DNA of 64,000 nt from an uncultured Treponema sp. (GTDB lineage Bacteria > Spirochaetota > Spirochaetia > Treponematales > Treponemataceae). The stretch lies in contig CAMKEG010000002.1 of NCBI GenBank assembly GCA_946411505.1, positions 348,852-412,851 on the forward strand. The letters are read 5' to 3'. Positions 1 to 64,000 of the stretch are shown here, piece after piece (within the stretch, counting starts at the first letter, position 1; each line of letters starts with the position of its first letter). The notes under the pieces were generated by a model. That model did no database searches. It had not been told where the DNA came from and saw only the letters and a list, made by a program, of their open reading frames with translations. A program made the position numbers and the translations under genes.

Positions 1-116
1 TTTGCGGGAGCCGTATTTGAATTGCGGCTCAAAACCAAATCCAAAAAACGCGAGACAAAATCAAATTCGCTTTCAGGAACCATGCGCAATTTTTTTTCTA
101 AAGTTGAGTACGGCAT
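1..116 (-). CDS. Small antitoxin-like protein, 5' part only
   Basis: This minus-strand gene runs off the window start and is too short for the ORF track. It opens with ATG at base 116 behind a strong Shine-Dalgarno (TAAGGAGGAA on the minus strand). The visible N-terminus reads MPYSTLEKKLRMVPESEFDF and then continues VSRFLDLVL. Such a start (short helix, a VPE motif, then a hydrophobic helix) resembles small DUF2281-type antitoxins of type II toxin-antitoxin pairs. Only 38 residues are visible, so the family is a guess from the N-terminus and no partner toxin can be seen. Confidence 0.45.
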   Translation of the reverse strand, partial: MPYSTLEKKLRMVPESEFDFVSRFLDLVLSRNSNTAPA

Positions 117-308
117 AGTTTTCCTCCTTAAAGTTAATTATATCACAAACTTTTGATTTGGCAAAGTCTTGCATTACTCCAACCAATTCTCCACCTGCAG
201 GCCGCGATAACCATATTCGCGGATAGCTATTTTGTCAATCAAAAATGGCTATTTTAAAAAATCCGTCCTGTCCAAGCGTAACATTTTTTTCGTTCGTTTA
301 TTTTAAAC

Positions 309-338
309 TTGACTAATGACAGAGCGTGATTATATAAT
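309..338 (+). promoter_or_regulatory. Sigma-70 promoter of the envelope operon
   Basis: TTGACT at 309-314 and a perfect TATAAT at 333-338 are separated by 18 bases. The site lies 20 bases before the ATG of the first envelope gene, leaving room for the TAAGGAG Shine-Dalgarno at 346-352. No other promoter-like site is evident in 130-308, which otherwise appears empty. Confidence 0.75.
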
Positions 339-358
339 TGCGTTTTAAGGAGTTTATT

Positions 359-1075
359 ATGAAAAAAATTGCAGTTGTTGTTTTGGCGCTTGCCGTTCTT
401 TCTTCGACAAGCGTTTTTGCGGCCAAAAAAGGAAAAGAGGCCAAGCAAAAAATTGAAATCGTGGACCGCCCCGGCATCGCTCTCGGAACCGAGATTCCGG
501 ATTGGGTTGTTTCTGTGTTGGAAGGGGAGAACAAGAAAATCGCCAAGTCTTTGAAAATCGACCTCAAGGACTATCAAATTTTCGTATTCTCCAACCAGGG
601 CAAGGACTTGGAATTCTTAAAGACTTGGACGGACCAAGTTGACGTCCAGCGCCAGGTAGCCAACTCATTCTCCATCGCCGTAGGCCAGAGCGCCAACGCC
701 GTGTTCCAAGGAACAAGCGGAGACGAATCCAAGAAGAAGATGGCCATCGACCAAAGCGTAAAGGCTCTTTCCACGATGGAAATCAACGGCTTGCTCAAAG
801 AGTCCCAGTATTGGATTCAGTTCAGAAAGCCCAAGCAGGGAGTCAAGATTACAAAGAAGTCTCCCGAAAGCTCTTTTGACTACTACTACGAATACTATGT
901 CGTGTTCACGATGAACCGCGCCATTTACGAGTCCCAGCTCAACGCCGCCTTGAACGGAATCGAGGACAACGCTTCCGAAACCGTTTTGTTGAAAAAGGCC
1001 TTGAGCGAAAATCTCCGCGCGCCCTTGATTGACAAAGTCAAGGACGCGTCTGTCGAATACGATTTTGAAGAGTAG
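359..1075 (+). CDS. Secreted LPP20-like protein, first gene of envelope operon
   Basis: The ORF track begins at a TTG inside the -10 box. The real start is the ATG at 359 behind TAAGGAG. The product has 238 residues with a signal peptide (charged MKK, hydrophobic core, VFAA cleavage region) and no lipobox cysteine, so it should be released into the periplasm. The mature part contains an IPDWVVS stretch and a later segment rich in Tyr (YYYEYYVVF), similar in layout to LPP20-domain proteins. Homology is judged by eye only. It is followed after 14 bases by the LpoB-like gene, and the run continues to base 4647, so it is probably the first gene of one envelope transcript. Function is not known. 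Confidence 0.55.
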   Translation: MKKIAVVVLALAVLSSTSVFAAKKGKEAKQKIEIVDRPGIALGTEIPDWVVSVLEGENKKIAKSLKIDLKDYQIFVFSNQGKDLEFLKTWTDQVDVQRQVANSFSIAVGQSANAVFQGTSGDESKKKMAIDQSVKALSTMEINGLLKESQYWIQFRKPKQGVKITKKSPESSFDYYYEYYVVFTMNRAIYESQLNAALNGIEDNASETVLLKKALSENLRAPLIDKVKDASVEYDFEE

Positions 1076-1089
1076 ACTGGAGCCGCCGA

Positions 1090-1689
1090 ATGAAAAAGAC
1101 ACTTTTAATCTTGACGGCGGCGCTCGCTTTGGCGGGCTCCGCTTTTGCCAAGGCCGTAAAGCGCGGCGGCAACGCGGACCTCACTCCCTACTTGAACGAC
1201 AACGATTGCCGCGCGATTTGCAAGGACATAGTTGACCAAGTCATAAAGAACCCCCGCGTCGCCAAGTTTGAGGAAAAAAACGGCCGCGCTCCGATTGTTA
1301 CGATTGGAAAAATCAAGGACCAGACCGGCGAATTCTTTGACACGCAAATCATCGCCAACAGCCTTAAGACCGCCGTTCTCAACAGCGGCGTCCTTGAGTT
1401 CATGGCCAACTACGACGTCCGCGACGACATGCGCGACGAAGTCATCGGCCAGCAGGACCACAGCGCCGAAGACAAGGCCAAGGAGCTTGACGAAGAGGAC
1501 GCCGCCGACTACATGCTCACCGGCTCCGTAAAGCTTATGGTTCAAAACAACGGCAAAAAGCAGGAAAGGACATACATCGTCAACATCGAGCTTGCGGATT
1601 TGCAGACGCACAGAACGGTCGCGATGTTCGAGCCTTCCGAAGCCACAAAGGACTATTTGAAAAAAACGGCAAGCGTAAAAAGCAAGTGA
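1090..1689 (+). CDS. LpoB-like penicillin-binding protein activator family
   Basis: This 199-residue secreted protein has a signal peptide ending GSAFA and then a domain with the layout of the LpoB fold: an opening helix (CKDIVDQVI), a strand with PIVTIGKIKDQTGEFFDT, a helix with LKTAVLNSG, an acidic linker, then ADYMLTGSVKLMV. In E. coli LpoB is an outer-membrane lipoprotein that stimulates the peptidoglycan synthase PBP1B. Here the lipobox cysteine is missing, so membrane anchoring as in E. coli is not expected. GGAG at 1079-1082 serves as the Shine-Dalgarno. Its neighbours (LPP20-like and COG3014-like) form the same set seen in other diderm bacteria. Activation of a penicillin-binding protein is inferred from family only. 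Confidence 0.7.
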   Translation: MKKTLLILTAALALAGSAFAKAVKRGGNADLTPYLNDNDCRAICKDIVDQVIKNPRVAKFEEKNGRAPIVTIGKIKDQTGEFFDTQIIANSLKTAVLNSGVLEFMANYDVRDDMRDEVIGQQDHSAEDKAKELDEEDAADYMLTGSVKLMVQNNGKKQERTYIVNIELADLQTHRTVAMFEPSEATKDYLKKTASVKSK

Positions 1690-1706
1690 CTCTTTAAGGA
1701 ATGATT

Positions 1707-3191
1707 ATGAAAAAAAGAGCCGTCGCATGCGCGGCGCTTGCCGCCGCGCTTGTTTTCTTTTCGTCCTGCGTTTCCACAAACAAAACCGACGCGGCCGACA
1801 TCCAAGCCTCGTCGGAAAAGTCCTCCAAAAAGCAAAAGGCCAAGCCCGTAAAAAAAAGCAAGTTTGACCAAGACGCTTTTGACGAGGCTTACGCAAAAGG
1901 CGACTACGCCGTTTGCGCGGGAATGCTGTTGGGAAAAGGCGACAAAAAAAATCTTGTAAAAAATTCGCTTGACGCGGACATGTTGGTTTACTTCACGCAA
2001 AACTACACGACCGCCGGAAAGAGTTTTCTTGACACTTACGCGATGATGCAGCAAACCGTTTCCGAAATGACTGCCGGAAAAGGCTTGGCCGCGTCGCTCG
2101 GCGGAGAAAATTCCATCAAGTATTACGGCGCCGAATACGAGCGCTATTTGGCTTGGTCAATGCGGCTCGCCAGCGCTTTGGCCGCCAAGGAAAACGACGT
2201 CGCCAACGGAATCATGAAAGATTACGTCGGCACGTTCATGGACGAAATCCAAGCCTTGCGGGCCCAGAACGAGGAAATCGCGCGCGGCTCGGAGGAAAAG
2301 CTGGACAGCGACGAATTCAAGCGGGCCGCGGAGTCTTTGGAAAGCGCGGGCCTTGACTTGGGCGTTTCCGGCATGGTCAACGCAAAGCCGGCCGCCGCTT
2401 CCGCAAAGTATGAAAGCTCGCCTTTCTTCAATTATTTGGGAACCTTGGCCTACGCGGCCAACAAGGATTTTGACCACGCCCAGGAATTCGCGGCGCTTTA
2501 CAATGTCGACAAGTCGCTTGTGAATGACGCGGTAAAAGTTCCGGCGGGAAAAGGCCGGCTTGAAGTGGTCGCCTTTTCCGGAACCATAGGAAGGCGAAGC
2601 GACGCCAGCGAAGGAAAAACGCCCTCGTCATTTTCGCTTCCAATTTCCGGAGTCGGAATCGTCACCTTCCATACAAAAATCGCGTATCCGGTTTTCAAGG
2701 AGCAAAAGCATGCCATAGATTCCGTGCGCGTCACCCTTTCAAACGGCGAGTCCAAAAAGGCCGTCCTTGTGGAAGACTTTGACGAGGCCGTAAAAATCGA
2801 TGTCGCGCAAAAGGCCCGCGGAGCCTACAGCCGTTCCGTTTTCCGAAACGTCGTAAAAAATTCCGCCGCCGCCGCCAGCGTCATAGCGGCCGGAATCGCT
2901 GTCCGCCAGGCTTCCGACAACGCCATCGCGTCCACGCTGGCGCAAATCGTTTTTAGCCAAGCGGTCGCCGCGGCTTCCGAGGCCATTGTCAACCTTGAGC
3001 GGGCCGACGTCAGGCAGGGCGTTTACTTTCCCAACAAGGCCAGCGCGGCGGGCTTTTCCGTCGACCCTGGAATTTACGCCGTCACGCTTGAATACATGAG
3101 CGGGCCTAATGTCGTTGAGAAAAAGACAATAGAAAAAGTCGTCGTCGAAGGCGGCAAAGTCAACGTTGAGGTTTCTTTATGCGAAAAATGA
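1707..3191 (+). CDS. COG3014-type outer-membrane lipoprotein
   Basis: I choose the ATG at 1707 rather than 1701 because the TAAGGA Shine-Dalgarno sits six bases before it. The 494-residue protein has a classic lipoprotein signal (VFFSSC), so Lgt, encoded later in this window, would lipidate it. Residues 50-240 are helical and TPR-like (AYAKGDYAVCAGMLLG, then FFNYLGTLAYAANKDFDHAQ). The C-terminal part has a beta region (VGIVTFHTKIAYPVFKEQ), an Ala-rich helix around VIAAGIAV, and a final beta segment. This order matches the uncharacterised COG3014 family, which often sits beside lpoB-like genes. The gene overlaps the next one by 13 bases, so the two are probably translationally coupled. Biochemical function is unknown. 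Confidence 0.65.
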   Translation: MKKRAVACAALAAALVFFSSCVSTNKTDAADIQASSEKSSKKQKAKPVKKSKFDQDAFDEAYAKGDYAVCAGMLLGKGDKKNLVKNSLDADMLVYFTQNYTTAGKSFLDTYAMMQQTVSEMTAGKGLAASLGGENSIKYYGAEYERYLAWSMRLASALAAKENDVANGIMKDYVGTFMDEIQALRAQNEEIARGSEEKLDSDEFKRAAESLESAGLDLGVSGMVNAKPAAASAKYESSPFFNYLGTLAYAANKDFDHAQEFAALYNVDKSLVNDAVKVPAGKGRLEVVAFSGTIGRRSDASEGKTPSSFSLPISGVGIVTFHTKIAYPVFKEQKHAIDSVRVTLSNGESKKAVLVEDFDEAVKIDVAQKARGAYSRSVFRNVVKNSAAAASVIAAGIAVRQASDNAIASTLAQIVFSQAVAAASEAIVNLERADVRQGVYFPNKASAAGFSVDPGIYAVTLEYMSGPNVVEKKTIEKVVVEGGKVNVEVSLCEK

Positions 3192-4258
3192 AAAACGTTT
3201 TAGCAAAGGCTGCCCTTTGCTCTTTTATTTTGCTGGCCGGCGGCCTGTCGTTCGCGGCCAAGGCTAAAAAGCCCGCAAAAGCCGCCGCTTCAAAAATGCC
3301 TGACTGGGTCAACCAGCCTTCTTTGGTATACCCCAACTCGGCTTACATAACTTATGTAGGTTCGGCGGCTGACAGGAACGCCAGCGAGGCAAGCGCGCTT
3401 CAAGGCTTGGCCGCGATTTTCGGCCAGTCCGTAAAGTCCGAGTCAAACGCCTCCAGCAGGATGGAACAAGCCAAGGCCAGCGGCTTGGTGGCCACGACAA
3501 GCGTCCAGGCTTTCAGCCAGGACGTCAAGCGTGTCGTTGACGTTGACTGCTTGGTCGGCGCGGAAATCAAGGAATATTGGCAGGACGAGAAAAGCGGAAC
3601 TTGGCATGCTTTGGCGCTTTTGGACAAGGCCAAGGCGGTTGACATCTATTCAGCAATGATAAAGAAAAACGCAGCCGCGATTCCTACAGTCCTAAAAGGG
3701 GCAGAGGGCGACAAGCTTTCGCTTGACGCCTTTGCCGCCTACGACTTTGCGGAGGACATCGCGATTGAAAACGAAGGCCACTTAAAAAAACTTTCGGTCA
3801 TCGACCCCGATTCCGTGGACGGACTAAAGTCATTCTGCCCCTCGTCAAAGGGCCTTCACGCAAAGAAGATGGAAATAGCCAAGCAAATTCCGATTTGCGT
3901 GCAAACCTTCAACGACGACCATGGCCGATGCAAGGAAGCCTTCAGCCAGGCGATTTCGGAAGCGGGCTTCCGTGGAACTACCGACGCCTCCGTCCGCTAC
4001 GTCTTGATAGCCAAGTTTGAGTTTGAGCGTTCCGACACCAAGGACAAAAAAACCGTCCGCTGCCGCTACAACTGCGAAAGCTACATCAACGACTCGTTGA
4101 CAAGCCATCAAATCGTTCCCTTCACCGTCACGGGCCGCGAAAGCCAGACCGACTACAACGAGGCGCGGATAAAGGCGGAAAAGGCGCTTGTGGCCAAAAT
4201 CAAGGCCGACTTTGGCAAGGCCTTCAACGATTACCTAAAAAATTTGGTCGCACAATGA
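3179..4258 (+). CDS. LPP20 family secreted protein
   Basis: The 359-residue product has a signal peptide (MRKMKNV, hydrophobic core, LSFAAKA). The mature start PDWVNQPSLVYPNSAYITYVG followed by an alanine-rich helix is the hallmark of LPP20 proteins, a family first named from a Helicobacter surface lipoprotein. Unlike that lipoprotein it has no cysteine at the cleavage site. Two starts are possible. ATG 3179 has GAGG seven bases upstream; ATG 3188 would make an ATGA overlap but lacks a Shine-Dalgarno, so 3179 is preferred. Two cysteine pairs (SFC, PIC, GRC, CRYNC) may form disulphides. The gene overlaps both neighbours, indicating a tight operon. Role unknown. Confidence 0.7.
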   Translation: MRKMKNVLAKAALCSFILLAGGLSFAAKAKKPAKAAASKMPDWVNQPSLVYPNSAYITYVGSAADRNASEASALQGLAAIFGQSVKSESNASSRMEQAKASGLVATTSVQAFSQDVKRVVDVDCLVGAEIKEYWQDEKSGTWHALALLDKAKAVDIYSAMIKKNAAAIPTVLKGAEGDKLSLDAFAAYDFAEDIAIENEGHLKKLSVIDPDSVDGLKSFCPSSKGLHAKKMEIAKQIPICVQTFNDDHGRCKEAFSQAISEAGFRGTTDASVRYVLIAKFEFERSDTKDKKTVRCRYNCESYINDSLTSHQIVPFTVTGRESQTDYNEARIKAEKALVAKIKADFGKAFNDYLKNLVAQ

Positions 4259-4647
4259 AAGGTCTTTTTACGCTCAAAGCGGCCCTTTGTCTTGCCGCCA
4301 TTCTTTTTTTCCGCTTCCAATTTGCCGCTCCGGCCTTTTCGGAGATTGTGGATTGGAAGGGAGTGGAGCATGGCCTTGAGGCGCGGCCCAAGTGGGTTTT
4401 CAAGTACATAAAGGGCGGCAACGAAAAGGCCGTCCGAAGCAGGTTTGGTGTCGCCGCAAATTCAAAAATCGTCTTGGGCGTAGGCCGCTCCCGGGATTTG
4501 GAAAAGGCCAGGACGGCCTCCCAATTGGAGGCCCAAAAAAAGGCCGCCAACATTTCCCCGAACCTTTTGTTTCTATATGAATACTGGGAAGAGGACGACG
4601 AAACTGGCTTTACGGTGTATTCCATTTATGAATGCAGGCGGCGCTAG
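4255..4647 (+). CDS. Small secreted protein ending the envelope operon
   Basis: This is a 130-residue protein with a long hydrophobic signal (LCLAAILFFRFQFAAPAFS). It begins at an ATGA overlap with the LPP20 gene. The middle (PKWVFKYIKGG, then VLGVGRSRDLEKARTASQ) looks like a shortened LPP20 core: PxWV, a GxG turn and an Ala-rich helix. I read it as a small LPP20 relative, but I cannot verify this. It is the last gene before a promoter-bearing gap of 171 bases. No terminator is clear after it. Confidence 0.6.
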   Translation: MKGLFTLKAALCLAAILFFRFQFAAPAFSEIVDWKGVEHGLEARPKWVFKYIKGGNEKAVRSRFGVAANSKIVLGVGRSRDLEKARTASQLEAQKKAANISPNLLFLYEYWEEDDETGFTVYSIYECRRR

Positions 4648-4723
4648 CGTTCGCTTCCCTACATTTGTATAGAAAAAAAGATTGAATTCAATTTAATTTT
4701 ATTCAATTTTTTATGAAAAACTA

Positions 4724-4752
4724 TTGCATTTTTTCACAATGCGCTTTATACT
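4724..4752 (+). promoter_or_regulatory. Promoter of pflB
   Basis: TTGCAT (4724-4729) and TATACT (4747-4752) are spaced by 17 bases and lie 66 bases before pflB. A TTCACAA sequence, identical to a half-site of the redox regulator Rex, sits in the spacer at 4733-4739. A palindrome ATTGAATTCAAT lies just upstream at 4681-4692. The surrounding 4648-4818 stretch is AT-rich and non-coding. Confidence 0.7.
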
Positions 4753-4818
4753 TAAAATCAAGAGAATTGAAGAAGGACTGCATGTCGTTTCTTTCAAATA
4801 TTTTATGGAGGCATTTTT

Positions 4819-7155
4819 ATGAGAGAAGAGTGGAACGGTTTTAAAGCCGGCCGTCTTTGGCAGGACGAAGTCAACGTCCGCGAATTCATTCAGCTGAACT
4901 ACACTCCGTACGACGGAGACAGCAAGTTCCTTGCTGGTCCTACGGAAGCCACAAAGAAACTTTTTGACGAGTTTCAGCGCTTGCAAAAGGCCGAGCACAA
5001 CAAAAAGTCAGTCGGCCTTGACGGAAAGGAGCGCTCTGGCGTTCTTGACCTTGACACTGACATCGTTACTGGCATCACAAGCCACAAGCCCGGCTACATT
5101 TTCGCCGACGGCTCAAAGAAAGACTTGGAGCAGGTTGTAGGACTTCAGACAGACAAGCCGCTCAAGCGCGCTTTCATGCCTTTTGGCGGAATCCGCATGG
5201 CCGAGCAGTCTTGCGAAATGTACGGCTACAAGCCCAACGCCGAGTTGCACAAGATTTTCACTGAGTATCACAAGACTCACTCTGACGCGGTCTTCCAGGT
5301 ATACAGCCCCGAAATCCGCAAGGCCCGCTCAGCCCACATTTTGACCGGTTTGCCGGACACATACGGACGCGGACGCATCGTAGGCGACTACCGCCGCATC
5401 GCGCTTTACGGAATTGACTTCCTTATCCAGGAAAAGCAAAAGGACTTCGCCAACATCGGCGACGGAACGATGACCGACGACGTAATCCGCCTTCGCGAAG
5501 AAGTCGCCGAGCAAATCAAGGCCTTGGGCCAGATGAAGGAAATGGCCGCCATGTACGGTTTTGACATTTCAAAGCCCGCCAAGACAGCCAAGGAAGCCTT
5601 CCAGTGGCTCTACTTCGGCTACCTTGCCGCCATCAAGACTCAGAACGGCGCCGCCATGTCAGTTGGCCGCATCGCCACATTCCTTGACATCTACATCGAG
5701 CGCGACCTTAAGAACGGACTCATCACGGAAGAGCAGGCCCAGGAACTCGTCGACCACATCGTAATGAAGTTCCGCATGGTCCGCTTTGCCCGCATTGAGT
5801 CTTACAACCAGCTTTTCTCCGGCGACCCGATTTGGGCCACATTGGAAGTTGCCGGCCTTGGACAGGACGGCCGTCCAATGGTAACAAAGAACGACTACCG
5901 CTTCCTCCACACATTGGAGAACATGGGACCGTCGCCCGAGCCCAACATCACGGTTCTTTACTCAAAGCGCTTGCAGGAAAACTTCCGCAGATACGCGGCC
6001 AAGATTTCAATCGACACTTCTTCAATCCAGTACGAGAACGACGACATCATGCGCCCGATTTGGGGAGACGACTACTCAATCTGCTGCTGCGTTTCAGCCA
6101 CTCAGACAGGAAAGGAAATGCAGTTCTTCGGAGCTCGCGCCAACTTGGCCAAGGCCTTGCTTTATGCCATCAACGGCGGAAAGGACGAAGAGGCCGGCTT
6201 GACGCCCGGCGTTCAGGTTGGACCGGACATCGCTCCTATCACAAGCGAGTACTTGGACTACAACGAAGTCATGAAGAAGTACGACACGATGCTTGAATGG
6301 CTCGCCGGCTTGTACGTCAACACGCTCAACGCGATCCACTACATGCACGACAAATACTACTACGAAGCCGCCGAGTTGGCCCTTATCGACACCAACGTCC
6401 GCCGCACGTTCGCCACGGGAATCGCGGGCTTCAGCCACGTAGTCGACTCGCTCAGCGCCATCAAGTACGCCAAAGTCAAGGTTTTGCGCCGCGACATCGA
6501 CATCGTCGACAAGAAGGGAAAGAAGGTTTTCGCTCCCAACATGGCCTACGACTTCAAGGTGGAAGGCGACTTCCCCCGCTACGGCCAGGACGACGACCGC
6601 GCCGACGAAATCGCCAAGTGGCTCCTTAAGACTTTCATCGGAAAAATCAAGAAGCACCACACATACCGCAACGCCGAGCCGACAACTTCCATCCTTACAA
6701 TCACTTCAAACGTGGTTTACGGAAAGGCCACAGGCGCCTTGCCCAACGGCCGCCCCGCCCACGCTCCGTTCAGCCCTGGAGCCAACCCCTCTTACGGCGC
6801 GGAGACAAAGGGCTTGGTCAAGAGCTTGAACTCTGTCGCCAAGGTTCCCTACGAGTATTCTTTGGACGGAATCTCCAACACTCAGACAATCAATCCGAGC
6901 GCTTTGGGACATAGCGAAGACGAGCAGATTGACAACTTGGTCAACGTTATGGACGGCTACTTTGAGAAGGGAGCCCACCACCTTAACGTCAACGTCTTTG
7001 GCGTTGAAAAGCTTAAGGACTGCCAGGCTCACCCCGAAAAGCCCGAGTACGCCAACTTCACGGTTCGCGTTTCTGGCTACGCGGTTCGCTTCATCAACCT
7101 TACAAAGGAACAGCAGGACGACGTTATCGCCCGTACCTGCCACGCATCGATGTAA
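4819..7155 (+). CDS. pflB: Formate C-acetyltransferase (pyruvate formate-lyase)
   Basis: This glycyl-radical enzyme converts pyruvate and CoA to acetyl-CoA and formate in anaerobic fermentation. The 778 residues are slightly more than the 760 of E. coli. The catalytic cysteine pair lies in a CCCVS run at residues 422-424; the last two match Cys418-Cys419 of E. coli. The radical-bearing glycine is Gly753 in RVSGYAV near the C-terminus. The activase gene follows. The last residues read ARTCHASM, where most relatives have ARTF followed by a few residues. These codons form one arm of a perfect hairpin that spans the TAA stop. The start ATG at 4819 is preceded by TTATGGAGG about ten bases upstream. 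Confidence 0.97.
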
Positions 7156-7198
7156 ACATCGATGCGTAACGAGAATTCCCGCTTCGCGGTAATTCTCG
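7142..7198 (+). repeat. CGAG-clamped paired hairpin A, across the pflB stop
   Basis: Hairpin 1 (7142-7167) is a perfect 12-bp inverted repeat, ACGCATCGATGT, whose two-base centre is the AA of the pflB stop codon. It is followed by AA and hairpin 2 (7170-7198): CGAGAATT pairs with AATTCTCG, then an inner CCGC/GCGG stem with a TTC loop. The same two-part plan recurs after rplL, rpoC, rpsG and the gene after rplQ, and before livH. There is no U-run, so it is not by itself a terminator. A perfect palindrome GTTGTACAAC follows at 7207-7216. Confidence 0.7.
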
Positions 7199-7221
7199 CA
7201 ACTAAGGTTGTACAACTTGCA

Positions 7222-7255
7222 AAGCCGGCGGCGGTTTTCGTCGTCGGCTTTTTTT
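7222..7255 (+). terminator. Intrinsic terminator between pflB and pflA
   Basis: A 12-bp stem (AAGCCGGCGGCG with CGTCGTCGGCTT, two G-U pairs) and a five-base loop are followed by a run of seven T. It should end much of the pflB transcript and so keep the activase level below that of the enzyme. Confidence 0.8.
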
Positions 7256-7279
7256 GACTACAAAGGATAAGGTGCGTTT

Positions 7280-8029
7280 ATGACTGACGGCTACATACAT
7301 TCAATAGAATCATTCGGCGCGGTGGACGGGCCGGGAATGCGCCACATCGTGTTCACCGCTGGCTGCCCTATGCGCTGCAAATTTTGCCACAACCCCGACA
7401 CTTGGAAAATGGACGAAGGCAAAAAAATGTCTCCGGCCGACCTTTTGCAGGACGCCATAAAGGACCGCGCCTACTGGGGAAAAAAGGGCGGAATCACGGT
7501 GTCCGGCGGCGAGCCCTTGATGCAGCTGGACTTTTTGCTTGACTTCTTTACGCTGGCCAAAAATGAGGGCGTCAACACTTGCATAGACACTTCCGGCGCG
7601 CCCTTCACAAAGCAAGGCGAATGGTTTGAAAAGTTTAAGAAACTTATGGATGTGACCGACCTTTTGCTGATGGACATAAAGCACATCGACCCGGAGGAAC
7701 ACAAGGAGCTTACGGGGCAGGACAACGCCAACATCGTCGAAATGTTCCGCTACCTTGACCAAATAAAAAAGCCCATTTGGATTCGCCATGTTTTGGTTCC
7801 CGGAATCAGCGACAAGGACGAATACTTGGAAAGGACGCGCGACTTTATCCGCTCGCTTCATAACGTTGAGCGCGTCGAAGTTCTTCCTTACCACACGCTT
7901 GGCGTGGCAAAGTACAAGGAGCTTGGCATTCCATACCGCTTGGAAGGAGTTCCTTCTCCTACGGCGGAACGGGTTCAAAACGCGCGCCGCATTTTGGAGT
8001 GCGACAACTATACGGCGTGGAAGGAATAG
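7280..8029 (+). CDS. pflA: Pyruvate formate-lyase activating enzyme
   Basis: This radical-SAM enzyme (249 residues) takes the glycyl hydrogen from PFL to make it active, using S-adenosylmethionine and a 4Fe-4S cluster. The cluster motif CxxxCxxC is CPMRCKFC at residues 29-36. The SAM-binding GGEPL appears in TVSGGEPLMQ. Length and motif order match PflA rather than the longer glycyl-radical activases with extra ferredoxin clusters. A Shine-Dalgarno-like AAGGATAAGG precedes the ATG. It lies 124 bases after pflB, beyond a terminator, so it depends on read-through unless a promoter is hidden; none is evident. Confidence 0.95.
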   Translation: MTDGYIHSIESFGAVDGPGMRHIVFTAGCPMRCKFCHNPDTWKMDEGKKMSPADLLQDAIKDRAYWGKKGGITVSGGEPLMQLDFLLDFFTLAKNEGVNTCIDTSGAPFTKQGEWFEKFKKLMDVTDLLLMDIKHIDPEEHKELTGQDNANIVEMFRYLDQIKKPIWIRHVLVPGISDKDEYLERTRDFIRSLHNVERVEVLPYHTLGVAKYKELGIPYRLEGVPSPTAERVQNARRILECDNYTAWKE

Positions 8030-8042
8030 GCAAGCGCCGTCA

Positions 8043-8071
8043 TTGACCAAGGGCCTTCCTTCCATTATAAT
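8043..8071 (+). promoter_or_regulatory. Promoter of ptsI, eight bases from the ATG
   Basis: TTGACC (8043-8048) and TATAAT (8066-8071) are spaced by exactly 17. The ptsI ATG is at 8080, so a transcript starting the usual 6-8 bases after the -10 box would begin at or within about two bases of the ATG. No Shine-Dalgarno is possible on such a transcript. Confidence 0.8.
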
Positions 8072-8079
8072 ATCGCGCG

Positions 8080-9762
8080 ATGGATTTGTTTTTTGGAGCG
8101 TCGGTTTCGCCCGGAATTGGGCGGGGCAACGCGTTTGTAATTCCCGACCAAGCTCAGCGCGTCATTCCTCAGATTCCGATAACGGCGGAACAAGTGGATT
8201 CCGAATGGTTGCGCTATGTCTACGCGCGCGACTCGGTTGCCGAGCAAATAAAAATTCAGCTGGAACAAATCCATGGCAACAAGGAAATTTTCGAGACCTA
8301 TTCGTTGATGCTGGCCGACCCGGTCTTTAATAAGGAAGTCGGCGACTGCATCGCCCAGCGCCTTTTTAACGTCGAGTTCATCCTTGACTTTAAGATGGAG
8401 GAATACGCCCAGCGCCTGCGCGACAGCGGAAACGATTACTTGGCCGACCGCGCGCAGGACATCATCGACATTTTTGGCCGCGTCCTAAACGAGCTTTTGA
8501 ACATCCATCCCTTTGACATGGAGCAAGTGCCCGAAGGCGTCGTCTTGATCGCGCAGTCGCTTAACGCCAGCGACGCGATGGTCATTTCAAAAAAACGCTT
8601 GTCGGGCTTGGCGCTCGTCGAGGGAGGCCTTTCCAGCCACGTGGCCATTTTGGCGCGCAGCTACGGCGTTCCCGCGGTATTCGCCCTTCCCAAAGAAATA
8701 AAGCAAATCCAAAACAGCGAGCGCATAATTCTTGACGCAAATTCCGCCGAGCTAATCGTTGACCCAGACGCGGGCACGGTCTTGGACTACCAAAAAAAAG
8801 TAGAGCAAATCGCCGAGCGCAAAAAGGCGCTTTTGCTTTTCCGCTCAAAGCCCGCCCAGACAAAAGACGGCGAGCGCTTCCATCTTTACGCCAACATCGG
8901 AACGGTGGAGGAAGCCAAAATCGCGCTTGAAGAAGGCGCGGAAGGCATCGGCCTTTTTAGGACGGAATTCCTTTTTATGAACGAGTTGAATTCCGGCGAG
9001 GGCGGCGTCCGCTCGGTAAGCGAGGAGACGCAGTTTGAGGCCTACAAGAAAGTTTTGCAAATTATGGGCGACCGGCCTGTCACAATCCGAACGCTTGACG
9101 CTGGCGGCGACAAACTTTTAAAGATGGTTGACGCTCCCGCCGAAACGGAGAAAAATCCTTTGATGGGCTTGCGCGCGATTCGCATGAGCTTGCAAACTCC
9201 GCAGCTTTTTAAGACGCAGCTTCGCGCGCTGTACCGCGCCAGCGTTTACGGAAATTTGCGCATAATGTTCCCGCTGATTACAAGCCAAGAGCAGGTTGAG
9301 CAGGCCCGCAATATCGCAAGCCAAGCGCGCGACGAGCTTTTGGACGAAGGGGTAAAAGTCAAGGACGTTCCGATTGGCATTATGGTTGAGACCGCCGCCG
9401 CCGGAATCATCGCCGACTGTCTGGCCACGGTCTCGGACTTCTTTTCAATCGGAACCAACGACTTGACGCAATACACTTTGTGCGTTGACCGCGAAAACAT
9501 AAACGTGGCCGATTGCTATGACGAATTTCATTTGGCGGTTTTGCGCTTGATTCAGAATACAATCAAGGCGGCGGACGGGGCTGGCATACCGGTTTCGGTT
9601 TGCGGCGAGATGGCTAGCCGGATTGACAGCGCGATGATGCTGGCTGGAATGGGAATCCGAAACCTTAGCATGGGGCCTTCGCAAATTTCTTTGGTGAAGG
9701 AAAAACTTTCTACAATAACAGTAAAAGAATTGGAAGCGATTTCAGATGGAAAACGAAGATAA
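8080..9762 (+). CDS. ptsI: PTS enzyme I (phosphoenolpyruvate-protein phosphotransferase)
   Basis: Enzyme I takes phosphate from PEP on a histidine and hands it to HPr, starting sugar or regulatory phosphorelays. The 560 residues show the full domain order: N-terminal GASVSPGIGRG, HPr-binding helices, the phospho-histidine His187 in GGLSSHVAI, then the PEP-binding barrel with GLFRTEFLFM, IGTNDLTQYTL and the active-site cysteine in VCGEMA. A IIA protein is encoded at 51.6 kb, but no HPr or sugar permease lies in this window. The consensus promoter ends eight bases before the ATG, which suggests a leaderless mRNA. The gene overlaps der by 17 bases. Confidence 0.96.
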   Translation: MDLFFGASVSPGIGRGNAFVIPDQAQRVIPQIPITAEQVDSEWLRYVYARDSVAEQIKIQLEQIHGNKEIFETYSLMLADPVFNKEVGDCIAQRLFNVEFILDFKMEEYAQRLRDSGNDYLADRAQDIIDIFGRVLNELLNIHPFDMEQVPEGVVLIAQSLNASDAMVISKKRLSGLALVEGGLSSHVAILARSYGVPAVFALPKEIKQIQNSERIILDANSAELIVDPDAGTVLDYQKKVEQIAERKKALLLFRSKPAQTKDGERFHLYANIGTVEEAKIALEEGAEGIGLFRTEFLFMNELNSGEGGVRSVSEETQFEAYKKVLQIMGDRPVTIRTLDAGGDKLLKMVDAPAETEKNPLMGLRAIRMSLQTPQLFKTQLRALYRASVYGNLRIMFPLITSQEQVEQARNIASQARDELLDEGVKVKDVPIGIMVETAAAGIIADCLATVSDFFSIGTNDLTQYTLCVDRENINVADCYDEFHLAVLRLIQNTIKAADGAGIPVSVCGEMASRIDSAMMLAGMGIRNLSMGPSQISLVKEKLSTITVKELEAISDGKRR

Positions 9763-11200
9763 TATTTTGCAAGGCGCGGAAGCGGGCGCGGACTTTTCGC
9801 AAGCCCAAGAAGCCGGCCCCGAATACGACCCAAAAAAAACATACGTCAATTTGCCGCTGGTGGTTTTGGCCGGCCGCCCAAACGTCGGAAAGTCAACGCT
9901 CTTCAACCGCTTTATGAAAAAACGAATCGCGATTGTGGACCCTACGCCCGGCGTGACCCGCGACCCGGTTGAGGCCACGGCCTTTATCGCCGGAAAGCCC
10001 GTTCACCTTATGGACACCGGCGGCTACAAGCTTACGCGCGACGTCGGCACGATGGAAGCGGTGATGGACGACTTGGTTGTCGAAAAGACGATTCAAATGA
10101 TAAAGAAGGCCGACCTTATTTTGCTTTTGCTTGAGGCCGGCGAAATCACTCCCGAAGACGAAGAGTTTGTCCAACAACTGCGCCCTTACTGGAACAAGGT
10201 GATCGCCGCCGTAAACAAGACCGAAGGCGGCCGCGGCGAAAGCGTCGCTTGGAACTACTTGCAGTTTGGCTTTAAGGAACTGCTTTTTATCAGCGCCGAG
10301 CACGGCGACAACATCACGGAGCTTTCCGAGAAAATCGCGGGCCGCCTGGATTTTTCAAACGTCAAGGAAGGGCAGGAGGAAGAGCCGCCGGTCCGCATCG
10401 CGATTTTGGGAAAGCCCAACACCGGTAAGTCAACGCTTTCAAACCGCCTTACTCACAGCGAGGCTTCCATCGTAAGCGACTACGCCGGAACGACGCGCGA
10501 TGTTGTCGAAGGAAGTTTCCGTTACAACGGTCGCGACTGCCTTTTGCTGGACACGGCGGGAATCAGGCGCAAAAGCAAGGTGAAGGAAAACGTTGAGTAT
10601 TATTCGGTCAACCGCGCGATAAAAACTTTGGACGAGTGCGATGTGGTGATTTTGATGATTGACGCGCAAGAAGGCCTTGCCGAGCAAGACAAAAAAATTT
10701 GCGCGCTTGCCTACGAGCGCGGACGCCCGATAATCTTTGCCCTCAACAAGTGGGACACGCAGGAAAAGGGAAGGACGCCGGCGCGCAAGGCCGAGGAAAA
10801 CATTCGCATAATGTTCGGTCAAATGAATTGGGCGCCCATCGTTGAAATTTCCGCGCTGCAAGGCGACGGAATGAAAAAATTGATGGACACCGCGCTTGAG
10901 CTTTACGGCCAAGTGACTCGCAAGGTGGAGACCGCCGCGCTAAACGCCGCGCTAAAAGATTGGCTCATCAAGTATCCGCCGCCGGCCTCAAAGACAATGC
11001 ATTTTAAAATCCGCTACATGACGCAAACAAGCGTCAATCCCGTAAGCTTTGTGATATTCGCGACGCGGCCTGACACCGTTCCGCTTACGTACATAACCTT
11101 CTTAAAGAACCGCATTCGCGAAGACTTGGGCTTTGACAAAATCCCTGTCCAGCTGGAACTTAAGGCCAGCCGCCAAAAGTGGGAAGACCGGGAGCGCTGA
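9746..11200 (+). CDS. der: GTPase Der (EngA), double GTPase for 50S assembly
   Basis: Der is the two-GTPase protein needed for assembly of the large ribosomal subunit. The 484 residues contain two G domains and a C-terminal KH-like domain. The first has GRPNVGKS and DTGGYK, with a degenerate NKTE in place of NKxD. The second has GKPNTGKS, DTAGIRRKS and NKWD. A roughly 30-residue acidic extension precedes the first domain. It overlaps ptsI by 17 bases and touches the next gene at TGATG, so it is co-transcribed with ptsI. Confidence 0.96.
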   Translation: MENEDNILQGAEAGADFSQAQEAGPEYDPKKTYVNLPLVVLAGRPNVGKSTLFNRFMKKRIAIVDPTPGVTRDPVEATAFIAGKPVHLMDTGGYKLTRDVGTMEAVMDDLVVEKTIQMIKKADLILLLLEAGEITPEDEEFVQQLRPYWNKVIAAVNKTEGGRGESVAWNYLQFGFKELLFISAEHGDNITELSEKIAGRLDFSNVKEGQEEEPPVRIAILGKPNTGKSTLSNRLTHSEASIVSDYAGTTRDVVEGSFRYNGRDCLLLDTAGIRRKSKVKENVEYYSVNRAIKTLDECDVVILMIDAQEGLAEQDKKICALAYERGRPIIFALNKWDTQEKGRTPARKAEENIRIMFGQMNWAPIVEISALQGDGMKKLMDTALELYGQVTRKVETAALNAALKDWLIKYPPPASKTMHFKIRYMTQTSVNPVSFVIFATRPDTVPLTYITFLKNRIREDLGFDKIPVQLELKASRQKWEDRER

Positions 11201-11514
11201 TGTACACGATTGGCCAAGTGGAAGAAATCACGGGCGTAAAGCAGCACGTCTTGCGCTATTGGGAAGAAGTGATTCCGGGCTTCGCTCCAAAAAAAGATTT
11301 GGGCGGCCGCCGTCTCTACAGCCAAAAGGACATGGAAATCGTCTTGCGTATGAAGCATTTGATTTACCAAAAAAAATTCACAATCGAAGGCGCGCGCGAT
11401 CAAATCATAAGCGAGTCTTGCGCTTTTGAAAAATCCGCCGACTTGCTTGGCCAATTGCGGGCGGCGCGGCGCGAATTGACCGAAGCGTTTTTCGCGCTTA
11501 GAAAATTTAGATAA
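11200..11514 (+). CDS. MerR-type HTH protein
   Basis: The track begins at a GTG (11179), but the ATG at 11200 overlaps the der stop as TGATG and has GGGAG just upstream. The 104-residue product starts MYTIGQVEEITGVKQHVLRYWEE, a MerR winged-helix reading head, followed by GRRLYSQKDMEIVLRMKHL and a short helix. There is no effector domain after the dimerisation helix and no cysteine set for metal binding. A small MerR of this kind next to ribosome-related genes is common, but its targets cannot be told from sequence. Confidence 0.85.
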   Translation: MYTIGQVEEITGVKQHVLRYWEEVIPGFAPKKDLGGRRLYSQKDMEIVLRMKHLIYQKKFTIEGARDQIISESCAFEKSADLLGQLRAARRELTEAFFALRKFR

Positions 11515-11530
11515 AAAATTAAGGTGAGCC

Positions 11531-12844
11531 ATGCCGACAAAAATAATTCAAAGACTTTTTGACCCCAAAAAAATTCCTGCCGACGCGCAAAAAATTTTGG
11601 ACTCCTTTGACCAAATCGCGCAGTCCGCGATGCCGGCCAACTCCAAGCAGCTTGTGGCGCTTCCAAAACAAATCCGCGAGCTTAGCCACCAAATGACCGA
11701 CGATCGGGCCGCGCGCCGCCTGGGCTACATGAACGAAAAAACTTTTTTGGCCTCCTATGTCCGCTACTTTATGTGGTGGAACCTTGTCCGCCTTACGCGC
11801 CTCTTCGCCAACCTTGACTTTGATTTTTTGAGCGACGGCGGCGTTTGCCTTGACATCGGGAGCGGGCCTTTGACTTTGCCTTGCGCGCTGTGGCTTTCGC
11901 GCCCCGACTTGCGGAAAAAAAAACTTGTCTGGTATGTGATGGACATTTCGCAGCTGGCGCTTTCTTTGGGCGAGGAAATCTTTTTGTCCGTCGCGGCGGC
12001 CACAGGCGGCGAGCCGTGGAAAATCGTCCGCGTCAAGGGGCCGCTCGGAACGCCGGTCAAGCAAAAGGCCAACTTTGTGACTTGCGCCAACATGTTCAAC
12101 GAGCTTTTGCAAAGCCGAGGAGGCGAGCCGCCTGACTTTTTGGCCAAGAAATATTCGCAGGCGCTTTTTAACTATTTGGATTTTTCCGAACAAGCCTCGC
12201 CCGCGATTTTTTTGGCCGAGCCCGGAACTCCTGGGTCGGGGCGTTTTTGTTCACTGATGCGCGACGCCTTTGTCAGGCGCGGTTTGTTGGCTTTGGCTCC
12301 TTGCCCGCATCTAGGAAACTGTCCGATGGACGGCCGAAAATCAGGCAAAGGCGGCGCCACGGGCAAGTGGTGCAACTTTGCCTTTGACACCGACGACGCC
12401 CCCAAAAAACTTTTGGCGCTTTCGGCCAAGGCCGGAATCCCCAAAGAGCGCGCCGTCATTTCGTTTGTCCTGGCCGGCGCCGCCCAAAAATCTTTGGCAA
12501 GCCCAAAAAGCGGCGGCCTTTCCAGCCAGGAAAAAGTCGCCTCAACTGAGATTGTTGGAAAGCCCAAGACTTGCGGCGGCCTTATGCGGATCGCGTCCGA
12601 CATTATCCGCCTGCCGCCAGAGCGCGAAGGACAAAAGCCGCGCGTTGGCCACTACGCATGCTCCGAGCAAGGCTTGGTTCTTGCAATTTCAAAAGGCGGC
12701 AAGCGGGTTTACTCCGGCGACCTTCTTGAATTGGAAACAGAAAGTTTCGCAAGCCCCAAAAGCGGCCGCCGCGATTTTGGCCAGGAACGCGATTCCCGCC
12801 CGCGGCGCGACGCAAAGACTGGCGCCTTGATTGTGGAGATTTAG
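11531..12844 (+). CDS. Rsm22/METTL17-type small-subunit rRNA methyltransferase-like protein
   Basis: The 437-residue protein carries a Rossmann SAM-binding start (CLDIGSGPLTLPCAL). Near residue 260 it has the cysteine signature PCPHLGNCPM followed by KWCNF, typical of the Rsm22/METTL17 family, where such cysteines hold an iron-sulphur cluster. These proteins are linked to assembly of the small ribosomal subunit; catalytic activity is uncertain in several members. The N-terminal LPKQIRELSHQMTDDRAARR and the MWWNLVRL helix also fit. An AAGGTGAG Shine-Dalgarno precedes the ATG. The gene follows der and the MerR-like gene, so the operon joins 50S and 30S assembly factors. The C-terminus is Arg- and Ser-rich. 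Confidence 0.8.
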   Translation: MPTKIIQRLFDPKKIPADAQKILDSFDQIAQSAMPANSKQLVALPKQIRELSHQMTDDRAARRLGYMNEKTFLASYVRYFMWWNLVRLTRLFANLDFDFLSDGGVCLDIGSGPLTLPCALWLSRPDLRKKKLVWYVMDISQLALSLGEEIFLSVAAATGGEPWKIVRVKGPLGTPVKQKANFVTCANMFNELLQSRGGEPPDFLAKKYSQALFNYLDFSEQASPAIFLAEPGTPGSGRFCSLMRDAFVRRGLLALAPCPHLGNCPMDGRKSGKGGATGKWCNFAFDTDDAPKKLLALSAKAGIPKERAVISFVLAGAAQKSLASPKSGGLSSQEKVASTEIVGKPKTCGGLMRIASDIIRLPPEREGQKPRVGHYACSEQGLVLAISKGGKRVYSGDLLELETESFASPKSGRRDFGQERDSRPRRDAKTGALIVEI

Positions 12845-12873
12845 CGCGCGTTTTGCGCCATTGTCGTTGTCCT

Positions 12874-14226
12874 TTATTCCGCGAACTTGTAGCCGTTGCG
12901 GCCGGCGCGCTTGATTTCGTAAAGGGCTGCGTCTGCCTTTTCGATTAGGCTTTCGTTCCAGCCGCTTTTGCTGATTGCGATTCCGCAGCTAAGAGTTGTG
13001 CGCGGAATGTCGTTCTGGCATTTTTCTTCAAGCTTTTTAAATAGCGTTTCTATTTTTGCGGAAATCACGCGCTTTGTTTTTTGCAAGTTGTCGTCGCACT
13101 TTGAAAGCACTACGGCAAATTCGTCTCCGCCAAGGCGGGCTGCGTAATCAGTTGAGCGGAAGCTTGATTCCAAAATTTGAGCCACAGTCTTCAGTACTTT
13201 GTCGCCGACAGTGTGGCCGTACTCGTCGTTTATTTCTTTAAATTTGTCAACGTCAAGCATGATAAAAGCCACGCTTTCGTTGGATTCTTTAAGCGCCTTT
13301 AGAATCGCCTTGAACGCTGTTCTGTTTATAAGGCCGGTCAATTCATCGTGTTCCGCTTGTCGGCGCAAATAGTTTTCGTTTTTCGTCGCGATCTCGAACA
13401 TTTCGTTGTAAGTTTCCCTTAACAGCTCCAATTCGGTTGTTCGAGTCGCTTGCAGCTTTTGCTTGTTTTTGATGTTGTCGATAAAGCCGTAAAGCGATTT
13501 TATAACAAAGAATATTATGATTAGGAAAAAGGCCAAAGAAAAGACAACGATTAAAATTATTTCGAAAAAAGTTCTGGTAAGGGTCGCCTCAAGGTTTTCG
13601 GCGTTGTTCCTGTTAAGCACGCTGGCGTGGTTAAAGATTTCTTCAACCGCGTTGGCCCTGTAGTTTGAAATGGCGTTTTTCATCGAAAAGTATTTGTCCG
13701 AAAACAAAATGAGCCAAGCGGTCGCCATTTTTGTGTTAAAGTCTAGGGCCTTTTCTTGGTCGGAAAGCTGGGCGTTTTCCACCGCGGCCGGAACCTTGTA
13801 TGAAGGGGTTTTGTCGTAGCCCTTTGCAAGGACGACAAGTTTCATCGCCTTGTATTCAAGCTCTTCAAGCTTTTTAGACTCGTTCATCGCTTGTTCAATG
13901 TAGCTGGCGGTTTTTTCTATCGCTCCTGCGGCCTTGATTTCTTCAAGGGCTTTTTCGCGCCTTTTTGTTTCGTCTATTTCGGTAAAATAATTCTCAAGAT
14001 GGCTCCAGTCGCCTGTGATGGTAAAAAGCCTGGATTCGTTGGTCAAATAGTCCGAGGCTTCCTGCAAGCTCACCGCGGCCTGGGCGATTTTCTGCGACTG
14101 CATCGTGTTTTTGGCAAAATTTTGGAATAGGAGCGGAACCTTTATTACGCTGACGATTAGAACGGCGCTCAGGGCTAGAATCAAAGCGAGAAAAAGGAAG
14201 CTGATTTTTTTTAGATTCACTTTCAT
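12874..14226 (-). CDS. Membrane diguanylate cyclase (GGDEF)
   Basis: This 450-residue minus-strand protein has a membrane helix at residues 8-30, a helical extracytoplasmic sensor (31-218), a second membrane helix (219-246), a short coiled coil, and a C-terminal GGDEF domain. The active-site motif GGDEF is intact at 366-370, so it should make cyclic di-GMP from two GTP. RSTD at 357-360 is in the place of the RxxD product-inhibition site. The sensor has no named fold that I recognise; its layout resembles four-helix ligand sensors. The gene converges with the rsm22-like gene. Its own promoter lies 21 bases upstream. Confidence 0.93.
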   Translation of the reverse strand: MKVNLKKISFLFLALILALSAVLIVSVIKVPLLFQNFAKNTMQSQKIAQAAVSLQEASDYLTNESRLFTITGDWSHLENYFTEIDETKRREKALEEIKAAGAIEKTASYIEQAMNESKKLEELEYKAMKLVVLAKGYDKTPSYKVPAAVENAQLSDQEKALDFNTKMATAWLILFSDKYFSMKNAISNYRANAVEEIFNHASVLNRNNAENLEATLTRTFFEIILIVVFSLAFFLIIIFFVIKSLYGFIDNIKNKQKLQATRTTELELLRETYNEMFEIATKNENYLRRQAEHDELTGLINRTAFKAILKALKESNESVAFIMLDVDKFKEINDEYGHTVGDKVLKTVAQILESSFRSTDYAARLGGDEFAVVLSKCDDNLQKTKRVISAKIETLFKKLEEKCQNDIPRTTLSCGIAISKSGWNESLIEKADAALYEIKRAGRNGYKFAE

Positions 14227-14247
14227 TTCTTGGCTTGCCTTTCTTCT

Positions 14248-14276
14248 ATAATAACAAGTTTTTCAACTTTGCGCAA
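14248..14276 (-). promoter_or_regulatory. Promoter of the GGDEF gene
   Basis: On the minus strand TTGCGC (14276-14271) and TATTAT (14253-14248) are spaced by 17. The ATG follows 21 bases later, with an AAAGG sequence between. The 14277-14347 gap otherwise shows only a GAAAGCG/CGCTTTC hairpin downstream of the XRE gene. Confidence 0.65.
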
Positions 14277-14347
14277 TAAAAAAGGCTGGGCAAAAAACAA
14301 AGCTTTTTTTGTCTAGAAAGCGCCGTCCGCTTTCCCGCGGTTTGCCG

Positions 14348-14962
14348 CTATATCTCTTCCTCCAACACTTTTTTTGCCCATGAGCGCTTGCCGCATTCCG
14401 GGCATTTTAGCCAGCGCGTCGTGTTCATGTGTGGGGCAAGCAAAACCGCTCGGTATGTCGGAACAAACTTGCGGCCGCACTTCTTGCACTTGTAATGGCC
14501 CGCGTCAACTTCAAGCTTGAGCGCGAAGAACAAGGCGGCCAACATGACGACGGAGGCCGCCGCGACTATAGCCGTCAAAAGCGGGCCTTCCTTTAACGTT
14601 CGGGCGGCCAACAATACTATTCCGACATAAAGCGCCATGGTCGCGGCCGACGACACATACATATTTAAAATCATCGTTTTGTTCTTGGTCTCTTCGCGCC
14701 GCGCAAGCTCTACCAAAAGCGCTTCCGTCTTTTTGTCCATGTCTTTCATTTCAATTTTCTCCCCGCTCAAAAGCTCTCCGGCGCTGATTTTTAGGACGCC
14801 GCACAAGTCCAGCATTTTGCCCGCGTCAGGCAGGCAGTTCCCGTTCTCCCACTTGGAAATCGCCCTGTCGCTTATGCCAAGCTTTTCGGCTAGTTCCGAC
14901 TGGGTTAGCTTTCGCTCCTTTCTGCAAGTTGCAATGAACTTTCCGATTTTTATTAAATCCAT
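14348..14962 (-). CDS. XRE-family regulator with membrane helices and zinc ribbon
   Basis: The 204-residue protein begins with a Cro/C1-type helix-turn-helix (KLTQSELAEKLGISDRAISKWENG, residues about 18-42). Two membrane helices follow (TMALYVGIVLLAA and TAIVAAASVVMLAALFFAL). The C-terminal part has two CxxC pairs (CKKCGRKF and CPECGKR) that would bind zinc. A strong AGGAGG precedes the ATG. Proteins combining an XRE head with membrane helices occur widely in Firmicutes and spirochaetes, and are thought to bind DNA while tethered to the membrane. Targets and signal are unknown. A TATAGT sequence about 30 bases upstream may be its -10 box. Confidence 0.85.
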   Translation of the reverse strand: MDLIKIGKFIATCRKERKLTQSELAEKLGISDRAISKWENGNCLPDAGKMLDLCGVLKISAGELLSGEKIEMKDMDKKTEALLVELARREETKNKTMILNMYVSSAATMALYVGIVLLAARTLKEGPLLTAIVAAASVVMLAALFFALKLEVDAGHYKCKKCGRKFVPTYRAVLLAPHMNTTRWLKCPECGKRSWAKKVLEEEI

Positions 14963-15139
14963 AGGAAATCCTCCTGTAAAGATGCCTGCTACTATAGCGC
15001 GTCCTGGGCTGTTTTAACATGAACCGTTGGTTGAGTTTGGAAAACGCGGCTAAAGTTTATGGAATCCTCCGCCTTTGGTCAATCCGCCCGCGGCCCCTTT
15101 CCGCCTGTGGAAAATTCCGCAAAAATTCCTTGAATTCCC

Positions 15140-15168
15140 TTGACACAATTTCAAAATTTCAATAAACT
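15140..15168 (+). promoter_or_regulatory. Promoter of tRNA-Thr / rpmG / secE / nusG
   Basis: TTGACA (15140-15145) and TAAACT (15163-15168), spacing 17, lie 24 bases before the mature tRNA-Thr 5' end. This is the only strong promoter in the 14963-15192 gap on the plus strand. Confidence 0.8.
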
Positions 15169-15192
15169 CTCTAAACTATCATTGCGATAATT

Positions 15193-15265
15193 GCCCTTGT
15201 AGCTCAGCCGGTAGAGCGCAGCCATGGTAAGGCTGAGGTCTGCGGTTCGATTCCGCACGGGGGCT
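15193..15265 (+). tRNA. tRNA-Thr (anticodon GGT)
   Basis: A full cloverleaf can be drawn. The acceptor GCCCTTG pairs with CGGGGGC (two G-U pairs). The D stem is GCTC/GAGC. The anticodon stem CAGCC/GGCTG holds the loop ATGGTAA, giving anticodon GGT, which reads ACC and ACU. The T stem TGCGG/CCGCA has a TTCGATT loop, and the discriminator is T. No CCA is encoded. It leads the transcript that also carries rpmG and tRNA-Trp. Confidence 0.96.
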
Positions 15266-15293
15266 TTAACAGACTTTTGAATAGGAGAAATAT

Positions 15294-15470
15294 ATGGGTA
15301 GCAAGAAGAAAGGCGCGGTAGAAATCATCGCTTTGCAGTGCTCAGAGTGCAAGCGCAAGAATTACACAACGACAAAGAACCGCAAGAACATTCAGGGAAA
15401 GCTTGAGCTCAAGAAGTATTGTCCCTTCGAACGCAAGCACACCTTGCACAAAGAAACAAAAGTCAAATAA
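15294..15470 (+). CDS. rpmG: Large ribosomal subunit protein L33
   Basis: The 58-residue protein was missing from the ORF track because of its size. It starts [20 protein letters not shown] behind AGGAGAAA and ends [11 protein letters not shown], both typical of L33. The first cysteine pair (CSEC) is kept, but the second region reads YCPFERKH with one cysteine, so it is an incomplete form of the zinc-binding type. It lies between two tRNA genes and before secE and nusG, the usual bacterial arrangement. Confidence 0.96.
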
Positions 15471-15496
15471 AAACTTTGTTTTTTGTTAGTTAATTA

Positions 15497-15525
15497 AGCC
15501 CAGAAGTTTCGGCTTTTGGGTTGTT
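15497..15525 (+). terminator. Weak terminator-like hairpin after rpmG
   Basis: CCCAGAAG pairs with CTTTTGGG (one G-U), followed by TTGTT only. The poor T-run suggests partial termination or a processing signal between rpmG and tRNA-Trp. Confidence 0.35.
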
Positions 15526-15570
15526 ATAGCCTAAAATGGCCGGCGGCAATCGGCGGACTTTTTAGGCCAT

Positions 15571-15643
15571 AGGGCGGTAGTTCAGTTGGTAGAGCACCGG
15601 TCTCCAAAACCGGCTGTCGCGGGTTCAAGTCCTGCCCGCCCTG
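15571..15643 (+). tRNA. tRNA-Trp (anticodon CCA)
   Basis: The acceptor AGGGCGG pairs with CCGCCCT. The anticodon stem CCGGT/ACCGG holds the loop CTCCAAA, giving anticodon CCA for Trp. The T stem GCGGG/CCTGC, with one G-T pair, has loop TTCAAGT; the discriminator is G. No CCA tail is encoded. tRNA-Trp immediately before secE-nusG is a very common bacterial order. Confidence 0.97.
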
Positions 15644-15657
15644 TTATCCGTGCGGAA

Positions 15658-15736
15658 GGTTCAATGCCCTAAAAGGGGATTGAACCTGACTGCAATACCT
15701 TTAGAGGACGCTGCGCTTGACGCAGCGACATTTTTT
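15658..15736 (+). promoter_or_regulatory. Two hairpins between tRNA-Trp and secE, possible attenuator
   Basis: First, GGTTCAAT/ATTGAACC closes an inner CCC/GGG stem (15658-15686). Second, CGCTGCG/CGCAGCG with loop CTTGA (15709-15727) is followed by ACATTTTTT, a terminator-like shape. They sit between the tRNA and secE, where they could separate the stable tRNA from the mRNA or attenuate secE-nusG. Confidence 0.5.
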
Positions 15737-15753
15737 CAGTTATTGAGGAAAGT

Positions 15754-15936
15754 ATGGCAAAAGCAGTTAATTTCTTTAAGGAGTGCGCGCGCGAGCTTAA
15801 GCTTGTTGTCTGGCCCACCAGAGAGCAGGTTTGGTCAAGAGTTCAGGTTGTCGTCGTCTCCACAATTATTGTTTCTGTTGTCCTTGGCGCGCTTGACTTG
15901 GGATTCACCGCGCTCTTCCGTCTCTTGATGAAATAA
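15754..15936 (+). CDS. secE: Preprotein translocase subunit SecE
   Basis: This 60-residue single-span form of SecE clamps the SecY channel. The cytoplasmic amphipathic helix (FFKECARELKLVVWPTREQVWS) carries the conserved VxWPTR motif. One membrane helix follows (VVVVSTIIVSVVLGALDLGFTALF). A GAGGAAAG Shine-Dalgarno precedes the ATG. The partner SecY is encoded at 39.2 kb. nusG follows after nine bases. Confidence 0.96.
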   Translation: MAKAVNFFKECARELKLVVWPTREQVWSRVQVVVVSTIIVSVVLGALDLGFTALFRLLMK

Positions 15937-15945
15937 GGAACAAAG

Positions 15946-16506
15946 ATGGCAAACGAGTGGTACATTGTTCAGACCTATACAGGTTATGAAGGAAAAGTCA
16001 GCCGCGTCATTCAGCAAAAGCTTGACAACGGCGACCTCAGTTCAGACATTGTAAAGAGCATAAAAGTTCCCGAAGAGGAAGTTGTTGAGATTAAGGACGG
16101 AAAAAAGAAAGTCCGCAAAAACAAGCTTCTCGCCGGCTACATTATGGCCGAACTCGATTTGCCTGATTTGGGCTGGAAAGACACTTTCAACCAAATTCGC
16201 CACATTCAAGGCGTTTCGGGCTTTGTGGGAACCGCTTCAAACGAGCGCCCGCGTCCTATCAGCGCCGACGAGGCAAAAAATATTTTGATGCGTTCCGGCG
16301 AAATCAAAGGCGAAAAGCTTGTCCGCATCAAGCAAACATACGCCATCGGCGACACTGTCAAGATTACTGAAGGTCCCTTCAAGGACTTCAGCGGAACTGT
16401 CGACGCGATTGACGAAGAAAAAGAGAAGCTTACGGTCAACGTTCAGATTTTTGGCCGCGCCACCCCTGTAGAGTTGAACATGACTCAGGTGGAAAAAGCG
16501 ATTTAG
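15946..16506 (+). CDS. nusG: Transcription termination/antitermination factor NusG
   Basis: The 186-residue protein has the N-terminal NGN domain (EWYIVQTYTGYEGKV, then GYIMAEL and VSGFVGT) that binds RNA polymerase. The C-terminal KOW domain (IGDTVKITEGPFKDFSGTV) binds Rho or ribosomal S10. There is no large insertion domain of the kind found in some spirochaete or Thermotoga NusG proteins. It is co-transcribed with secE. Confidence 0.97.
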   Translation: MANEWYIVQTYTGYEGKVSRVIQQKLDNGDLSSDIVKSIKVPEEEVVEIKDGKKKVRKNKLLAGYIMAELDLPDLGWKDTFNQIRHIQGVSGFVGTASNERPRPISADEAKNILMRSGEIKGEKLVRIKQTYAIGDTVKITEGPFKDFSGTVDAIDEEKEKLTVNVQIFGRATPVELNMTQVEKAI

Positions 16507-16524
16507 GGCCTAAAAAGCCCGCAG

Positions 16525-16555
16525 GAAGGCCGGCCGCTATTTCCGGCTTTCTTTT
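16525..16555 (+). terminator. Weak terminator after nusG
   Basis: A nine-base stem, GAAGGCCGG with CCGGCTTTC (one G-U pair), is followed by TTTTGA. The short T-run suggests incomplete termination before rplK. The rest of the 128-base gap contains a second hairpin (GGAACG, then CGTTCC, with inner GTCC/GGAC) that could be part of the rplK leader. Confidence 0.45.
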
Positions 16556-16634
16556 GACACGCCAATTTTTGGGAGGAACGCTCGTCCGTTGGACTTCTAC
16601 GTTCCGCTAACACCAATATTAGGAGATACACAAA

Positions 16635-17066
16635 ATGGCAAAGAAAGAAGTAACCGCTGTCATCAAACTTCAGTGCCCCGCTGGCGCTGCGACACCGGCC
16701 CCGCCGATTGGACCCGCCTTGGGCCCTCATGGTGTAAGCGCTCCGAAATTTGTGCAGGAATTCAACGACAGAACCAAGAAAATGGAAAAGGGACTCATCA
16801 TCCCGGTCGTTCTTACTGTTTACAAAGACAAGTCTTACACATTCATCCTTAAGACCCCTCCAGCCGCCGTTCTTATCAAGAAGGCCCTCAAGTTGGAAAA
16901 GGGTTCTGCGAATCCGCTCCGCGACAAGGTAGGAAAGCTTACCAAGGCGCAGCTTGAAGAAATCGCAAAGACAAAGATGCCCGACATCAACGCGAACGAC
17001 CTTGAGGCCGCGAAGAAAATCGTAGCCGGAACCGCTCGCAGCATGGGCGTTGAGGTGGAGGCCTAA
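16635..17066 (+). CDS. rplK: Large ribosomal subunit protein L11
   Basis: The 143-residue L11 forms the GTPase-associated centre on 23S rRNA. The N-terminal domain shows [21 protein letters not shown], the proline-rich helix region bound by thiostrepton. The C-terminal RNA-binding domain ends [17 protein letters not shown]. It starts behind TTAGGAGA and abuts rplA directly. Confidence 0.98.
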
Positions 17067-17747
17067 ATGAAACACGGAAAGAATTACCGCGCGGCCGCGG
17101 CCAAATACGATCTTACAAAAAAATACGACATTCCCACAGCCGTTAAAATGGTTCAGGACATGAAGTTCGCCAAGTTCGACGAAACAGTGGAAGCCCACGT
17201 CAACCTTAAGTTGGGCAAAAACGCCACTGTCCGCGACACTTTGGTCTTCCCCAACCAGTTTAAGGGCGAGAAGAAAGTTTTGGTATTCTGTAAGGAAGAC
17301 CGCGTTCAGGAAGCCTTGAACGCTGGAGCCGCTTTCGCCGGTTCAACTGAGTACATCGACAAGGTAAAGGGCGGCTGGCTTGACTTTGACATCGCCGTCG
17401 CCACTCCCGACATGATGAAAGACGTCGGCCGCTTGGGTATGGTTTTGGGCCGCAAAGGCTTGATGCCCAACCCCAAGACAGGAACCGTAACAAACGACAT
17501 CGCCGCCGCCATTGGCGAGCTTAAGAAGGGTCGCACGGAATACCGCGCCGACAAGACAGGCATTGTTCACATCGCCGTAGGCAAAGTTTCTATGGACGCT
17601 GAAAAGATTGCCCAGAACGTTGAGGCTTTGGTCGCTGAAATCCAGCGCAAAAAGCCGTCTGACGCTTCGGTGGATTACATCCGCACAATTTCAATCAGCT
17701 CTTCTATGGGCCCTGGCGTTTGGATTAAAAGCAAGGACGAGGAGTAG
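17067..17747 (+). CDS. rplA: Large ribosomal subunit protein L1
   Basis: The 226-residue L1 forms the mobile stalk at the tRNA exit site and in many bacteria represses its own operon. The family motif is seen in GLMPNPKTGTVT. The N- and C-terminal halves fold together around VDETVEAHVNLK-like and IRTISISSSMGPG segments. The start codon follows the rplK stop at once. A Shine-Dalgarno (GAGGTGGAGG) lies inside the end of rplK. Confidence 0.98.
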   Translation: MKHGKNYRAAAAKYDLTKKYDIPTAVKMVQDMKFAKFDETVEAHVNLKLGKNATVRDTLVFPNQFKGEKKVLVFCKEDRVQEALNAGAAFAGSTEYIDKVKGGWLDFDIAVATPDMMKDVGRLGMVLGRKGLMPNPKTGTVTNDIAAAIGELKKGRTEYRADKTGIVHIAVGKVSMDAEKIAQNVEALVAEIQRKKPSDASVDYIRTISISSSMGPGVWIKSKDEE

Positions 17748-17750
17748 AAA

Positions 17751-18338
17751 ATGGCAGTTCGCGCAAAGACAATTCAGCCGGCTAAAACAGCCGCCATCGA
17801 AGCCGCCAAGAAAACTCTCGGCGAATACAACGACTTCATTTTCGCGGATTATCGCGGCTTGACTGTTGAGCAAATCACAGCCTTGCGCGGAAAGCTTCGC
17901 GAGAAGAATTCCGCGATTAAGGTAATCAAGAACAACTTTGCCCGCATCGCGTTTGAAGGCTTGGACGTAAAGGATGTTGCCGAATACCTCACAGGACCCA
18001 CCGCCATCGCGATGGCCAAAGAGGATTCAAACGAGACCGCCAAGGTTTTGTTCGACTTCGCTAAGGAAGCCCCCGCTCTTAAGGTGAAGGGCGCCTATGT
18101 CAACAAAGAGATTTACGACACTGCCAAAATCGAGGCCTATTCTAAGGTTCCCGGAAAGAAGCAGCTTATCGCCATGCTTATGTCTGCCATCAACGGCCCG
18201 GCCCAAAAGCTCGCCGCCACATTGCAGGCCTATGTTGACAAAAAATCTAAGGAAGGCGACGCGGCCCCCGCTGCCGCCGCCGCTCCTGCCGCTGAGGCTC
18301 CCGCAGCTGCCGCTGCCGAAGCTCCCGCGGCGAACTAA
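17751..18338 (+). CDS. rplJ: Large ribosomal subunit protein L10
   Basis: L10 anchors the L7/L12 dimers at the base of the stalk. The 195 residues include the conserved DYRGLTVEQITALRGKLR and KNNFARIAFEG regions and an alanine-proline-rich tail. Only three bases separate it from rplA, so there is no room for the L10-binding leader that controls rplJ in E. coli. The 161-base gap before rplL is structured instead. Confidence 0.97.
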   Translation: MAVRAKTIQPAKTAAIEAAKKTLGEYNDFIFADYRGLTVEQITALRGKLREKNSAIKVIKNNFARIAFEGLDVKDVAEYLTGPTAIAMAKEDSNETAKVLFDFAKEAPALKVKGAYVNKEIYDTAKIEAYSKVPGKKQLIAMLMSAINGPAQKLAATLQAYVDKKSKEGDAAPAAAAAPAAEAPAAAAAEAPAAN

Positions 18339-18499
18339 CGCATTTTTAGAACCGCGCTTGGCGGTTTCTTAAAAATTCCGCAGTCAGGCTTCATCAGCTG
18401 TCGACTGTCTGCGGATAAAAGTTCAAGGGCCTTTCTTGGAAGGGCTCTTGGCCGCGGCGGATTTCCGCAGCGAATATCAAACATTATGGAGAAGACAAT
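18339..18499 (+). promoter_or_regulatory. Structured rplJ-rplL intergenic leader
   Basis: The gap holds TTTTTA...TAAAAA around a CCGC/GCGG stem (about 18345-18376), then CCGCAG/CTGCGG enclosing roughly 30 bases (18379-18414), then GC-rich palindromic sequence up to the rplL Shine-Dalgarno (TATGGAGAAG). No open frame and no strong promoter is visible. It may raise L7/L12 output or be an autoregulatory site displaced from rplJ. Confidence 0.45.
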
Positions 18500-18883
18500 A
18501 TGGCAGCTTTGACAAATGATCAGATTTTGGACGCGATCGCGTCTATGAGCGTTCTGGAAGCCTCAGAACTCGTAAAGGCTATGGAAGAGAAGTTCGGCGT
18601 AACAGCCGCTGTAGCCGTAGCCGCCGGTCCCGCCGCTGGTGGAGCCGCCGCCGCCGCTGATGACGAGCAGACAGAATTCGCTGTTAGCTTGGATTCATTC
18701 GACGCCGCCAAGAAGATTGGCGTTATCAAGGCCGTTAAGGCTCTTACAAACCTCGGACTTGGCGAAGCCAAGGCTTTGGTTGAAGGCGCCCCGAAGGTCC
18801 TCAAAGAGGGCTTGAGCAAGGCCGATGCCGACAAGTGGATTGCCGACATCACAGCCGCCGGCGGAAAGGCCAGCAAGAAATAA
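18500..18883 (+). CDS. rplL: Large ribosomal subunit protein L7/L12
   Basis: The 127-residue stalk protein has an N-terminal dimer domain ([16 protein letters not shown]), an Ala-Gly hinge, and a C-terminal factor-binding domain with [23 protein letters not shown]. The last codons (SKK) and the stop lie inside a long hairpin. A true intrinsic terminator follows at 18959. Confidence 0.98.
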
Positions 18884-18947
18884 TCGCTTCGCGATTCTTT
18901 CTTGCTAACGAGAATTTGAAAGCCGCAACGCGTCTTCCAAATTCTCG
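18872..18947 (+). repeat. CGAG-clamped paired hairpin B, across the rplL stop
   Basis: Hairpin 1 (18872-18906): AGCAAGAAA pairs with TTTCTTGCT, and inside it AATCGC/GCGATT with a TTC loop. The rplL stop TAA lies within the stem. Then AA and hairpin 2 (18909-18947): CGAGAATTTG/CAAATTCTCG with inner AAG/CTT and CGC/GCG. The plan matches the pflB copy, down to the TAACGAGAATT and AATTCTCGCAA edges. Confidence 0.7.
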
Positions 18948-18958
18948 CAAGTTTTCAA

Positions 18959-18990
18959 CTCCCGCGCTTTTTCGCGGGAGCGTTTTTGTT
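18959..18990 (+). terminator. Intrinsic terminator of the rplKAJL transcript
   Basis: CTCCCGCG pairs with CGCGGGAG around a short T-rich loop and is followed by CGTTTTTGTT. It separates rplL from rpoB. A candidate rpoB promoter in 18991-19089 is weak (TTGTGC, 17 bases, TGTAGC). Confidence 0.75.
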
Positions 18991-19089
18991 CTTTAAAAAG
19001 TAACCGCATTTCGGACGGACTTTTTTTGTGCTGAACGGAGTTTCTGTTTGTAGCAAAAGAAGACGGCCATTCAACAACGGGGGACCTTA

Positions 19090-22000
19090 ATGTTCGCAAA
19101 AAGCCGGACAATCAACCGTCAGTACTATGGAAAGGACATCAAGTCTTCAATGGATGTCCCAAATCTTATCGACATTCAAACAGCGTCGTATGAATATTTC
19201 CTTCAGAGAAAAAATTTGGAAGAGGGCAAGCCGCTTGAAAGGCAAGGTTTGCAGGAAGCTTTTTTAAGCGCCTTCCCTATTGAAAGCCCCAACGGCGACA
19301 TGACGCTTGACTATGAATTCTATCAATTGGATTTTGAAGGAATAAAATTTTCGGAGTTGGAGTGCAAGCAAAAAGGCCTCACTTACGCCGTTCCTTTGAA
19401 GGCGCGCATTGACCTTAACTTTAAGGAAACCGGCGCCATTCTCCAAAAAGACATATATATGGGCGACATTCCGCTTATGACCGACCGCGGAACTTTCGTC
19501 ATCAACGGCGCCGAGCGCGTTGTTGTTTCGCAAATCCACCGTTCGCCCGGCGTAATTTTCAACCACGACAAGGGCGTGTGGGGAAGCCGCATCATTCCTT
19601 ACCGCGGCTCTTGGCTTGAGTTTGAAATCGACCAAAAGAAAGAGTTGATTTACGCAAAAATCGACCGCAAGAAGAAAATTTTGGGAACAATTTTCCTTCG
19701 CGCCTTGGGCTTTGAAAACCGCGAGGAAATCATCAAGGTTTTCTACCAGACGGAAACAGTTTCTGTAAAGAACAGCAACTCCGCGCGCGAGGCGATTGTC
19801 GGCAAAGTTCTTTCAAAGGCCATTTACATAAAGGACGCGGATTCCGGCGAGGAGAAAAAGCTTTTCAAGGCCGCCACCCGCTTGCATCCGCACGACATCG
19901 ACGACTTGATTGCCAACGGCGTCAAGGAAATCGAAGTCATTAAATTTGACACCCGCAAGGATCCCGAGAACAAGGACGAAAAGAACCTTTCCCTTGACAG
20001 CGACATCATCATCAACTGCTTTGAGCGCGAGGAAATCAAGTTTGCCAAAGAGGGAACGGAAGTTGACGAGCCCACAAAAGAGGACGCCTTGAGCAATGTC
20101 TACAGCGTCCTTATGCCTGGCGAGCCGATTACCGTCGAGAACGCGGAAAAGGACTTGAACTCCATGTTCTTCTCTGACCGCCGCTACGACTTGGGCCGCG
20201 TCGGACGCTACAAGCTCAACAAGAAATTTGACTACAATCCTCCGTTGGAAGACCATACTTTGGTAAGGGACGACATCACAAACACGATGAAGTTCTTGAT
20301 TAAAGTTTACACCGGCGAAGAGGTTCGCGACGACATCGACCACTTGGGCAACCGCCGCATCCGTTCCGTGGGCGAATTGATGACAAACCAAATCAAGACC
20401 GCCTTTGCCCGAATGGAGCGCATCGCCAAAGAGCGCATGGGCCTCAAAGAGAACGACACGATTAAGCCGCAAGACTTGATTTCTTCAAAGCCGATTATCG
20501 CGGCCATAAAAGAATTCTTCGGCTCGTCTCAGTTGTCGCAATTCATGGACCAAATCAACCCCTTGGCCGAACTTACCCACAAGCGCCGCTTGAACGCCTT
20601 GGGACCGGGAGGACTTTCCCGCGACCGCGCCGGCTTCGAAGTCCGCGACGTTCACTATTCGCACTACGGACGCATGTGTCCTATCGAAACTCCTGAAGGA
20701 CCCAACATCGGCTTGATTGTTTCGTTGGCCATTTACACTCGCGTCAACGACTACGGCTTCCTTGAGGCTCCCTATCGCAAAATCGAAAAGGGCAAGGCCA
20801 CCAACAAGGTCGAGTACCTTTCGGCCATGGACGAGGACAAGTACTACATCGGCCAGGTTAGCGAAGGCATGAAGAGCGACGGCTCTTTCGCCACCGACAT
20901 GATTTCTTGCCGCCACCGCGGCGACTATACGACTCGCGCTCCCAAGGACGTTCAGTACATGGACGTTTCTCCGCGCCAGGTAATTTCCGTTTCGGCGGCG
21001 CTCATTCCTTTCTTGGAGCACGACGACGCCAACCGCGCCTTGATGGGCTGCAACATGCAGCGCCAGGCAGTTCCGCTTTTGTTCCCGGAGCCTCCGCACG
21101 TCGGAACCGGAATGGAAAAGAAGTGCGCCTACGACTCCGGCGTTTTGGTAAAGGCCAAGCGCGCCGGCGAAGTTGTCAAAGTAACAAGCGAATGCGTGAC
21201 TGTCAAGCCGGAAGGCGGAAAGCGCGGCGAGCTTGACGAGTACGTTTTGCTTAAGTACCAGCGCACAAACAACGACACATGCAACCACCAGCGTCCGACT
21301 GTGGAAGTGGGCGAAAAGGTCGTCGAAGGCTCTGTCCTTGCCGACGGTCCCGCCACGTTCAACGGCGAGTTGGCTCTTGGCCGCAACATTCTCGTCGGCT
21401 TCGTTCCGTGGAACGGATACAACTACGAGGACGCCGTTCTCATCAGCAAGCGCGTCGTAAAGGAAGACATGTACACTTCCATCCACATCAAGGAATTCTC
21501 AACTGAAATCCGCGAGACAAAGCTTGGTCCCGAAAAGATTACCCGCGACGTTCCCAACACCGCCGAAAAGAATCTTGACAACCTTGACGCGGAAGGAATC
21601 ATCCGCGTCGGCGCCAAGGTAAAGAGCGGCGACATCTTGGTTGGAAAAGTCACTCCCAAGAGCGAAGCGGAAACAACTCCCGAATTTAAATTGCTCAACT
21701 CAATCTTTGGCGAAAAGGCCAAGGAAGTTCGCGACACTTCTTTGCGCGTTCCGCACGGAATCGAGGGCGTCGTAATCGACATTCAGCGCTTGAAGAGAAG
21801 CGAAGGCGACGACTTGAACCCGGGCGTTGACCAGGTTGTAAAGGTAATGATAGCCAACAAGAGAAAGCTCCGCGAGGGCGACAAGATGGCCGGACGCCAC
21901 GGAAACAAGGGTGTCGTTTCGCGCATTTTGCCCGAAGAGGACATGCCTTACTTGGAGGACGGAACTCCGCTTGACGTTTGCTTGAACCCCTTGGGCGTTC

Positions 22001-22638
22001 CTTCGCGAATGAACATCGGACAGATTATGGAATCAGAGCTTGGAATCGCGGGCAAGTACCTCAACCAGTTCTTCGAGTCGCCTGTATTCCAGTCTCCCAG
22101 CCAGGAGCAAATCGCCAAGAAATTGGAAGAAGCCGGCCTTTCAAAAGACTGCAAGCAAATCGTCCGCGACGGCCGCACTGGCGAGCCTTTCGTAAACCCG
22201 ATTTTTGTAGGCGTCATCTACTATATGAAGTTGCACCACTTGGTTGACGACAAGATGCACGCCCGCTCGACAGGACCTTACTCTTTGGTCACGCAGCAGC
22301 CTTTGGGAGGAAAAGCCCAGTTCGGCGGCCAGCGCCTTGGAGAAATGGAAGTTTGGGCTCTCGAAGCCTATGGCGCGGCCAACACCTTGCAGGAAATGAT
22401 GACAATCAAGTCCGACGACATGAACGGCCGCTCAAAGGTTTACGAGTCCATCGTAAAGGGCGAGCCTTCAACTCCCGCCGGAGTTCCGGAATCATTCAAC
22501 GTTTTGGTTCAGGAATTGCGCGGTTTGGCTCTTGACTTCACGATTTATGACGCCAAGGGAAAGCAAATCGCCCTTACCGAACGCGACCAAGAATTGATTG
22601 ACAAAGCCTCCAGCGGTTTTGACAAGGAGAATGAATAA
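19090..22638 (+). CDS. rpoB: RNA polymerase beta subunit
   Basis: The 1182-residue beta subunit is complete. The rifampicin pocket reads [20 protein letters not shown] followed by [10 protein letters not shown]. Compared with E. coli the site equivalent to Ser531 is Asn502 here, Asn518 is Ile and Ser522 is Ala. The conserved [12 protein letters not shown] motif near the active centre is present. The ATG is preceded by GGGGGACC. Its stop overlaps the rpoC start by one base (TAATG), so beta and beta-prime are translationally coupled. Confidence 0.98.
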
Positions 22639-25600
22639 TGCGCGATATCGAAGATTTTGACAGTATTAAAATAAAATTGGCCAGCCCGGACACAATCCGC
22701 GCTTGGTCTTACGGCGAAGTCAAAAAGCCGGAAACAATCAACTACCGCACCTTGCGTCCTGAGCGCGACGGCCTTTTCTGCGAGCGCATTTTCGGCACCA
22801 CCAAGGAATGGGAATGCTATTGCGGAAAATTCAAGTCCATCCGCTACAAGGGCGTCATTTGCGACCGCTGCGGCGTCGAAGTGACCCACTTCAAGGTTCG
22901 CCGCGAGCGCACCGGCCACATCGAGCTTGCCGCGCCGGTAAGCCACATTTGGTACTACCGCTCGGTTCCCAGCCGCATGGGCTTGCTTCTTGACTTGCAA
23001 GTGGCTTCGCTCCGTTCCGTCTTGTATTACGAAAAGTACATCGTAATCGACCCGGGCGAGACTGACCTTAAGAAGATGCAGCTTTTGAGCGAAGACGAAT
23101 ACCGCGAGGCGCAGGAGCGCTACGGACAGGCCTTTACCGCCGGCATGGGAGCGGAAGCCATAAAGACTTTACTTGAGGGCTTGGACCTTGACGCCTTGGC
23201 CGCGGAACTTCGCGCCAAGATGATTGAAAAGGGCGCCAAGAGCGACAAGCGCCTTCTCAAGCGCATTGAAATCGTCGAGAACTTCCGCTCTTCAGGAAAC
23301 AAGGCCTCTTGGATGATTTTGGACGTCGTTCCCGTTATGCCGCCGGAGCTTAGGCCCATGGTTCAGCTTGACGGAGGAAGATTCGCCACGTCTGACCTCA
23401 ACGACTTGTACCGCCGCGTAATCAACCGCAACAACCGCCTCAAGAGATTGCTCGCCCTCAACGCGCCTGACATCATCATCCGCAACGAAAAGCGAATGTT
23501 GCAGGAAGCCGTCGACTCCTTGTTCGACAACTCAAAGAGAAAGCGCATCGTAAAGGGCGCCTCAAACAGGCCGCTCAAGTCAATCAGCGACATGATAAAA
23601 GGAAAGCAGGGCCGCTTCCGCCAAAACCTTTTGGGAAAGCGCGTCGACTATTCCGGACGCTCGGTAATCGTCGTCGGCCCTGAGCTTAAGCTTTGGCAGT
23701 GCGGCCTTCCGACAAAGATGGCGCTTGAATTGTTCAAGCCCTTCATCATGAAAAAATTGATGGACAAAGGCGTCGCCTTCAACCTTAAGAAGGCCAAGCT
23801 CTATGTTGAGCAGGAGGCTCCGGAAGTTTTCGCCGTTTTGGACGAAGTCGTCAGCGAGCACCCCGTAATGCTCAACCGCGCGCCTACTTTGCACCGCTTG
23901 GGAATCCAAGCCTTCGAGCCGGTTTTGGTTGAAGGAAAGGCGCTCAGGCTGCACCCGCTCGCCTGCAAAGCCTTCAACGCCGACTTTGACGGAGACCAGA
24001 TGGCCATCCACGTTCCGCTCACGCAGGCCGCGCAAATGGAGTGCTGGACATTGATGCTCAGCGCCCGCAACTTGCTTGACCCTGCCAACGGCGGAACAAT
24101 CGTATATCCGTCCCAGGACATGGTTTTGGGAATCTACTATATGACTTCCGTCAAGCCCCACGCCAAGGGCGAAGGCAAGCGCTTCTCGTCTTCGGACGAA
24201 GTTCGCATGGCCGCCGAGTGCGGAAACATCGAATGGCAGGCCAAAATCAAGGTTCCCGCTCCCAAGGATTCTTTCAAAGAGGGAGAATTCAAGAAGGGCG
24301 ACTTGATTGAGACTACAGCCGGAACTTTGGCCTTCAATGAGGCCATGCCCGACGAAGTCAACTATGTCAACGAACAGTACGGCGACAAAAAGCTCAAGAG
24401 CATGATTGAGAAAGTCTACCACGACAAGGGCTCTTGGCTCACAATCCAAATGCTCGACGCCATCAAGGCTGTCGGCTACAAGAACGCGACATTCTACGGA
24501 GCCACCCTTTCTATGGACGACATCCTCGTTCCCAAAGAAAAGAAGGAAATGGTTGACAAGGCCAACAAGGAAGTAGAAGAAATCGTCCGCCAGTACTCGG
24601 TCGGCACCATAACCGACGACGAGCGCTACAACAAGGTAACCGACATTTGGCAGCGCACAAACGAAAAGCTAACTGACGTCATGTACGAGCAGTTGGAAAA
24701 AGACAAGGACGGATTCAACACGATTTACATGATGGCCAAATCGGGCGCCCGCGGTTCCAAAAAGCAGATTTCTCAGTTGGCCGCGATGCGCGGTTTGATG
24801 GCCAAGCCTAACGGAGACATCATCGAATTGCCTGTCCGCTCAAACTTCTACGAAGGACTTTCGGTTATCGAATACTTCATCTCAACAAACGGCGCCCGCA
24901 AAGGTTTGTCGGACACCGCCCTTAAGACGGCCGACGCCGGTTACATGACCCGCCGTTTGGTTGACGTTGCCCAGGACGTTGTCATCAACGAAGAGGACTG
25001 CGGCACAATCAACGGAACGGATTACGCGGCAATCAAAGACGGCGACGAAATCATCGAGCATTTGGCCGACCGCATTGAAGGCCACTTCACGATTGAGCGC
25101 GTTGTCCACCCGATTACCGGCGAAGTTTTGTGCGACGTAAACTCTTACATCGACGAAAACTTGGCCAAGAAAATTGAGGAGGCCGGCGTCGAGAAAGTCA
25201 AGCTCCGCACCGTTCTTACTTGCGAAGCCAAGCACGGCGTTTGCGTAAAGTGCTACGGCAAGAACTTGGCCCGCAACAAGGTTGTCGAAATCGGCGAAGC
25301 GGTCGGAATAGTGGCCGCCCAGTCAATCGGACAGCCTGGAACCCAGCTTACCCTGCGAACCTTCCACGCCGGCGGCGCCGCGTCCAAGGTAACCCAGGAC
25401 AACAACATTGTCCTTAAGTTCCCGGCAATCATCGAGAGCGTGGACGGAACCAGCGTCAATATTGATGAAGGCCAGTTGTTCACCCGCAAGGGAAGCATGA
25501 TTCTTACCCGCGTGATTGACAGCGTCGACTCAAAGGACGCCAAGTTCGCCGTAAAGGACGGAGACCGCGTTCTTAAGGGAACTGTTTTGGCGACATCCAA

Positions 25601-26915
25601 CGGAACCGAAATCAAGGCCAAGGAAAACGGCATCATCATCATAAAGGACAAAGTCCTGTATCTTACGGGAACTGACCAAAAGATGGAAATCGCCAACGGC
25701 TCAATTCTTAAGATTAAGGAAGGCCAGGTTGTCGAGGCCAACGCGGTCATCGGAACCTTGCTTGACGCATACTCTGAGCCGATTATCGCGGAAGACGACG
25801 GTTACGTGCACTTTGAGGACATTGACGACTCTACAGTTGAAGAGAACGTTGACGAGCAGTCCGGCGTTAAGGAGCGCGTAATCAGCGACTTGCACCTTGA
25901 CGTCAAGCAGCCGCGCATCCACATTACTGACGAAGACGGAAACGAGTTCGGAAGCTACTACTTGCCGGCCGACGCCATTCTTAGCGTTGAGGACAAGCAG
26001 AAGATTAAGGCGGGCGACGTTTTGGCCAAGTTGCCTAAAGCGGCGCAAAAGTCAAACGACATCACCGGCGGTCTTCCGCGCGTGTCTGAATTGTTTGAGG
26101 CTCGCAAGTCTGTCAGCCCAAGCGTTTTGTCCGGAATTTCAGGAACCGTAAAATTCAAGGACTTGAAGAAGGGCAAGCGCGTTATCGCCGTTGAAGACAA
26201 GTATGGCCACGTGTTTGAGCACTTGGTTCCGATTTCAAAGCGAATGCTTGTTCGCGACGGAGACAAGGTTGAGGCCGGCGAGCCGCTTTGCGACGGACAG
26301 CCCAGCCCCCACGAAATTCTCGCGATTTTGGGCGAAAACGCCTTGCAGAATTACTTGATGGACGAAATCCAGCAGGTTTACCGCGCCCAGGGCGTAAGCA
26401 TCAACGACAAGCACATCGGAATCATCGTGCGCCAAATGTTGCGCAAGGTTGAAATTGTCGCTGTCGGCGACACCCGCTTTATCTTCGGACAGCAGGTTGA
26501 CAAATACCGCTTCCGCGAAGAGAACGCGCGCGTAATAGCCGAAGGCGGACAGCCTGCGATTGGCCGCCCGATGTTCCAGGGCATCACCAAGGCTTCGCTC
26601 AACGTTGACTCTTTCATTTCCGCGGCTTCGTTCCAGGAAACAACGCGCGTTCTTACAAACGCCGCCATTTCCGGTTCGGTCGACGCGCTTCGCGGCGTAA
26701 AGGAAAACGTAGCGATTGGCCACATGATTCCGGCCGGAACTGGCATCAGGAATTACAAGGCCGTCAAGGTCTACGACTCAAGCGACCAGGACTTGGACAT
26801 CCAGATGAACGAAATCATCGAGAAGCGCAGAATTGAGAAGGAGCTTGCCGAAGCGGAGGCCGAAAGGGAGAAGGAAGCCGCCACAGCCAGCTTTGACAGC
26901 GAGGACCAGGATTGA
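22638..26915 (+). CDS. rpoC: RNA polymerase beta-prime subunit
   Basis: The 1425-residue beta-prime subunit has the N-terminal zinc site (CYCGKF, then CDRCGVEV), the catalytic NADFDGDQM that holds the active-site magnesium, the second zinc site ([13 protein letters not shown]) and the trigger-loop/bridge region. An insertion domain of beta-barrel character lies between residues about 920 and 1140. The C-terminus is acidic and helical. It ends just before hairpin pair C. Confidence 0.98.
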
Positions 26916-26918
26916 GTC

Positions 26919-26988
26919 GTTCATAAGGCTTGGCGCCTTATGAACTTAACGAGAATCAACCGCCGCAGTCCGCGTCGGTTGATTCTCG
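26919..26988 (+). repeat. CGAG-clamped paired hairpin C after rpoC
   Basis: Hairpin 1 (26919-26945): GTTCATAAGGC/GCCTTATGAAC, 11 bp. Linker TTAA. Hairpin 2 (26950-26988): CGAGAATCAACCG/CGGTTGATTCTCG, 13 bp, with inner CGC/GCG. It starts three bases after the rpoC stop. The same GAAC-TTA-(A/G)-CGAG junction occurs after rpsG. Confidence 0.7.
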
Positions 26989-27046
26989 AAAACTCGCGGC
27001 ATTTGAATCAGCCGCCGCAGTCCGCGTCGACCGATTCTCGAAAACT
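26953..27046 (+). repeat. 42-base imperfect direct repeat in the rpoC-rpsL gap
   Basis: Bases 26953-26994 and 27005-27046 are near-identical: GAATC, a shared CCGCCGCAGTCCGCGTCG core and GATTCTCGAAAACT. They differ in about four positions that fall in the stem. The second copy lacks the left CGAG arm and its stem carries mismatches, so it looks like a decaying duplicate of hairpin 2. Beyond it are GCGTCC/GGACGC (27063-27078) and a CCGCCCG/CGGGCGG pair. Confidence 0.7.
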
Positions 27047-27134
27047 GGTCGCGGCCCATGCAGCGTCCGAAAGGACGCGGTTAAACCGCCCGAAACAACC
27101 GTTATGGTCGTGAAGCAAAAAAACGGGCGGATAC

Positions 27135-27163
27135 TTGACATAACTATCTTGTTTTGTTAAAGT
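27135..27163 (+). promoter_or_regulatory. Promoter of rpsL-rpsG
   Basis: TTGACA (27135-27140) and TAAAGT (27158-27163) are spaced by 17. The leader to rpsL has a CCGGG/CCCGG hairpin and an AAAGGAGA Shine-Dalgarno. Confidence 0.8.
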
Positions 27164-27232
27164 AGCCGTTACCGCTGTAAATGAATTTAACCGGGGGTGC
27201 TGCCCGGCAATTTATAAAGGAGACATTTTTAG

Positions 27233-27607
27233 ATGCCTACAATTAACCAATTGATTAAGAAGGGACGCAAAACCGCTGCCAACAGGACCAAATCCCCCGC
27301 GCTTGAGTCTTGTCCGCAGAAACGCGGCGTTTGCACGCGCGTTATGACGGTAACTCCCAAAAAACCGAATTCGGCTCTCCGCAAGGTAGCCCGTGTCCGC
27401 TTGAGCAACGGAATTGAAGTTACGGCTTACATTCCTGGAATTGGACACAACTTGCAGGAGCACTCAGTAGTATTGATCCGCGGCGGCCGCGTTAAGGACC
27501 TTCCTGGCGTTCGCTATCACATTATTCGCGGAACAAAAGACACCCTTGGCGTTGACGGACGCAAGCGCGGCCGCTCAAAGTACGGCGCCAAAAGGCCTAA
27601 GGCATAA
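27233..27607 (+). CDS. rpsL: Small ribosomal subunit protein S12
   Basis: The 124-residue S12 sits at the decoding centre. It keeps the streptomycin-determining lysines: Lys in [11 protein letters not shown] and Lys in [13 protein letters not shown], the sites of Lys43 and Lys88 of E. coli. Wild-type residues imply no streptomycin resistance from this gene. rpsG follows after 12 bases. Confidence 0.98.
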
Positions 27608-27619
27608 TGGAGGAATAAG

Positions 27620-28090
27620 ATGGGAAGACATAAGAAATCTGTCAACCGCCCCGTTGCGCCGGATTCACGATACAACAGCCAAGTTGTTTCAAAATTCGTT
27701 ACCCGCATGATGTTGGACGGAAAAAAGGACATCTGCACACGCATCGTTTACGAAGCGATGGACAAGCTTAAGGCCAAGACCGAAAAGGACCCCTTGGAAG
27801 TGTTCCTCAAGGCTCTTGACAACGTTAAGCCCCAAGTTGAAGTCAAGTCTCGCCGTGTAGGCGGAGCGACATACCAGGTTCCGGTTGAAATCCGCGACAC
27901 CCGCAAAGAAGCCCTCGCCATGAGATGGATCATCGACGCAGCCCGCAACCGCAATGGTCACGGAATGGCCGACACTCTCAGCGCCGAACTTTTGGACGCC
28001 TTCAACAACACTGGTTCAGCTTACAAGAAAAAAGAAGACACCCACAAGATGGCCGAAGCCAACAAGGCTTTCGCCCACTATCGTTGGTAG
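27620..28090 (+). CDS. rpsG: Small ribosomal subunit protein S7
   Basis: The 156-residue S7 organises the 3' domain of 16S rRNA. It begins [20 protein letters not shown] and contains [23 protein letters not shown], a family hallmark. In many bacteria fusA (EF-G) follows. Here it does not: two hairpins, a terminator and a 500-base gap precede tuf. Confidence 0.98.
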
Positions 28091-28095
28091 TCGTC

Positions 28096-28152
28096 GTTCG
28101 GGAAGCCTTCGGCTTTCCGAACTTAGCGAGTTTTGGCAAAAGCCAAAACTCG
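28096..28152 (+). repeat. CGAG-clamped paired hairpin D after rpsG
   Basis: Hairpin 1 (28096-28122): GTTCGGGAAGCC/GGCTTTCCGAAC with a TTC loop. Linker TTAG. Hairpin 2 (28127-28152): CGAGTTTTGGC/GCCAAAACTCG with loop AAAA. It is followed at once by the terminator. Confidence 0.7.
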
Positions 28153-28158
28153 ATTCCT

Positions 28159-28187
28159 TAAAGCCGCCCTTCGGGGCGGTTTTTTTA
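28159..28187 (+). terminator. Intrinsic terminator of rpsL-rpsG
   Basis: CCGCCC/GGGCGG with a TTCG tetraloop, extended by A-T pairs, is followed by seven T. This is a strong terminator, so tuf must have its own promoter. Confidence 0.9.
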
Positions 28188-28695
28188 TGCCTAAAAATAT
28201 TTCAAAAAAACTTGCGTTTCCTATTGACCAAACTGCCAAAATTCTATATATTTCTCAAACCTATCTTTGGTTCTTTGAGAGTCAGGCGGAATTTACAATT
28301 CCGGCGGAACCGTAAAGTTAGCGGCAAAACGCTTTCAGGTTTCGCGGTTCTTGGGTGGAATGCCTTGTTGTTAACAGGGCAATAGAACTTCCATACGGGG
28401 ATTTCTGCGGCGGCTTTTCTTTCAGGAAGGCGGCCCGCGGCTCAGAGCGCCAAACCGGTTGCCAGCGACGGCAATGAACAGGTGGTGTCGGCCATAAATG
28501 TTCCGAAATTATGGAGCGTTATGTTAGAGATTATTTCTTTTACCGTCATTAACGTTCACCAAACAGTCGCATAAAAAAGATGTGTATGCGAATCCGAGTT
28601 CTTTCTTTGAAAGCGCGAGGGTTCTGGTTTAAAGCGCAGCACATAAAACATTTTTTAAGATGTCGGCAAAAAGGTTTGCCGGCAAGGAGAAAAAC
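28188..28695 (+). other. Non-coding gap before tuf, where fusA would be expected
   Basis: No credible gene is seen in these 508 bases; the ORFs listed there have neither a good Shine-Dalgarno nor recognisable motifs. The first 130 bases are AT-rich. Bases 28380-28500 are GC-rich and palindromic, for example TTGCC/GGCAA around 28461-28476. A possible promoter for tuf is TTGAAA with TAAAGC 17 bases later near 28606-28634, sharing its TAAAG -10 with the rpsL promoter. The rest may be a tuf leader or a small RNA. No known RNA family was recognised. Confidence 0.4.
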
Positions 28696-29880
28696 ATGGC
28701 AAAGGAGAAGTTCGAAAGAACCAAACCTCACATGAACGTTGGTACTATTGGTCACGTAGACCATGGTAAGACTACATTGTCAGCGGCTATCACAACGTAC
28801 TGCGCTAAAAAGTACGGTGACCACGCCCTCAAGTATGATGAAATCGACAACGCTCCGGAAGAGAAAGAGCGCGGTATTACAATCAATACCCGCCACCTTG
28901 AGTATCAGTCAGACAAGCGCCACTACGCTCACATCGACTGCCCGGGCCACGCCGACTACATCAAGAACATGATTACTGGAGCCGCTCAGATGGACGGCGC
29001 CATCCTCGTAGTCGCCGGCACAGACGGCGTTATGCCCCAGACAAAGGAGCACCTTTTGCTCGCCCGTCAGGTAGGCGTACCCAAGATCATCGTATTCTTG
29101 AACAAGGCTGACATCGCCGATCCCGACATGCTCGAGCTCTGCGTTGCCGACGTTCAGGAAACTCTCGTAAAGTACGGATTCTCTGAAGACACTCCGATTA
29201 TCACTGGTTCAGCTTTCAAGGCCTTGAACGAGTCTGAGAACCCCGAGAACACAAAGTGCATCGAAGAATTGCTCACAGCCATGGACACATGGTTCGACGA
29301 CCCCGTCCGCGACGAGGCCAAGCCCTTCTTGATGCCGATTGAGGACATCTTCACAATCTCTGGACGCGGAACTGTAGTTACAGGACGCGTTGAGCGCGGC
29401 GTAGTAAACATGAACGACGCCGTTCAGATTGTTGGAATCCGCCCCACACAGGACACAACTGTTACCGGAATCGAAATGTTCCAGAAGACTTTGGACCAGG
29501 GCATTCCTGGCGACAACGTTGGTATTCTTCTCCGCGGCGTTGAAAAGAAAGACGTCGTTCGCGGACAGGTTTTGGCCAAGCCCGGCTCAATCCACCCGCA
29601 CACAAAGTTCGAGGCCCAGATTTACGTTTTGACAGCCGAAGAAGGCGGACGCGCAAAGCCGTTCTTCTCTGGATACCGCCCGCAGTTCTACTTCCGCACA
29701 ACGGACATCACTGGAACTGTAGAGTTGGGAGCCGGCGTTGAGATGGTTAACCCGGGCGACAACACAAAGATTACAGGTGAATTGATTCACCCGATCGCCA
29801 TGGACGAAGGACTTAAGCTTGCTATCCGCGAAGGCGGACGCACAATCGCTTCTGGCCAGGTTACAAAGATCATCGAGTAG
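28696..29880 (+). CDS. tuf: Elongation factor Tu
   Basis: The track start at 28660 is too early. [20 protein letters not shown] begins at ATG 28696 behind AAGGAGA. The 394 residues include GHVDHGKT (P-loop), RGITINTRH (switch I), [12 protein letters not shown] and the SAF-type G5 (GSAFKAL). Domains 2 and 3 follow. It delivers aminoacyl-tRNA to the ribosome. It leads the S10 gene cluster here, 57 bases before rpsJ. Confidence 0.98.
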
Positions 29881-29937
29881 TTTAATTTCCAAGGCGGGGC
29901 CTTTTGGCTCCGCTTTGGTTGGTTTTTTGGAGGAATC

Positions 29938-30246
29938 ATGGCTAATGGCAAAATTCGTGTCCGACTTCGCGCCTTTGACGTTGAGTTGATTGACCAGAGC
30001 GCTAAAGCCATCGTGCAAACAGTTCAGAAAGCTGGGGCCAAGGTCGCAGGACCCGTTCCGCTTCCTACAAGAATCAATAAGTTTACCGTGCTTCGTTCAC
30101 CTCACGTAAACAAGAAGTCACGCGAGCAGTTTGAAATGCGCACGCACAAACGCCTTATTGACATTTTGAATCCTTCTTCAGATGTGATGGATTCTTTGAT
30201 GAAACTTGAACTGCCAGCCGGTGTAGATGTAGAAATTAAACAGTAA
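29938..30246 (+). CDS. rpsJ: Small ribosomal subunit protein S10
   Basis: The 102-residue S10 shows [22 protein letters not shown] and the [20 protein letters not shown] loop. Besides its ribosome role it binds NusG and NusB (NusE function). A GGAGGAAT Shine-Dalgarno precedes the ATG. Confidence 0.98.
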
Positions 30247-30333
30247 GCGTTGAAGGCTAAAGCCGACAGCGCTTGCTGCAATTAAAAGGCACGGTCCCGT
30301 GGATCCGGGATGGCGACCTATAGGAGATTTCAG

Positions 30334-30954
30334 ATGAAAGGTCTGATAGCAAAAAAAGTGGGCATGACCCAGGTATTCGACGAAAGCGGCAATCTGACGC
30401 CAGTAACCGTGATCCGCGTTGAGCCTAACACAGTCGTTGCCACAAAGAAAAAGGAAAACTGCGGATATGACGCCGTTGTTCTTGGCCTTGACGATTTGAA
30501 GCCGTCAAAGGTGAACAAGGCTTATGCCGGACAGTTTACGGAAAACGTTACTCCCAAAAGAACATTGAAAGAGTTCCGCGATTTTGAAGGCGAAGTTAAG
30601 ATTGGCGACCAAATCGGCGTCGAGCTTTTTGAACAGACTCGCTTTCTTGACGTTACAGCCACTTCCAAAGGAAAGGGCTTCCAGGGCGTAATGAAGCGAT
30701 GGGGCTTCCACGGAGGACGCGCCACTCACGGTTCAAAATTTCACAGAGAGCCGGGTGGAACAGGCGAGTGTACAACTCCTGGCCACAGCTTCAAGAACAT
30801 CAAGTTGCCTGGACGCATGGGCACGGAGCGCGTTACGGTACAGAACCTTAAGATCGTTAAAATCGATCCTGAATTGAAGGTTATCATGGTTCGCGGGGCT
30901 GTCCCCGGGAATAAGAACTGCACGCTGATCGTCAAGTCCGCGGTTAAGAAATAA
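30334..30954 (+). CDS. rplC: Large ribosomal subunit protein L3
   Basis: The track start at 30310 lies before the TAGGAGA Shine-Dalgarno. The start is ATG 30334 (MKGLIAKKVGMTQVF). The 206 residues include the central extension with HGGRATHGSKFHREPGG near the peptidyl-transferase centre. The 87-base leader between rpsJ and rplC holds small hairpins (AGCGCTTGCTGC, CACGGTCCCGTG) but no promoter. Confidence 0.98.
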   Translation: MKGLIAKKVGMTQVFDESGNLTPVTVIRVEPNTVVATKKKENCGYDAVVLGLDDLKPSKVNKAYAGQFTENVTPKRTLKEFRDFEGEVKIGDQIGVELFEQTRFLDVTATSKGKGFQGVMKRWGFHGGRATHGSKFHREPGGTGECTTPGHSFKNIKLPGRMGTERVTVQNLKIVKIDPELKVIMVRGAVPGNKNCTLIVKSAVKK

Positions 30955-30971
30955 GGCGGAGGAAAAGATTT

Positions 30972-31610
30972 ATGGAAAAGAAAGTCTATTCAACCGATGG
31001 AAAAGAGCTGCGCACGATTTCACTTGACGACAAAGTATTCGGCCTGCCGGTAAATGAAGACGTCATTTACTACGCCATCACAAACGAATTAGCAAACAAG
31101 CGTGTTGGAACGGCTTGCACCAAGACCCGCGCCGAAGTGCACGGATCAAACAAAAAGCCGTATAAGCAGAAGGGAACAGGAAACGCCCGCCGCGGTGACA
31201 AGAAGTCTCCGATTACGGTTGGCGGAGGAACTATCTTTGGACCCAAGCCCAGAGATTACAGCTACTCTCTTCCCAAAAAGGAAAAGCGCCTTGCGATGAA
31301 GTCCATCTTGAGCCTTCAGGCCCAGAGCGACAGACTTACTGTCGTTGAGGATTTCACTGTAGAAAGCGGAAAGACTAAAGACTTGGTCAAGATTCTTGAC
31401 AACTTTGCCAAGGACGAGCGCACGGTCATCATCCTTAAGGACGACGACGCCAAGATCAAGCAGGCTGGACGCAATCTTTACAACGTTCATTTCCTTTCAT
31501 ACAACCGCCTCAGAGCGCACGATTTGTTCTACGGCCGCAAGGTAATCTTGCTTGAAAGCGCCGCCAAGAATCTTAGCGACTTTTTCGCGGACAAAAAGGA
31601 GGCTGAATAA
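30972..31610 (+). CDS. rplD: Large ribosomal subunit protein L4
   Basis: This is a 212-residue L4. The long loop that lines the exit tunnel is seen in EVHGSNKKPYKQKGTGNARRGD followed by KSPITVGGGTIFGPKPRDYSY. In E. coli L4 also controls the S10 operon; no matching leader is evident here. It begins 17 bases after rplC with a GGCGGAGG Shine-Dalgarno. Confidence 0.98.
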   Translation: MEKKVYSTDGKELRTISLDDKVFGLPVNEDVIYYAITNELANKRVGTACTKTRAEVHGSNKKPYKQKGTGNARRGDKKSPITVGGGTIFGPKPRDYSYSLPKKEKRLAMKSILSLQAQSDRLTVVEDFTVESGKTKDLVKILDNFAKDERTVIILKDDDAKIKQAGRNLYNVHFLSYNRLRAHDLFYGRKVILLESAAKNLSDFFADKKEAE

Positions 31611-31612
31611 TT

Positions 31613-31891
31613 ATGGAATTCACAGACATTCTTATTGAGCCGGTAGTTACTGAAAAGGCCAACGCCCTTCGCGAAGAGAACAAGTATGTTTTCATCGTTC
31701 GCCCGGACGCTAGCAAGATTCAGATTAAGGAAGCCGTAAGAAAGCTTTTCAACGTAAAAGTTATTTCTTGCACGACTATCAATGTAGCCGGAAAGGTAAA
31801 GCGCCTTCGCGGAAGCAAGGGCATGACTTCAAGCTATAAGAAGGCCATTGTGCGCGTAGCCGATGGCGAAACAATTAAGTTGTTCGAATAG
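31613..31891 (+). CDS. rplW: Large ribosomal subunit protein L23
   Basis: This 92-residue L23 sits at the tunnel exit where trigger factor and SRP dock. It starts with MEFTDILIEPVVTEKANALR and ends GETIKLFE. Two bases separate it from rplD; the Shine-Dalgarno (AAGGAGG) lies inside the end of rplD. Confidence 0.97.
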   Translation: MEFTDILIEPVVTEKANALREENKYVFIVRPDASKIQIKEAVRKLFNVKVISCTTINVAGKVKRLRGSKGMTSSYKKAIVRVADGETIKLFE

Positions 31892-31919
31892 AGCAATATA
31901 GATAACTAAGGGGAATCAG

Positions 31920-32744
31920 ATGGCTCTTAAAGTATTTAAGCCAATTACACCTGGTACTCGCGGACGTGTTGACCTCCGCAGGGACGACCTGACAGCCGAC
32001 AAACCCGAAAAGAAATTGACGTCAGGCAAGACTGCCCGCGGCGGACGCGGCGCTGGCGGACGCATTTCAGTGCGCCACCAGGGCGGCGGTCACAAGCAGA
32101 AGTACCGCATAATTGATTTCAAGCGAAACAAGCACGGAATCCCGGGAACTGTTCATTCAATTGAATATGATCCCAACCGCAGCGCCAATATCGCTTTGAT
32201 TTATTACGCCGACGGAGACAAGCGCTATATCATCGCGCCTAAAGATCTCAAAGTTGGCATGAAGGTCATGGCCGGCGAAAATGTCGCGCCAACAGTTGGA
32301 AACGCTTTGCCTCTCGCGGCAATTCCGGTAGGTTTCACCGTTCACAACATTGAGTTGAACTTGGGACGCGGCGGACAGCTTGCCCGCTCAGCCGGAGCCA
32401 GCGCTCAAATCGCGGCCAAAGAGGGCGACTATGTAATCATTCGCCTTCCTTCAAGCGAATTGCGCCGCGTACACGCCAAATGCTATGCGACAATCGGCGT
32501 TGTAGGCAATGAAGACCACATGAACGTTCAGCTTGGAAAAGCCGGACACCGTCGCTGGATGGGCGTTCGTCCTACCGTTCGCGGTATGGCGATGAACCCG
32601 GTTGACCACCCGCTTGGTGGTGGTGAAGGCGCCGGCAAAGGACGCAATCCGGTTACTCCGTGGGGCCAGCCTTGCAAGGGTTACAAAACTCGCAACAAGC
32701 GCAAGCCATCGAGCAAATTCATTATTTCACGTCGCAAGAAATAG
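31920..32744 (+). CDS. rplB: Large ribosomal subunit protein L2
   Basis: The 274-residue L2 is complete, with [20 protein letters not shown] near the start. At the C-terminus it has [20 protein letters not shown], including the essential histidine near the peptidyl-transferase centre. Confidence 0.98.
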
Positions 32745-32758
32745 GCTAGGAGTTAACT

Positions 32759-33070
32759 GTGTCAAGATCTGTTAAAAAAGGGCCTTTTGTTGAAAAATCG
32801 CTCTACAAGAAGATTGTTGAAATGAATAAGGCTGGAGCCGGCGAAAAGAAGATGGTTAAGACATATTCACGCTGCTCTACGATTATTCCTGAAATGGTTG
32901 GAAACACTATTTCTGTTCATAACGGTAAGTCATGGATTCCGGTTTATATCACGGAAAACCTCGTTGGCCACAAGCTCGGAGAATTTGCCCCGACTCGTGT
33001 CTTCCGCGGACATGGCGGAACTGATAAAACAGCCGCTAAGGCTCCTGCCGCGGCTAGCGCGGCTAAATAA
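32759..33070 (+). CDS. rpsS: Small ribosomal subunit protein S19
   Basis: A GTG start at 32759 behind TAGGAG gives [19 protein letters not shown], the exact S19 beginning. The core [23 protein letters not shown] follows. The 103 residues include an Ala-Lys tail ([13 protein letters not shown]) beyond the usual end. Confidence 0.97.
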
Positions 33071-33081
33071 AGGTGGATATT

Positions 33082-33438
33082 ATGGCAGAGAAAAAAGGCT
33101 ATGTAGCCACTACAAAATTCCTTATTGCGTCTCCTACAAAGGTTCGCCCCGTAGCTCACGCAATTTCCAGAATGCCTTGTTCAAAAGCCGTGGCTGTTCT
33201 TGAGAACATGCCGCAGAAGGGCGCCAAGCTTATCGGCAAGACTTTGAAGTCTGCCATGGCCAACGCTCTTGTCGCTAACGACAAGTTGGATGAAGATATG
33301 CTCTATGTAAAAGAGATTCGCGTAGACGAGGGTCCCAGACTCAAGAGAATTTGGTGCCGAGCTCGCGGTCGAGCCGATCAGTTGCTCAAACGCATGTGTC
33401 ATATTACCGTCACAGTTGCTGAAAAGGCGGGGGAATAA
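33082..33438 (+). CDS. rplV: Large ribosomal subunit protein L22
   Basis: The GTG at 33073 in the track lies inside the Shine-Dalgarno (AAAGGTGG). ATG 33082 is the start (MAEKKGYVATTKFLIAS). The 118-residue L22 ends in the RADQLLKRMCHITVTVAE strand of the beta-hairpin region lining the tunnel. Confidence 0.97.
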   Translation: MAEKKGYVATTKFLIASPTKVRPVAHAISRMPCSKAVAVLENMPQKGAKLIGKTLKSAMANALVANDKLDEDMLYVKEIRVDEGPRLKRIWCRARGRADQLLKRMCHITVTVAEKAGE

Positions 33439-33441
33439 AAA

Positions 33442-34200
33442 GTGGGTCAGAAAGTTAATCCGATTGGTTTGCGCTTGGGCGTAAACAAAACATGGCAATC
33501 CCGCTGGTATGCGGATCCTCGCGAGTACGCAGACTTGGTTTTGGAAGATTTCAAAATCAGAAAGTTGGTTTCTAGTCTTCCTGAATGCAAGGGCGCGGAT
33601 ATCGCCGAAATAGAAATTGTTCGCCACCCGCAGCGTGTTACAATTGTAATCCACACTGCTCATCCTGGTGTCATCATCGGAATGAAGGGCGCTACAATCG
33701 AAAAAATCAGCGCTGACATTCAAAAGCAGCTTACAAAGAAAGTTCAAATCAAGATTAAGGAAATTAAACGCGGCGATTTGAACGCTTCTTTGATTGCCCA
33801 GAATATCGGCCGCCAGCTTATGGGACGCGGCTCGTTCCGCAAAGCCCTTAAGCAGTCAGCTTCCAACGCGATGCGCGCCGGAGCCCAGGGAATCAAGATT
33901 CGCTTGGCTGGACGCTTGGGCGGAGCTGAAATGAAAAGGACAGAGGAACACAAGGAAGGACGCGTTCCTCTTCACACTCTTCGCGCTGACATTGACTACG
34001 GCACGTTCGAAGCCCTTACGACTTACGGCAAGATTGGCGTAAAGGTTTGGGTTTACAACGGCATGAATTACGGTCACGAGCAGAACGAAGACGCAGGTCA
34101 GATGGTAAGAAAGCCAAGACGCGACCGTCCTCAGCGTTCTTCTGATAAGTCTGAGTCTGAAAAGCAGACAAAAGATACTGTCGCAAAGGCAAGGAGTTAA
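33442..34200 (+). CDS. rpsC: Small ribosomal subunit protein S3
   Basis: A GTG start gives [20 protein letters not shown]. The 252 residues include the KH domain ([20 protein letters not shown]) and the C-terminal [16 protein letters not shown], then a charged tail rich in Arg, Ser and Lys. S3 forms part of the mRNA entry helicase. Confidence 0.98.
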
Positions 34201-34202
34201 GG

Positions 34203-34622
34203 ATGCCACTAGCGCCAAAAAGAGTAATGCACCGCAAGGTGCAGCGCGGAAAGCAGCATGGTTTTGCTACCCGCGACAACCACATTGACTTTGGCGACAT
34301 CGCTTTGGTCGCTATGGAACCGGCTTGGCTCAACGCTCGCGTTATCGAAGCCTGCCGTGTTGCCATCAGCCGAAAGCTTGATCGCAAAGGCAATATTTGG
34401 ATTCGTGTATTCCCGGATAAGCCGATTTCTAAGAAGCCGGCGGAAGTTCGTATGGGTAAGGGTAAGGGCGCCCCTGAGTTTTGGGCCGCCAACCTTAAGC
34501 CCGGAATGATTTTGTTTGAAATCGGCGGCGTGGACATTAAGTTGGCCGAACAAGCCTTGCGCTTGGCCAGCGCCAAGTTGCCGGTTTTGACAAAAATCGC
34601 TTTTAAGCCCACACACGCGTAA
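34203..34622 (+). CDS. rplP: Large ribosomal subunit protein L16
   Basis: The 139-residue L16 is recognised by MPLAPKRVMHRKVQRGKQHG, the KPAEVRMGKGKGAPEFWAA loop and a LPVLTKIAFKP end. It starts two bases after the rpsC stop, behind AAGGAG. Confidence 0.98.
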   Translation: MPLAPKRVMHRKVQRGKQHGFATRDNHIDFGDIALVAMEPAWLNARVIEACRVAISRKLDRKGNIWIRVFPDKPISKKPAEVRMGKGKGAPEFWAANLKPGMILFEIGGVDIKLAEQALRLASAKLPVLTKIAFKPTHA

Positions 34623-34634
34623 TGGAGGAATAAG

Positions 34635-34868
34635 ATGGCTGATTCAAAGAAAAAGAACAACGACAAAGAACTGTCTTATGCCGAATTGGTTGCGCGCCGC
34701 GATGAGCTTAAGCAGAAGTACATGGAATTGAGATTCAAGATGATTGTTTCTCATGTAGACAATCCGATGGAAAAACGCAACATGCGCCGAGAAATCGCCC
34801 GCTTGAACACGTTCATCACCCAGAAGGCCGCCGCCCAGAAAGCGGAGTCTTCTGAAGGCAAAAAGTAG
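34635..34868 (+). CDS. rpmC: Large ribosomal subunit protein L29
   Basis: The 77-residue helical L29 has the core ELSYAELVARRDELKQKYME and MRREIARLNTFIT. Its charged ends are a little longer than usual. A TGGAGGAATAAG Shine-Dalgarno precedes it, the same as that before rpsG. Confidence 0.96.
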   Translation: MADSKKKNNDKELSYAELVARRDELKQKYMELRFKMIVSHVDNPMEKRNMRREIARLNTFITQKAAAQKAESSEGKK

Positions 34869-34878
34869 GAGTTGACCC

Positions 34879-35151
34879 ATGGCAGAAGAAAAGAAAGCTG
34901 TAAAAAGCGCCAAGCGCTCTTATGTAGGACTTGTTACTAGCGACAAGATGGACAAAACCATCGTCGTGACAATCACTACAAAGCGCATGGATCCTCTTTA
35001 CAAGAAATATGTCACAAGAAGCAAGAAGTGCAAGGCGCACGACGAGAAGAATGACGCCCACATCGGCGACACAGTCAAAATCGTTGAGTGCCGCCCATTG
35101 AGCAAAGACAAGCGCTGGCGCTTGGAATCAATCGTTGAACGAGCGAAGTAA
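34879..35151 (+). CDS. rpsQ: Small ribosomal subunit protein S17
   Basis: The 90-residue S17 has [20 protein letters not shown] and the loop [20 protein letters not shown] typical of the OB-fold, ending in [17 protein letters not shown]. Confidence 0.97.
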
Positions 35152-35163
35152 GGAGTTAAGATT

Positions 35164-35532
35164 ATGATTCAGATGCAGTCATGCATGACAGTAGCCGACA
35201 ACTCCGGCGCCAAGATTGCCCAGTGCATCAAGGTGCTCGGCGGAACTCACCGCCGCTATGCTGGTATCGGCGACATCGTAGTGGTGGCCATTAAAGAAGC
35301 CATTCCTACGTCGACAATCAAGAAGGGCGCCATTAAGAAGGCGGTTATCGTCCGCCAGGCCAAGGAATACCGCCGTCCCGACGGAACATACATCCGTTTT
35401 GACGACAACGCCTGCGTAATCGTGGACGATTCCAAGAACCCTGTCGGAAAGCGCATTTTTGGACCTGTTGCCCGCGAACTTCGTGAAAAAGATTACATGA
35501 AGATTATTTCGTTGGCTCCGGAAGTATTGTAA
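35164..35532 (+). CDS. rplN: Large ribosomal subunit protein L14
   Basis: The 122-residue L14 starts [20 protein letters not shown] and ends [16 protein letters not shown], full family length. In many bacteria it is the first gene of the spc operon; here it runs on from rpsQ with a 12-base gap and no promoter. Confidence 0.98.
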
Positions 35533-35543
35533 GGAGTGTAGGT

Positions 35544-35861
35544 ATGGTTAAGAAGTTCAAGATTCACAAAGACGATACAGTACAGGTCCTTGCAGGAAAA
35601 GACAAGGGCAAGCAAGGAAAAGTTGTCCGCGTCATCACCAAAAAAGACGCTGTAATCGTTTCTGGCGTTAATTTTGTGAAGAAGGCTATGAAGAGACGCA
35701 GCCAACAGGATGCCGGCGGCATCGCTGAGGTTGAGGCGCCGATTCATATTTCAAATGTGGGCATCGTTTGCCCAAAATGCAAACGTCCTGTAAAAATTGG
35801 TTATAAGCTTGACGGAGACAAGAAAATTCGTGTCTGCCGCAAATGTGGAGAAGCGCTATAA
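35544..35861 (+). CDS. rplX: Large ribosomal subunit protein L24
   Basis: The 105-residue L24 has the KOW motif ([21 protein letters not shown]). It also has a C-terminal four-cysteine ribbon (CPKCKRP, then CRKCGEAL) that should bind zinc. Its stop overlaps the rplE start as TAATG. Confidence 0.97.
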
Positions 35862-36412
35862 TGGCAAATTACGTACCCCGGCTTAAGAAAGTCTATAAAG
35901 ACACTATCGCTCCCGAACTCTTCAAGGAGTTGGGATATACATCACCTATGCAGATTCCCGCAATCAAAAAGATTGTGGTGAGCATGGGCGTTGGCGAAGC
36001 TCTCGGAAATAAGAAACTTCTTGACGCCGCAGTTGCTGACTTGACTCAAATCACAGGTCAGAAAGCGGTCAAGACAAAGGCAAAGAAATCGATTGCCAAC
36101 TTCAAACTTCGTGAGGGCGCAGAAATTGGCGCTATGGTGACATTGCGCGGATCAATTATGTACGAATTTTTGGACCGCTTGATCAATGTCGCCCTTCCGC
36201 GCGTTAAGGACTTCCGCGGCATCAAGGCGACTGGCTTTGACGGTCACGGAAATTTCTCTCTTGGAATTACGGAGCAGATTATTTTCCCCGAAATCGACTT
36301 TGACAAAATCACTAAGATTGCGGGTATGAATATCACTATCGTAACAAGCGCAAGAACTGACAGCGAGGCCCGCGCTTTGCTCAACAAGTTCAATATGCCC
36401 TTTAGAAAGTAA
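35861..36412 (+). CDS. rplE: Large ribosomal subunit protein L5
   Basis: The track start at 35843 lies within rplX. The true ATG is at 35861. The 183-residue protein has [12 protein letters not shown] and the central [20 protein letters not shown], contacts for 5S rRNA. Confidence 0.98.
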
Positions 36413-36423
36413 ACGAGGAAGTC

Positions 36424-36609
36424 ATGGCTAAAAAATCGATGATTATCAAAGCAAAGCGCGCTCCCAAGTACTCGACTCGTCAGTACAACAGGTGCCAGCT
36501 CTGCGGACGCCCCAGAGGATATCTCCGCAAGTTCAAGATGTGCCGTCTTTGCTTCCGCAAGTATGCTAGTGAAGGTTTGTTACCCGGCGTAACAAAGTCA
36601 AGTTGGTAG
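36424..36609 (+). CDS. rpsN: Small ribosomal subunit protein S14, zinc type
   Basis: This is the short (61-residue) zinc-binding S14. Cysteines lie in [20 protein letters not shown], and the end is [14 protein letters not shown]. No second, zinc-free S14 is seen in the window. Confidence 0.98.
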
Positions 36610-36625
36610 TGGTAGGAGAAGTAAT

Positions 36626-37024
36626 ATGAGCGCATCAGATCCAGTAGCAGATATGCTTACAAAAATCCGCAATGCGGTGATGGCCCGCCACGAGAAAGTG
36701 GATATCCCGGCGTCAAAGTTGAAGTTGGAAATTGTTAAAATCCTCAAGACTGAAGGATACATCAAAAACTTCAAGAAAGTTCAGGAAGAAGGAAAGAACA
36801 CAATCCGCATCTTCCTCAAGTATGATGACAAGAATGAACCGGTTATCCACGGAATTGAAAAGATTTCAACTCCTGGCCGCCGAGTTTATTCAGGTTATAA
36901 AGATCTGCCCCGTGTCAAGAACGGATACGGTTCAGTAATCGTTTCGACATCCGCTGGCGTTACAACTGGAAAGAAGGCGTCAGAGAAGATGGTCGGCGGC
37001 GAATTGGTCTGCAAAGTTTGGTAA
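36626..37024 (+). CDS. rpsH: Small ribosomal subunit protein S8
   Basis: The 132-residue S8 begins with [20 protein letters not shown] and ends [16 protein letters not shown]. In E. coli S8 represses the spc operon through an rplE-region site. No such site was examined here. Confidence 0.98.
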
Positions 37025-37037
37025 TAGGAGGAAGAAG

Positions 37038-37577
37038 ATGTCTAAGATTGGAAAGCTTCCTGTTGCCGTTCCCGCCGGTGTTACGGTTACAGTAAAGGAC
37101 AACGAGATTTCTGTTAAGGGAGCCAAGGGCGAGCTTAAGCAGAAGTTCAGCAAGAATGTTGAAGTTGCCTTTGAGAACAATGAGATTACAGTAAAGACGC
37201 TTAACTCAAGCCGCCAGGCCAACGCCGACCACGGTTTGTACCGCGCCCTTATCAACGACATGGTCAAGGGCGTAACAACAGGCTTTACAAAGTCTCTCAT
37301 TATCAACGGAGTAGGTTTCCGAGCCGAAGTAAAAGGCAAGGAACTCGTGATGAACTTGGGCTATTCAAACGATTTCATCGCTGTTATCCCTGAAGGTCTT
37401 GCGGTTGCCGCTGACCCGTCTGGAAAGATTGACGTTTCAGGAATCAACAAGCAGCAAATCGGCGAATTCTGCGCCCAGCTCCGCAAGTTGCGCCTTCCCG
37501 AGCCTTACAAAGGAAAGGGAATCCGCTATTCAACTGAAGTTATTAGACGCAAAGTCGGTAAGACTGGCGTTAAATAA
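37038..37577 (+). CDS. rplF: Large ribosomal subunit protein L6
   Basis: The 179-residue L6 has two related domains and the signature [21 protein letters not shown] at the C-terminus. An AGGAGGAAG Shine-Dalgarno precedes the ATG. Confidence 0.98.
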
Positions 37578-37588
37578 GGGCGGACGAT

Positions 37589-37951
37589 ATGATTAGAAAA
37601 CTTAACGACAAAGATAGAAAGCGCCTTCACAGAAAGGTTCACATTCGCAAGACTGTTTACGGAACGGCCGAACGCCCCCGCATGACAGTGACTCGCAGCA
37701 ACAAGAACCTTTATGTTCAGGTAATCAATGACGACGAAGGCAAGACCCTCGCCGCCATTTCGACGATGGAAAAAGATTTTGCGAGCGTCAAGCCGACGGT
37801 TGAAGGCGCCACAAAACTTGGCGAAGCTTTTGGCCAGCGCCTTAAGGAAAAGAACATCACCACTGTGGTTTTTGACCGCAACGGTTATCTTTACCACGGC
37901 GTTGTGAAGGCTCTTGCTGACGGCACTCGCAGCGCGGGTATTATATTCTAG
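37589..37951 (+). CDS. rplR: Large ribosomal subunit protein L18
   Basis: The 120-residue L18 binds 5S rRNA. Motifs are [20 protein letters not shown], then [18 protein letters not shown]. It lies 11 bases after rplF. Confidence 0.97.
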
Positions 37952-37959
37952 GAGATACT

Positions 37960-38475
37960 ATGGAACGCCAGAATAAATTTGACAAAGAGCCTAAAGAAAA
38001 AGAGTTCGTTGAAAAGCTCGTCACTCTTAACAGAACTTCTAAGACTGTAAAGGGCGGCCGCCGAATGTCTTTCGCGGCGCTCAGCGTTGTAGGTGACCAG
38101 AAGGGTCGCGTAGGATTTGGATTTGGAAAGGCCAACGACGTTACTGAGGCTATCAAAAAGAGCCTTGATCGCGCCAAGAGAAATCTTGTGACTCTTCCAA
38201 TCAAGAAGGGAACTGTTCCTCACGACGTTATCGGCAAATACAAGAGCTCTGAAGTTCTTTTGCGCCCGGCCTCAGCTGGTACTGGAATCATCGCCGGCGG
38301 CCCTGTTCGCGCCATTATGGACGCGGCTGGTGTCACCGACATCATTTCCAAGTCGCTTGGCTCAAGCGCTTCGGTAAACGTAGTTCGCGCCACTTTTGAC
38401 GCCATCGAGAACATGCTTGACGCGGCTACTGTGGCCAAAAACAGAGGCAAAACTCTGAGCGAGATGTGGGGTTAA
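37960..38475 (+). CDS. rpsE: Small ribosomal subunit protein S5
   Basis: The 171-residue S5 includes [20 protein letters not shown] and the spectinomycin-loop region, then [20 protein letters not shown]. Confidence 0.98.
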
Positions 38476-38477
38476 TC

Positions 38478-38660
38478 ATGGCAAAACTTAAGATTACACT
38501 TGTAAAAAGCGTTATCGGACAAAAGCCCGCCAAGCGCGCCACTGTCCGCAGTTTGGGATTAAAGAAAATTAGTTCCTCTGTCGTGCAGGAAGACATTCCT
38601 TCCGTACGCGGAGCGGTGGCCTCTGTGGCTCACCTTGTAAAAGTTGAGGAGATCCAATAA
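38478..38660 (+). CDS. rpmD: Large ribosomal subunit protein L30
   Basis: ATG 38478 ([15 protein letters not shown]) is chosen over the track start 38466, which lies in rpsE. The 60-residue protein shows the usual [18 protein letters not shown] and overlaps rplO by one base (TAATG). Confidence 0.97.
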
Positions 38661-39154
38661 TGGCAGATTACAATCCAGTATTGACAGCGCCCAAAGGCGC
38701 TAACAAAAAGCGCAAGATTGTCGGACGCGGCTCCTCATCAGGCCTCGGAACGACAGCCGGAAAGGGAAACAAGGGCGCCCAGTCGCGCAGCGGCTCTCCG
38801 CTCCCTTATGTTGGCTTTGAAGGCGGCCAGATGCCCCTTTATCGCCGCATTGCCCAGCGCGGTTTCTCTAACTATCCGTTCAAGGCGGAATTTGATGTCG
38901 TGAATCTTGCCGACATCGAAGCCAAGTACGCCGACGGCGAGACTGTAAGCAAAGAGACTCTTGTAGCCAAAAAGCTCATCAAGGCCAATAAGTCAAAGAA
39001 GCTCTTGATAAAGCTTTTGGGCAACGGCAACATCACAAAGAAAGTGACTGTTTCCGTTGACAAAGTTTCAAAGTCTGCCAAAGAGAAGGTTGAAAAAGCC
39101 GGCGGCTCAGTCGTTGAGGTCAAGAAGGCTGAAAAAACAGAAAAAAAAGACTAA
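38660..39154 (+). CDS. rplO: Large ribosomal subunit protein L15
   Basis: The 164-residue L15 has the glycine-rich start KRKIVGRGSSSGLGTTAGKG and the GFEGGQMPLYRRIAQRGF motif. The C-terminus is extended by a Lys-Glu tail. Confidence 0.97.
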   Translation: MADYNPVLTAPKGANKKRKIVGRGSSSGLGTTAGKGNKGAQSRSGSPLPYVGFEGGQMPLYRRIAQRGFSNYPFKAEFDVVNLADIEAKYADGETVSKETLVAKKLIKANKSKKLLIKLLGNGNITKKVTVSVDKVSKSAKEKVEKAGGSVVEVKKAEKTEKKD

Positions 39155-39164
39155 GGCGGAATAA

Positions 39165-40490
39165 ATGAATTCTATTGCGAATATGTTTAAAGTAAAAGAG
39201 CTCCGCGCCCGCCTTTTCTTTACAATAGTTGTATTGGCGGTCTACAGACTCGGATGCGTTCTTACAATTCCGGGCGTGGACGCAGCAGCTTTGTTTGAAT
39301 ACTTTAACAACCTTGCCGCCCAGAACAACAACGCTTTTGCCAGTTATATGGACTTCTTTGTCGGCGGCGCGTTCTCAAACTTCTCTGTGTTCATGTTGGG
39401 CGTAATGCCCTACATCTCGACTCAGATTATCATGCAGCTCCTTCTTATCATTTTCCCCTCTATGAAAAGAGCGGTTATGGAAGAGGGCGGCCAGCAGAGA
39501 ATGCAGATGTGGACAAGAACCGGAACGATTCTTGTCTGCGTAATCCAGTCGTTCGCGGTGACAATCTACGCCAAGAACATCGGAGTGATTTCGTTAAACA
39601 ACGAGATTGCTTTCAAGCTTCTTGCGATTCTTACCGTAACGACAGGTTCGATGGTTACAGTTTGGCTTGGCGACCAAATTACGGCTCGCGGTCTCGGAAA
39701 CGGCATTTCAATCATGATTTTTGCCGGAATCGTGGCCAGAATGCCCAGCGCGGTCGCCGAACTTGTTGAACAGGTCAGAAACGGCCAGTTGAACATTGTT
39801 TTTGTAATCGTCGCCCTTGTAGTTTTTGTCGGCATCATCGCCCTTGTCGTGTTCGAAGAATCCGGCGAGCGCAAGATTCCGGTCAACTACGCCAAGCGCG
39901 TGGTTGGCAGAAAAATGTACGGCGGACAGAATACATACATTCCCTTTAAGGTGAATCCGTCAAATGTCATTCCTTTGATTTTTGCTTCATCGTTTTTGAC
40001 GCTTCCCTTGCAGCTTGTTTCTTCTATCGCTAGCAACTCAGGCGCTGCAAGATGGGTTCAAAAATTGGCTGTAATTTTGAACCCGACGGGTGTGTGGTAT
40101 AACGTATTGTTGGTTGTCCTTATCATTTTCTTTGCATACTTCTACACTCAGGTAACCCTGAACCCCACTGAAATAGCAAAGCAGATTCGGGAAAACGGCG
40201 GCTCCATTCCCGGAGTAAGGACAGACAAGACGGAAGAGCACTTGCAAAAGATACTCAACCGTTTGATTTTGCCTGGCGCTTTGTTCCTTGCGGTGATAGC
40301 GATATTGCCGACAATCATCCAGCTGGTCTTTAAGTTCCCGCAGTCCGTGGCTATGTTGATGGGCGGAACTTCCTTGATCATTATGGTTGGAGTTGATTTG
40401 GACACAATGAGCCAGATTGAAGCCCTTTTGAGAATGCATCATATGGATGGATTTATGAAGAAGGGTCGGGTCCGATCAAGAAATCTGTAG
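39165..40490 (+). CDS. secY: Preprotein translocase channel subunit SecY
   Basis: The 441-residue SecY has ten predicted membrane helices, a plug-region helix after helix 1, and the conserved GLGNGISIMIFAGIV segment. It forms the channel with SecE, encoded 23 kb upstream. It ends the spc part; a new promoter lies before rpmJ. Confidence 0.98.
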   Translation: MNSIANMFKVKELRARLFFTIVVLAVYRLGCVLTIPGVDAAALFEYFNNLAAQNNNAFASYMDFFVGGAFSNFSVFMLGVMPYISTQIIMQLLLIIFPSMKRAVMEEGGQQRMQMWTRTGTILVCVIQSFAVTIYAKNIGVISLNNEIAFKLLAILTVTTGSMVTVWLGDQITARGLGNGISIMIFAGIVARMPSAVAELVEQVRNGQLNIVFVIVALVVFVGIIALVVFEESGERKIPVNYAKRVVGRKMYGGQNTYIPFKVNPSNVIPLIFASSFLTLPLQLVSSIASNSGAARWVQKLAVILNPTGVWYNVLLVVLIIFFAYFYTQVTLNPTEIAKQIRENGGSIPGVRTDKTEEHLQKILNRLILPGALFLAVIAILPTIIQLVFKFPQSVAMLMGGTSLIIMVGVDLDTMSQIEALLRMHHMDGFMKKGRVRSRNL

Positions 40491-40530
40491 GTTTTTTTGA
40501 GAAAGGCTCTAGACTAAAATTGACGAAATG

Positions 40531-40582
40531 TGTTATACTCGTGTTTCCCGATTGTAATTCATTGCGAATTGCCATAATCGGG
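40531..40582 (+). promoter_or_regulatory. Extended -10 promoter and hairpin leader of the alpha cluster
   Basis: TGTTATACT (40531-40539) is an extended -10 box; no good -35 lies 17 bases upstream. A hairpin follows: CCCGATT (40547-40553) pairs with AATCGGG (40576-40582), with an inner AATTC/GAATT stem. The hairpin is in the 5' leader of rpmJ-rpsM-rpsK-rpsD-rpoA, where a ribosomal protein could act. Confidence 0.55.
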
Positions 40583-40613
40583 AAATATCTATCACATTTC
40601 CAGGGGGACTTTT

Positions 40614-40727
40614 ATGAAAGTACGAACCAGCGTAAAGCCTATCTGCGACAAGTGTAAGGTTATCAAAAGAAACGGCATTGTCCGCATCATTTGCGTAAAT
40701 CCTAAGCACAAGCAGAGACAGGGTTGA
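40614..40727 (+). CDS. rpmJ: Large ribosomal subunit protein L36, zinc type
   Basis: This 37-residue protein is absent from the ORF track. It reads [20 protein letters not shown] and ends NPKHKQRQG, a full-length L36. Zinc ligands are Cys11, Cys14, Cys27 and His32. A CAGGGGGA Shine-Dalgarno precedes the ATG, and rpsM follows after ten bases. Confidence 0.97.
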
Positions 40728-40737
40728 GGAGTAACAG

Positions 40738-41106
40738 ATGGCTCGAATTGCGGGAGTTGACCTCCCAAATAAACAGGTTAAAATCGCGTTGACTTATGTT
40801 TACGGCATAGGTCGTTCAGCGGCTCGCACAATCTGCAAAAAAGCGGAGATTAAGGAAGAGACGCTGATTAATGATTTGTCTCAGGACGAGTTGACAAAAC
40901 TCCGTGAAATCATCGACAAAGAGTATAAAGTTGAGGGTCGTCTCCGCTCGGAAATCGGCCTTAACATCAAGCGCCTTATCGATATCGGATCTTACCGTGG
41001 CCAGCGCCACCGCAAAGGACTTCCAGTTCGCGGCCAGCGAACTCGTACAAATTCAAGAACTCGCAAGGGTAAGAAGAAGACTGTTGCGAACAAGAAGAAA
41101 GCGTAA
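40738..41106 (+). CDS. rpsM: Small ribosomal subunit protein S13
   Basis: The 122-residue S13 has [24 protein letters not shown] and the C-terminal [24 protein letters not shown] tail that reaches the P site. Confidence 0.98.
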
Positions 41107-41122
41107 GGCGGAGGTAAACTAA

Positions 41123-41503
41123 TTGGCTACTGTTAAAAAAAGAAAGGAAAAGAAGAGCGTTTACGAAGGAAACGTTTACATTCAGGCGTCTTTCAACAAT
41201 ACAATTGTCACAGTTACTGACTTGAACGGAAACGCGCTTTCTTGGGCTTCGAGCGGCGGTCTTGGATTCCGCGGCGCGAAGAAATCTACTCCTTTTGCGG
41301 CTCAGACTGTCGCTGAAACAGCTGTTCAAAAGGCTGTAAGCTACGGTTTGCGCGAAGTTCACGTGTTCGTCAAGGGACCGGGAATGGGTCGCGAGAACGC
41401 TGTCCGCGCTATTGGAAATCAGGGACTTAAGGTTAAGTCTATCTCTGATGTTACCCCGATTCCGCACAACGGATGCCGCCCGCGCAAGACGCGCTCGATG
41501 TAA
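41123..41503 (+). CDS. rpsK: Small ribosomal subunit protein S11 (TTG start)
   Basis: A TTG start at 41123, behind GGCGGAGG, gives [21 protein letters not shown]. The 126 residues include [20 protein letters not shown] and end [15 protein letters not shown]. The rare TTG start may lower its translation. Confidence 0.97.
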
Positions 41504-41517
41504 TCAAGGAGTAAAAA

Positions 41518-42111
41518 ATGGGTAAGAGCACAACACCTATACTTAAACGCTGCAAGAAGTTGGGATTGAACCCGCTTGTTTTGGGCTACGGCAAGGTAAG
41601 CAAAAGAAATCAAAAAGAAACTCGCCGCAAGCGCTCAGAATATGGCCTTCAGCTTGACGAAAAGCAGAAGCTCCGCTTTATTTACGGAGTGCTTGAGAAG
41701 CAGTTTAGGCTTTACTACGAAATGGCTGTTAGAAAGCCTGGCATTACTGGCGAAATCATGCTCCAGTTGCTTGAGTCTCGCTTGGACAATGTTGTATACC
41801 GCCTTGGCTTTGCCAAGACTCGCAGCGAAGCTAGACAGCTTGTAAACCACGGACACATCACCGTGAACGGCAAGAAAGTTGACATTCCGTCATACTTGAT
41901 TAAGGCCGGCGATGTGGTTTCATTCAAAGAGAAGGACAAGTCATCTTCAAGCATCAAGAAATTGGTTGCCAGAATCGAAGAGCGCAAAGTTCCTGCTTGG
42001 CTTGAATCAGACAAGGATAATTTATCGGGAAAGGTTACTACTCTGCCGTCTCGCAGCGACATCGACTACGATGTCAAAGAGCAGCTCGTGGTTGAATATT
42101 ATTCTAAATAA
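41518..42111 (+). CDS. rpsD: Small ribosomal subunit protein S4
   Basis: The 197-residue S4 lacks the N-terminal zinc cysteines. It has the S4 RNA-binding domain (LESRLDNVVYRLGFAKTRSEARQLVNHGH). S4 represses the alpha operon in E. coli, so the hairpin before rpmJ is a natural candidate target. Confidence 0.98.
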   Translation: MGKSTTPILKRCKKLGLNPLVLGYGKVSKRNQKETRRKRSEYGLQLDEKQKLRFIYGVLEKQFRLYYEMAVRKPGITGEIMLQLLESRLDNVVYRLGFAKTRSEARQLVNHGHITVNGKKVDIPSYLIKAGDVVSFKEKDKSSSSIKKLVARIEERKVPAWLESDKDNLSGKVTTLPSRSDIDYDVKEQLVVEYYSK

Positions 42112-42124
42112 GTAAGGAGTTCAA

Positions 42125-43183
42125 ATGGCTCGCAAAAATCTGCTTAAAGGTTTTCAGAGACCTAAGGGCGTAAAGTTTGAGGATCAAGGATCTTCTCAGC
42201 CGAACTGTGGAAAGTTCTATGCCTATCCGTTTGAACCCGGATTCGGCACGACAGTAGGAAATACCCTGCGCCGTGTTTTGTTGTCTTCGATTCAGGGATA
42301 CGCGATTACTTCTATCAGAATTACTTCTTATGACTCTGACAATGTTCCTCACGTGATTTCAAGCGAGTTTGAGGCTATCCCCAACGTGTCCGAGGACACA
42401 TTGGAAATCTTGAACAGCTTGAAGCAAGTACGTCTTCGCCTTGCCGGAGACAGTGAGCAGGACACGATTCTTTATGAATTTAAAGGTCCTGGAAAAGTTA
42501 CGAGCAACGACCTTGAAAAAGAAGGACAGCTTGAAGTGATGTCAAAGGACATGCTCTTGTTCACTATGATGGACGGAGCTAAGGTTGACATCGAAATCCA
42601 AGTTGACTTGGGACGCGGTTACGTTCCTGCGGAAACGAACGACAAATACATTGAAGTTGTCGGCACGATTCCGATGGACGCGATTTTCAGCCCGGTTAAA
42701 AAGGTTAAATATTCAATTGAGCCGTGTCGCGTCGGACAGAGAAACGACTATGACAAGCTTTGCCTTGAAATTTGGACTGACGGATCGATTGAGCCGGCCG
42801 ACGCCTTGAGCGAAGCCGCCAAAATCGCCAAAGAGCATTTTTCAGTATTCATCAATTTTGACGACAGCGATTCTTCTAACGATGACGATATGGGCGAAGA
42901 GGATGAGCACATCCGCGCCTTGTTGAGCACTCCGGTTGAAGAACTTGAGTTGTCGGTTCGCTCTTCAAACTGCTTGAAGAACGCCAACATCCGCACAATC
43001 GGCGAATTGACAAAGAAGACTGAAGATGACATTGCCAAAACTAGAAACTTTGGCAAAAAGAGTCTTACAGAAATCAAAGAAAAGTTGCTTGAATGGAACT
43101 TGACTTTGGGTATGACGGACTACAGCTATCTTAAGGATGCTGTTAATTTAACTAAGAAAAAGGAAGAATCAGATGAATCATAG
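42125..43183 (+). CDS. rpoA: RNA polymerase alpha subunit
   Basis: The 352-residue alpha has the dimerisation domain ([19 protein letters not shown]), an acidic linker, and a C-terminal domain with [20 protein letters not shown] that contacts UP elements and activators. It overlaps rplQ by 11 bases. Confidence 0.98.
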
Positions 43184-43634
43184 AACTGGTTTTAACGCGC
43201 TGAGCCGCACGACAGCGCATCGCCGCGCCATGTTGCGCAATATGGTTACTTCTCTTTTTAGATTTGAGCGCATTACAACTACAAAGGCTAAGGCAAAGGA
43301 AGCGCGCAGAAAGGCTGAAAAGCTCTTGACTCGCGCCAAGGTTGACAGCGTTCACAATCGCCGCGAAGTAGCAAAGTATATCGCTGACGAAAAGATTTTG
43401 AACAAGCTTTTCACTGAGATTGCTCCCCGCATGAAGGACAGAAACGGCGGATACACCCGCATCCTTAAGTTGGGCTTCCGTGAGGGCGACGCGGCCGATG
43501 TAGTTCTCCTTGAATTGGTTGATTACAATCTTGACAAGGTTGAAGAGAAAAAGGCCGAAGCAAAGGCAAAGAAAGACGCTAAAAAGGCGGATAAAAAAGA
43601 GCCCGCTAAAAAAGAAGCGAAGGAGAGCAAATAA
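43173..43634 (+). CDS. rplQ: Large ribosomal subunit protein L17
   Basis: The 153-residue L17 begins [20 protein letters not shown] and has a Lys/Glu/Ala tail of about 35 residues beyond the folded part. Its stop overlaps the start of the zinc-ribbon gene (TAATG). Confidence 0.97.
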
Positions 43635-43873
43635 TGTCTAAAGCGCATCGTGGAACTGGACTTCGCAAGACCGTGAATCACGGCCGCGGTTTGTGTCCGA
43701 TTTGCAAGAACCCCAACATCAAGGTTGTATACGAGTATGACCTTGACGGCAAAAAGGTGATGATTTGCAAATTCTGCAAAGCCCACCTTAAGAACAAGGC
43801 TCGCCTTGAAAAGCCGGCCGCCGCTCCCGCGGCTGCTGAAGCTCCTGCCGAAGCGGCTTCCGCCGAGGCTTAA
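43634..43873 (+). CDS. Small four-cysteine zinc-ribbon protein coupled to rplQ
   Basis: The 79-residue protein has a basic start ([20 protein letters not shown]), a zinc ribbon with Cys21, Cys24, Cys45 and Cys48 (CPICKN and CKFCKA), and an Ala-Glu-Pro tail like the tails of L10 and S19 here. It starts on the rplQ stop (TAATG), so it is made together with L17. It resembles ribosomal zinc ribbons (L31- or L24-like) but matches none that I can name. A ribosome-associated or RNA-binding role is inferred from position, charge and fold only. Confidence 0.8.
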   Translation: MSKAHRGTGLRKTVNHGRGLCPICKNPNIKVVYEYDLDGKKVMICKFCKAHLKNKARLEKPAAAPAAAEAPAEAASAEA

Positions 43874-43876
43874 CTT

Positions 43877-43928
43877 TAAGGAGCCCAAGGCTCTTTAGGC
43901 TTGACGAGTTTTTCATGACAAAAACTCG
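43877..43928 (+). repeat. CGAG-clamped paired hairpin E
   Basis: Hairpin 1 (43877-43897): TAAGGAGCC/GGCTCTTTA with a CAA loop. Linker GGCTTGA. Hairpin 2 (43905-43928): CGAGTTTTT/AAAAACTCG, loop CATGAC. It lies between the zinc-ribbon stop and the terminator. Confidence 0.65.
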
Positions 43929-43938
43929 CTTGGCCGAT

Positions 43939-43972
43939 AAAAAACCGCGCGATGTACGCGCGGTTTTTTTTT
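43939..43972 (+). terminator. Intrinsic terminator of the ribosomal block
   Basis: AAAACCGCGCG pairs with CGCGCGGTTTT around ATGTA and is followed by a long T-run. It ends the alpha-cluster transcript. Confidence 0.93.
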
Positions 43973-44037
43973 GCGTTGAAGAGGACTTTTGTCTTTTGTA
44001 TTACTTAAAAAATTAAGTTTTTTTAAAGAAAATCCTA

Positions 44038-44066
44038 TTGACAAAAGGCGTTCAATTCAGCAGAAT
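44038..44066 (+). promoter_or_regulatory. Promoter of livK
   Basis: TTGACA (44038-44043), 17 bases, CAGAAT (44061-44066). The ORF track uses the TTG of the -35 box as its false start. Confidence 0.65.
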
Positions 44067-44124
44067 TGTTCCCAAAAGATGCCGGGATGGACCTGGCGTT
44101 AAAACAAAAAGAAAGGAGATTGAC

Positions 44125-45261
44125 ATGAAAAAGATTGCATTGGCAGCTTTGACAGCGGCCGCGCTTTTTGCCTTGGCTTCATGCGGCAAAAAGGAATCGG
44201 ACAGCATCACAATCGGCGGAATTTTTCCGTTGAGCGGAAACGTAAGCGTTTACGGCGTTGAGTGCAAGAACGGCATTGACTTGGCCATTGAGGAAATCAA
44301 CGCGGCCGGCGGAATTAACGGAAAGAAAGTCGTTTTGGTCAGCGAAGACGACGAGGGTAATCCCGACAAGACAGTCAACGCTTTCCAGAAGTTGACTACA
44401 AAAGACGGAGTTAAGATTGTAATCGGCTCCCTCACTTCCGGTTGCACAAAGGCCGTTACAAGCCGCGCCCAGGCCCAGAAAATCGTTCAGATCGCGCCTG
44501 CCGCCACCGCTCCGGACATCACGGACGCCGGCGACTTTATTTTCCGCGCTTGCTTCATCGACCCCTTCCAGGGAACTGTTGGCGGAAAGTTTGCCGTTGA
44601 AAACCTTGGCACCAAGAACGCCGCGATTTTGTATGACATCGGAAACGACTACTCAGTCGGCTTGACAGAAAACTTTGAGAAGACATTCGTTGCCCTTGGC
44701 GGAACGATTGTCGCCAAAGAGTCTTACGCCACAAACGACAAGGACTTCAACGCCCAGTTGACAAAAATCAAGACAGCCAACCCGGACGTTCTTTACCTTC
44801 CTGACTACTACAACGTGGTAAGCTTGATCGCCAAGCAGGCTCGCGCGCAGGGCATCAACGTGGCTTTTGTTGGCGCCGACGGATGGGACGGATTGACAAG
44901 CAACGCCGGCGACGAGGTTTTGAACGGATTCTATTCAAACCACTACGCGGTTGACTCGACAAGCCCGGCCGTCCAGAAGTACGTCGCCGCCTTCCGCGCC
45001 AAGTACAACAAGGACCCCAACGCTTTTGCCGCTCTTGGATACGATTCAGTTTACCTTTTGAAGGACGCCATCGTTAAGGCCGGAAGCGCCGACGCGACAG
45101 CCGTAAAGAACGCCTTGGCCTCAATTCAGGGCGAATACGTTACAGGAAACCTTTCGTTTGACGCCAAGCGCAACCCGATCAAAGCCGCGGTTATGCTTGA
45201 GCTTGTAAAGGGCGACGACGGAAAGTTGGCCGCTGTTTACAAGACGACGGTTCAACCTTAG
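44125..45261 (+). CDS. livK: Branched-chain amino acid ABC transporter, binding lipoprotein
   Basis: ATG 44125 behind AAAGGAGA is the start, not the TTG in the promoter. The 378-residue protein has a lipoprotein signal (ALASCGKK). It then has a type I periplasmic-binding fold: ITIGGIFPLSGNVSVYG, EINAAGGINGKKVVLVSEDDEGN, and a later ALGYDSVYLLKDAI. It captures Leu/Ile/Val-type or related amino acids for the LivHMGF importer encoded next. Ligand identity is inferred from the family. A bulky terminator and a 412-base gap separate it from livH, which would let the binding protein be made in excess. Confidence 0.93.
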   Translation: MKKIALAALTAAALFALASCGKKESDSITIGGIFPLSGNVSVYGVECKNGIDLAIEEINAAGGINGKKVVLVSEDDEGNPDKTVNAFQKLTTKDGVKIVIGSLTSGCTKAVTSRAQAQKIVQIAPAATAPDITDAGDFIFRACFIDPFQGTVGGKFAVENLGTKNAAILYDIGNDYSVGLTENFEKTFVALGGTIVAKESYATNDKDFNAQLTKIKTANPDVLYLPDYYNVVSLIAKQARAQGINVAFVGADGWDGLTSNAGDEVLNGFYSNHYAVDSTSPAVQKYVAAFRAKYNKDPNAFAALGYDSVYLLKDAIVKAGSADATAVKNALASIQGEYVTGNLSFDAKRNPIKAAVMLELVKGDDGKLAAVYKTTVQP

Positions 45262-45279
45262 TATAAAACAAATCTATAA

Positions 45280-45389
45280 GGCGGGTCCCAGCGACGAAAA
45301 AAAAAGTCGGAGCCTCCCGTCCATCGCTTGCGGCTTGCTGCCTCATGGCCAAGCCGCTTCGCTGACGGGTCCTTCCGCCTTTTTTTTTC
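45280..45389 (+). terminator. Bulky terminator after livK
   Basis: GGCGG at 45280-45284 pairs with CCGCC at 45375-45379. An inner AGCGA/TCGCT stem and a GAC/GTC hairpin enclose about 90 bases, followed by nine T. The long branched form is unusual for an intrinsic terminator. Confidence 0.6.
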
Positions 45390-45431
45390 TGCGTCCCGCC
45401 TTATTGCTCGTCTTATTCCAGCGGTGATGGC

Positions 45432-45460
45432 TTGAATAAAAACGTAAAATGCTTTAATAT
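45432..45460 (+). promoter_or_regulatory. Promoter candidate upstream of livH
   Basis: TTGAAT (45432-45437), 17 bases, TAATAT (45455-45460). It would give a long leader containing hairpin pair F. A second candidate, TTGACA with TATAGG (about 45634-45662), overlaps the livH Shine-Dalgarno. Confidence 0.5.
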
Positions 45461-45528
45461 ATTTTAGCGCAATGAGGCGCTTGTTCCGCTGGTCGGGGCA
45501 GGCGCTTTTTTTTGCTATAGGAGAAATA

Positions 45529-45588
45529 AGCAAAAAGCCGTCTATTACAGCCGGACTTTTTGCTTGCCGAGTTTCCAAAGGAAACTCG
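45529..45588 (+). repeat. CGAG-clamped paired hairpin F before livH
   Basis: Hairpin 1 (45529-45564): AGCAAAAAG/CTTTTTGCT with inner CCG/CGG. Hairpin 2 (45568-45588): CGAGTTTCC/GGAAACTCG, loop AAA. It lies in the livH leader, not after a stop. A further GTTCGC/GCGAAC hairpin follows at 45600-45615. Confidence 0.65.
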
Positions 45589-45673
45589 TATATTTGACTG
45601 TTCGCTCTCGCGAACGCTAAAAAAACAATTCGGAAATTGACATTTCCTCTTTGTTTTTTTATAGGAGAAAAAA

Positions 45674-46573
45674 GTGGACGGCGGTTCTTTGTTTTTGCAG
45701 CAATTCATCAACGGACTTTCGCTTGGAAGCATTTACGCGCTAATCGCGCTGGGCTATACGATGGTCTACGGAATTGTCACGCTGATTAACTTCGCGCACG
45801 GCGACATCATGATGATGGGCGCGTACGCGGGCTATTTTGTTTTGGTGGCTTTAGGAGCGACAAGCGGCGGATTTGCGGCGGCGCTTTTGGTGGCGATGGT
45901 ATTCTGCGGCTTTTTGGGAGTGGCGATTGAGCGTTTGGCTTACAGGCCCTTGCGAAACGCGCCGCGCCTTAACTCCTTGATTACAGCGATTGCAGTTGAA
46001 TTGATTTTGCAGAACATGATGCGCGTCCTTCCCTTTGCCGGCCCGGACCCCAAGCAGTTTCCGGCGCTCAACGTTCCGGCGATTGTGATTGGGCCTGTGT
46101 CGATTCCGGGAATAAAGGCCTTGGTGATTATAGCGAGCGTTTTGTTGATGCTGGCGCTTCACGTTTTGGTGAACTACACGCGGACAGGAAAGGCGATGCG
46201 CTCTGTAAGCTACGACATGCAGGCTTCAAGCTTGATGGGAATAAACGTAAACAAGACAATCGCCGTGACGTTCGCGATTGGTTCCGTCTTGGCCGGAGCG
46301 GGCGGCGTTTTGTACGCCAGCGCCTATCCGCAAGTGGACCCATTGATGGGATACATGCCGGGCCTTAAGGCTTTTGTCGCCGCCGTTCTTGGCGGAATAG
46401 GCTCGATTCCCGGAGCGATGATTGGCGGAGTGATTTTGGGCATCGCCGAGACGATGACAAAGGGCTACGGCCCAAGCCAGTACGCCGACGCGATAAGCTT
46501 TGGCATTTTGATTTTGATTTTGTTGGTTAAGCCCACGGGCCTTTTGGGAAAGAAGAGGGTTATCAAGGTTTGA
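45674..46573 (+). CDS. livH: Branched-chain amino acid ABC permease LivH
   Basis: A GTG start behind ATAGGAGA gives a 299-residue membrane protein: FINGLSLGSIYALIALGYTMVYG at the N-terminus, EAA-type loop ending in GILGIAETM-like sequence, and a SFGILILILLVKPTGLLGKK end. It pairs with LivM to form the channel. It runs directly into livM. Confidence 0.94.
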   Translation: MDGGSLFLQQFINGLSLGSIYALIALGYTMVYGIVTLINFAHGDIMMMGAYAGYFVLVALGATSGGFAAALLVAMVFCGFLGVAIERLAYRPLRNAPRLNSLITAIAVELILQNMMRVLPFAGPDPKQFPALNVPAIVIGPVSIPGIKALVIIASVLLMLALHVLVNYTRTGKAMRSVSYDMQASSLMGINVNKTIAVTFAIGSVLAGAGGVLYASAYPQVDPLMGYMPGLKAFVAAVLGGIGSIPGAMIGGVILGIAETMTKGYGPSQYADAISFGILILILLVKPTGLLGKKRVIKV

Positions 46574-46575
46574 TT

Positions 46576-47574
46576 ATGACAAAGAACGTTAGAAACACAA
46601 TTATATTGTTCGCGGTGGGAATCATCGCGACGGCGCTTCCGGCGGCCTTGATCGCGGCCGGCGCGATTGACGCTTACACGGCGCAGATTTTTTCTTTGGC
46701 CGGAATCAACGCGATAATGGCTTTGAGCGTCAACATCATTTGCGGAATCACGGGCCAGCTTTCTTTGGGACAGGCGGGCTTTATGGCGATTGGCGGATAC
46801 TCGACGATTTTGCTTTGCACAAACGCGCATATCCCGCTTCCGCTTGCGATTCTTTTGGCCGCCGCGATTACGGCCTTCTTTGGATTTTTGATCGGCTTTC
46901 CGACGCTGCGTTTGGAAGGCGACTACTTGGCAATCGTCACGCTTGCCTTTGGAGAAATCATCCGCGTCTTTTTGGTCAACTTGAAGCAGTGGACCGGCGG
47001 CCCCAACGGAATTCAGTTCAACACGATTATGGTCTTTAACGCGGCGATCGCTTTTGCGGTTGTGACCGGAACGCTTGTAGTTTTAATCGCCTTGATTCAA
47101 AACTTCATACGCTCGTCATACGGCCGCGCGATTCTTGCCGTGCGCGAAGACGAAATCGCCGCCAACTCAAGCGGCATCGGTGTTTTCCGCTACAAGATGA
47201 TAGGCTTTGTGATGGCAAGCTTTGTGGCCGGAATTGGCGGCGCGCTTTACGTTTGCCTTATCGGCTTCATCAAGCCCGACCAGGCCGGCTTTACAAAAAG
47301 CATCGATTACTTGATTTTCGTCGTTTTGGGCGGAATGGGTTCCACCACCGGAAGCGTTTTGGCTTCTTACGTTTTGACTTACTTGCAGGAATTCCTGCGT
47401 TTCTTGCAAAACTACCGCTTGCTTTTCTATCCGGTCGTTTTGATTTTGGTGATGATATTCAGGCCGCAAGGCTTGCTTGGAACAAAAGAGGCGTCGTTTG
47501 TGAAAGCCTTTGACGCGGCGCGAAAGTTCCTCCAGAAAAAAACAAAGAAAAACAAGGGCGCGGAGGCAAAGTGA
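46576..47574 (+). CDS. livM: Branched-chain amino acid ABC permease LivM
   Basis: ATG 46576 is preferred over the TTG at 46570 because AAGG lies seven bases before it. The 332-residue permease has about ten membrane helices, GQLSLGQAGFMAIGGYST and the GGMGSTTGSVLASY loop for the ATPase. The end is Lys-rich. It touches livG at TGATG. Confidence 0.93.
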   Translation: MTKNVRNTIILFAVGIIATALPAALIAAGAIDAYTAQIFSLAGINAIMALSVNIICGITGQLSLGQAGFMAIGGYSTILLCTNAHIPLPLAILLAAAITAFFGFLIGFPTLRLEGDYLAIVTLAFGEIIRVFLVNLKQWTGGPNGIQFNTIMVFNAAIAFAVVTGTLVVLIALIQNFIRSSYGRAILAVREDEIAANSSGIGVFRYKMIGFVMASFVAGIGGALYVCLIGFIKPDQAGFTKSIDYLIFVVLGGMGSTTGSVLASYVLTYLQEFLRFLQNYRLLFYPVVLILVMIFRPQGLLGTKEASFVKAFDAARKFLQKKTKKNKGAEAK

Positions 47575-48377
47575 TGGCGGACGAAAAGAAAATGGTTTTG
47601 CAGGCTTCCGGCGTTTCTATCGTTTTTGGAGGCCTTAGGGCGGTGAGCGACTTTGACTGCGCGCTTTACGAAGGCGAGCTTGTCGGCTTGATTGGCCCTA
47701 ACGGCGCGGGAAAGACGACGGTGTTCAACATGCTGAGCGGAGTGTATACGCCCACCGAAGGCCAGATAAATTACTGGGACAGGCGCGGAAAGGCCCGCGT
47801 GATAAACAAGTTCAATCCGGCGGAACACTGCCGACTGGGAATCGCGCGCACGTTCCAAAACATTCGCTTGTTCGGAAACTTGACTGTCGAGGACAACGTG
47901 AAGGTTGCCTTGCACAATTTGCGCTCGTCAAATCCGGTTGACGCGCTTTTAAGGACGAGCCGCTTTAGAAACGACGAAAAGCAAATGGAAGAAAAAGCCG
48001 ACCTCTTGCTTTCTTTGTTCAAGATTGACTCAAAGAAAAAAGAGCTTGCCAAGAACCTTCCCTACGGTGAGCAGCGCAAATTGGAAATCGCGCGCGCGTT
48101 GGCCAGCGAGCCCAAAATTCTTTTGCTTGACGAGCCTGCCGCCGGCATGAACGGCCAGGAAACCGAAGACCTTATGAACATGATCGCCTTTATCAGGGAA
48201 AAGTTCAACTTGACGATTCTTTTGATTGAGCACGACATGAGGTTGGTCATGGGAATCTGCGAGCGCATTATGGTTTTGGATTACGGCCGCATAATCGCGC
48301 AAGGAACGCCGGACCAAATCAAGACTAATCCTCAGGTAATTAAGGCTTACCTTGGACAGGAGGCTTTGAATGCTTAA
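47574..48377 (+). CDS. livG: Branched-chain amino acid ABC ATPase LivG
   Basis: The start ATG 47574 has GGAGG seven bases upstream. The 267 residues contain GPNGAGKTT (Walker A), a signature region PYGEQRKLEIARAL, ILLLDEPAAGMN (Walker B) and the switch His in LLIEHDM. It overlaps livF by eight bases. Confidence 0.95.
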   Translation: MADEKKMVLQASGVSIVFGGLRAVSDFDCALYEGELVGLIGPNGAGKTTVFNMLSGVYTPTEGQINYWDRRGKARVINKFNPAEHCRLGIARTFQNIRLFGNLTVEDNVKVALHNLRSSNPVDALLRTSRFRNDEKQMEEKADLLLSLFKIDSKKKELAKNLPYGEQRKLEIARALASEPKILLLDEPAAGMNGQETEDLMNMIAFIREKFNLTILLIEHDMRLVMGICERIMVLDYGRIIAQGTPDQIKTNPQVIKAYLGQEALNA

Positions 48378-49074
48378 AGTGCAAAAACTGTCAGTCAGCT
48401 ACGGCGCGATAAACGCCTTGCGCGAAATCAGCTTTAACGTTGAGCGGGGCGAAATAATTTCTTTGATTGGCTCTAACGGCGCCGGAAAGACGACGACGCT
48501 TCACGCCGTGTCGAACATCATCAAAAAGCGTGGTGGCAAGATTGAGTTTGAGGGCGAGGACATCACAAATTTGGCGCCTGACCAAATAGTCCGCCGCCGC
48601 TTGATTCAAGTGCCGGAAGGAAGGCGCATTTTCTTGAACCTTAGCGTCCGCGACAACTTGGAAATGGGCGCCTTTACGAGAGGCGACAAGGCCGGAATCA
48701 AGGCCGACATGGAAAAGGTCTTTGAATTGTTCCCCCGCCTTAAAGAGCGAATCACGCAGATTAGCGGAACCTTGAGCGGCGGCGAGCTTCAAATGCTTGC
48801 GATGGGCCGCGGCTTGATGGCCCAGCCCAAATTGCTTTTGCTTGACGAGCCCAGCATGGGCTTGGCTCCGATTTTGGTCGACGAGATTTTTGAGATTATC
48901 CAAAAAATCAACAAGGCCGGAACGACGATTTTGCTGGTTGAGCAAAACGCCTTTAAGGCGCTTTCCATCAGCAACCGCGCCTACGTTTTGGAAACAGGCT
49001 CAATCACCAAGGACGGCGACGCCAAGGAATTGGCCAAGGATCCGGCGGTCAAGGAAGCCTATCTGGGCGGTTAA
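48370..49074 (+). CDS. livF: Branched-chain amino acid ABC ATPase LivF
   Basis: The 234-residue ATPase has GSNGAGKTT, the signature LSGGELQMLAMGRGL, LLLLDEPSMGLAP and LLVEQNA. It is the partner of LivG and the last liv gene. Its TAA stop is directly followed by GCGGCG, the start of the two-hairpin element. Confidence 0.95.
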   Translation: MLKVQKLSVSYGAINALREISFNVERGEIISLIGSNGAGKTTTLHAVSNIIKKRGGKIEFEGEDITNLAPDQIVRRRLIQVPEGRRIFLNLSVRDNLEMGAFTRGDKAGIKADMEKVFELFPRLKERITQISGTLSGGELQMLAMGRGLMAQPKLLLLDEPSMGLAPILVDEIFEIIQKINKAGTTILLVEQNAFKALSISNRAYVLETGSITKDGDAKELAKDPAVKEAYLGG

Positions 49075-49145
49075 GCGGCGAAAATAAACGGACGCAAGAC
49101 CAAGAACGAATTTCGCCGCATGAGTCGCAACGCTGCGCTTGCGGC
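49075..49145 (+). repeat. GCGGCG/CGCCGC two-hairpin element, CBS copy
   Basis: Hairpin I (49075-49119) pairs GCGGCGAAA with TTTCGCCGC. After ATGA, hairpin II (49124-49145) pairs GTCGCAA with TTGCGGC. It begins on the base after the livF stop. It shares GCGGCGA and CGCCGCATRAR with the copies before lgt and the tagA-like gene, but hairpin II is a simpler, divergent form. Confidence 0.6.
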
Positions 49146-49159
49146 TTGGTTGTTAAAAT

Positions 49160-49188
49160 TTGCGCAAACGCAAAAGTCGTGGTATAAT
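49160..49188 (+). promoter_or_regulatory. Promoter of the CBS-domain gene
   Basis: TTGCGC (49160-49165), 17 bases, perfect TATAAT (49183-49188). The leader of about 90 bases holds GC-rich repeats and ends in a CGGAGG Shine-Dalgarno. Confidence 0.8.
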
Positions 49189-49283
49189 TTTAGCGGAGGT
49201 TTTGACAAAAACGCGAGGAAGCGGCGCAAAGCAGACGCAACCGCGACCGGGAGTTTTTATTCTAAAACTACGGAGGTTATGAT

Positions 49284-49925
49284 ATGATAGTCAAAGACGT
49301 GATGAAAAAATCGGTTATTACGGTGGAGCCGGAGACAACCGTTACAGAAGCCAAAGAATTGATGAACAAAAACAATATCTCAAAGCTGCCGGTCGTGAAG
49401 GGCGGAAAGCTTGTGGGAATCATTACAAAGAACGACTTGTTGCAAGCCGGCCCCAGCCTGGCCACGACGCTTGACATGTACGAAATAAGCTATTTGCTTT
49501 CAAAGTTGAACGTAAAGAAAATAATGACCACAAAGGTCTTCAGCGTTTCTCCCGACGACGTGGTGGAGGAAGCCGCCCGCGTTATGGTTGAAAAGCAAGT
49601 CGGCTGCTTGCCGGTCGTAAAGGGCAGCGCGCTTGTCGGAATCATTACCGAAAGCGACTTGTTCTTTATGTTCGCCGAAATGTTCGGCGTGACGCAAAAG
49701 GGCGTGCGCGCGGTCGTGTATCCCAACGACACTCCGGGCGAAATGGCCAAGATTTCGCAAAAGATTGCCGAAGCGGGCGGCAACATCGTTTCTCTTGTAA
49801 CAACCGCTCCCAGCGACAAGAAAAAAAGGCCGCTTACGCTCAAGGTTACCGGCGTCCCGCTGGCGAAAGTGAAAAAGATTTTCGCCGACCTAAAGTGCCC
49901 GGTGGAAGACATCAGGAACGTGTAA
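49284..49925 (+). CDS. CBS-domain pair protein (AcuB-like) with ACT-like tail
   Basis: The 213-residue protein has two CBS repeats: MIVKDVMKKSVITVEPETTV with VVKGGKLVGIITKNDL, then KIMTTKVFSVSPDDVVEEAA with VVKGSALVGIITESDL. A C-terminal segment (about 140-213, AEAGGNIVSLVTT) looks ACT-like. CBS pairs sense adenylates such as AMP or ATP. The layout resembles AcuB, but no acetoin genes are near. It stands alone behind its own promoter. Regulatory role inferred; ligand unknown. Confidence 0.85.
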   Translation: MIVKDVMKKSVITVEPETTVTEAKELMNKNNISKLPVVKGGKLVGIITKNDLLQAGPSLATTLDMYEISYLLSKLNVKKIMTTKVFSVSPDDVVEEAARVMVEKQVGCLPVVKGSALVGIITESDLFFMFAEMFGVTQKGVRAVVYPNDTPGEMAKISQKIAEAGGNIVSLVTTAPSDKKKRPLTLKVTGVPLAKVKKIFADLKCPVEDIRNV

Positions 49926-49927
49926 TA

Positions 49928-50001
49928 GGAACGGTCAAGGCACGCTGCGCTCAAGGCCTTGACTCGTTCCTTTTGAGGCGCGATTAAAATTATCGCGCCT
50001 C
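49928..50001 (+). repeat. GGAACGGTCAAGG repeat, copy 1
   Basis: Hairpin 1 (49928-49970) pairs GGAACG and GTCAAGGC with GCCTTGAC and CGTTCC. One bulged base lies in the right arm. Hairpin 2 (49975-50001) pairs GAGGCGCGAT with ATCGCGCCTC. About 84 bases (49924-50007) recur at 63811-63894. It begins two bases after the CBS gene stop and precedes the terminator. Confidence 0.75.
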
Positions 50002-50008
50002 AATAAAA

Positions 50009-50034
50009 GCCCGCCGTTTTTGGCGGGCGTTTTT
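50009..50034 (+). terminator. Intrinsic terminator after the CBS gene
   Basis: GCCCGCC/GGCGGGC, loop GTTTTT, followed by GTTTTTATT. Confidence 0.88.
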
Positions 50035-50049
50035 ATTAAATTCGTCGCA

Positions 50050-50078
50050 TTGCCATAAATCTTTTTTTGCGCTATATT
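50050..50078 (+). promoter_or_regulatory. Promoter of the 487-residue gene, eight bases from its ATG
   Basis: TTGCCA (50050-50055), 17 bases, TATATT (50073-50078). The ATG is at 50087, so the transcript should begin at or next to it. No Shine-Dalgarno exists. Confidence 0.65.
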
Positions 50079-50086
50079 CTATATTG

Positions 50087-51550
50087 ATGCAGTTTTCGGA
50101 AGACTTGGCGGTGGACGACTTTTTGAGGTCGCGAAAAACTCCATTTACTCTCAAAGACTTTACCCGCGAAATGAGCCGAAAGGGCTTTAGTTTGACGCAG
50201 CGGGAGGGTGAGGACTATCTTGCCGATAGCCCCTATGTCTCTTGGATTGAGGACGGAAAATTCATCACTCGGGCGGCCGCCTTTACCGGGCGCTTCTTTT
50301 CGTTCACCCTGACTCCTGAAGAATTTAAAAACAAGATGTTCGTTCCCGGAAGCCGCTTTATGCCTTTTGTGGACGAGATGCAAAATCCCGCCAGCTGGAC
50401 TTACATTTTTGACGGCAAGTCCGTTCCGCATAAAGTGGGAACTTTTAGAAAGGAGACGGCGCTCGACTTGAACGTTCTTTACGGCGAGGAGTACGAGGTT
50501 CAATACATAGCGGCGGATCCTGCGATGGTGAGCTATGACTTGGCCTCCACGGATTTTGAATTGCCTTCCGACGTAAAAATAACTGGCTGCGACTTGAGCC
50601 AGTTCATCGACTCGGGCGACCTAAAGGTTGGGGACAGAATTGTTTGCCGGGTTTTGGATTGGGACAAGGGTCGGATTGAATTTTTTCCGCAAGTGAGGCG
50701 GCGCGACGCGGAAAGCGGAATCGTTCAGCTGGATGACTCCGACCACGAGCGCCTTCTTTGGGGCGAGCGTTTTGAAAAGGCCTTGATTAAGATTTTGGAA
50801 CGCGAAGGCCCTTGCGCCACGATTGAGGAACAGCTCGCCTTTGCCTTTTACGAAGACATCGACGCCTTGTGCTCGTTCAACTGCGACTCAGTCGAAAATT
50901 ATTTGCGGCATTCAAAAAAAATTGATTTGGAGTTGTATGGGGTTGAAACCCGGCTTTGGTACAAGGGCCAGGACGTTCCCGCAGTCGGCAAGTGGAACAG
51001 AAACGACATGAAAAAAGATCCTGGCGAGCTTGCAAATTTGAAGTTCAAGATTCCGGAGTACATTCTTGACAATTTTTTGCGCGACTTTGAATTTAACAAA
51101 CGAAAGGACTTGAACCTTGTGGTCTCCGCGCTCTTTCCCCAAAATTTTTCCCTTACGCCTGACGAAAAACGTTATGTTTTGTTGCATATCGCAAAGCGAC
51201 ATGCTATAATTTCAAAGCAGTACAATTATTTCGCCGATTTTCCTGTCGGGGAAATTCGCGCCGCCGCGCTCGACCTTTATAGGCGCGTTTGTTCGTTGGT
51301 TTACGATGTCGAGGCGTCCACCGCCAATTTTGACAAGTTTCCGCAAAACGAGCTTGTGATTTTGTCGCAGCTTTTTGGGCACATCAACAGAATTCTTGAG
51401 TCGATTGACAACAATCCGGACGCGGCGGTTGAGGACCAAGGAACTTTGAGCCTTTCGCTTGAGGGAATGGAATATAATTTTGAGGACATCGAGGGCGCCT
51501 TGCGCGACGCCGTCGAGTCGGAAAAAAGGAACAACTTTACAATCGTTTAA
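50087..51550 (+). CDS. Unrecognised 487-residue protein heading a PTS-transketolase operon
   Basis: The track starts at TTG 50084; I prefer ATG 50087. I do not recognise the family. There is no signal peptide or membrane helix. The N-terminus (LAVDDFLRSRKTPFTLKDFTREM) may be a winged-helix-like domain. The middle has a beta-rich stretch (LKVGDRIVCRVLDWDKGRIEFFPQVRR) and many Trp, Phe and Tyr. The C-terminal third is helical (YVLLHIAKRHAIISKQYNYF, then an acidic end). The IIA gene follows after 21 bases and tkt after that, so it shares their transcript. It may be a spirochaete-specific protein. Function unknown. Confidence 0.75.
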   Translation: MQFSEDLAVDDFLRSRKTPFTLKDFTREMSRKGFSLTQREGEDYLADSPYVSWIEDGKFITRAAAFTGRFFSFTLTPEEFKNKMFVPGSRFMPFVDEMQNPASWTYIFDGKSVPHKVGTFRKETALDLNVLYGEEYEVQYIAADPAMVSYDLASTDFELPSDVKITGCDLSQFIDSGDLKVGDRIVCRVLDWDKGRIEFFPQVRRRDAESGIVQLDDSDHERLLWGERFEKALIKILEREGPCATIEEQLAFAFYEDIDALCSFNCDSVENYLRHSKKIDLELYGVETRLWYKGQDVPAVGKWNRNDMKKDPGELANLKFKIPEYILDNFLRDFEFNKRKDLNLVVSALFPQNFSLTPDEKRYVLLHIAKRHAIISKQYNYFADFPVGEIRAAALDLYRRVCSLVYDVEASTANFDKFPQNELVILSQLFGHINRILESIDNNPDAAVEDQGTLSLSLEGMEYNFEDIEGALRDAVESEKRNNFTIV

Positions 51551-51571
51551 AAATGTTGGAGATAAAAAGTT

Positions 51572-52033
51572 ATGGAAGAGAATATTAAAGTAGGGGATTT
51601 GATTTTACGAGGAGGAGTCATAAACAACATTGACGCTAACACGCCTTTTGAAGTTTACGAACAAATCAAGACAAAAATCAAATTGCCAAAGTCGGTTACA
51701 CCTGATATTTTGCAAGAAGGCCTTAGCGCGAGGGAAAGAGTTTTGAGCACCGCGGTAGGACGAGGAATCGCCCTGCCGCATTGTCGTGACATTCTCTTGA
51801 GCGGCGGCGACGAACAGCAAATTACAGTTGTGTATTTAAAAGAGCCGATTGATATGAACGCGCCTGACGGCAGAAAAGTGGACACAATGTTTGTTTTGCT
51901 TACGAGCAATTCACAAAGCCACTTGCAGGTTCTTTCACGGTTGGCTGGTCTTATAAAGGACGATTCCTTTGTGGAATTGTTAAGAAGTCGCGCTTCGGCG
52001 GAAGAACTTGCCGATGCAGCCAACAAAATCTAA
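51572..52033 (+). CDS. PTS IIA domain protein, fructose/nitrogen type
   Basis: The 153-residue protein is a single IIA domain of the fructose/mannitol/PtsN class. The phospho-accepting histidine is His70 in GRGIALPHCR, and the second conserved histidine is in NSQSHLQVLSRLAGL. No membrane IIC or IIB is fused or nearby, so a regulatory PtsN-like role is more likely than sugar uptake. The enzyme I gene of this window could supply phosphate through an HPr coded elsewhere. A TTGGAGAT Shine-Dalgarno precedes the ATG. tkt follows after ten bases. Confidence 0.88.
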   Translation: MEENIKVGDLILRGGVINNIDANTPFEVYEQIKTKIKLPKSVTPDILQEGLSARERVLSTAVGRGIALPHCRDILLSGGDEQQITVVYLKEPIDMNAPDGRKVDTMFVLLTSNSQSHLQVLSRLAGLIKDDSFVELLRSRASAEELADAANKI

Positions 52034-52043
52034 GGAGTAGATT

Positions 52044-54014
52044 ATGAACGAAAAGGGAATTGCCGCCGCGGCTTTGTCCGTGCGCGCTCTTTCGATGGAC
52101 GCCATTCAAAAGGCTAACTCAGGACATCCGGGACTTCCGTTGGGAGCCGCCGAATTGGCCGCCGTTCTCTACGGAGAAATTTTAAAGCACAATCCGGCCG
52201 ACTCAAAGTGGCTTGACCGCGACCGCTTTGTTCTTTCCGCCGGCCACGGTTCGATGTTCTTGTATTCAATCTTGCACTTGGCCGGTTACAAGGTAAGCCT
52301 TAAGGACATCAAGAATTTCCGCCAAGTCGGATCAAAGTGCCCGGGACACCCGGAGTACGGCCAGACTGACGGCGTTGAAAACACCAGCGGCCCGCTTGGA
52401 CAGGGCGTGGCCATGTCAGTCGGAATGGCTGTGGCGGAATCAATGCTCGCCGCGCGCTTCAACACAAAGGCGCATAAAATCGTCGACCACTACACATACG
52501 CTTTGGTCGGCGAAGGCTGTTTGGAAGAAGGCGTTTCAAGCGAGGCCTGCAGCTTGGCCGGCCATCTTAAGCTTGGAAAGCTCATTGTGTTCTACGACCA
52601 GAACAAAATCAGCATTGACGGAAACACCGACATCGCGTTTGACGAAAACATCGGCAAGCGCTACGAGGCCTACGGCTGGCAGGTTCTCAAAGGCAGCATG
52701 TACGACGTTAAGAAAATCGTCGAGCTTGTCGCCGAAGCCAAAAAATGCAAGGACAAGCCTACGCTCATCATGCTTAAGAGCGTTATCGGAAAGGGCGCTC
52801 CCAAGGCTGGAACGGCCGACGTTCACGGCGCTCCTCTTGGAAAGGACGGAATCATCGCCGCGCGCAAAAAGCTTGGCATTCCCGTTGACCAGGACTTTTA
52901 CGTTGACCCCGAGGCCGTCAAGTACTTTGAGTCAAAGAAAGACGCTTGGGCCAAAAAAGAGGAAGACTGGAAAAAAGAATTCGCCGCTTGGGCAAAAGAG
53001 AATCCCGAGCTTAAAAAATTGTGGGACGCTTTCCAGGCAGGAAAGCCCACTGGCAAGGCGGCCGCTCCCAAGTACAAGGTGGGCGACAGCGAAGCCACTC
53101 GCGCTTCAAGCGGAAAGATGATTAATGTCATCGCCGACCGCTACTTGAACTTTGTTGGCGGAAGCGCCGACTTGATGGGCCCCAACAAGACCGCCATCAA
53201 GCATGACGACGGAACTTACAGCTACGAAAACCAAAAGGGCCGCACAATCGAATTCGGAATCCGCGAATTTGGCATGAGCGCGGTTTGCGCCGGAATCAAC
53301 TTGCACGGCGGACTCCGCCCCTTCTGCGCGACATTCTTCGTTTTCAGCGACTACCTGCGCCCCAACTTGCGCATCCAGGCCTTGATGGGCTTGAACACGA
53401 TTTACGTTTTGACCCACGACTCAATCTATGTTGGCGAGGACGGACCGACCCACCAGCCTATCGAAACTTTGGCTTCTTTGCGCGCGATTCCCAACGTTCA
53501 CGTTTTGCGCCCGGGCGACGCCGAGGAAACTTGCGCGGCTTGGGAAATCGCGATGGCTTCAAAAGACCATCCGGTTTGCTTGGCGCTCACACGCCAAAAC
53601 CTTACGGTTTACGAAAAGGCCGACAAGAACTGGAAGAAGTCTCTTAAGAACGGCGCCTATGTCGTTCAGGAAGGAGCGGCGACGCCCGACATCACGGTTT
53701 TGGCAACAGGAAGCGAAGTGAACATGGCTCTTGCCGCGTCCAAGTTGGTCAGCGGAAAGAAGGTTCGCGTTGTTTCTGTAATGGACAAGACAGCCTTTGA
53801 CGCCTTGAAAGCGGAAGAGAAGGCCAAGCTTATCGGCGGCGCCAAGCGCGTTGTCGTTGCCGAAGCCGGCGTAAGCCAGGGCTGGGAAGGATACGCCACA
53901 AGCGCGGACGATTTGTTCACAATCAACCGCTTTGGCGAGTCAGGCCCGGCCAACAAGGTCGCCGAGCATTTGGGCTTTACGGCCGAAAAATTGGCCGCCG
54001 TGTTGGCTAAGTAA
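52044..54014 (+). CDS. tkt: Transketolase
   Basis: This is a 656-residue, full-length transketolase that moves two-carbon units between pentose and other sugar phosphates using thiamine diphosphate. Seen are SGHPGLPLGAAEL at the N-terminus, GPLGQGVAMSVG, the cofactor motif in VGEGCLEEG through YDQNKIS, and EDGPTHQPIETLASLRAIPN in the pyrimidine domain. The usual GDG of the magnesium-diphosphate motif reads GEG here (Glu157). It is co-transcribed with the IIA gene. Confidence 0.96.
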   Translation: MNEKGIAAAALSVRALSMDAIQKANSGHPGLPLGAAELAAVLYGEILKHNPADSKWLDRDRFVLSAGHGSMFLYSILHLAGYKVSLKDIKNFRQVGSKCPGHPEYGQTDGVENTSGPLGQGVAMSVGMAVAESMLAARFNTKAHKIVDHYTYALVGEGCLEEGVSSEACSLAGHLKLGKLIVFYDQNKISIDGNTDIAFDENIGKRYEAYGWQVLKGSMYDVKKIVELVAEAKKCKDKPTLIMLKSVIGKGAPKAGTADVHGAPLGKDGIIAARKKLGIPVDQDFYVDPEAVKYFESKKDAWAKKEEDWKKEFAAWAKENPELKKLWDAFQAGKPTGKAAAPKYKVGDSEATRASSGKMINVIADRYLNFVGGSADLMGPNKTAIKHDDGTYSYENQKGRTIEFGIREFGMSAVCAGINLHGGLRPFCATFFVFSDYLRPNLRIQALMGLNTIYVLTHDSIYVGEDGPTHQPIETLASLRAIPNVHVLRPGDAEETCAAWEIAMASKDHPVCLALTRQNLTVYEKADKNWKKSLKNGAYVVQEGAATPDITVLATGSEVNMALAASKLVSGKKVRVVSVMDKTAFDALKAEEKAKLIGGAKRVVVAEAGVSQGWEGYATSADDLFTINRFGESGPANKVAEHLGFTAEKLAAVLAK

Positions 54015-54017
54015 AAG

Positions 54018-54040
54018 ATTGCCCGATCAAGTCGGGCAAT
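54018..54040 (+). other. Hairpin after tkt
   Basis: ATTGCCCGA pairs with TCGGGCAAT around TCAAG, four bases after the stop. There is no T-run, so it may protect the 3' end or be paired with the terminator that follows. Confidence 0.5.
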
Positions 54041-54079
54041 GACATGTGATAAAAAGGCGTTGCAAGCCTAAAGACGAAC

Positions 54080-54112
54080 GGCCCGCGGTTTTTCAACCGC
54101 GGGCCGCTTTTT
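54080..54112. terminator. Terminator between tkt and the convergent XRE gene
   Basis: GGCCCGCGGTT pairs with AACCGCGGGCC, loop TTTC, followed on the plus strand by GCTTTTTAC. It can serve tkt; the minus strand lacks a good T-run. Confidence 0.85.
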
Positions 54113-54389
54113 ACATAAAACGCTTAATTAACTCCAAAACAGTCTTTTTGGCGCTTTCTTTGTCTGAGGCTTGCGTTGTCGGAAAAATCGACGCCGGCTC
54201 TATTTTTAGCGCGTCGCAGAGTTTTAGAATTGTGCTTAAAGACGGAACTCGCTTTCCTGTTTCTATATAGGTTATCATGTTCTGCGACACGTCGGAGACG
54301 TAGGAAAGTTCTAGTTGGGAGAGCTTTTTGCTCTTTCTTTCCTCGCGCAAGCGGTCGCAAATATATTGTTCCTGCTCTTTTACAGTCAT
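54111..54389 (-). CDS. Small XRE-family regulator
   Basis: I place the start at the ATG at 54389 (MTVKEQEQYICDRLREERKS) rather than the longer track frame. The 92-residue protein is a lone Cro/C1-type helix-turn-helix: LSQLELSYVSDVSQNMITYIETGKRVPSLSTILKLCDAL. No Shine-Dalgarno is clear. It is divergent from the AT-rich outer-membrane-type gene and may control it, an inference from placement only. Confidence 0.85.
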   Translation of the reverse strand: MTVKEQEQYICDRLREERKSKKLSQLELSYVSDVSQNMITYIETGKRVPSLSTILKLCDALKIEPASIFPTTQASDKESAKKTVLELIKRFM

Positions 54390-54446
54390 ATAGTGATTTT
54401 TTACTAAAAATTGTGAATTTTCAAATAAATACTGTGGGTAAAATGC

Positions 54447-54475
54447 TTGAAAATAATAAATATTGTGCGTATAAT
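54447..54475 (+). promoter_or_regulatory. Promoter of the AT-rich outer-membrane-type gene
   Basis: TTGAAA (54447-54452), 17 bases, perfect TATAAT (54470-54475), followed by a leader with TTGGAGG. It lies 57 bases outside the start of the divergent XRE gene. Confidence 0.82.
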
Positions 54476-54511
54476 AGAATTTCGCTAATAAAGCCATTGG
54501 AGGTTGCGTTT

Positions 54512-55177
54512 ATGTCTTTATTCAAAAAGTCATTTTTATTTTTGTTTTTCATAACTTTCTATGTTTTTGCGGCAAGCGCGAAGGATTCTGCAGGAATCAC
54601 GATTCAGGTTGGCGCGATAGGCTCCGAACAAACTTCTTACAGTTATTCAACGCTTTCTGGCGGAACTATTTCAATGCCGTATACAAAAACTACATTTAAT
54701 CCTGATTTTTATTTTGGAATAGGCATTCCTGTTTGTGACATAGGTGAGATTTGCTTTTTTGGATTTGATTTTGGATATAACTGCTCTTTGAAATATTCAT
54801 ACAGTTCGTTTTCAACTTTACAATCAAAATCATCTGCTTTCTCGCATAAAATTTCTTTTATGCCGGAATTCACGTTTGTAAAATCAAATTTTCGTTTTTT
54901 TGTCGGAACCGGTTTTGCTTTTGGATTTGAGCCTTATCAATATGAAGGCTCGTCTTTGGGCGTGAAGACGATAAACGAGTCTAATACTTTTAAAATTTTT
55001 TGGACATTTGAAACGGGCGTCAAATATAAGTTTGGAAAGCATCTTTTTGCTGTCGCGGACATAACTTTTTTTGCCGCTGCATTTGAAGCGTATAATGACG
55101 ATGATTTCAAGTCGCGAACTAGCGGCGGTTCTACGATGGAGTTTCTTCCAAAAATTGGTTTGGAAGTTCAATTTTAA
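54512..55177 (+). CDS. Outer-membrane beta-barrel-type protein
   Basis: The track frame begins inside the XRE gene. ATG 54512 behind TTGGAGG is the start. The 221-residue protein has a signal peptide (FLFLFFITFYVFAASAKD). It then has alternating aromatic strands (PDFYFGIGIPV, ICFFGFDFGYNCSLKYSYSSF, FRFFVGTGFAFGF, TFETGVKYKFGKHLFAVADITFF) ending in GLEVQF with a terminal Phe, as in small outer-membrane barrels. Codons are markedly more AT-rich than its neighbours (TTT, AAA, TAT preferred), which may indicate later arrival. It ends three bases before the convergent lgt. Function unknown. Confidence 0.72.
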   Translation: MSLFKKSFLFLFFITFYVFAASAKDSAGITIQVGAIGSEQTSYSYSTLSGGTISMPYTKTTFNPDFYFGIGIPVCDIGEICFFGFDFGYNCSLKYSYSSFSTLQSKSSAFSHKISFMPEFTFVKSNFRFFVGTGFAFGFEPYQYEGSSLGVKTINESNTFKIFWTFETGVKYKFGKHLFAVADITFFAAAFEAYNDDDFKSRTSGGSTMEFLPKIGLEVQF

Positions 55178-55180
55178 AAG

Positions 55181-56176
55181 CTAGTTTTTCCTTCCTGCCG
55201 TTTCCCGCCCTTCACTTTTTCGTTTTGCCCAAATTCCCGCTCCCGCAATAATTCCGGCTCCAGCCAAAACCATAAGAAAACACAAAATCTGCCCCGTCGA
55301 AATGTTTAGCAACGAAGTGTTTTGGCTGATTGAGGCGGAAGGGTCGCTTGCGATTCTAAAGCCCAAATCGCTGTCGGGCATTCTAAAGTATTCCAAGAAA
55401 AAGCGGAAGAAGCCGTAGCCTGCCAAGTACATTCCGCTTAAAAATCCGTCAAAAGGCTTTTTCTTTCTAAGCGCCCACAAAATCAAAAAGAGCACGATTC
55501 CTTCAAAAAAAGCTTCGTACAATTGGCTCGGGTGGCGGGGCAAATTTACCAAGGCGCCTTTGCCGACTTCCATTCCCACTGAAGCGGCAAAATCTTTTAC
55601 CCAGTCTATTGATGTTGAAAAGCGCTCGGCGTCCGGGAAAACCATTCCCCAGGGCATTTTTGTGATGCGTCCGTAAAGCTCGCCGTTCAAGAAATTTCCG
55701 ACACGGCCAAATGTGTAGCCAATCGGTATCGCGGTACACATCGCGTCGGTCCACTGCAAGTATGGGCGTTTGTGGATTTTGCACCAAACCCACATGCCGA
55801 GCGTTCCGCCAATGGCGCCGCCGTGGTAGGACATTCCTTGCAGGCCCGTCCATCGTCCGCTTTCGTCAAAGGGCCAAAAAATCAGCCAAGGCTTTGTCAA
55901 ATATTTTCCGCTTGTGTCGTAGATGAGCGTTGAAAAAACGCGGGCGCCAACCAGCAAAAAAACAATTCCCATCGCGATAAAACTGACGACGTCGTCTTCG
56001 CTTGTCTTTAGGCCGCTTGTTTCCAAGGCGCCTTCCTTGAATTGTTTTTTAAGCGCCATGTAGGCGAATCCAAAGGCGAAGACATACATCAAGCCGTACC
56101 AACGCAAAAGCCCAAGCATGGGAACGCTGGGAAAAAGTTCCGGGTGAATCCAGGACGGATAGTTTATGTAAAGCAT
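55181..56176 (-). CDS. lgt: Prolipoprotein diacylglyceryl transferase
   Basis: Lgt adds diacylglycerol to the lipobox cysteine of lipoproteins such as LivK and the COG3014 protein here. The ATG at 56176 (MLYINYPSWIHPELF) has GGAGGAG upstream; the track start is an upstream TTG. The 331-residue protein has about seven membrane helices, the HGG motif in MSYHGGAIGG and the signature RVGNFLNGELYGR. An insertion follows residue 265 before the last helices. It lies downstream of a two-hairpin element and of minD in the same direction. Confidence 0.96.
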   Translation of the reverse strand: MLYINYPSWIHPELFPSVPMLGLLRWYGLMYVFAFGFAYMALKKQFKEGALETSGLKTSEDDVVSFIAMGIVFLLVGARVFSTLIYDTSGKYLTKPWLIFWPFDESGRWTGLQGMSYHGGAIGGTLGMWVWCKIHKRPYLQWTDAMCTAIPIGYTFGRVGNFLNGELYGRITKMPWGMVFPDAERFSTSIDWVKDFAASVGMEVGKGALVNLPRHPSQLYEAFFEGIVLFLILWALRKKKPFDGFLSGMYLAGYGFFRFFLEYFRMPDSDLGFRIASDPSASISQNTSLLNISTGQILCFLMVLAGAGIIAGAGIWAKRKSEGRETAGRKN

Positions 56177-56199
56177 TTTTATCTCCTCCAAATAAAATA

Positions 56200-56290
56200 C
56201 CGCTGTCCACGCGAGCTTGGTTGCGAGCGCGGATGTTGCGGCTTATGCGGCGTCGTCCGCTTTTTTGCTTGCAAACGCGCGCGTCGCCGC
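56200..56290 (-). repeat. GCGGCG/CGCCGC two-hairpin element, lgt leader copy
   Basis: Read on the minus strand. Hairpin I starts at 56290 with GCGGCG, next to the minD stop (TAG), and closes with CGCCGC at 56252-56247. After ATAAG comes hairpin II (56241-56200): CCGC, AACA, TCCGCGC, a 14-base loop, GCGTGGA, CA, GCGG. The lgt Shine-Dalgarno follows about ten bases later. It is a close match to the two tandem copies before the tagA-like gene on the plus strand. Confidence 0.75.
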
Positions 56291-57438
56291 TAAACTTTAT
56301 ATCCTTGCTGGGCCGCTTTGACCAGCTTTGATTTTAGCAACGTGTTTTCCTTGCGGACTTGCGTAAGCTCGTAGGAAAGAGTTTTGATTGTCTCGACCAG
56401 CTCGCCTTCGGTAAGGGCGCCGCTTCCGAGCAAGTCGCGAAGGCCCGCCATCTTGGCCTCGTAGTCTTCCTCCGCCTCTTCGGTGGCCACGTCAAACGAA
56501 TTGTTGACGTTGTCGGCCGGCGGCTCAAACTCGGCGCCAAAGGCCAAGGTTTCGCTTGAAAGAATTTTTTCGGCGATGCGATAGATGGCCTGCGACAAAA
56601 TGTTTTGCGGCTTGTAAATTATGATTGGAAGCCGCGAGGCAAGCGCCTTGTCTTCAAGCGAGTCGCGGTAAAGGACTCCCAAGTGCTCAAGGTCGATTCC
56701 TAAGTATTCCTTGCACGAGCGGCGGATGCGCAGCGCCTTGTCCGCGTCCTTGGGGTCGTCAATCATGTTCATCACAAGGCGCGGGCGGAAAATTTTAAGG
56801 TTCCGCATGACCGCTTCGGAATTCTTTGGGTCGACTTTCACGAGTTCCTGCATCATTTGCGGAATGTATAATTTTTGCATCGCGCTTGAGCTTTTCTTTA
56901 GTTCGCGGAACCACTTGGCCGCTTCGCTCGACGTTTTAAAAGTTGAGTTCATCAAGCGGAACACAGCGTTCTTTAAGAACAAGTAGGCGTTGAGCGTGGC
57001 CGTGACCGCCGGAGCGGAAACGACGATTCCCTGCGGAGAGAGCAGGAACAAGTCCAAAATTATTTGGTGGGTTCCCGCTCCCAAGTCTATGATTAAATAA
57101 TCGCAGTCGATGTTCTTGAAATTTTTTATTATCTTGGAACGTTGCGGGGCCTTGAGCGCGGTGAGGCCCGGAATCTCCGAGTCGCCCGCGATAAAGCTTA
57201 GGTTTTCGTATTCGGTGGGCTGAATGATGTCGGCGAAGTTTCCGTTTCCCAAAAGCCAAGTGCCCAAGCCGTGTTTTGGCGAAGGCTGGCCCAATACAAG
57301 GTGAAGGTTCGACGCGCCCAAGTCAAGGTCGGCCAGCACTACGCGCTTTCCGGCTTGTCCAAGGGCGATGGCCAAGTTTGCGGACAAAAGGCTTTTTCCA
57401 ACGCCGCCCTTTCCGCTGGCAACAGGAATGATTTGCAT
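56290..57438 (-). CDS. MinD/ParA-type ATPase with C-terminal coiled coil
   Basis: The 382-residue protein begins MQIIPVASGKGGVGKSLLSAN, the deviant Walker A of MinD/ParA ATPases, with signature lysines at 10 and 15. DLDLGASNLHLVLG and DYLIIDLGAGTHQIILD complete the nucleotide site. About 100 residues after the core form an acidic linker and a coiled coil (LVETIKTLSYELTQVRKEN, then LLKSKLVKAAQQ). There is no MinD C-terminal amphipathic helix that I can identify. FlhG-like placement of flagella or other polar structures is possible but unproven; no minC, minE or flhF is near. No Shine-Dalgarno precedes its ATG, and a TATAGT lies 11 bases upstream. Confidence 0.8.
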   Translation of the reverse strand: MQIIPVASGKGGVGKSLLSANLAIALGQAGKRVVLADLDLGASNLHLVLGQPSPKHGLGTWLLGNGNFADIIQPTEYENLSFIAGDSEIPGLTALKAPQRSKIIKNFKNIDCDYLIIDLGAGTHQIILDLFLLSPQGIVVSAPAVTATLNAYLFLKNAVFRLMNSTFKTSSEAAKWFRELKKSSSAMQKLYIPQMMQELVKVDPKNSEAVMRNLKIFRPRLVMNMIDDPKDADKALRIRRSCKEYLGIDLEHLGVLYRDSLEDKALASRLPIIIYKPQNILSQAIYRIAEKILSSETLAFGAEFEPPADNVNNSFDVATEEAEEDYEAKMAGLRDLLGSGALTEGELVETIKTLSYELTQVRKENTLLKSKLVKAAQQGYKV

Positions 57439-57532
57439 TTTTTTATTCTACTATAAAATTGAAAAATAGTAAAGAAAGCGGAGCCGCGCGGCCGGGGCAG
57501 CCGTCAGTCGGGCTTTCGCCTCTTCGCCGCTC

Positions 57533-57561
57533 TTGAAAATTCCGCGCTTTAAGCGTATAAT
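57533..57561 (+). promoter_or_regulatory. Promoter of ctpA, eight bases from the ATG
   Basis: TTGAAA (57533-57538), 17 bases, TATAAT (57556-57561), then eight bases to the ATG at 57570. The distances are identical to those at ptsI. Confidence 0.82.
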
Positions 57562-57569
57562 GAAATACT

Positions 57570-59075
57570 ATGAATTTGCATTCGTCTAAGTTGAGAATTT
57601 TCCGCGCGGCGGCTTTCGCGCTGTGCTTTTTTGTTTCGGGCTTTTTTGTTTCAAAATGTTTTGCGGAGAGCGGACAAAAGAATTCCGCCGCCGATTCCAG
57701 CGAATACATTCGGACAATAGCGCAAATCTTCTATACATTGCAAAGCCGTTTTGTGGAAGAGGTTGACCCGGAAGTTTTGTACAAGGGCGCGCTTGACGGA
57801 ATGATGAAATCCCTCAACGACCCTTACACCGTCTACCTTGACTCAAAGGACATGCGAAGCCTCAACGACACGACCGAGGGCGCCTTTTACGGCGTGGGCC
57901 TTTCGATTTCAAAGAGGAACGAATCCAGCGCCGACAACCCGGCTTACGTAGACGTCATTTCTCCGATAGAAGGAACGCCCGGCTACAAGGCGGGAATCCA
58001 GGCCGGCGACAAATTGATAGAAATCAACGGCGAGCCTACGCCCGAAATGTCCATGGAAACCGTCCTTTCAAAATTGCGCGGACCAAAAGGCGAGGGCGTA
58101 GAAGTCACGGTTTTGCGCGGAAAGAGCGTCACATTTAAAAGAACTTTGATTCGCGACTTGATAGAGGTTCCGACAGTTGAGTTTGGAACGCTTCAAGGCA
58201 AAAAAAATCTTTACGGCTACATGAAGCTAATTCAATTCACCCCGGACACGGTTCCGCGCGTCCATGAAGCGATTGATTCATTTAAAGAAAAAAAATGCTC
58301 AGGGCTAATCATAGACTTGCGAAACAATCCGGGCGGACTTTTGGACAGCGCCGCCAAAATCGGAGACTTCTTCATTGACGAAGGCCCGATTGTAAGCACA
58401 AAAAGCCGCTTGGCTTACGAGTCGCGCTCAATCAACGCCAGCGCCGACAACACGATTGTAAAAGATTTGCCGATTGTCGTTTTGATAAACAAGGGCTCCG
58501 CCTCCGCGTCGGAAATTTTGAGCGGCGCGCTTAAAGACAACCACTTGGCCTATTTGGTCGGCGAGCGCACTTACGGCAAGGGCAGCGTTCAGCAAGTCAT
58601 GACGCTTAAGCATGACGACGGAATCAAGGTGACGATGGCGCGCTACTACACGCCCAGCGACACCAACATCGACAAAATCGGAATTCCGCCGGACAAGGAA
58701 ATTACCCTCAGCCCTGAATACACGGAAGAGCAGACAAAGGCCTTCTTAAAGCTTTCCGAAGACGAGACGATTAGAAAATATGTCGAAGGCCATCCTGACA
58801 TGACGGAAGCCGACATTGCCGAGTACGCGAAAGTTTTGCAAAAGGACTATGACTTGGATTTGCGCCTGCTTCGCCGCTTGGTTAGAATTGAGGTTGGCCG
58901 CACAAAAGACCCTCGCCTTTACGACTTGGATTTTGACGTCCAGCTTGTCGAAGCGATGAACGTTCTTGACCAAGGAAATTTCAAGGACTTGGTGAAGGGC
59001 ACAAAAACTTTGAAAGAGTTGCAGGAAGAGGCCGAAGCCAAGGCCGAACAAGGCGATTCTGAAGCCAAGAAATAA
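57570..59075 (+). CDS. C-terminal processing peptidase (S41)
   Basis: The 501-residue exported protease has an N-terminal signal/anchor (FRAAAFALCFFVSGFFVSKCFA), a helical region (DPEVLYKGALDGMMKSLNDPYTVYL), a PDZ domain (VISPIEGTPGYKAGIQAGDKLI) and the S41 core. The nucleophile serine is in NKGSASASEILSG and the general-base lysine in YGKGSVQQV. It cleaves C-terminal tails of envelope proteins. A Cys in the signal region (VSKCFAE) is not a clear lipobox. The mRNA appears leaderless. Its stop overlaps the rsmE start (TAATG). Confidence 0.93.
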   Translation: MNLHSSKLRIFRAAAFALCFFVSGFFVSKCFAESGQKNSAADSSEYIRTIAQIFYTLQSRFVEEVDPEVLYKGALDGMMKSLNDPYTVYLDSKDMRSLNDTTEGAFYGVGLSISKRNESSADNPAYVDVISPIEGTPGYKAGIQAGDKLIEINGEPTPEMSMETVLSKLRGPKGEGVEVTVLRGKSVTFKRTLIRDLIEVPTVEFGTLQGKKNLYGYMKLIQFTPDTVPRVHEAIDSFKEKKCSGLIIDLRNNPGGLLDSAAKIGDFFIDEGPIVSTKSRLAYESRSINASADNTIVKDLPIVVLINKGSASASEILSGALKDNHLAYLVGERTYGKGSVQQVMTLKHDDGIKVTMARYYTPSDTNIDKIGIPPDKEITLSPEYTEEQTKAFLKLSEDETIRKYVEGHPDMTEADIAEYAKVLQKDYDLDLRLLRRLVRIEVGRTKDPRLYDLDFDVQLVEAMNVLDQGNFKDLVKGTKTLKELQEEAEAKAEQGDSEAKK

Positions 59076-59914
59076 TGAGACAATTTGTTTCCGCCGTCGC
59101 GCCAAATTCAAAAGGCCTCTTGGAAATCACGGGGAAGGATTTTCATTACCTTAGAAAAGTTTTGCGCTTGTCGCCCGGAGACATGATTAGCCTTTCGCTT
59201 CCCGGCGGCGTTTTGCAGGACGCCACCATTTGCAAGATTGACGACGGCGCAAAAAAAATTGAGCTGCAAATTTGCGATTCGCAAGGCCTAAACCGCGACG
59301 GACAAGATTGCCCGCAAGGCCAGGAAGCCGCCGCGCGGACCCGGCTTGTTCTTTTGCAGTTCATTCCAAAGCCGCAAAAGATGGAGTTGATTGTCCGCCA
59401 GGCTGTCGAATGCGGCGTGGCCGCGATTGTTCCCGTAATCGGAGAATACACGCAAGCAGGTTTTGACAAAGCCTTGCAAAAGCCCGGCCGTTTTGAAAAA
59501 ATAATTCGCGAGGCGCGCCAGCAAAGCGGCTCGCAAGTTGAGACGCAAGTTTTTCCGCCTTGCAAGTTGCCGGCCGCGCTTGGCTTGATTGACAAAAATG
59601 AGCCGGCCGCCTTGAGGCTTTTTTTGTATGAAAGAACGGAAGGAACGCTTCCGCTTTCCGCCGCGCTTTTTGGACAAGAACAAGACTGCTCTAAAGCCCA
59701 GGAAGCCGCCGCCGCAAGTTTTGGCCTTGCAAAAAGCCGCGCTCCAAAATCTTGCGTTTACGCTGTTGGCTGCGAAGGCGGAATAAGTCCCGCCGAATGC
59801 GAGCTTCTTTTGTCGCGCGGCTTTAAGGCCGCGCACTTTAACACGAATATATTGCGCTGCGAGACCGCGTCGCTTTACGCGGCGGCGGCAATCCAAAGCG
59901 CTTTGGACAACTAG
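59075..59914 (+). CDS. rsmE: 16S rRNA (uridine1498-N3)-methyltransferase RsmE
   Basis: The 279-residue SPOUT-type enzyme has an N-terminal PUA-like part (FHYLRKVLRLSPGDMISL) and a knotted C-terminus with YAVGCEGGISPAECELL and NTNILRCETASLYAAAAIQS. It uses SAM to methylate U1498 of 16S rRNA. A low-complexity insertion (about residues 175-220) makes it longer than the usual 240-250. Translation is coupled to ctpA. Confidence 0.92.
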   Translation: MRQFVSAVAPNSKGLLEITGKDFHYLRKVLRLSPGDMISLSLPGGVLQDATICKIDDGAKKIELQICDSQGLNRDGQDCPQGQEAAARTRLVLLQFIPKPQKMELIVRQAVECGVAAIVPVIGEYTQAGFDKALQKPGRFEKIIREARQQSGSQVETQVFPPCKLPAALGLIDKNEPAALRLFLYERTEGTLPLSAALFGQEQDCSKAQEAAAASFGLAKSRAPKSCVYAVGCEGGISPAECELLLSRGFKAAHFNTNILRCETASLYAAAAIQSALDN

Positions 59915-59918
59915 GGTA

Positions 59919-60131
59919 GGAGGACTAGCGGCGATAAAATCGGAGGCACGCCAAAGATTGAACGACGCCGCATGAGCGACAACATCCGCGCTCGCGACCA
60001 AACTCGCGCGGACAGTCGTATTATATGGAGGACTAGCGGCGATAAAATCGGAGGCAATCCAAAGATTGAAAGACGCCGCATAAACGGCAACAAACGCGCG
60101 CGCGAGGCTTGCGCGTTCAGCCGTAATATAT
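59919..60131 (+). repeat. Tandem two-hairpin elements in the tagA-like leader
   Basis: Two tandem units of about 108 and 105 bases each begin with GGAGGACTAGCGGCG; a third GGAGGACTA is the Shine-Dalgarno of the gene. Unit 1: hairpin I 59928-59971, hairpin II 59977-60018. Unit 2: hairpin I 60036-60079, hairpin II 60085-60123. In hairpin II the lower stem is CGAC/GTCG in unit 1 and CGGC/GCCG in unit 2. The upper stem is TCCGCGC/GCGCGGA in unit 1 and AACGCGC/GCGCGTT in unit 2. The internal loop AACA/CA is unchanged. These are compensatory changes. Confidence 0.8.
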
Positions 60132-60142
60132 GGAGGACTAAA

Positions 60143-60880
60143 ATGGCTATCGAAAGAATTGACATAGCGGGAGTTGGCGTCGACATTTGCCGGCCTGAAA
60201 ACCTTGAGAGCGAAATTTTGGAATTGCTAGCGAAGCCCGGCACAAAACAAATTGTGTTCCTTTCCATTTGGGGGCTCTTGAAGGCTCGCGGAAAAAACAC
60301 TTTCGCCGAATGCGTAAAAAACGCCGACCTTGTCCTTCCGATTTCAAAAAGCATTTTAAAGGCCGCGGCCTTCTTGAAGCGCGAAGTTCCTAACCGCTAC
60401 AATCCGTTCAACGGCCTTATAGACATTCTTTCGATTTTGGATTCCCATTACAGAAGCTTTTACATTTTAGGCGGAAAGAAAAAGTCTCTCCAAAAGTCCG
60501 TCGGCAACGTTATGAAGACTTTTCCAAATTTGCGAATCGTCGGCCGTTATGTCGGCTACTATCCCAAAACTCAAGAGGACGACATAATTCAAGCGATATA
60601 CAAAGCCTCGCCGTCTTTGGTGTTGCTCAGCGAAGGAATCAAGGAAAAAGACTGCTGGCCTTACAACCGCCGAAACCGCTTTTCCTCAAGCGTTTTCATT
60701 TATTACCGAGACGCAATCGGAATTTTCAGCGACCAAGTTCATCGTGTCAGCGAAGCCACCTTCAACGCCGGGCGTGAAATTTGGAGCGAAATTTTACGAA
60801 ATCCGATAAAAATTTTCTTGCTTTTTCCGTATTTATACTTTAAAATATTACTTGTCTGGTACAGAATTTTTAAAAAGTAA
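60143..60880 (+). CDS. WecG/TagA/CpsF-family glycosyltransferase
   Basis: The track frame starts inside the repeats; ATG 60143 behind GGAGGA is the start. The 245-residue protein shows the GT26 layout: an N-terminal VGVDICRPENLESEILELL, the VFLSIWGLLKARGKN strand, NADLVLPISKSILKAAAF, then YILGGKKKSLQKSV and LRIVGRYVGYYP. Members transfer N-acetylmannosamine-type sugars onto lipid-linked acceptors. The C-terminal helix with basic residues (FLLFPYLYFKILLVWYRIFKK) could hold it at the membrane. The substrate is not evident. A translational or leader control by the tandem hairpins is likely. Confidence 0.85.
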   Translation: MAIERIDIAGVGVDICRPENLESEILELLAKPGTKQIVFLSIWGLLKARGKNTFAECVKNADLVLPISKSILKAAAFLKREVPNRYNPFNGLIDILSILDSHYRSFYILGGKKKSLQKSVGNVMKTFPNLRIVGRYVGYYPKTQEDDIIQAIYKASPSLVLLSEGIKEKDCWPYNRRNRFSSSVFIYYRDAIGIFSDQVHRVSEATFNAGREIWSEILRNPIKIFLLFPYLYFKILLVWYRIFKK

Positions 60881-60886
60881 TTTTTT

Positions 60887-62044
60887 ATGAATTCAAAAGT
60901 TAACAATGTCTCAATTGCCTTGGTGTCGTCCAACAACGATGTCGCGCTTTTTCTTAAAGGCGTGTTGTCCGATGAGTTTGGTTTGGAGCTTTTTTCAGGC
61001 TTTCAAATCGCGCGGCTGCTGGAGCGGTCAAATGACTTTGATTGCGTCTTTGTGGACATGCAGGCTGTCTTTTGCGAAAAAGACGAAGGCCAGTGGAAAA
61101 ATGTTTTTCAAATTTTCAAGGAAAGAATTTTCATCCTGACTGAACGGCCGGATGGCGGAGGAAAATCTTTCGGGGCGCCTAAAGTCATTTCGTATCCGTT
61201 CAACAAAAATGACATCGCCGCGCTTTTCGGAAAGAAAGGCGAGCCGCCGCCATCTCAAAAGGCCAGGAAAAAGGAAGCCGATTTATTTAAAATGGTGCCG
61301 GAGTTTTCCCGCCTGCTTGGTTCCTGCGAAAGGCTGAACGACACAAAGCGAAAAATAATGATGGTCGCCGACATCGACACGCCGTTGGTCTTTTTGGGGG
61401 AAAGCGGAACTGGAAAAAGCATGGCCGCGAAAATTGTCCACGACATTTCGCGAAGGCGGGACAAGCCGTTTGTAATCGCAAATATGGCCAACGGAAACAA
61501 GGAGCTATTTGAAAGCATTTTGTTCGGAAATGTTCGCGGCGCGTTCACAGACGCCAAGAACCGCGACGGGCTTTTCAAAAAGGCTGACGGCGGAACTCTT
61601 TTCATGGACGAAATCGCGGAGCTGTCGCTTGATTGCCAGGCGAAGCTTTTGCGGGTCATAGAAACTGGTCTCTTCAGGCCGGTCGGCTGCGACGAAGAAT
61701 TTCAGAGCGACGTCCGCCTAATCTTTGCCACCAACGCCGACCTGCGCTCTATGGTGGAAAAGAATCTGTTTCGCGAGGACCTGTATTGGAGAATCGTGGA
61801 CTTCCCGATTGTCGTCCCCTCGTTGCGCGAGCGCCGCGACGACTTTCCGCTTTTGGTCGAAAACGAGCTTATGGAGATAAAAAGAAAATGGGCGATGTCG
61901 TTTTCAATAACGCAGGCGGCGGTGGACAAAATTACCGAATGCGACTGGCCTGGAAATTACAGGCAGTTTAAATCGTGCTTGCGAAGGGCCGCCATTCTTT
62001 CCCGCGACACGGGCGTTATAGACGCGGACGCGATTAGTTTTTAG
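60887..62044 (+). CDS. Sigma-54 activator-type AAA+ protein without HTH, pseudo-receiver head
   Basis: The 385-residue protein has a receiver-like N-terminus (residues 8-115) with an Asp at position 57 (VFVDMQ) but no acidic pair after the first strand (LVSSNND) and no KPF lysine (ISYPFNK). The AAA+ core has Walker A GESGTGKS at 171-178, the loop GAFTDA at 218-223 in place of GAFTGA, Walker B TLFMDEI, and WPGN near 354. It ends at AISF, where family members go on to a Fis-type DNA-binding domain, so that domain is missing. It may act on sigma-54 without binding DNA, or have lost the domain. It starts six bases after the tagA-like stop, without a clear Shine-Dalgarno. Confidence 0.85.
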   Translation: MNSKVNNVSIALVSSNNDVALFLKGVLSDEFGLELFSGFQIARLLERSNDFDCVFVDMQAVFCEKDEGQWKNVFQIFKERIFILTERPDGGGKSFGAPKVISYPFNKNDIAALFGKKGEPPPSQKARKKEADLFKMVPEFSRLLGSCERLNDTKRKIMMVADIDTPLVFLGESGTGKSMAAKIVHDISRRRDKPFVIANMANGNKELFESILFGNVRGAFTDAKNRDGLFKKADGGTLFMDEIAELSLDCQAKLLRVIETGLFRPVGCDEEFQSDVRLIFATNADLRSMVEKNLFREDLYWRIVDFPIVVPSLRERRDDFPLLVENELMEIKRKWAMSFSITQAAVDKITECDWPGNYRQFKSCLRRAAILSRDTGVIDADAISF

Positions 62045-62759
62045 CGCCGGCGTTTCTGGAGGCGAGGCCCGCTATCTTTGTGAACGTTTTTTCTATGTAT
62101 TTGGCTTCGCTTTCCGAAAGGCTCGCGCGAGCCAAAATTCCGCGCCAAAAATTTTCCATGTCCGGCCTTCCGGCGATTTTAAAGAAGCCGACGCGCTGCA
62201 AATTGTCCGCGATGCAATTTACGGTTTTTCCAAGCCGGTCAAGGTCTATTTTTGTGTAGCCCTTGAGGTTTGGATCCTGCGCGCGAAAAAAATGGTAACA
62301 AATGATTTGAACCGCGTGCGACAAATTGAGCGACATGAAATTTGGGTCGGACGGAATCGTGACCGCGACGGAACAAGACTCGACCTCCTCGTCGGTGAGG
62401 CCTGTCCGTTCATTTCCAAAAACGACGGCGATTTTTCCGTCGGACTCCTTCACGAATGAACAAAATTCCTCCGGCAAAAAGAGCTTTCCCTTGCGCTTTT
62501 TGCCCCGGCGCCTTGTCGTTCCCGCGCTGATTATGCAGTCGGCGGTGGCTTCTTGAATTGTGTCGAAAAATTCCGCCCTTTCCCAAATGTCGGCCGCGTG
62601 AATTGCCAAAATCCTTACGCGCTCTTCGTCAAAATCCTCTCGTTTTCCCACAATCCGCAAGCGCGAGACGCCGTTATTGGCCATCGCCCTGCAAGCGGCG
62701 CCAACGTTTCTGCTTTCCTCTGGCCTGCAAAGGACGACATAAAGTTTGCTCAAATCCAT
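62034..62759 (-). CDS. TrmJ-like SPOUT RNA methyltransferase
   Basis: The 241-residue protein has the TrmH-group start LCRPEESRNVGAACRAMANNG, the SAM loop VVFGNERTGLTDEE and the knot sequence MSLNLSHAVQIICYHFF, as in TrmJ/LasT enzymes that 2'-O-methylate tRNA position 32. The exact target is not certain. Its 3' end overlaps the convergent sigma-54 activator gene by 11 bases. A consensus promoter ends nine bases before the ATG and no Shine-Dalgarno could be used on such an mRNA. Confidence 0.88.
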   Translation of the reverse strand: MDLSKLYVVLCRPEESRNVGAACRAMANNGVSRLRIVGKREDFDEERVRILAIHAADIWERAEFFDTIQEATADCIISAGTTRRRGKKRKGKLFLPEEFCSFVKESDGKIAVVFGNERTGLTDEEVESCSVAVTIPSDPNFMSLNLSHAVQIICYHFFRAQDPNLKGYTKIDLDRLGKTVNCIADNLQRVGFFKIAGRPDMENFWRGILARASLSESEAKYIEKTFTKIAGLASRNAGAKN

Positions 62760-62768
62760 CGTTCTTCC

Positions 62769-62797
62769 ATTATAGAAGAAAAAAGAAAATGATTCAA
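62769..62797 (-). promoter_or_regulatory. Promoter of the trmJ-like gene, nine bases from the ATG
   Basis: On the minus strand TTGAAT (62797-62792), 17 bases, TATAAT (62774-62769), then nine bases to the ATG at 62759. Confidence 0.75.
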
Positions 62798-62894
62798 CAA
62801 CGGAAAACGCCCTTTTTAGGGCTCAAAAAGGCAAAAGCCTAATAAAAACGCGTAAAAATGCCGAAAAAATATATGGAAAAATCAAATATAAAAT

Positions 62895-62923
62895 TTGACA
62901 TTTTAGAAATTATTTGATAGAAT
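62895..62923 (+). promoter_or_regulatory. Promoter of the STAS gene
   Basis: TTGACA (62895-62900), 17 bases, TAGAAT (62918-62923), with a GAGGGAG Shine-Dalgarno downstream. Between this and the divergent trmJ-like promoter lie A-rich sequence and a small CCCTTTTTAGGG hairpin (near 62810). Confidence 0.8.
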
Positions 62924-62949
62924 AAAGAAATAAAGTTGAGGGAGACCTT

Positions 62950-63501
62950 ATGGTAAACAATAACACTCTCGTTCCTGGTTTTAACGATGAGAAAGACGAC
63001 AGCTTAAAAATCACATTGTCCAAAATTGAGGACGTTCCAAATTGCGTTTCAATCATTTTGAACGGTTACGTGGACACGTACAACTCAAGTTTTTTCCAAA
63101 AACGGATTAACAAGGTCGTTGAGGCCGGTTTTGTGAATTTGATTTTCAACTGCTCGGCGCTCAACTATGTTTCTTCAACTGGCATCGGTTCGTTCACGGC
63201 GTTCCTTAAGCTGGTAAAGCCAAAGGGCGGCGACATCGTTCTTTTGGAAATTCAGCCCAAAGTTTTTGAAGTTTTCCAGTTGCTGGGTTTCTCGCAATTC
63301 TTCAACATAAAAAATTCAACCGAAGAGGCCGTCTCATTTTTCAAAAGCGGCTCTACGCAAACCAATTCGCTTTTCCCCAAGGTTTTCGCCTGCCCCGTTT
63401 GCCAAAGAAAGCTCAAGGCCACTCGCGCCGGTCGATTCCGCTGTTCGGAATGCAAGTCGATACTTGCCATCGACGGTCAAGGCCAGGTCTTCCTGGGCTA
63501 A
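62950..63501 (+). CDS. STAS-domain anti-anti-sigma-type protein with zinc ribbon
   Basis: The 183-residue protein has a STAS fold: VSIILNGYVDTYNSSFFQKRI, then NLIFNCSALNYVSSTGIGSFT. The serine of the SSTGIG motif (Ser75 or Ser76) is the place phosphorylated in SpoIIAA-like proteins. The C-terminus adds a zinc ribbon with cysteines 148, 151, 165 and 168 (CPVCQRK and CSECKS). No anti-sigma kinase or phosphatase is in the window. It has its own promoter and terminator. The fusion is unusual; a partner-switching role is inferred from the STAS family. Confidence 0.85.
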   Translation: MVNNNTLVPGFNDEKDDSLKITLSKIEDVPNCVSIILNGYVDTYNSSFFQKRINKVVEAGFVNLIFNCSALNYVSSTGIGSFTAFLKLVKPKGGDIVLLEIQPKVFEVFQLLGFSQFFNIKNSTEEAVSFFKSGSTQTNSLFPKVFACPVCQRKLKATRAGRFRCSECKSILAIDGQGQVFLG

Positions 63502-63533
63502 GCGCAAGCCCTCTCTTTTTTTTTTGCTGAACG

Positions 63534-63565
63534 AACGCCGCGACAGTCCGCGGCGTTTTTTTTAT
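63534..63565 (+). terminator. Intrinsic terminator after the STAS gene
   Basis: AACGCCGCG pairs with CGCGGCGTT, loop ACAGTC, followed by a run of T. Confidence 0.9.
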
Positions 63566-63814
63566 GCGCGAGTCGTAAGGCGGCGGTTCGCGTTTTTCCT
63601 TCCGGCGCCGGCGCGTACGGGCCACCCGTCTTGCGCGGTTCCCTTGCGGTCAGCCCTCGCTCGCGCTCGGGCCGCTCCGCGCCGCTCCCGCTTTCAAAGA
63701 AAGCGGGGCCTCTCAAGGTGTCGCAGTCGGGCTGCGCCCTCCGCCCGGCTCCAGCCGGGCGCGGCGCGTAAGGTTCCCGCCATAAAATCCCCGCGAAAAA
63801 AAACAAAAAAAATA
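63566..63814. other. GC-rich non-coding stretch rich in short palindromes
   Basis: I see no gene here. The stretch is very GC-rich and packed with short inverted repeats, for example CCCGCTTT/AAAGCGGG (63688-63707) and CGCCCGGCT/AGCCGGGCG (63742-63762). Bases 63780-63814 then switch to A-rich sequence. Similar GC-rich text lies upstream of ctpA (57478-57530). The listed ORFs have no Shine-Dalgarno or protein-like composition. Confidence 0.5.
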
Positions 63815-63888
63815 GGAACGGTCAAGGCGCGCCGCGCTTAAAGCCTTGACTCGTTCCTTTTGCGGCGCGAACAAAATCGTCGCGCCGC
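63815..63888 (+). repeat. GGAACGGTCAAGG repeat, copy 2
   Basis: Hairpin 1 (63815-63857) has the same arms as copy 1. Hairpin 2 (63862-63888) pairs GCGGCGCGA with TCGCGCCGC, where copy 1 has GAGGCGCGAT with ATCGCGCCTC. The A-T to C-G pair change keeps the stem. Unlike copy 1 it does not follow a gene directly; it lies before the rRNA-type promoter. Confidence 0.75.
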
Positions 63889-63932
63889 AATAAAAAAAAG
63901 CAAAAAAAAATCAAAAAAAAGCGGGAATTCGC

Positions 63933-63961
63933 TTGACAGTTTTTGCAAAAAGCGCTACATT
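63933..63961 (+). promoter_or_regulatory. Strong promoter at window end, probably rRNA
   Basis: TTGACA (63933-63938), 17 bases, TACATT (63956-63961). A run of A-rich sequence just upstream (63890-63925) could act as an UP element. The boxA-like site follows, so an rRNA operon is the likely target. Confidence 0.7.
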
Positions 63962-63987
63962 CCCTTTTACCGCCTTTGAACGGGGCG

Positions 63988-64000
63988 GAGCTCTTTGGAA
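63988..64000 (+). promoter_or_regulatory. boxA-like antitermination site at window edge
   Basis: GAGCTCTTTGGAA resembles rRNA boxA elements (E. coli TGCTCTTTAACA). In rRNA leaders boxA binds NusB and S10 to prevent early termination. It is cut by the window end. Confidence 0.5.

Follow-up and report, generated by a model that had tools for sequence, protein, structure and literature searches.

A family of repeats, each about 100 nt long, is dispersed through the genomes of a limited set of rumen Treponema. The copies share a conserved structure of two hairpins, lie predominantly in the sense of transcription, are anchored at upstream stop codons, are present in one species and absent from the same junction in another, and diverge little in their stems at sites that species share. 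We read them, with moderate confidence, as copies of a REP-like mobile two-hairpin repeat which selection maintains behind stop codons as an element of the mRNA; the mobile repeat probably also has some role in mRNA. Four copies lie in the window, the 64,000-nt stretch of DNA from an uncultured Treponema sp. that was analyzed here (Table 1).

Table 1. Copies of the two-hairpin repeat and their neighboring genes in the window.
Feature	Position	Strand	Context	Evidence
Copy 1	56191..56291	minus	between MinD/ParA-like gene stop and lgt	sequence, 102.5-bit model match, folding
Copy 2	59927..60026	plus	first of tandem pair, behind RsmE-like gene and GGAGGACT	sequence, 108.8 bits
Copy 3	60035..60131	plus	second of tandem pair, before tagA/WecG-like gene (ATG 60143)	sequence, 95.5 bits
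Copy 4 (CBS copy), divergent	49073..49184	plus	behind ABC transporter ATPase gene	sequence, 46.4 bits, E 6.8e-9
8-nt spacer GGAGGACT	60027..60034	plus	between copies 2 and 3	sequence
lgt, prolipoprotein diacylglyceryl transferase	55181..56176	minus		Pfam PF01790 E 1.6e-62
MinD/ParA-like ATPase gene	56290..57438	minus	upstream of copy 1	Pfam PF10609/PF01656
RsmE-like rRNA methyltransferase gene	59075..59914	plus	upstream of copies 2 and 3	Pfam PF04452 E 2.7e-35
WecG/TagA-family glycosyltransferase	60143..60880	plus	downstream of copies 2 and 3	Pfam PF03808 E 2.4e-28

All four copies are real and lie where the initial annotation of the window had placed them, but the genome holds about a hundred copies and not four. 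The window has five pairs of GCGGCG...CGCCGCA spaced 20-50 nt apart where 0.46 would be expected; none of 100 shuffles reaches five, and four of the five pairs are these copies. The lower stems CCGC/GCGG, CGAC/GTCG and CGGC/GCCG, the AACA/CA loop and the upper stems read as they had been described; the GCGGCG that had been taken as the beginning is indeed an arm of hairpin I, although the true first base lies one position earlier, at the A of (T)AGCGGC. Copy 1 supplies the AG of the upstream TAG stop (56292-56290) and consists of hairpin I (GCGGCG/CGCCGC), the linker ATAAG, hairpin II (CCGC-AACA-TCCGCGC/GCGTGGA-CA-GCGG) and the tail TATTTTATT; lgt begins at ATG 56176-56174, with the Shine-Dalgarno sequence GGAGGA immediately 5' of it. 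Copies 2 and 3 form a direct repeat with a spacing of 108 nt, and the RsmE-like gene upstream ends at TAG 59912-59914. The spacer between them is found again before copy 2 (59919-59926) and before tagA (60132-60139), a kind of duplication seen at few copies or junctions genome-wide. Copy 2 is common to the sister genome G035 (MAG RUG13809), with few differences across the element, and copy 3 is missing there, where the tagA junction holds one copy with a nested insert. Copy 4 (genome coordinates C2:397924-398035) provides the last A of the upstream TAA (49072-49074), does not end at a Shine-Dalgarno sequence, and combines an intact hairpin I with a short variant of hairpin II, a subtype also present at the loci L155, L157, and L160; by its model match, it is a genuine but divergent member of the family.

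The consensus of 40 copies of this genome is TAGCGGCAAnAAAATnGnTnGCAAGCCnAAAAnTGnAnGATnGCCGCATAAGCCGCAACATTCGCGCTCGCAACCAAGCTCGCGCGAACAGCGGTAnTnTTnGG, with the layout AGCGGC-(hairpin I)-GCCGC-ATRAG-(hairpin II with fixed AACA/CA internal loop)-TAYTGTTT. A search of the genome with the consensus gave 44 places, while a covariance model built from the same 40 copies gave, among the best 150 of 2969 candidates scored, at least 98 matches in the 2.8-Mb genome at E ≤ 0.1 and at least 55 above 70 bits, the copy counts being based on these searches and on individual extracted stretches. The initial annotation had proposed such a model search for further copies, and many of those found lie between stop codons and Shine-Dalgarno sites. 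Identity between paralogous copies in the genome has a median of 73% and does not exceed 90%, so that no very recent copying is seen. When 200 genomes of the genus were searched, ten proved to be carriers, each with 10 or more matches; in a set of 59 genomes taken as relatives, G035 alone has the family in number, and three others gave weak single matches. An exact-pattern search of GTDB r220 returned 66 stretches, all from Treponema or Spirochaetaceae MAGs, for which the body site, where stated, is the rumen or reticulum of ruminants, and the same pattern had no match in viral contigs. The remark that no RNA family of such a form is known agrees with Rfam, which at the gathering score gave no family match in the window apart from two tRNAs, and a search of the published literature found no description of the repeat family.

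RNA folding gives two hairpins for each of the three good copies (z -2.5, -1.8, and -3.2) and z -0.2 for the CBS copy, and RNAalifold returns a stem I of GCGGC/GCCGC and a hairpin II with a lower stem of 4 bp, the AACA/CA internal loop, and an upper stem of 7 bp. The earlier suggestion of a selected structure with paired changes is borne out by 97 non-training matches from other loci and species, in which 99.6% of cells are paired and 69 cells hold double changes, spread over eight pairs; none of 500 shuffles reaches any of these measures, and slid controls are 16-68% paired. Because the model had guided this alignment and an exact pattern spanning one stem arm had been used to retrieve many of its loci, 139 copies were also aligned with MAFFT alone as a structure-free control. 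Here the column pairs 54-93 (C-G in 77 copies, G-C in 61) and 62-87 (T-A, C-G, or A-T) rank first in mutual information, and the top columns are mostly stem partners (also 61-88, 6-44, 63-86, 64-85, and 65-84). The 40-copy alignment of this genome agrees, with one pair that is C-G in 21 copies and G-C in 18. One-sided changes to G-U occur in only 3 of 1480 cells, a scarcity that looks more like pairing at the DNA level than like slow RNA compensation; since it is odd for a slowly evolving RNA stem, a role as a DNA hairpin stays open. As a separate observation, the hairpin I half is near-identical in two species at L033 (1370-1660) and L137 (1460-1710), about 80 nt apart in position, and in each it continues into a different hairpin II half, as though halves had been swapped.

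The gene context of 120 copies was taken from a simple codon-scored gene caller. Most copies (84) lie between two genes that both run in the sense of the element, 21 are at convergent junctions, where they share the sense of the upstream gene and have no sense gene downstream, six are at divergent junctions, and four are fully antisense; the upstream gene shares the sense of the element in 110 of the 120. The initial annotation had considered that further copies might be missing, or might be equally common in antisense and devoid of covariation; at codirectional junctions 84 sense copies stand against 4 antisense ones (p 1.6e-20), with the strong covariation described above. Of 107 copies, 53 begin no more than 3 nt from the stop codon of the upstream gene, typically as T/AG, TA/A, or TG/A (the slash marks the element start), and in another 25 the upstream reading frame extends into the element for a few codons. 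The distance from the element end to the next start codon is most often 15-19 nt. In convergent contexts the tail TACTGTTT is followed by unconserved sequence, and GGAGG is found only where a sense gene follows; the Shine-Dalgarno sequence is therefore that of the next gene, not the end of the element as had been supposed, and the shared anchor is the upstream stop. An element with a Shine-Dalgarno sequence of its own, hinted at by L033 and the tandem copies, was dropped because of the same convergent contexts. The downstream genes include lgt and a WecG/TagA transferase by Pfam and, as read by eye from the sequence, cmk, panC, trpA, flgG, flgK, xseB, thiD, and others, and by these assignments the neighbors are functionally unrelated and of every kind. 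One copy (L118, in G035) abuts the T-run of an apparent terminator, not a stop codon, and the sister site is empty.

Comparison with sister species shows that copies have been both gained and lost. In the flanks, G035 has an identity of about 90%; at L033, GTAAATTGGAGGACT-(element)-AAAAAAATGG stands against TAAATTGGAGGACTAAAAAAATGG in G035, and at L089, AAAAT-(element)-AGGAGACTAATATG stands against AAAATAGGAGACTAATATG, each a filled and an empty version of one site. The lgt junction has no element in G190, G035, G191, and G128, where it reads ...AAAATATGA and the upstream stop overlaps the lgt start (ATGA), and is a short AAAGTATGA in G107; in the genome studied here it spans 100 nt, with a new TAG and a separate GGAGGA. 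Since G084 and G180 hold apparent decayed pieces of the element at this junction, the insertion may predate the species, with loss in other genomes. G035 and eight further carriers have sites that are empty or bear deletion scars, and other junctions are patchy. In the scars, for example TAGCGGTAGGAGG, AGCGG is joined to GTA, which suggests deletion between the ends of the element, and the idea that all empty sites reflect recent gains was rejected because several sisters hold such scars or decayed remnants. Flank duplications with a score of 7 or more were found at 8 of 133 copies against 1.7 expected and most copies have none, so general target duplication was rejected for most of the 133 copies checked. 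Insertions separate tight operon junctions and often complete the stop codon (T/AG). These observations favor one of the two roles that the initial annotation had offered, a mobile hairpin using intergenic gaps. The other, translational control of envelope genes, fits poorly with neighbors of every kind, with the convergent copies, with a Shine-Dalgarno sequence outside the unit, and with lgt and tagA copies that are empty, decayed, or rearranged in sisters.

Once resident, the copies change unevenly. At 11 junctions filled in both this genome (G000) and G035, found by the model and not by the exact pattern and forming few unbiased species pairs, the stems differ by 1.7%, the internal loop by 3.0% (2/66), the hairpin II loop by 2.8%, the hairpin I loop by 7.3%, the tail by 10.4%, and the flank, mostly coding DNA, by 10.9%. 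Larger sets of loci give the same order, with the tail as the least conserved part, but are biased by the way in which they were fetched. An estimate from the GTDB loci (stems 0.8% against 21.6% at third codon positions) was set aside because these had been fetched by an exact pattern on one stem arm, and the 11 model-found pairs are relied on for that reason. At one site (L076/L111) two pair changes are compensated; the loops differ there too, so these changes may stem from replacement with another copy. Overall, the resident copies show what appear to be signs of constraint.

The strongest alternative, possible though on balance doubtful, is a purely selfish miniature element: a transposase (REP/RAYT or IS200/IS605-derived) would use its single-stranded hairpins as substrates in trans, and transposition alone would maintain the stems. 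Gain and loss, the tandem copies, two subterminal hairpins, the lack of general target duplication, and the near absence of G-U pairs are all in line with this explanation, as is a 5' end that gives a TAG stop as in GTAG-REPs (PMC3733652). However, the search for a Y1 transposase (Y1_Tnp, PF01797), which was positive in control genomes and in two non-carrier congeners, gave nothing in any of the ten carriers; several carrier assemblies are incomplete (82-99% complete), which makes absence from a single genome weak evidence, but absence from all ten is not easily explained by gaps. The low divergence of stems and internal loop at resident sites also speaks against selfish DNA, and the 84:4 bias toward the transcribed strand is hard to obtain by replication-strand insertion alone. 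IS110 was detected in one of the ten carriers and a reverse transcriptase in two, neither being common to the carriers. One RVT_1 reverse transcriptase gene lies at G000:C1:456625-457173 (L320). An autonomous parent with an open reading frame between the two halves was not found, only small nested hairpin inserts of 54-141 nt, and a 2.4-kb span taken as a candidate parent proved to be two separate copies.

Several other repeats were met in these genomes. A second, hairpin-forming mini-repeat of 54-68 nt (ACGG...CCGTTTTGC...TTACTTGCGCTC..GAGCGC.GGCAAT) lies within copies of the two-hairpin element, where it interrupts them at three recurring positions and in each case behind a T; it occurs at L066 (minus 1392-1457), L067, L008, L138, L139, L154, L156, L157, and others, is present or absent between sister species, and has relatives elsewhere in the genomes. 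A third short palindromic repeat (GTCAAGGCTTTAAGCGCAAGCGTGCCTTGAC-like) lies in the downstream part of L060 and has more than a dozen matches in G035. A longer repeat with CGCCGCATAAGCGGCGGAGTAAAATAGTTTCAAGCGCAAGCAG-like DNA (L001, L020, L025) occurs at least three times in the genome and has the motif CGCCGCATRAG in common with the two-hairpin element, but is otherwise different.

Explanations in which the repeat acts as a conventional signal fare worse. A tail consensus of TAYTGTTT directly behind a G+C-rich hairpin could make hairpin II a weak intrinsic terminator or attenuator, but this is very unlikely: a terminator scan passed over all three good copies in their sense orientation and listed only the short hairpin of the CBS copy, found 28 candidates overall against 23 expected by chance, and the tail is the least conserved part of an element that mostly lies between codirectional genes. 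That the repeat is a cis-regulatory leader of the downstream gene, a riboswitch or translational switch, is scarcely credible despite its conserved structure and the many copies that end just before a Shine-Dalgarno sequence, as 21 of 120 copies face a convergent gene and have a tail without one, the downstream genes are unrelated, and the same gene is often without the element in sister species. The R boxes of integron attC sites are RYYYAAC/GTTRRRY. An attC-type site, suggested by a hairpin with unpaired bases in one orientation between a stop and the next gene, can be dismissed: on a reading of the consensus, the two ends are not made of R boxes and the element's AAC faces CA without pairing, and the copies are scattered through the genome at ordinary junctions.

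Under the preferred reading, a mobile repeat kept as an mRNA element, a dispersed non-coding unit of about 100 nt would have spread in a rumen Treponema clade by entering in sense orientation at or just behind a stop, usually in the few bases before the Shine-Dalgarno sequence of the next gene. The AG with which it begins, placed behind T, TA, or TG, often supplies the stop codon. Inserted in this way, it would be transcribed as two hairpins directly behind the stop. These may shield the 3' end of the upstream message, act on ribosomes at the stop, or both, and may separate the translation of formerly overlapping neighbors, while the internal loop is probably a binding site. Such a role in 3' protection, at terminating ribosomes, and in uncoupling would resemble that of E. 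coli REPs near stops; as related in PMC12306157, which cites earlier work, REPs ≤15 nt from a stop reportedly cause ribosomes to stall and reduce translation. A bolder proposal, tentative and rather unlikely, is a new class of mobile mRNA module that inserts or is tolerated only in the transcribed strand at stops, perhaps directed to transcripts by a putative enzyme, remodels operon junctions by moving coupled genes apart and providing a stop, and was later selected as a protein-binding 3' element of scores of unrelated genes.

The usual view of REP-like repeats is that they are DNA parasites whose effects on RNA are incidental. The Treponema repeat is strand-locked to transcription, anchored at stops, and bears signs of constraint in ten related species. 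Empty and filled versions of the same junction, such as lgt coupled through ATGA or separated by the element, are natural before-and-after pairs which allow one to ask whether a mobile hairpin alters translation termination, coupling, or mRNA decay, and the repeat offers a setting in which to seek a mobilizer outside the known transposases.

Among known systems, REPs are likewise palindromic, extragenic, present in high copy, located downstream of genes, and often give a TAG stop with their ends; they lie mostly between unidirectional or convergent ORFs, and their CGTC class is without a dedicated transposase (PMC3733652). A REP, however, is a single imperfect palindrome of 20-40 nt, whereas the Treponema unit of about 100 nt has two different hairpins with a fixed AACA/CA loop and one fixed orientation relative to genes. 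The base before TAG is mixed (GTAG 20, ATAG 39, TTAG 27, and CTAG 23 of 139), so that there is no GTAG tag, and RAYT was found in none of the ten carriers. MITEs are also short, non-coding, dispersed, and polymorphic for presence, but the Treponema repeat lacks terminal inverted repeats (its ends are AGCGGCAA and ...GTAYTGTTT), target duplication is not general, the search gave no related transposase, and stem divergence at resident sites is low. Elements derived from IS200/IS605 share subterminal hairpins without terminal inverted repeats; the hairpins are present in the repeat, and Y1 is absent from the carriers but present in the two non-carrier congeners. Enterobacterial repeat units (RU) and Rickettsia palindromic elements are likewise small repeats that insert near or in genes, but differ in structure and host group and are set apart by their description. 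Although its size, the missing tag, and the missing RAYT keep it from being a REP proper, the Treponema repeat is nearest in kind to REPs and miniature elements and is best regarded as a variant of them.
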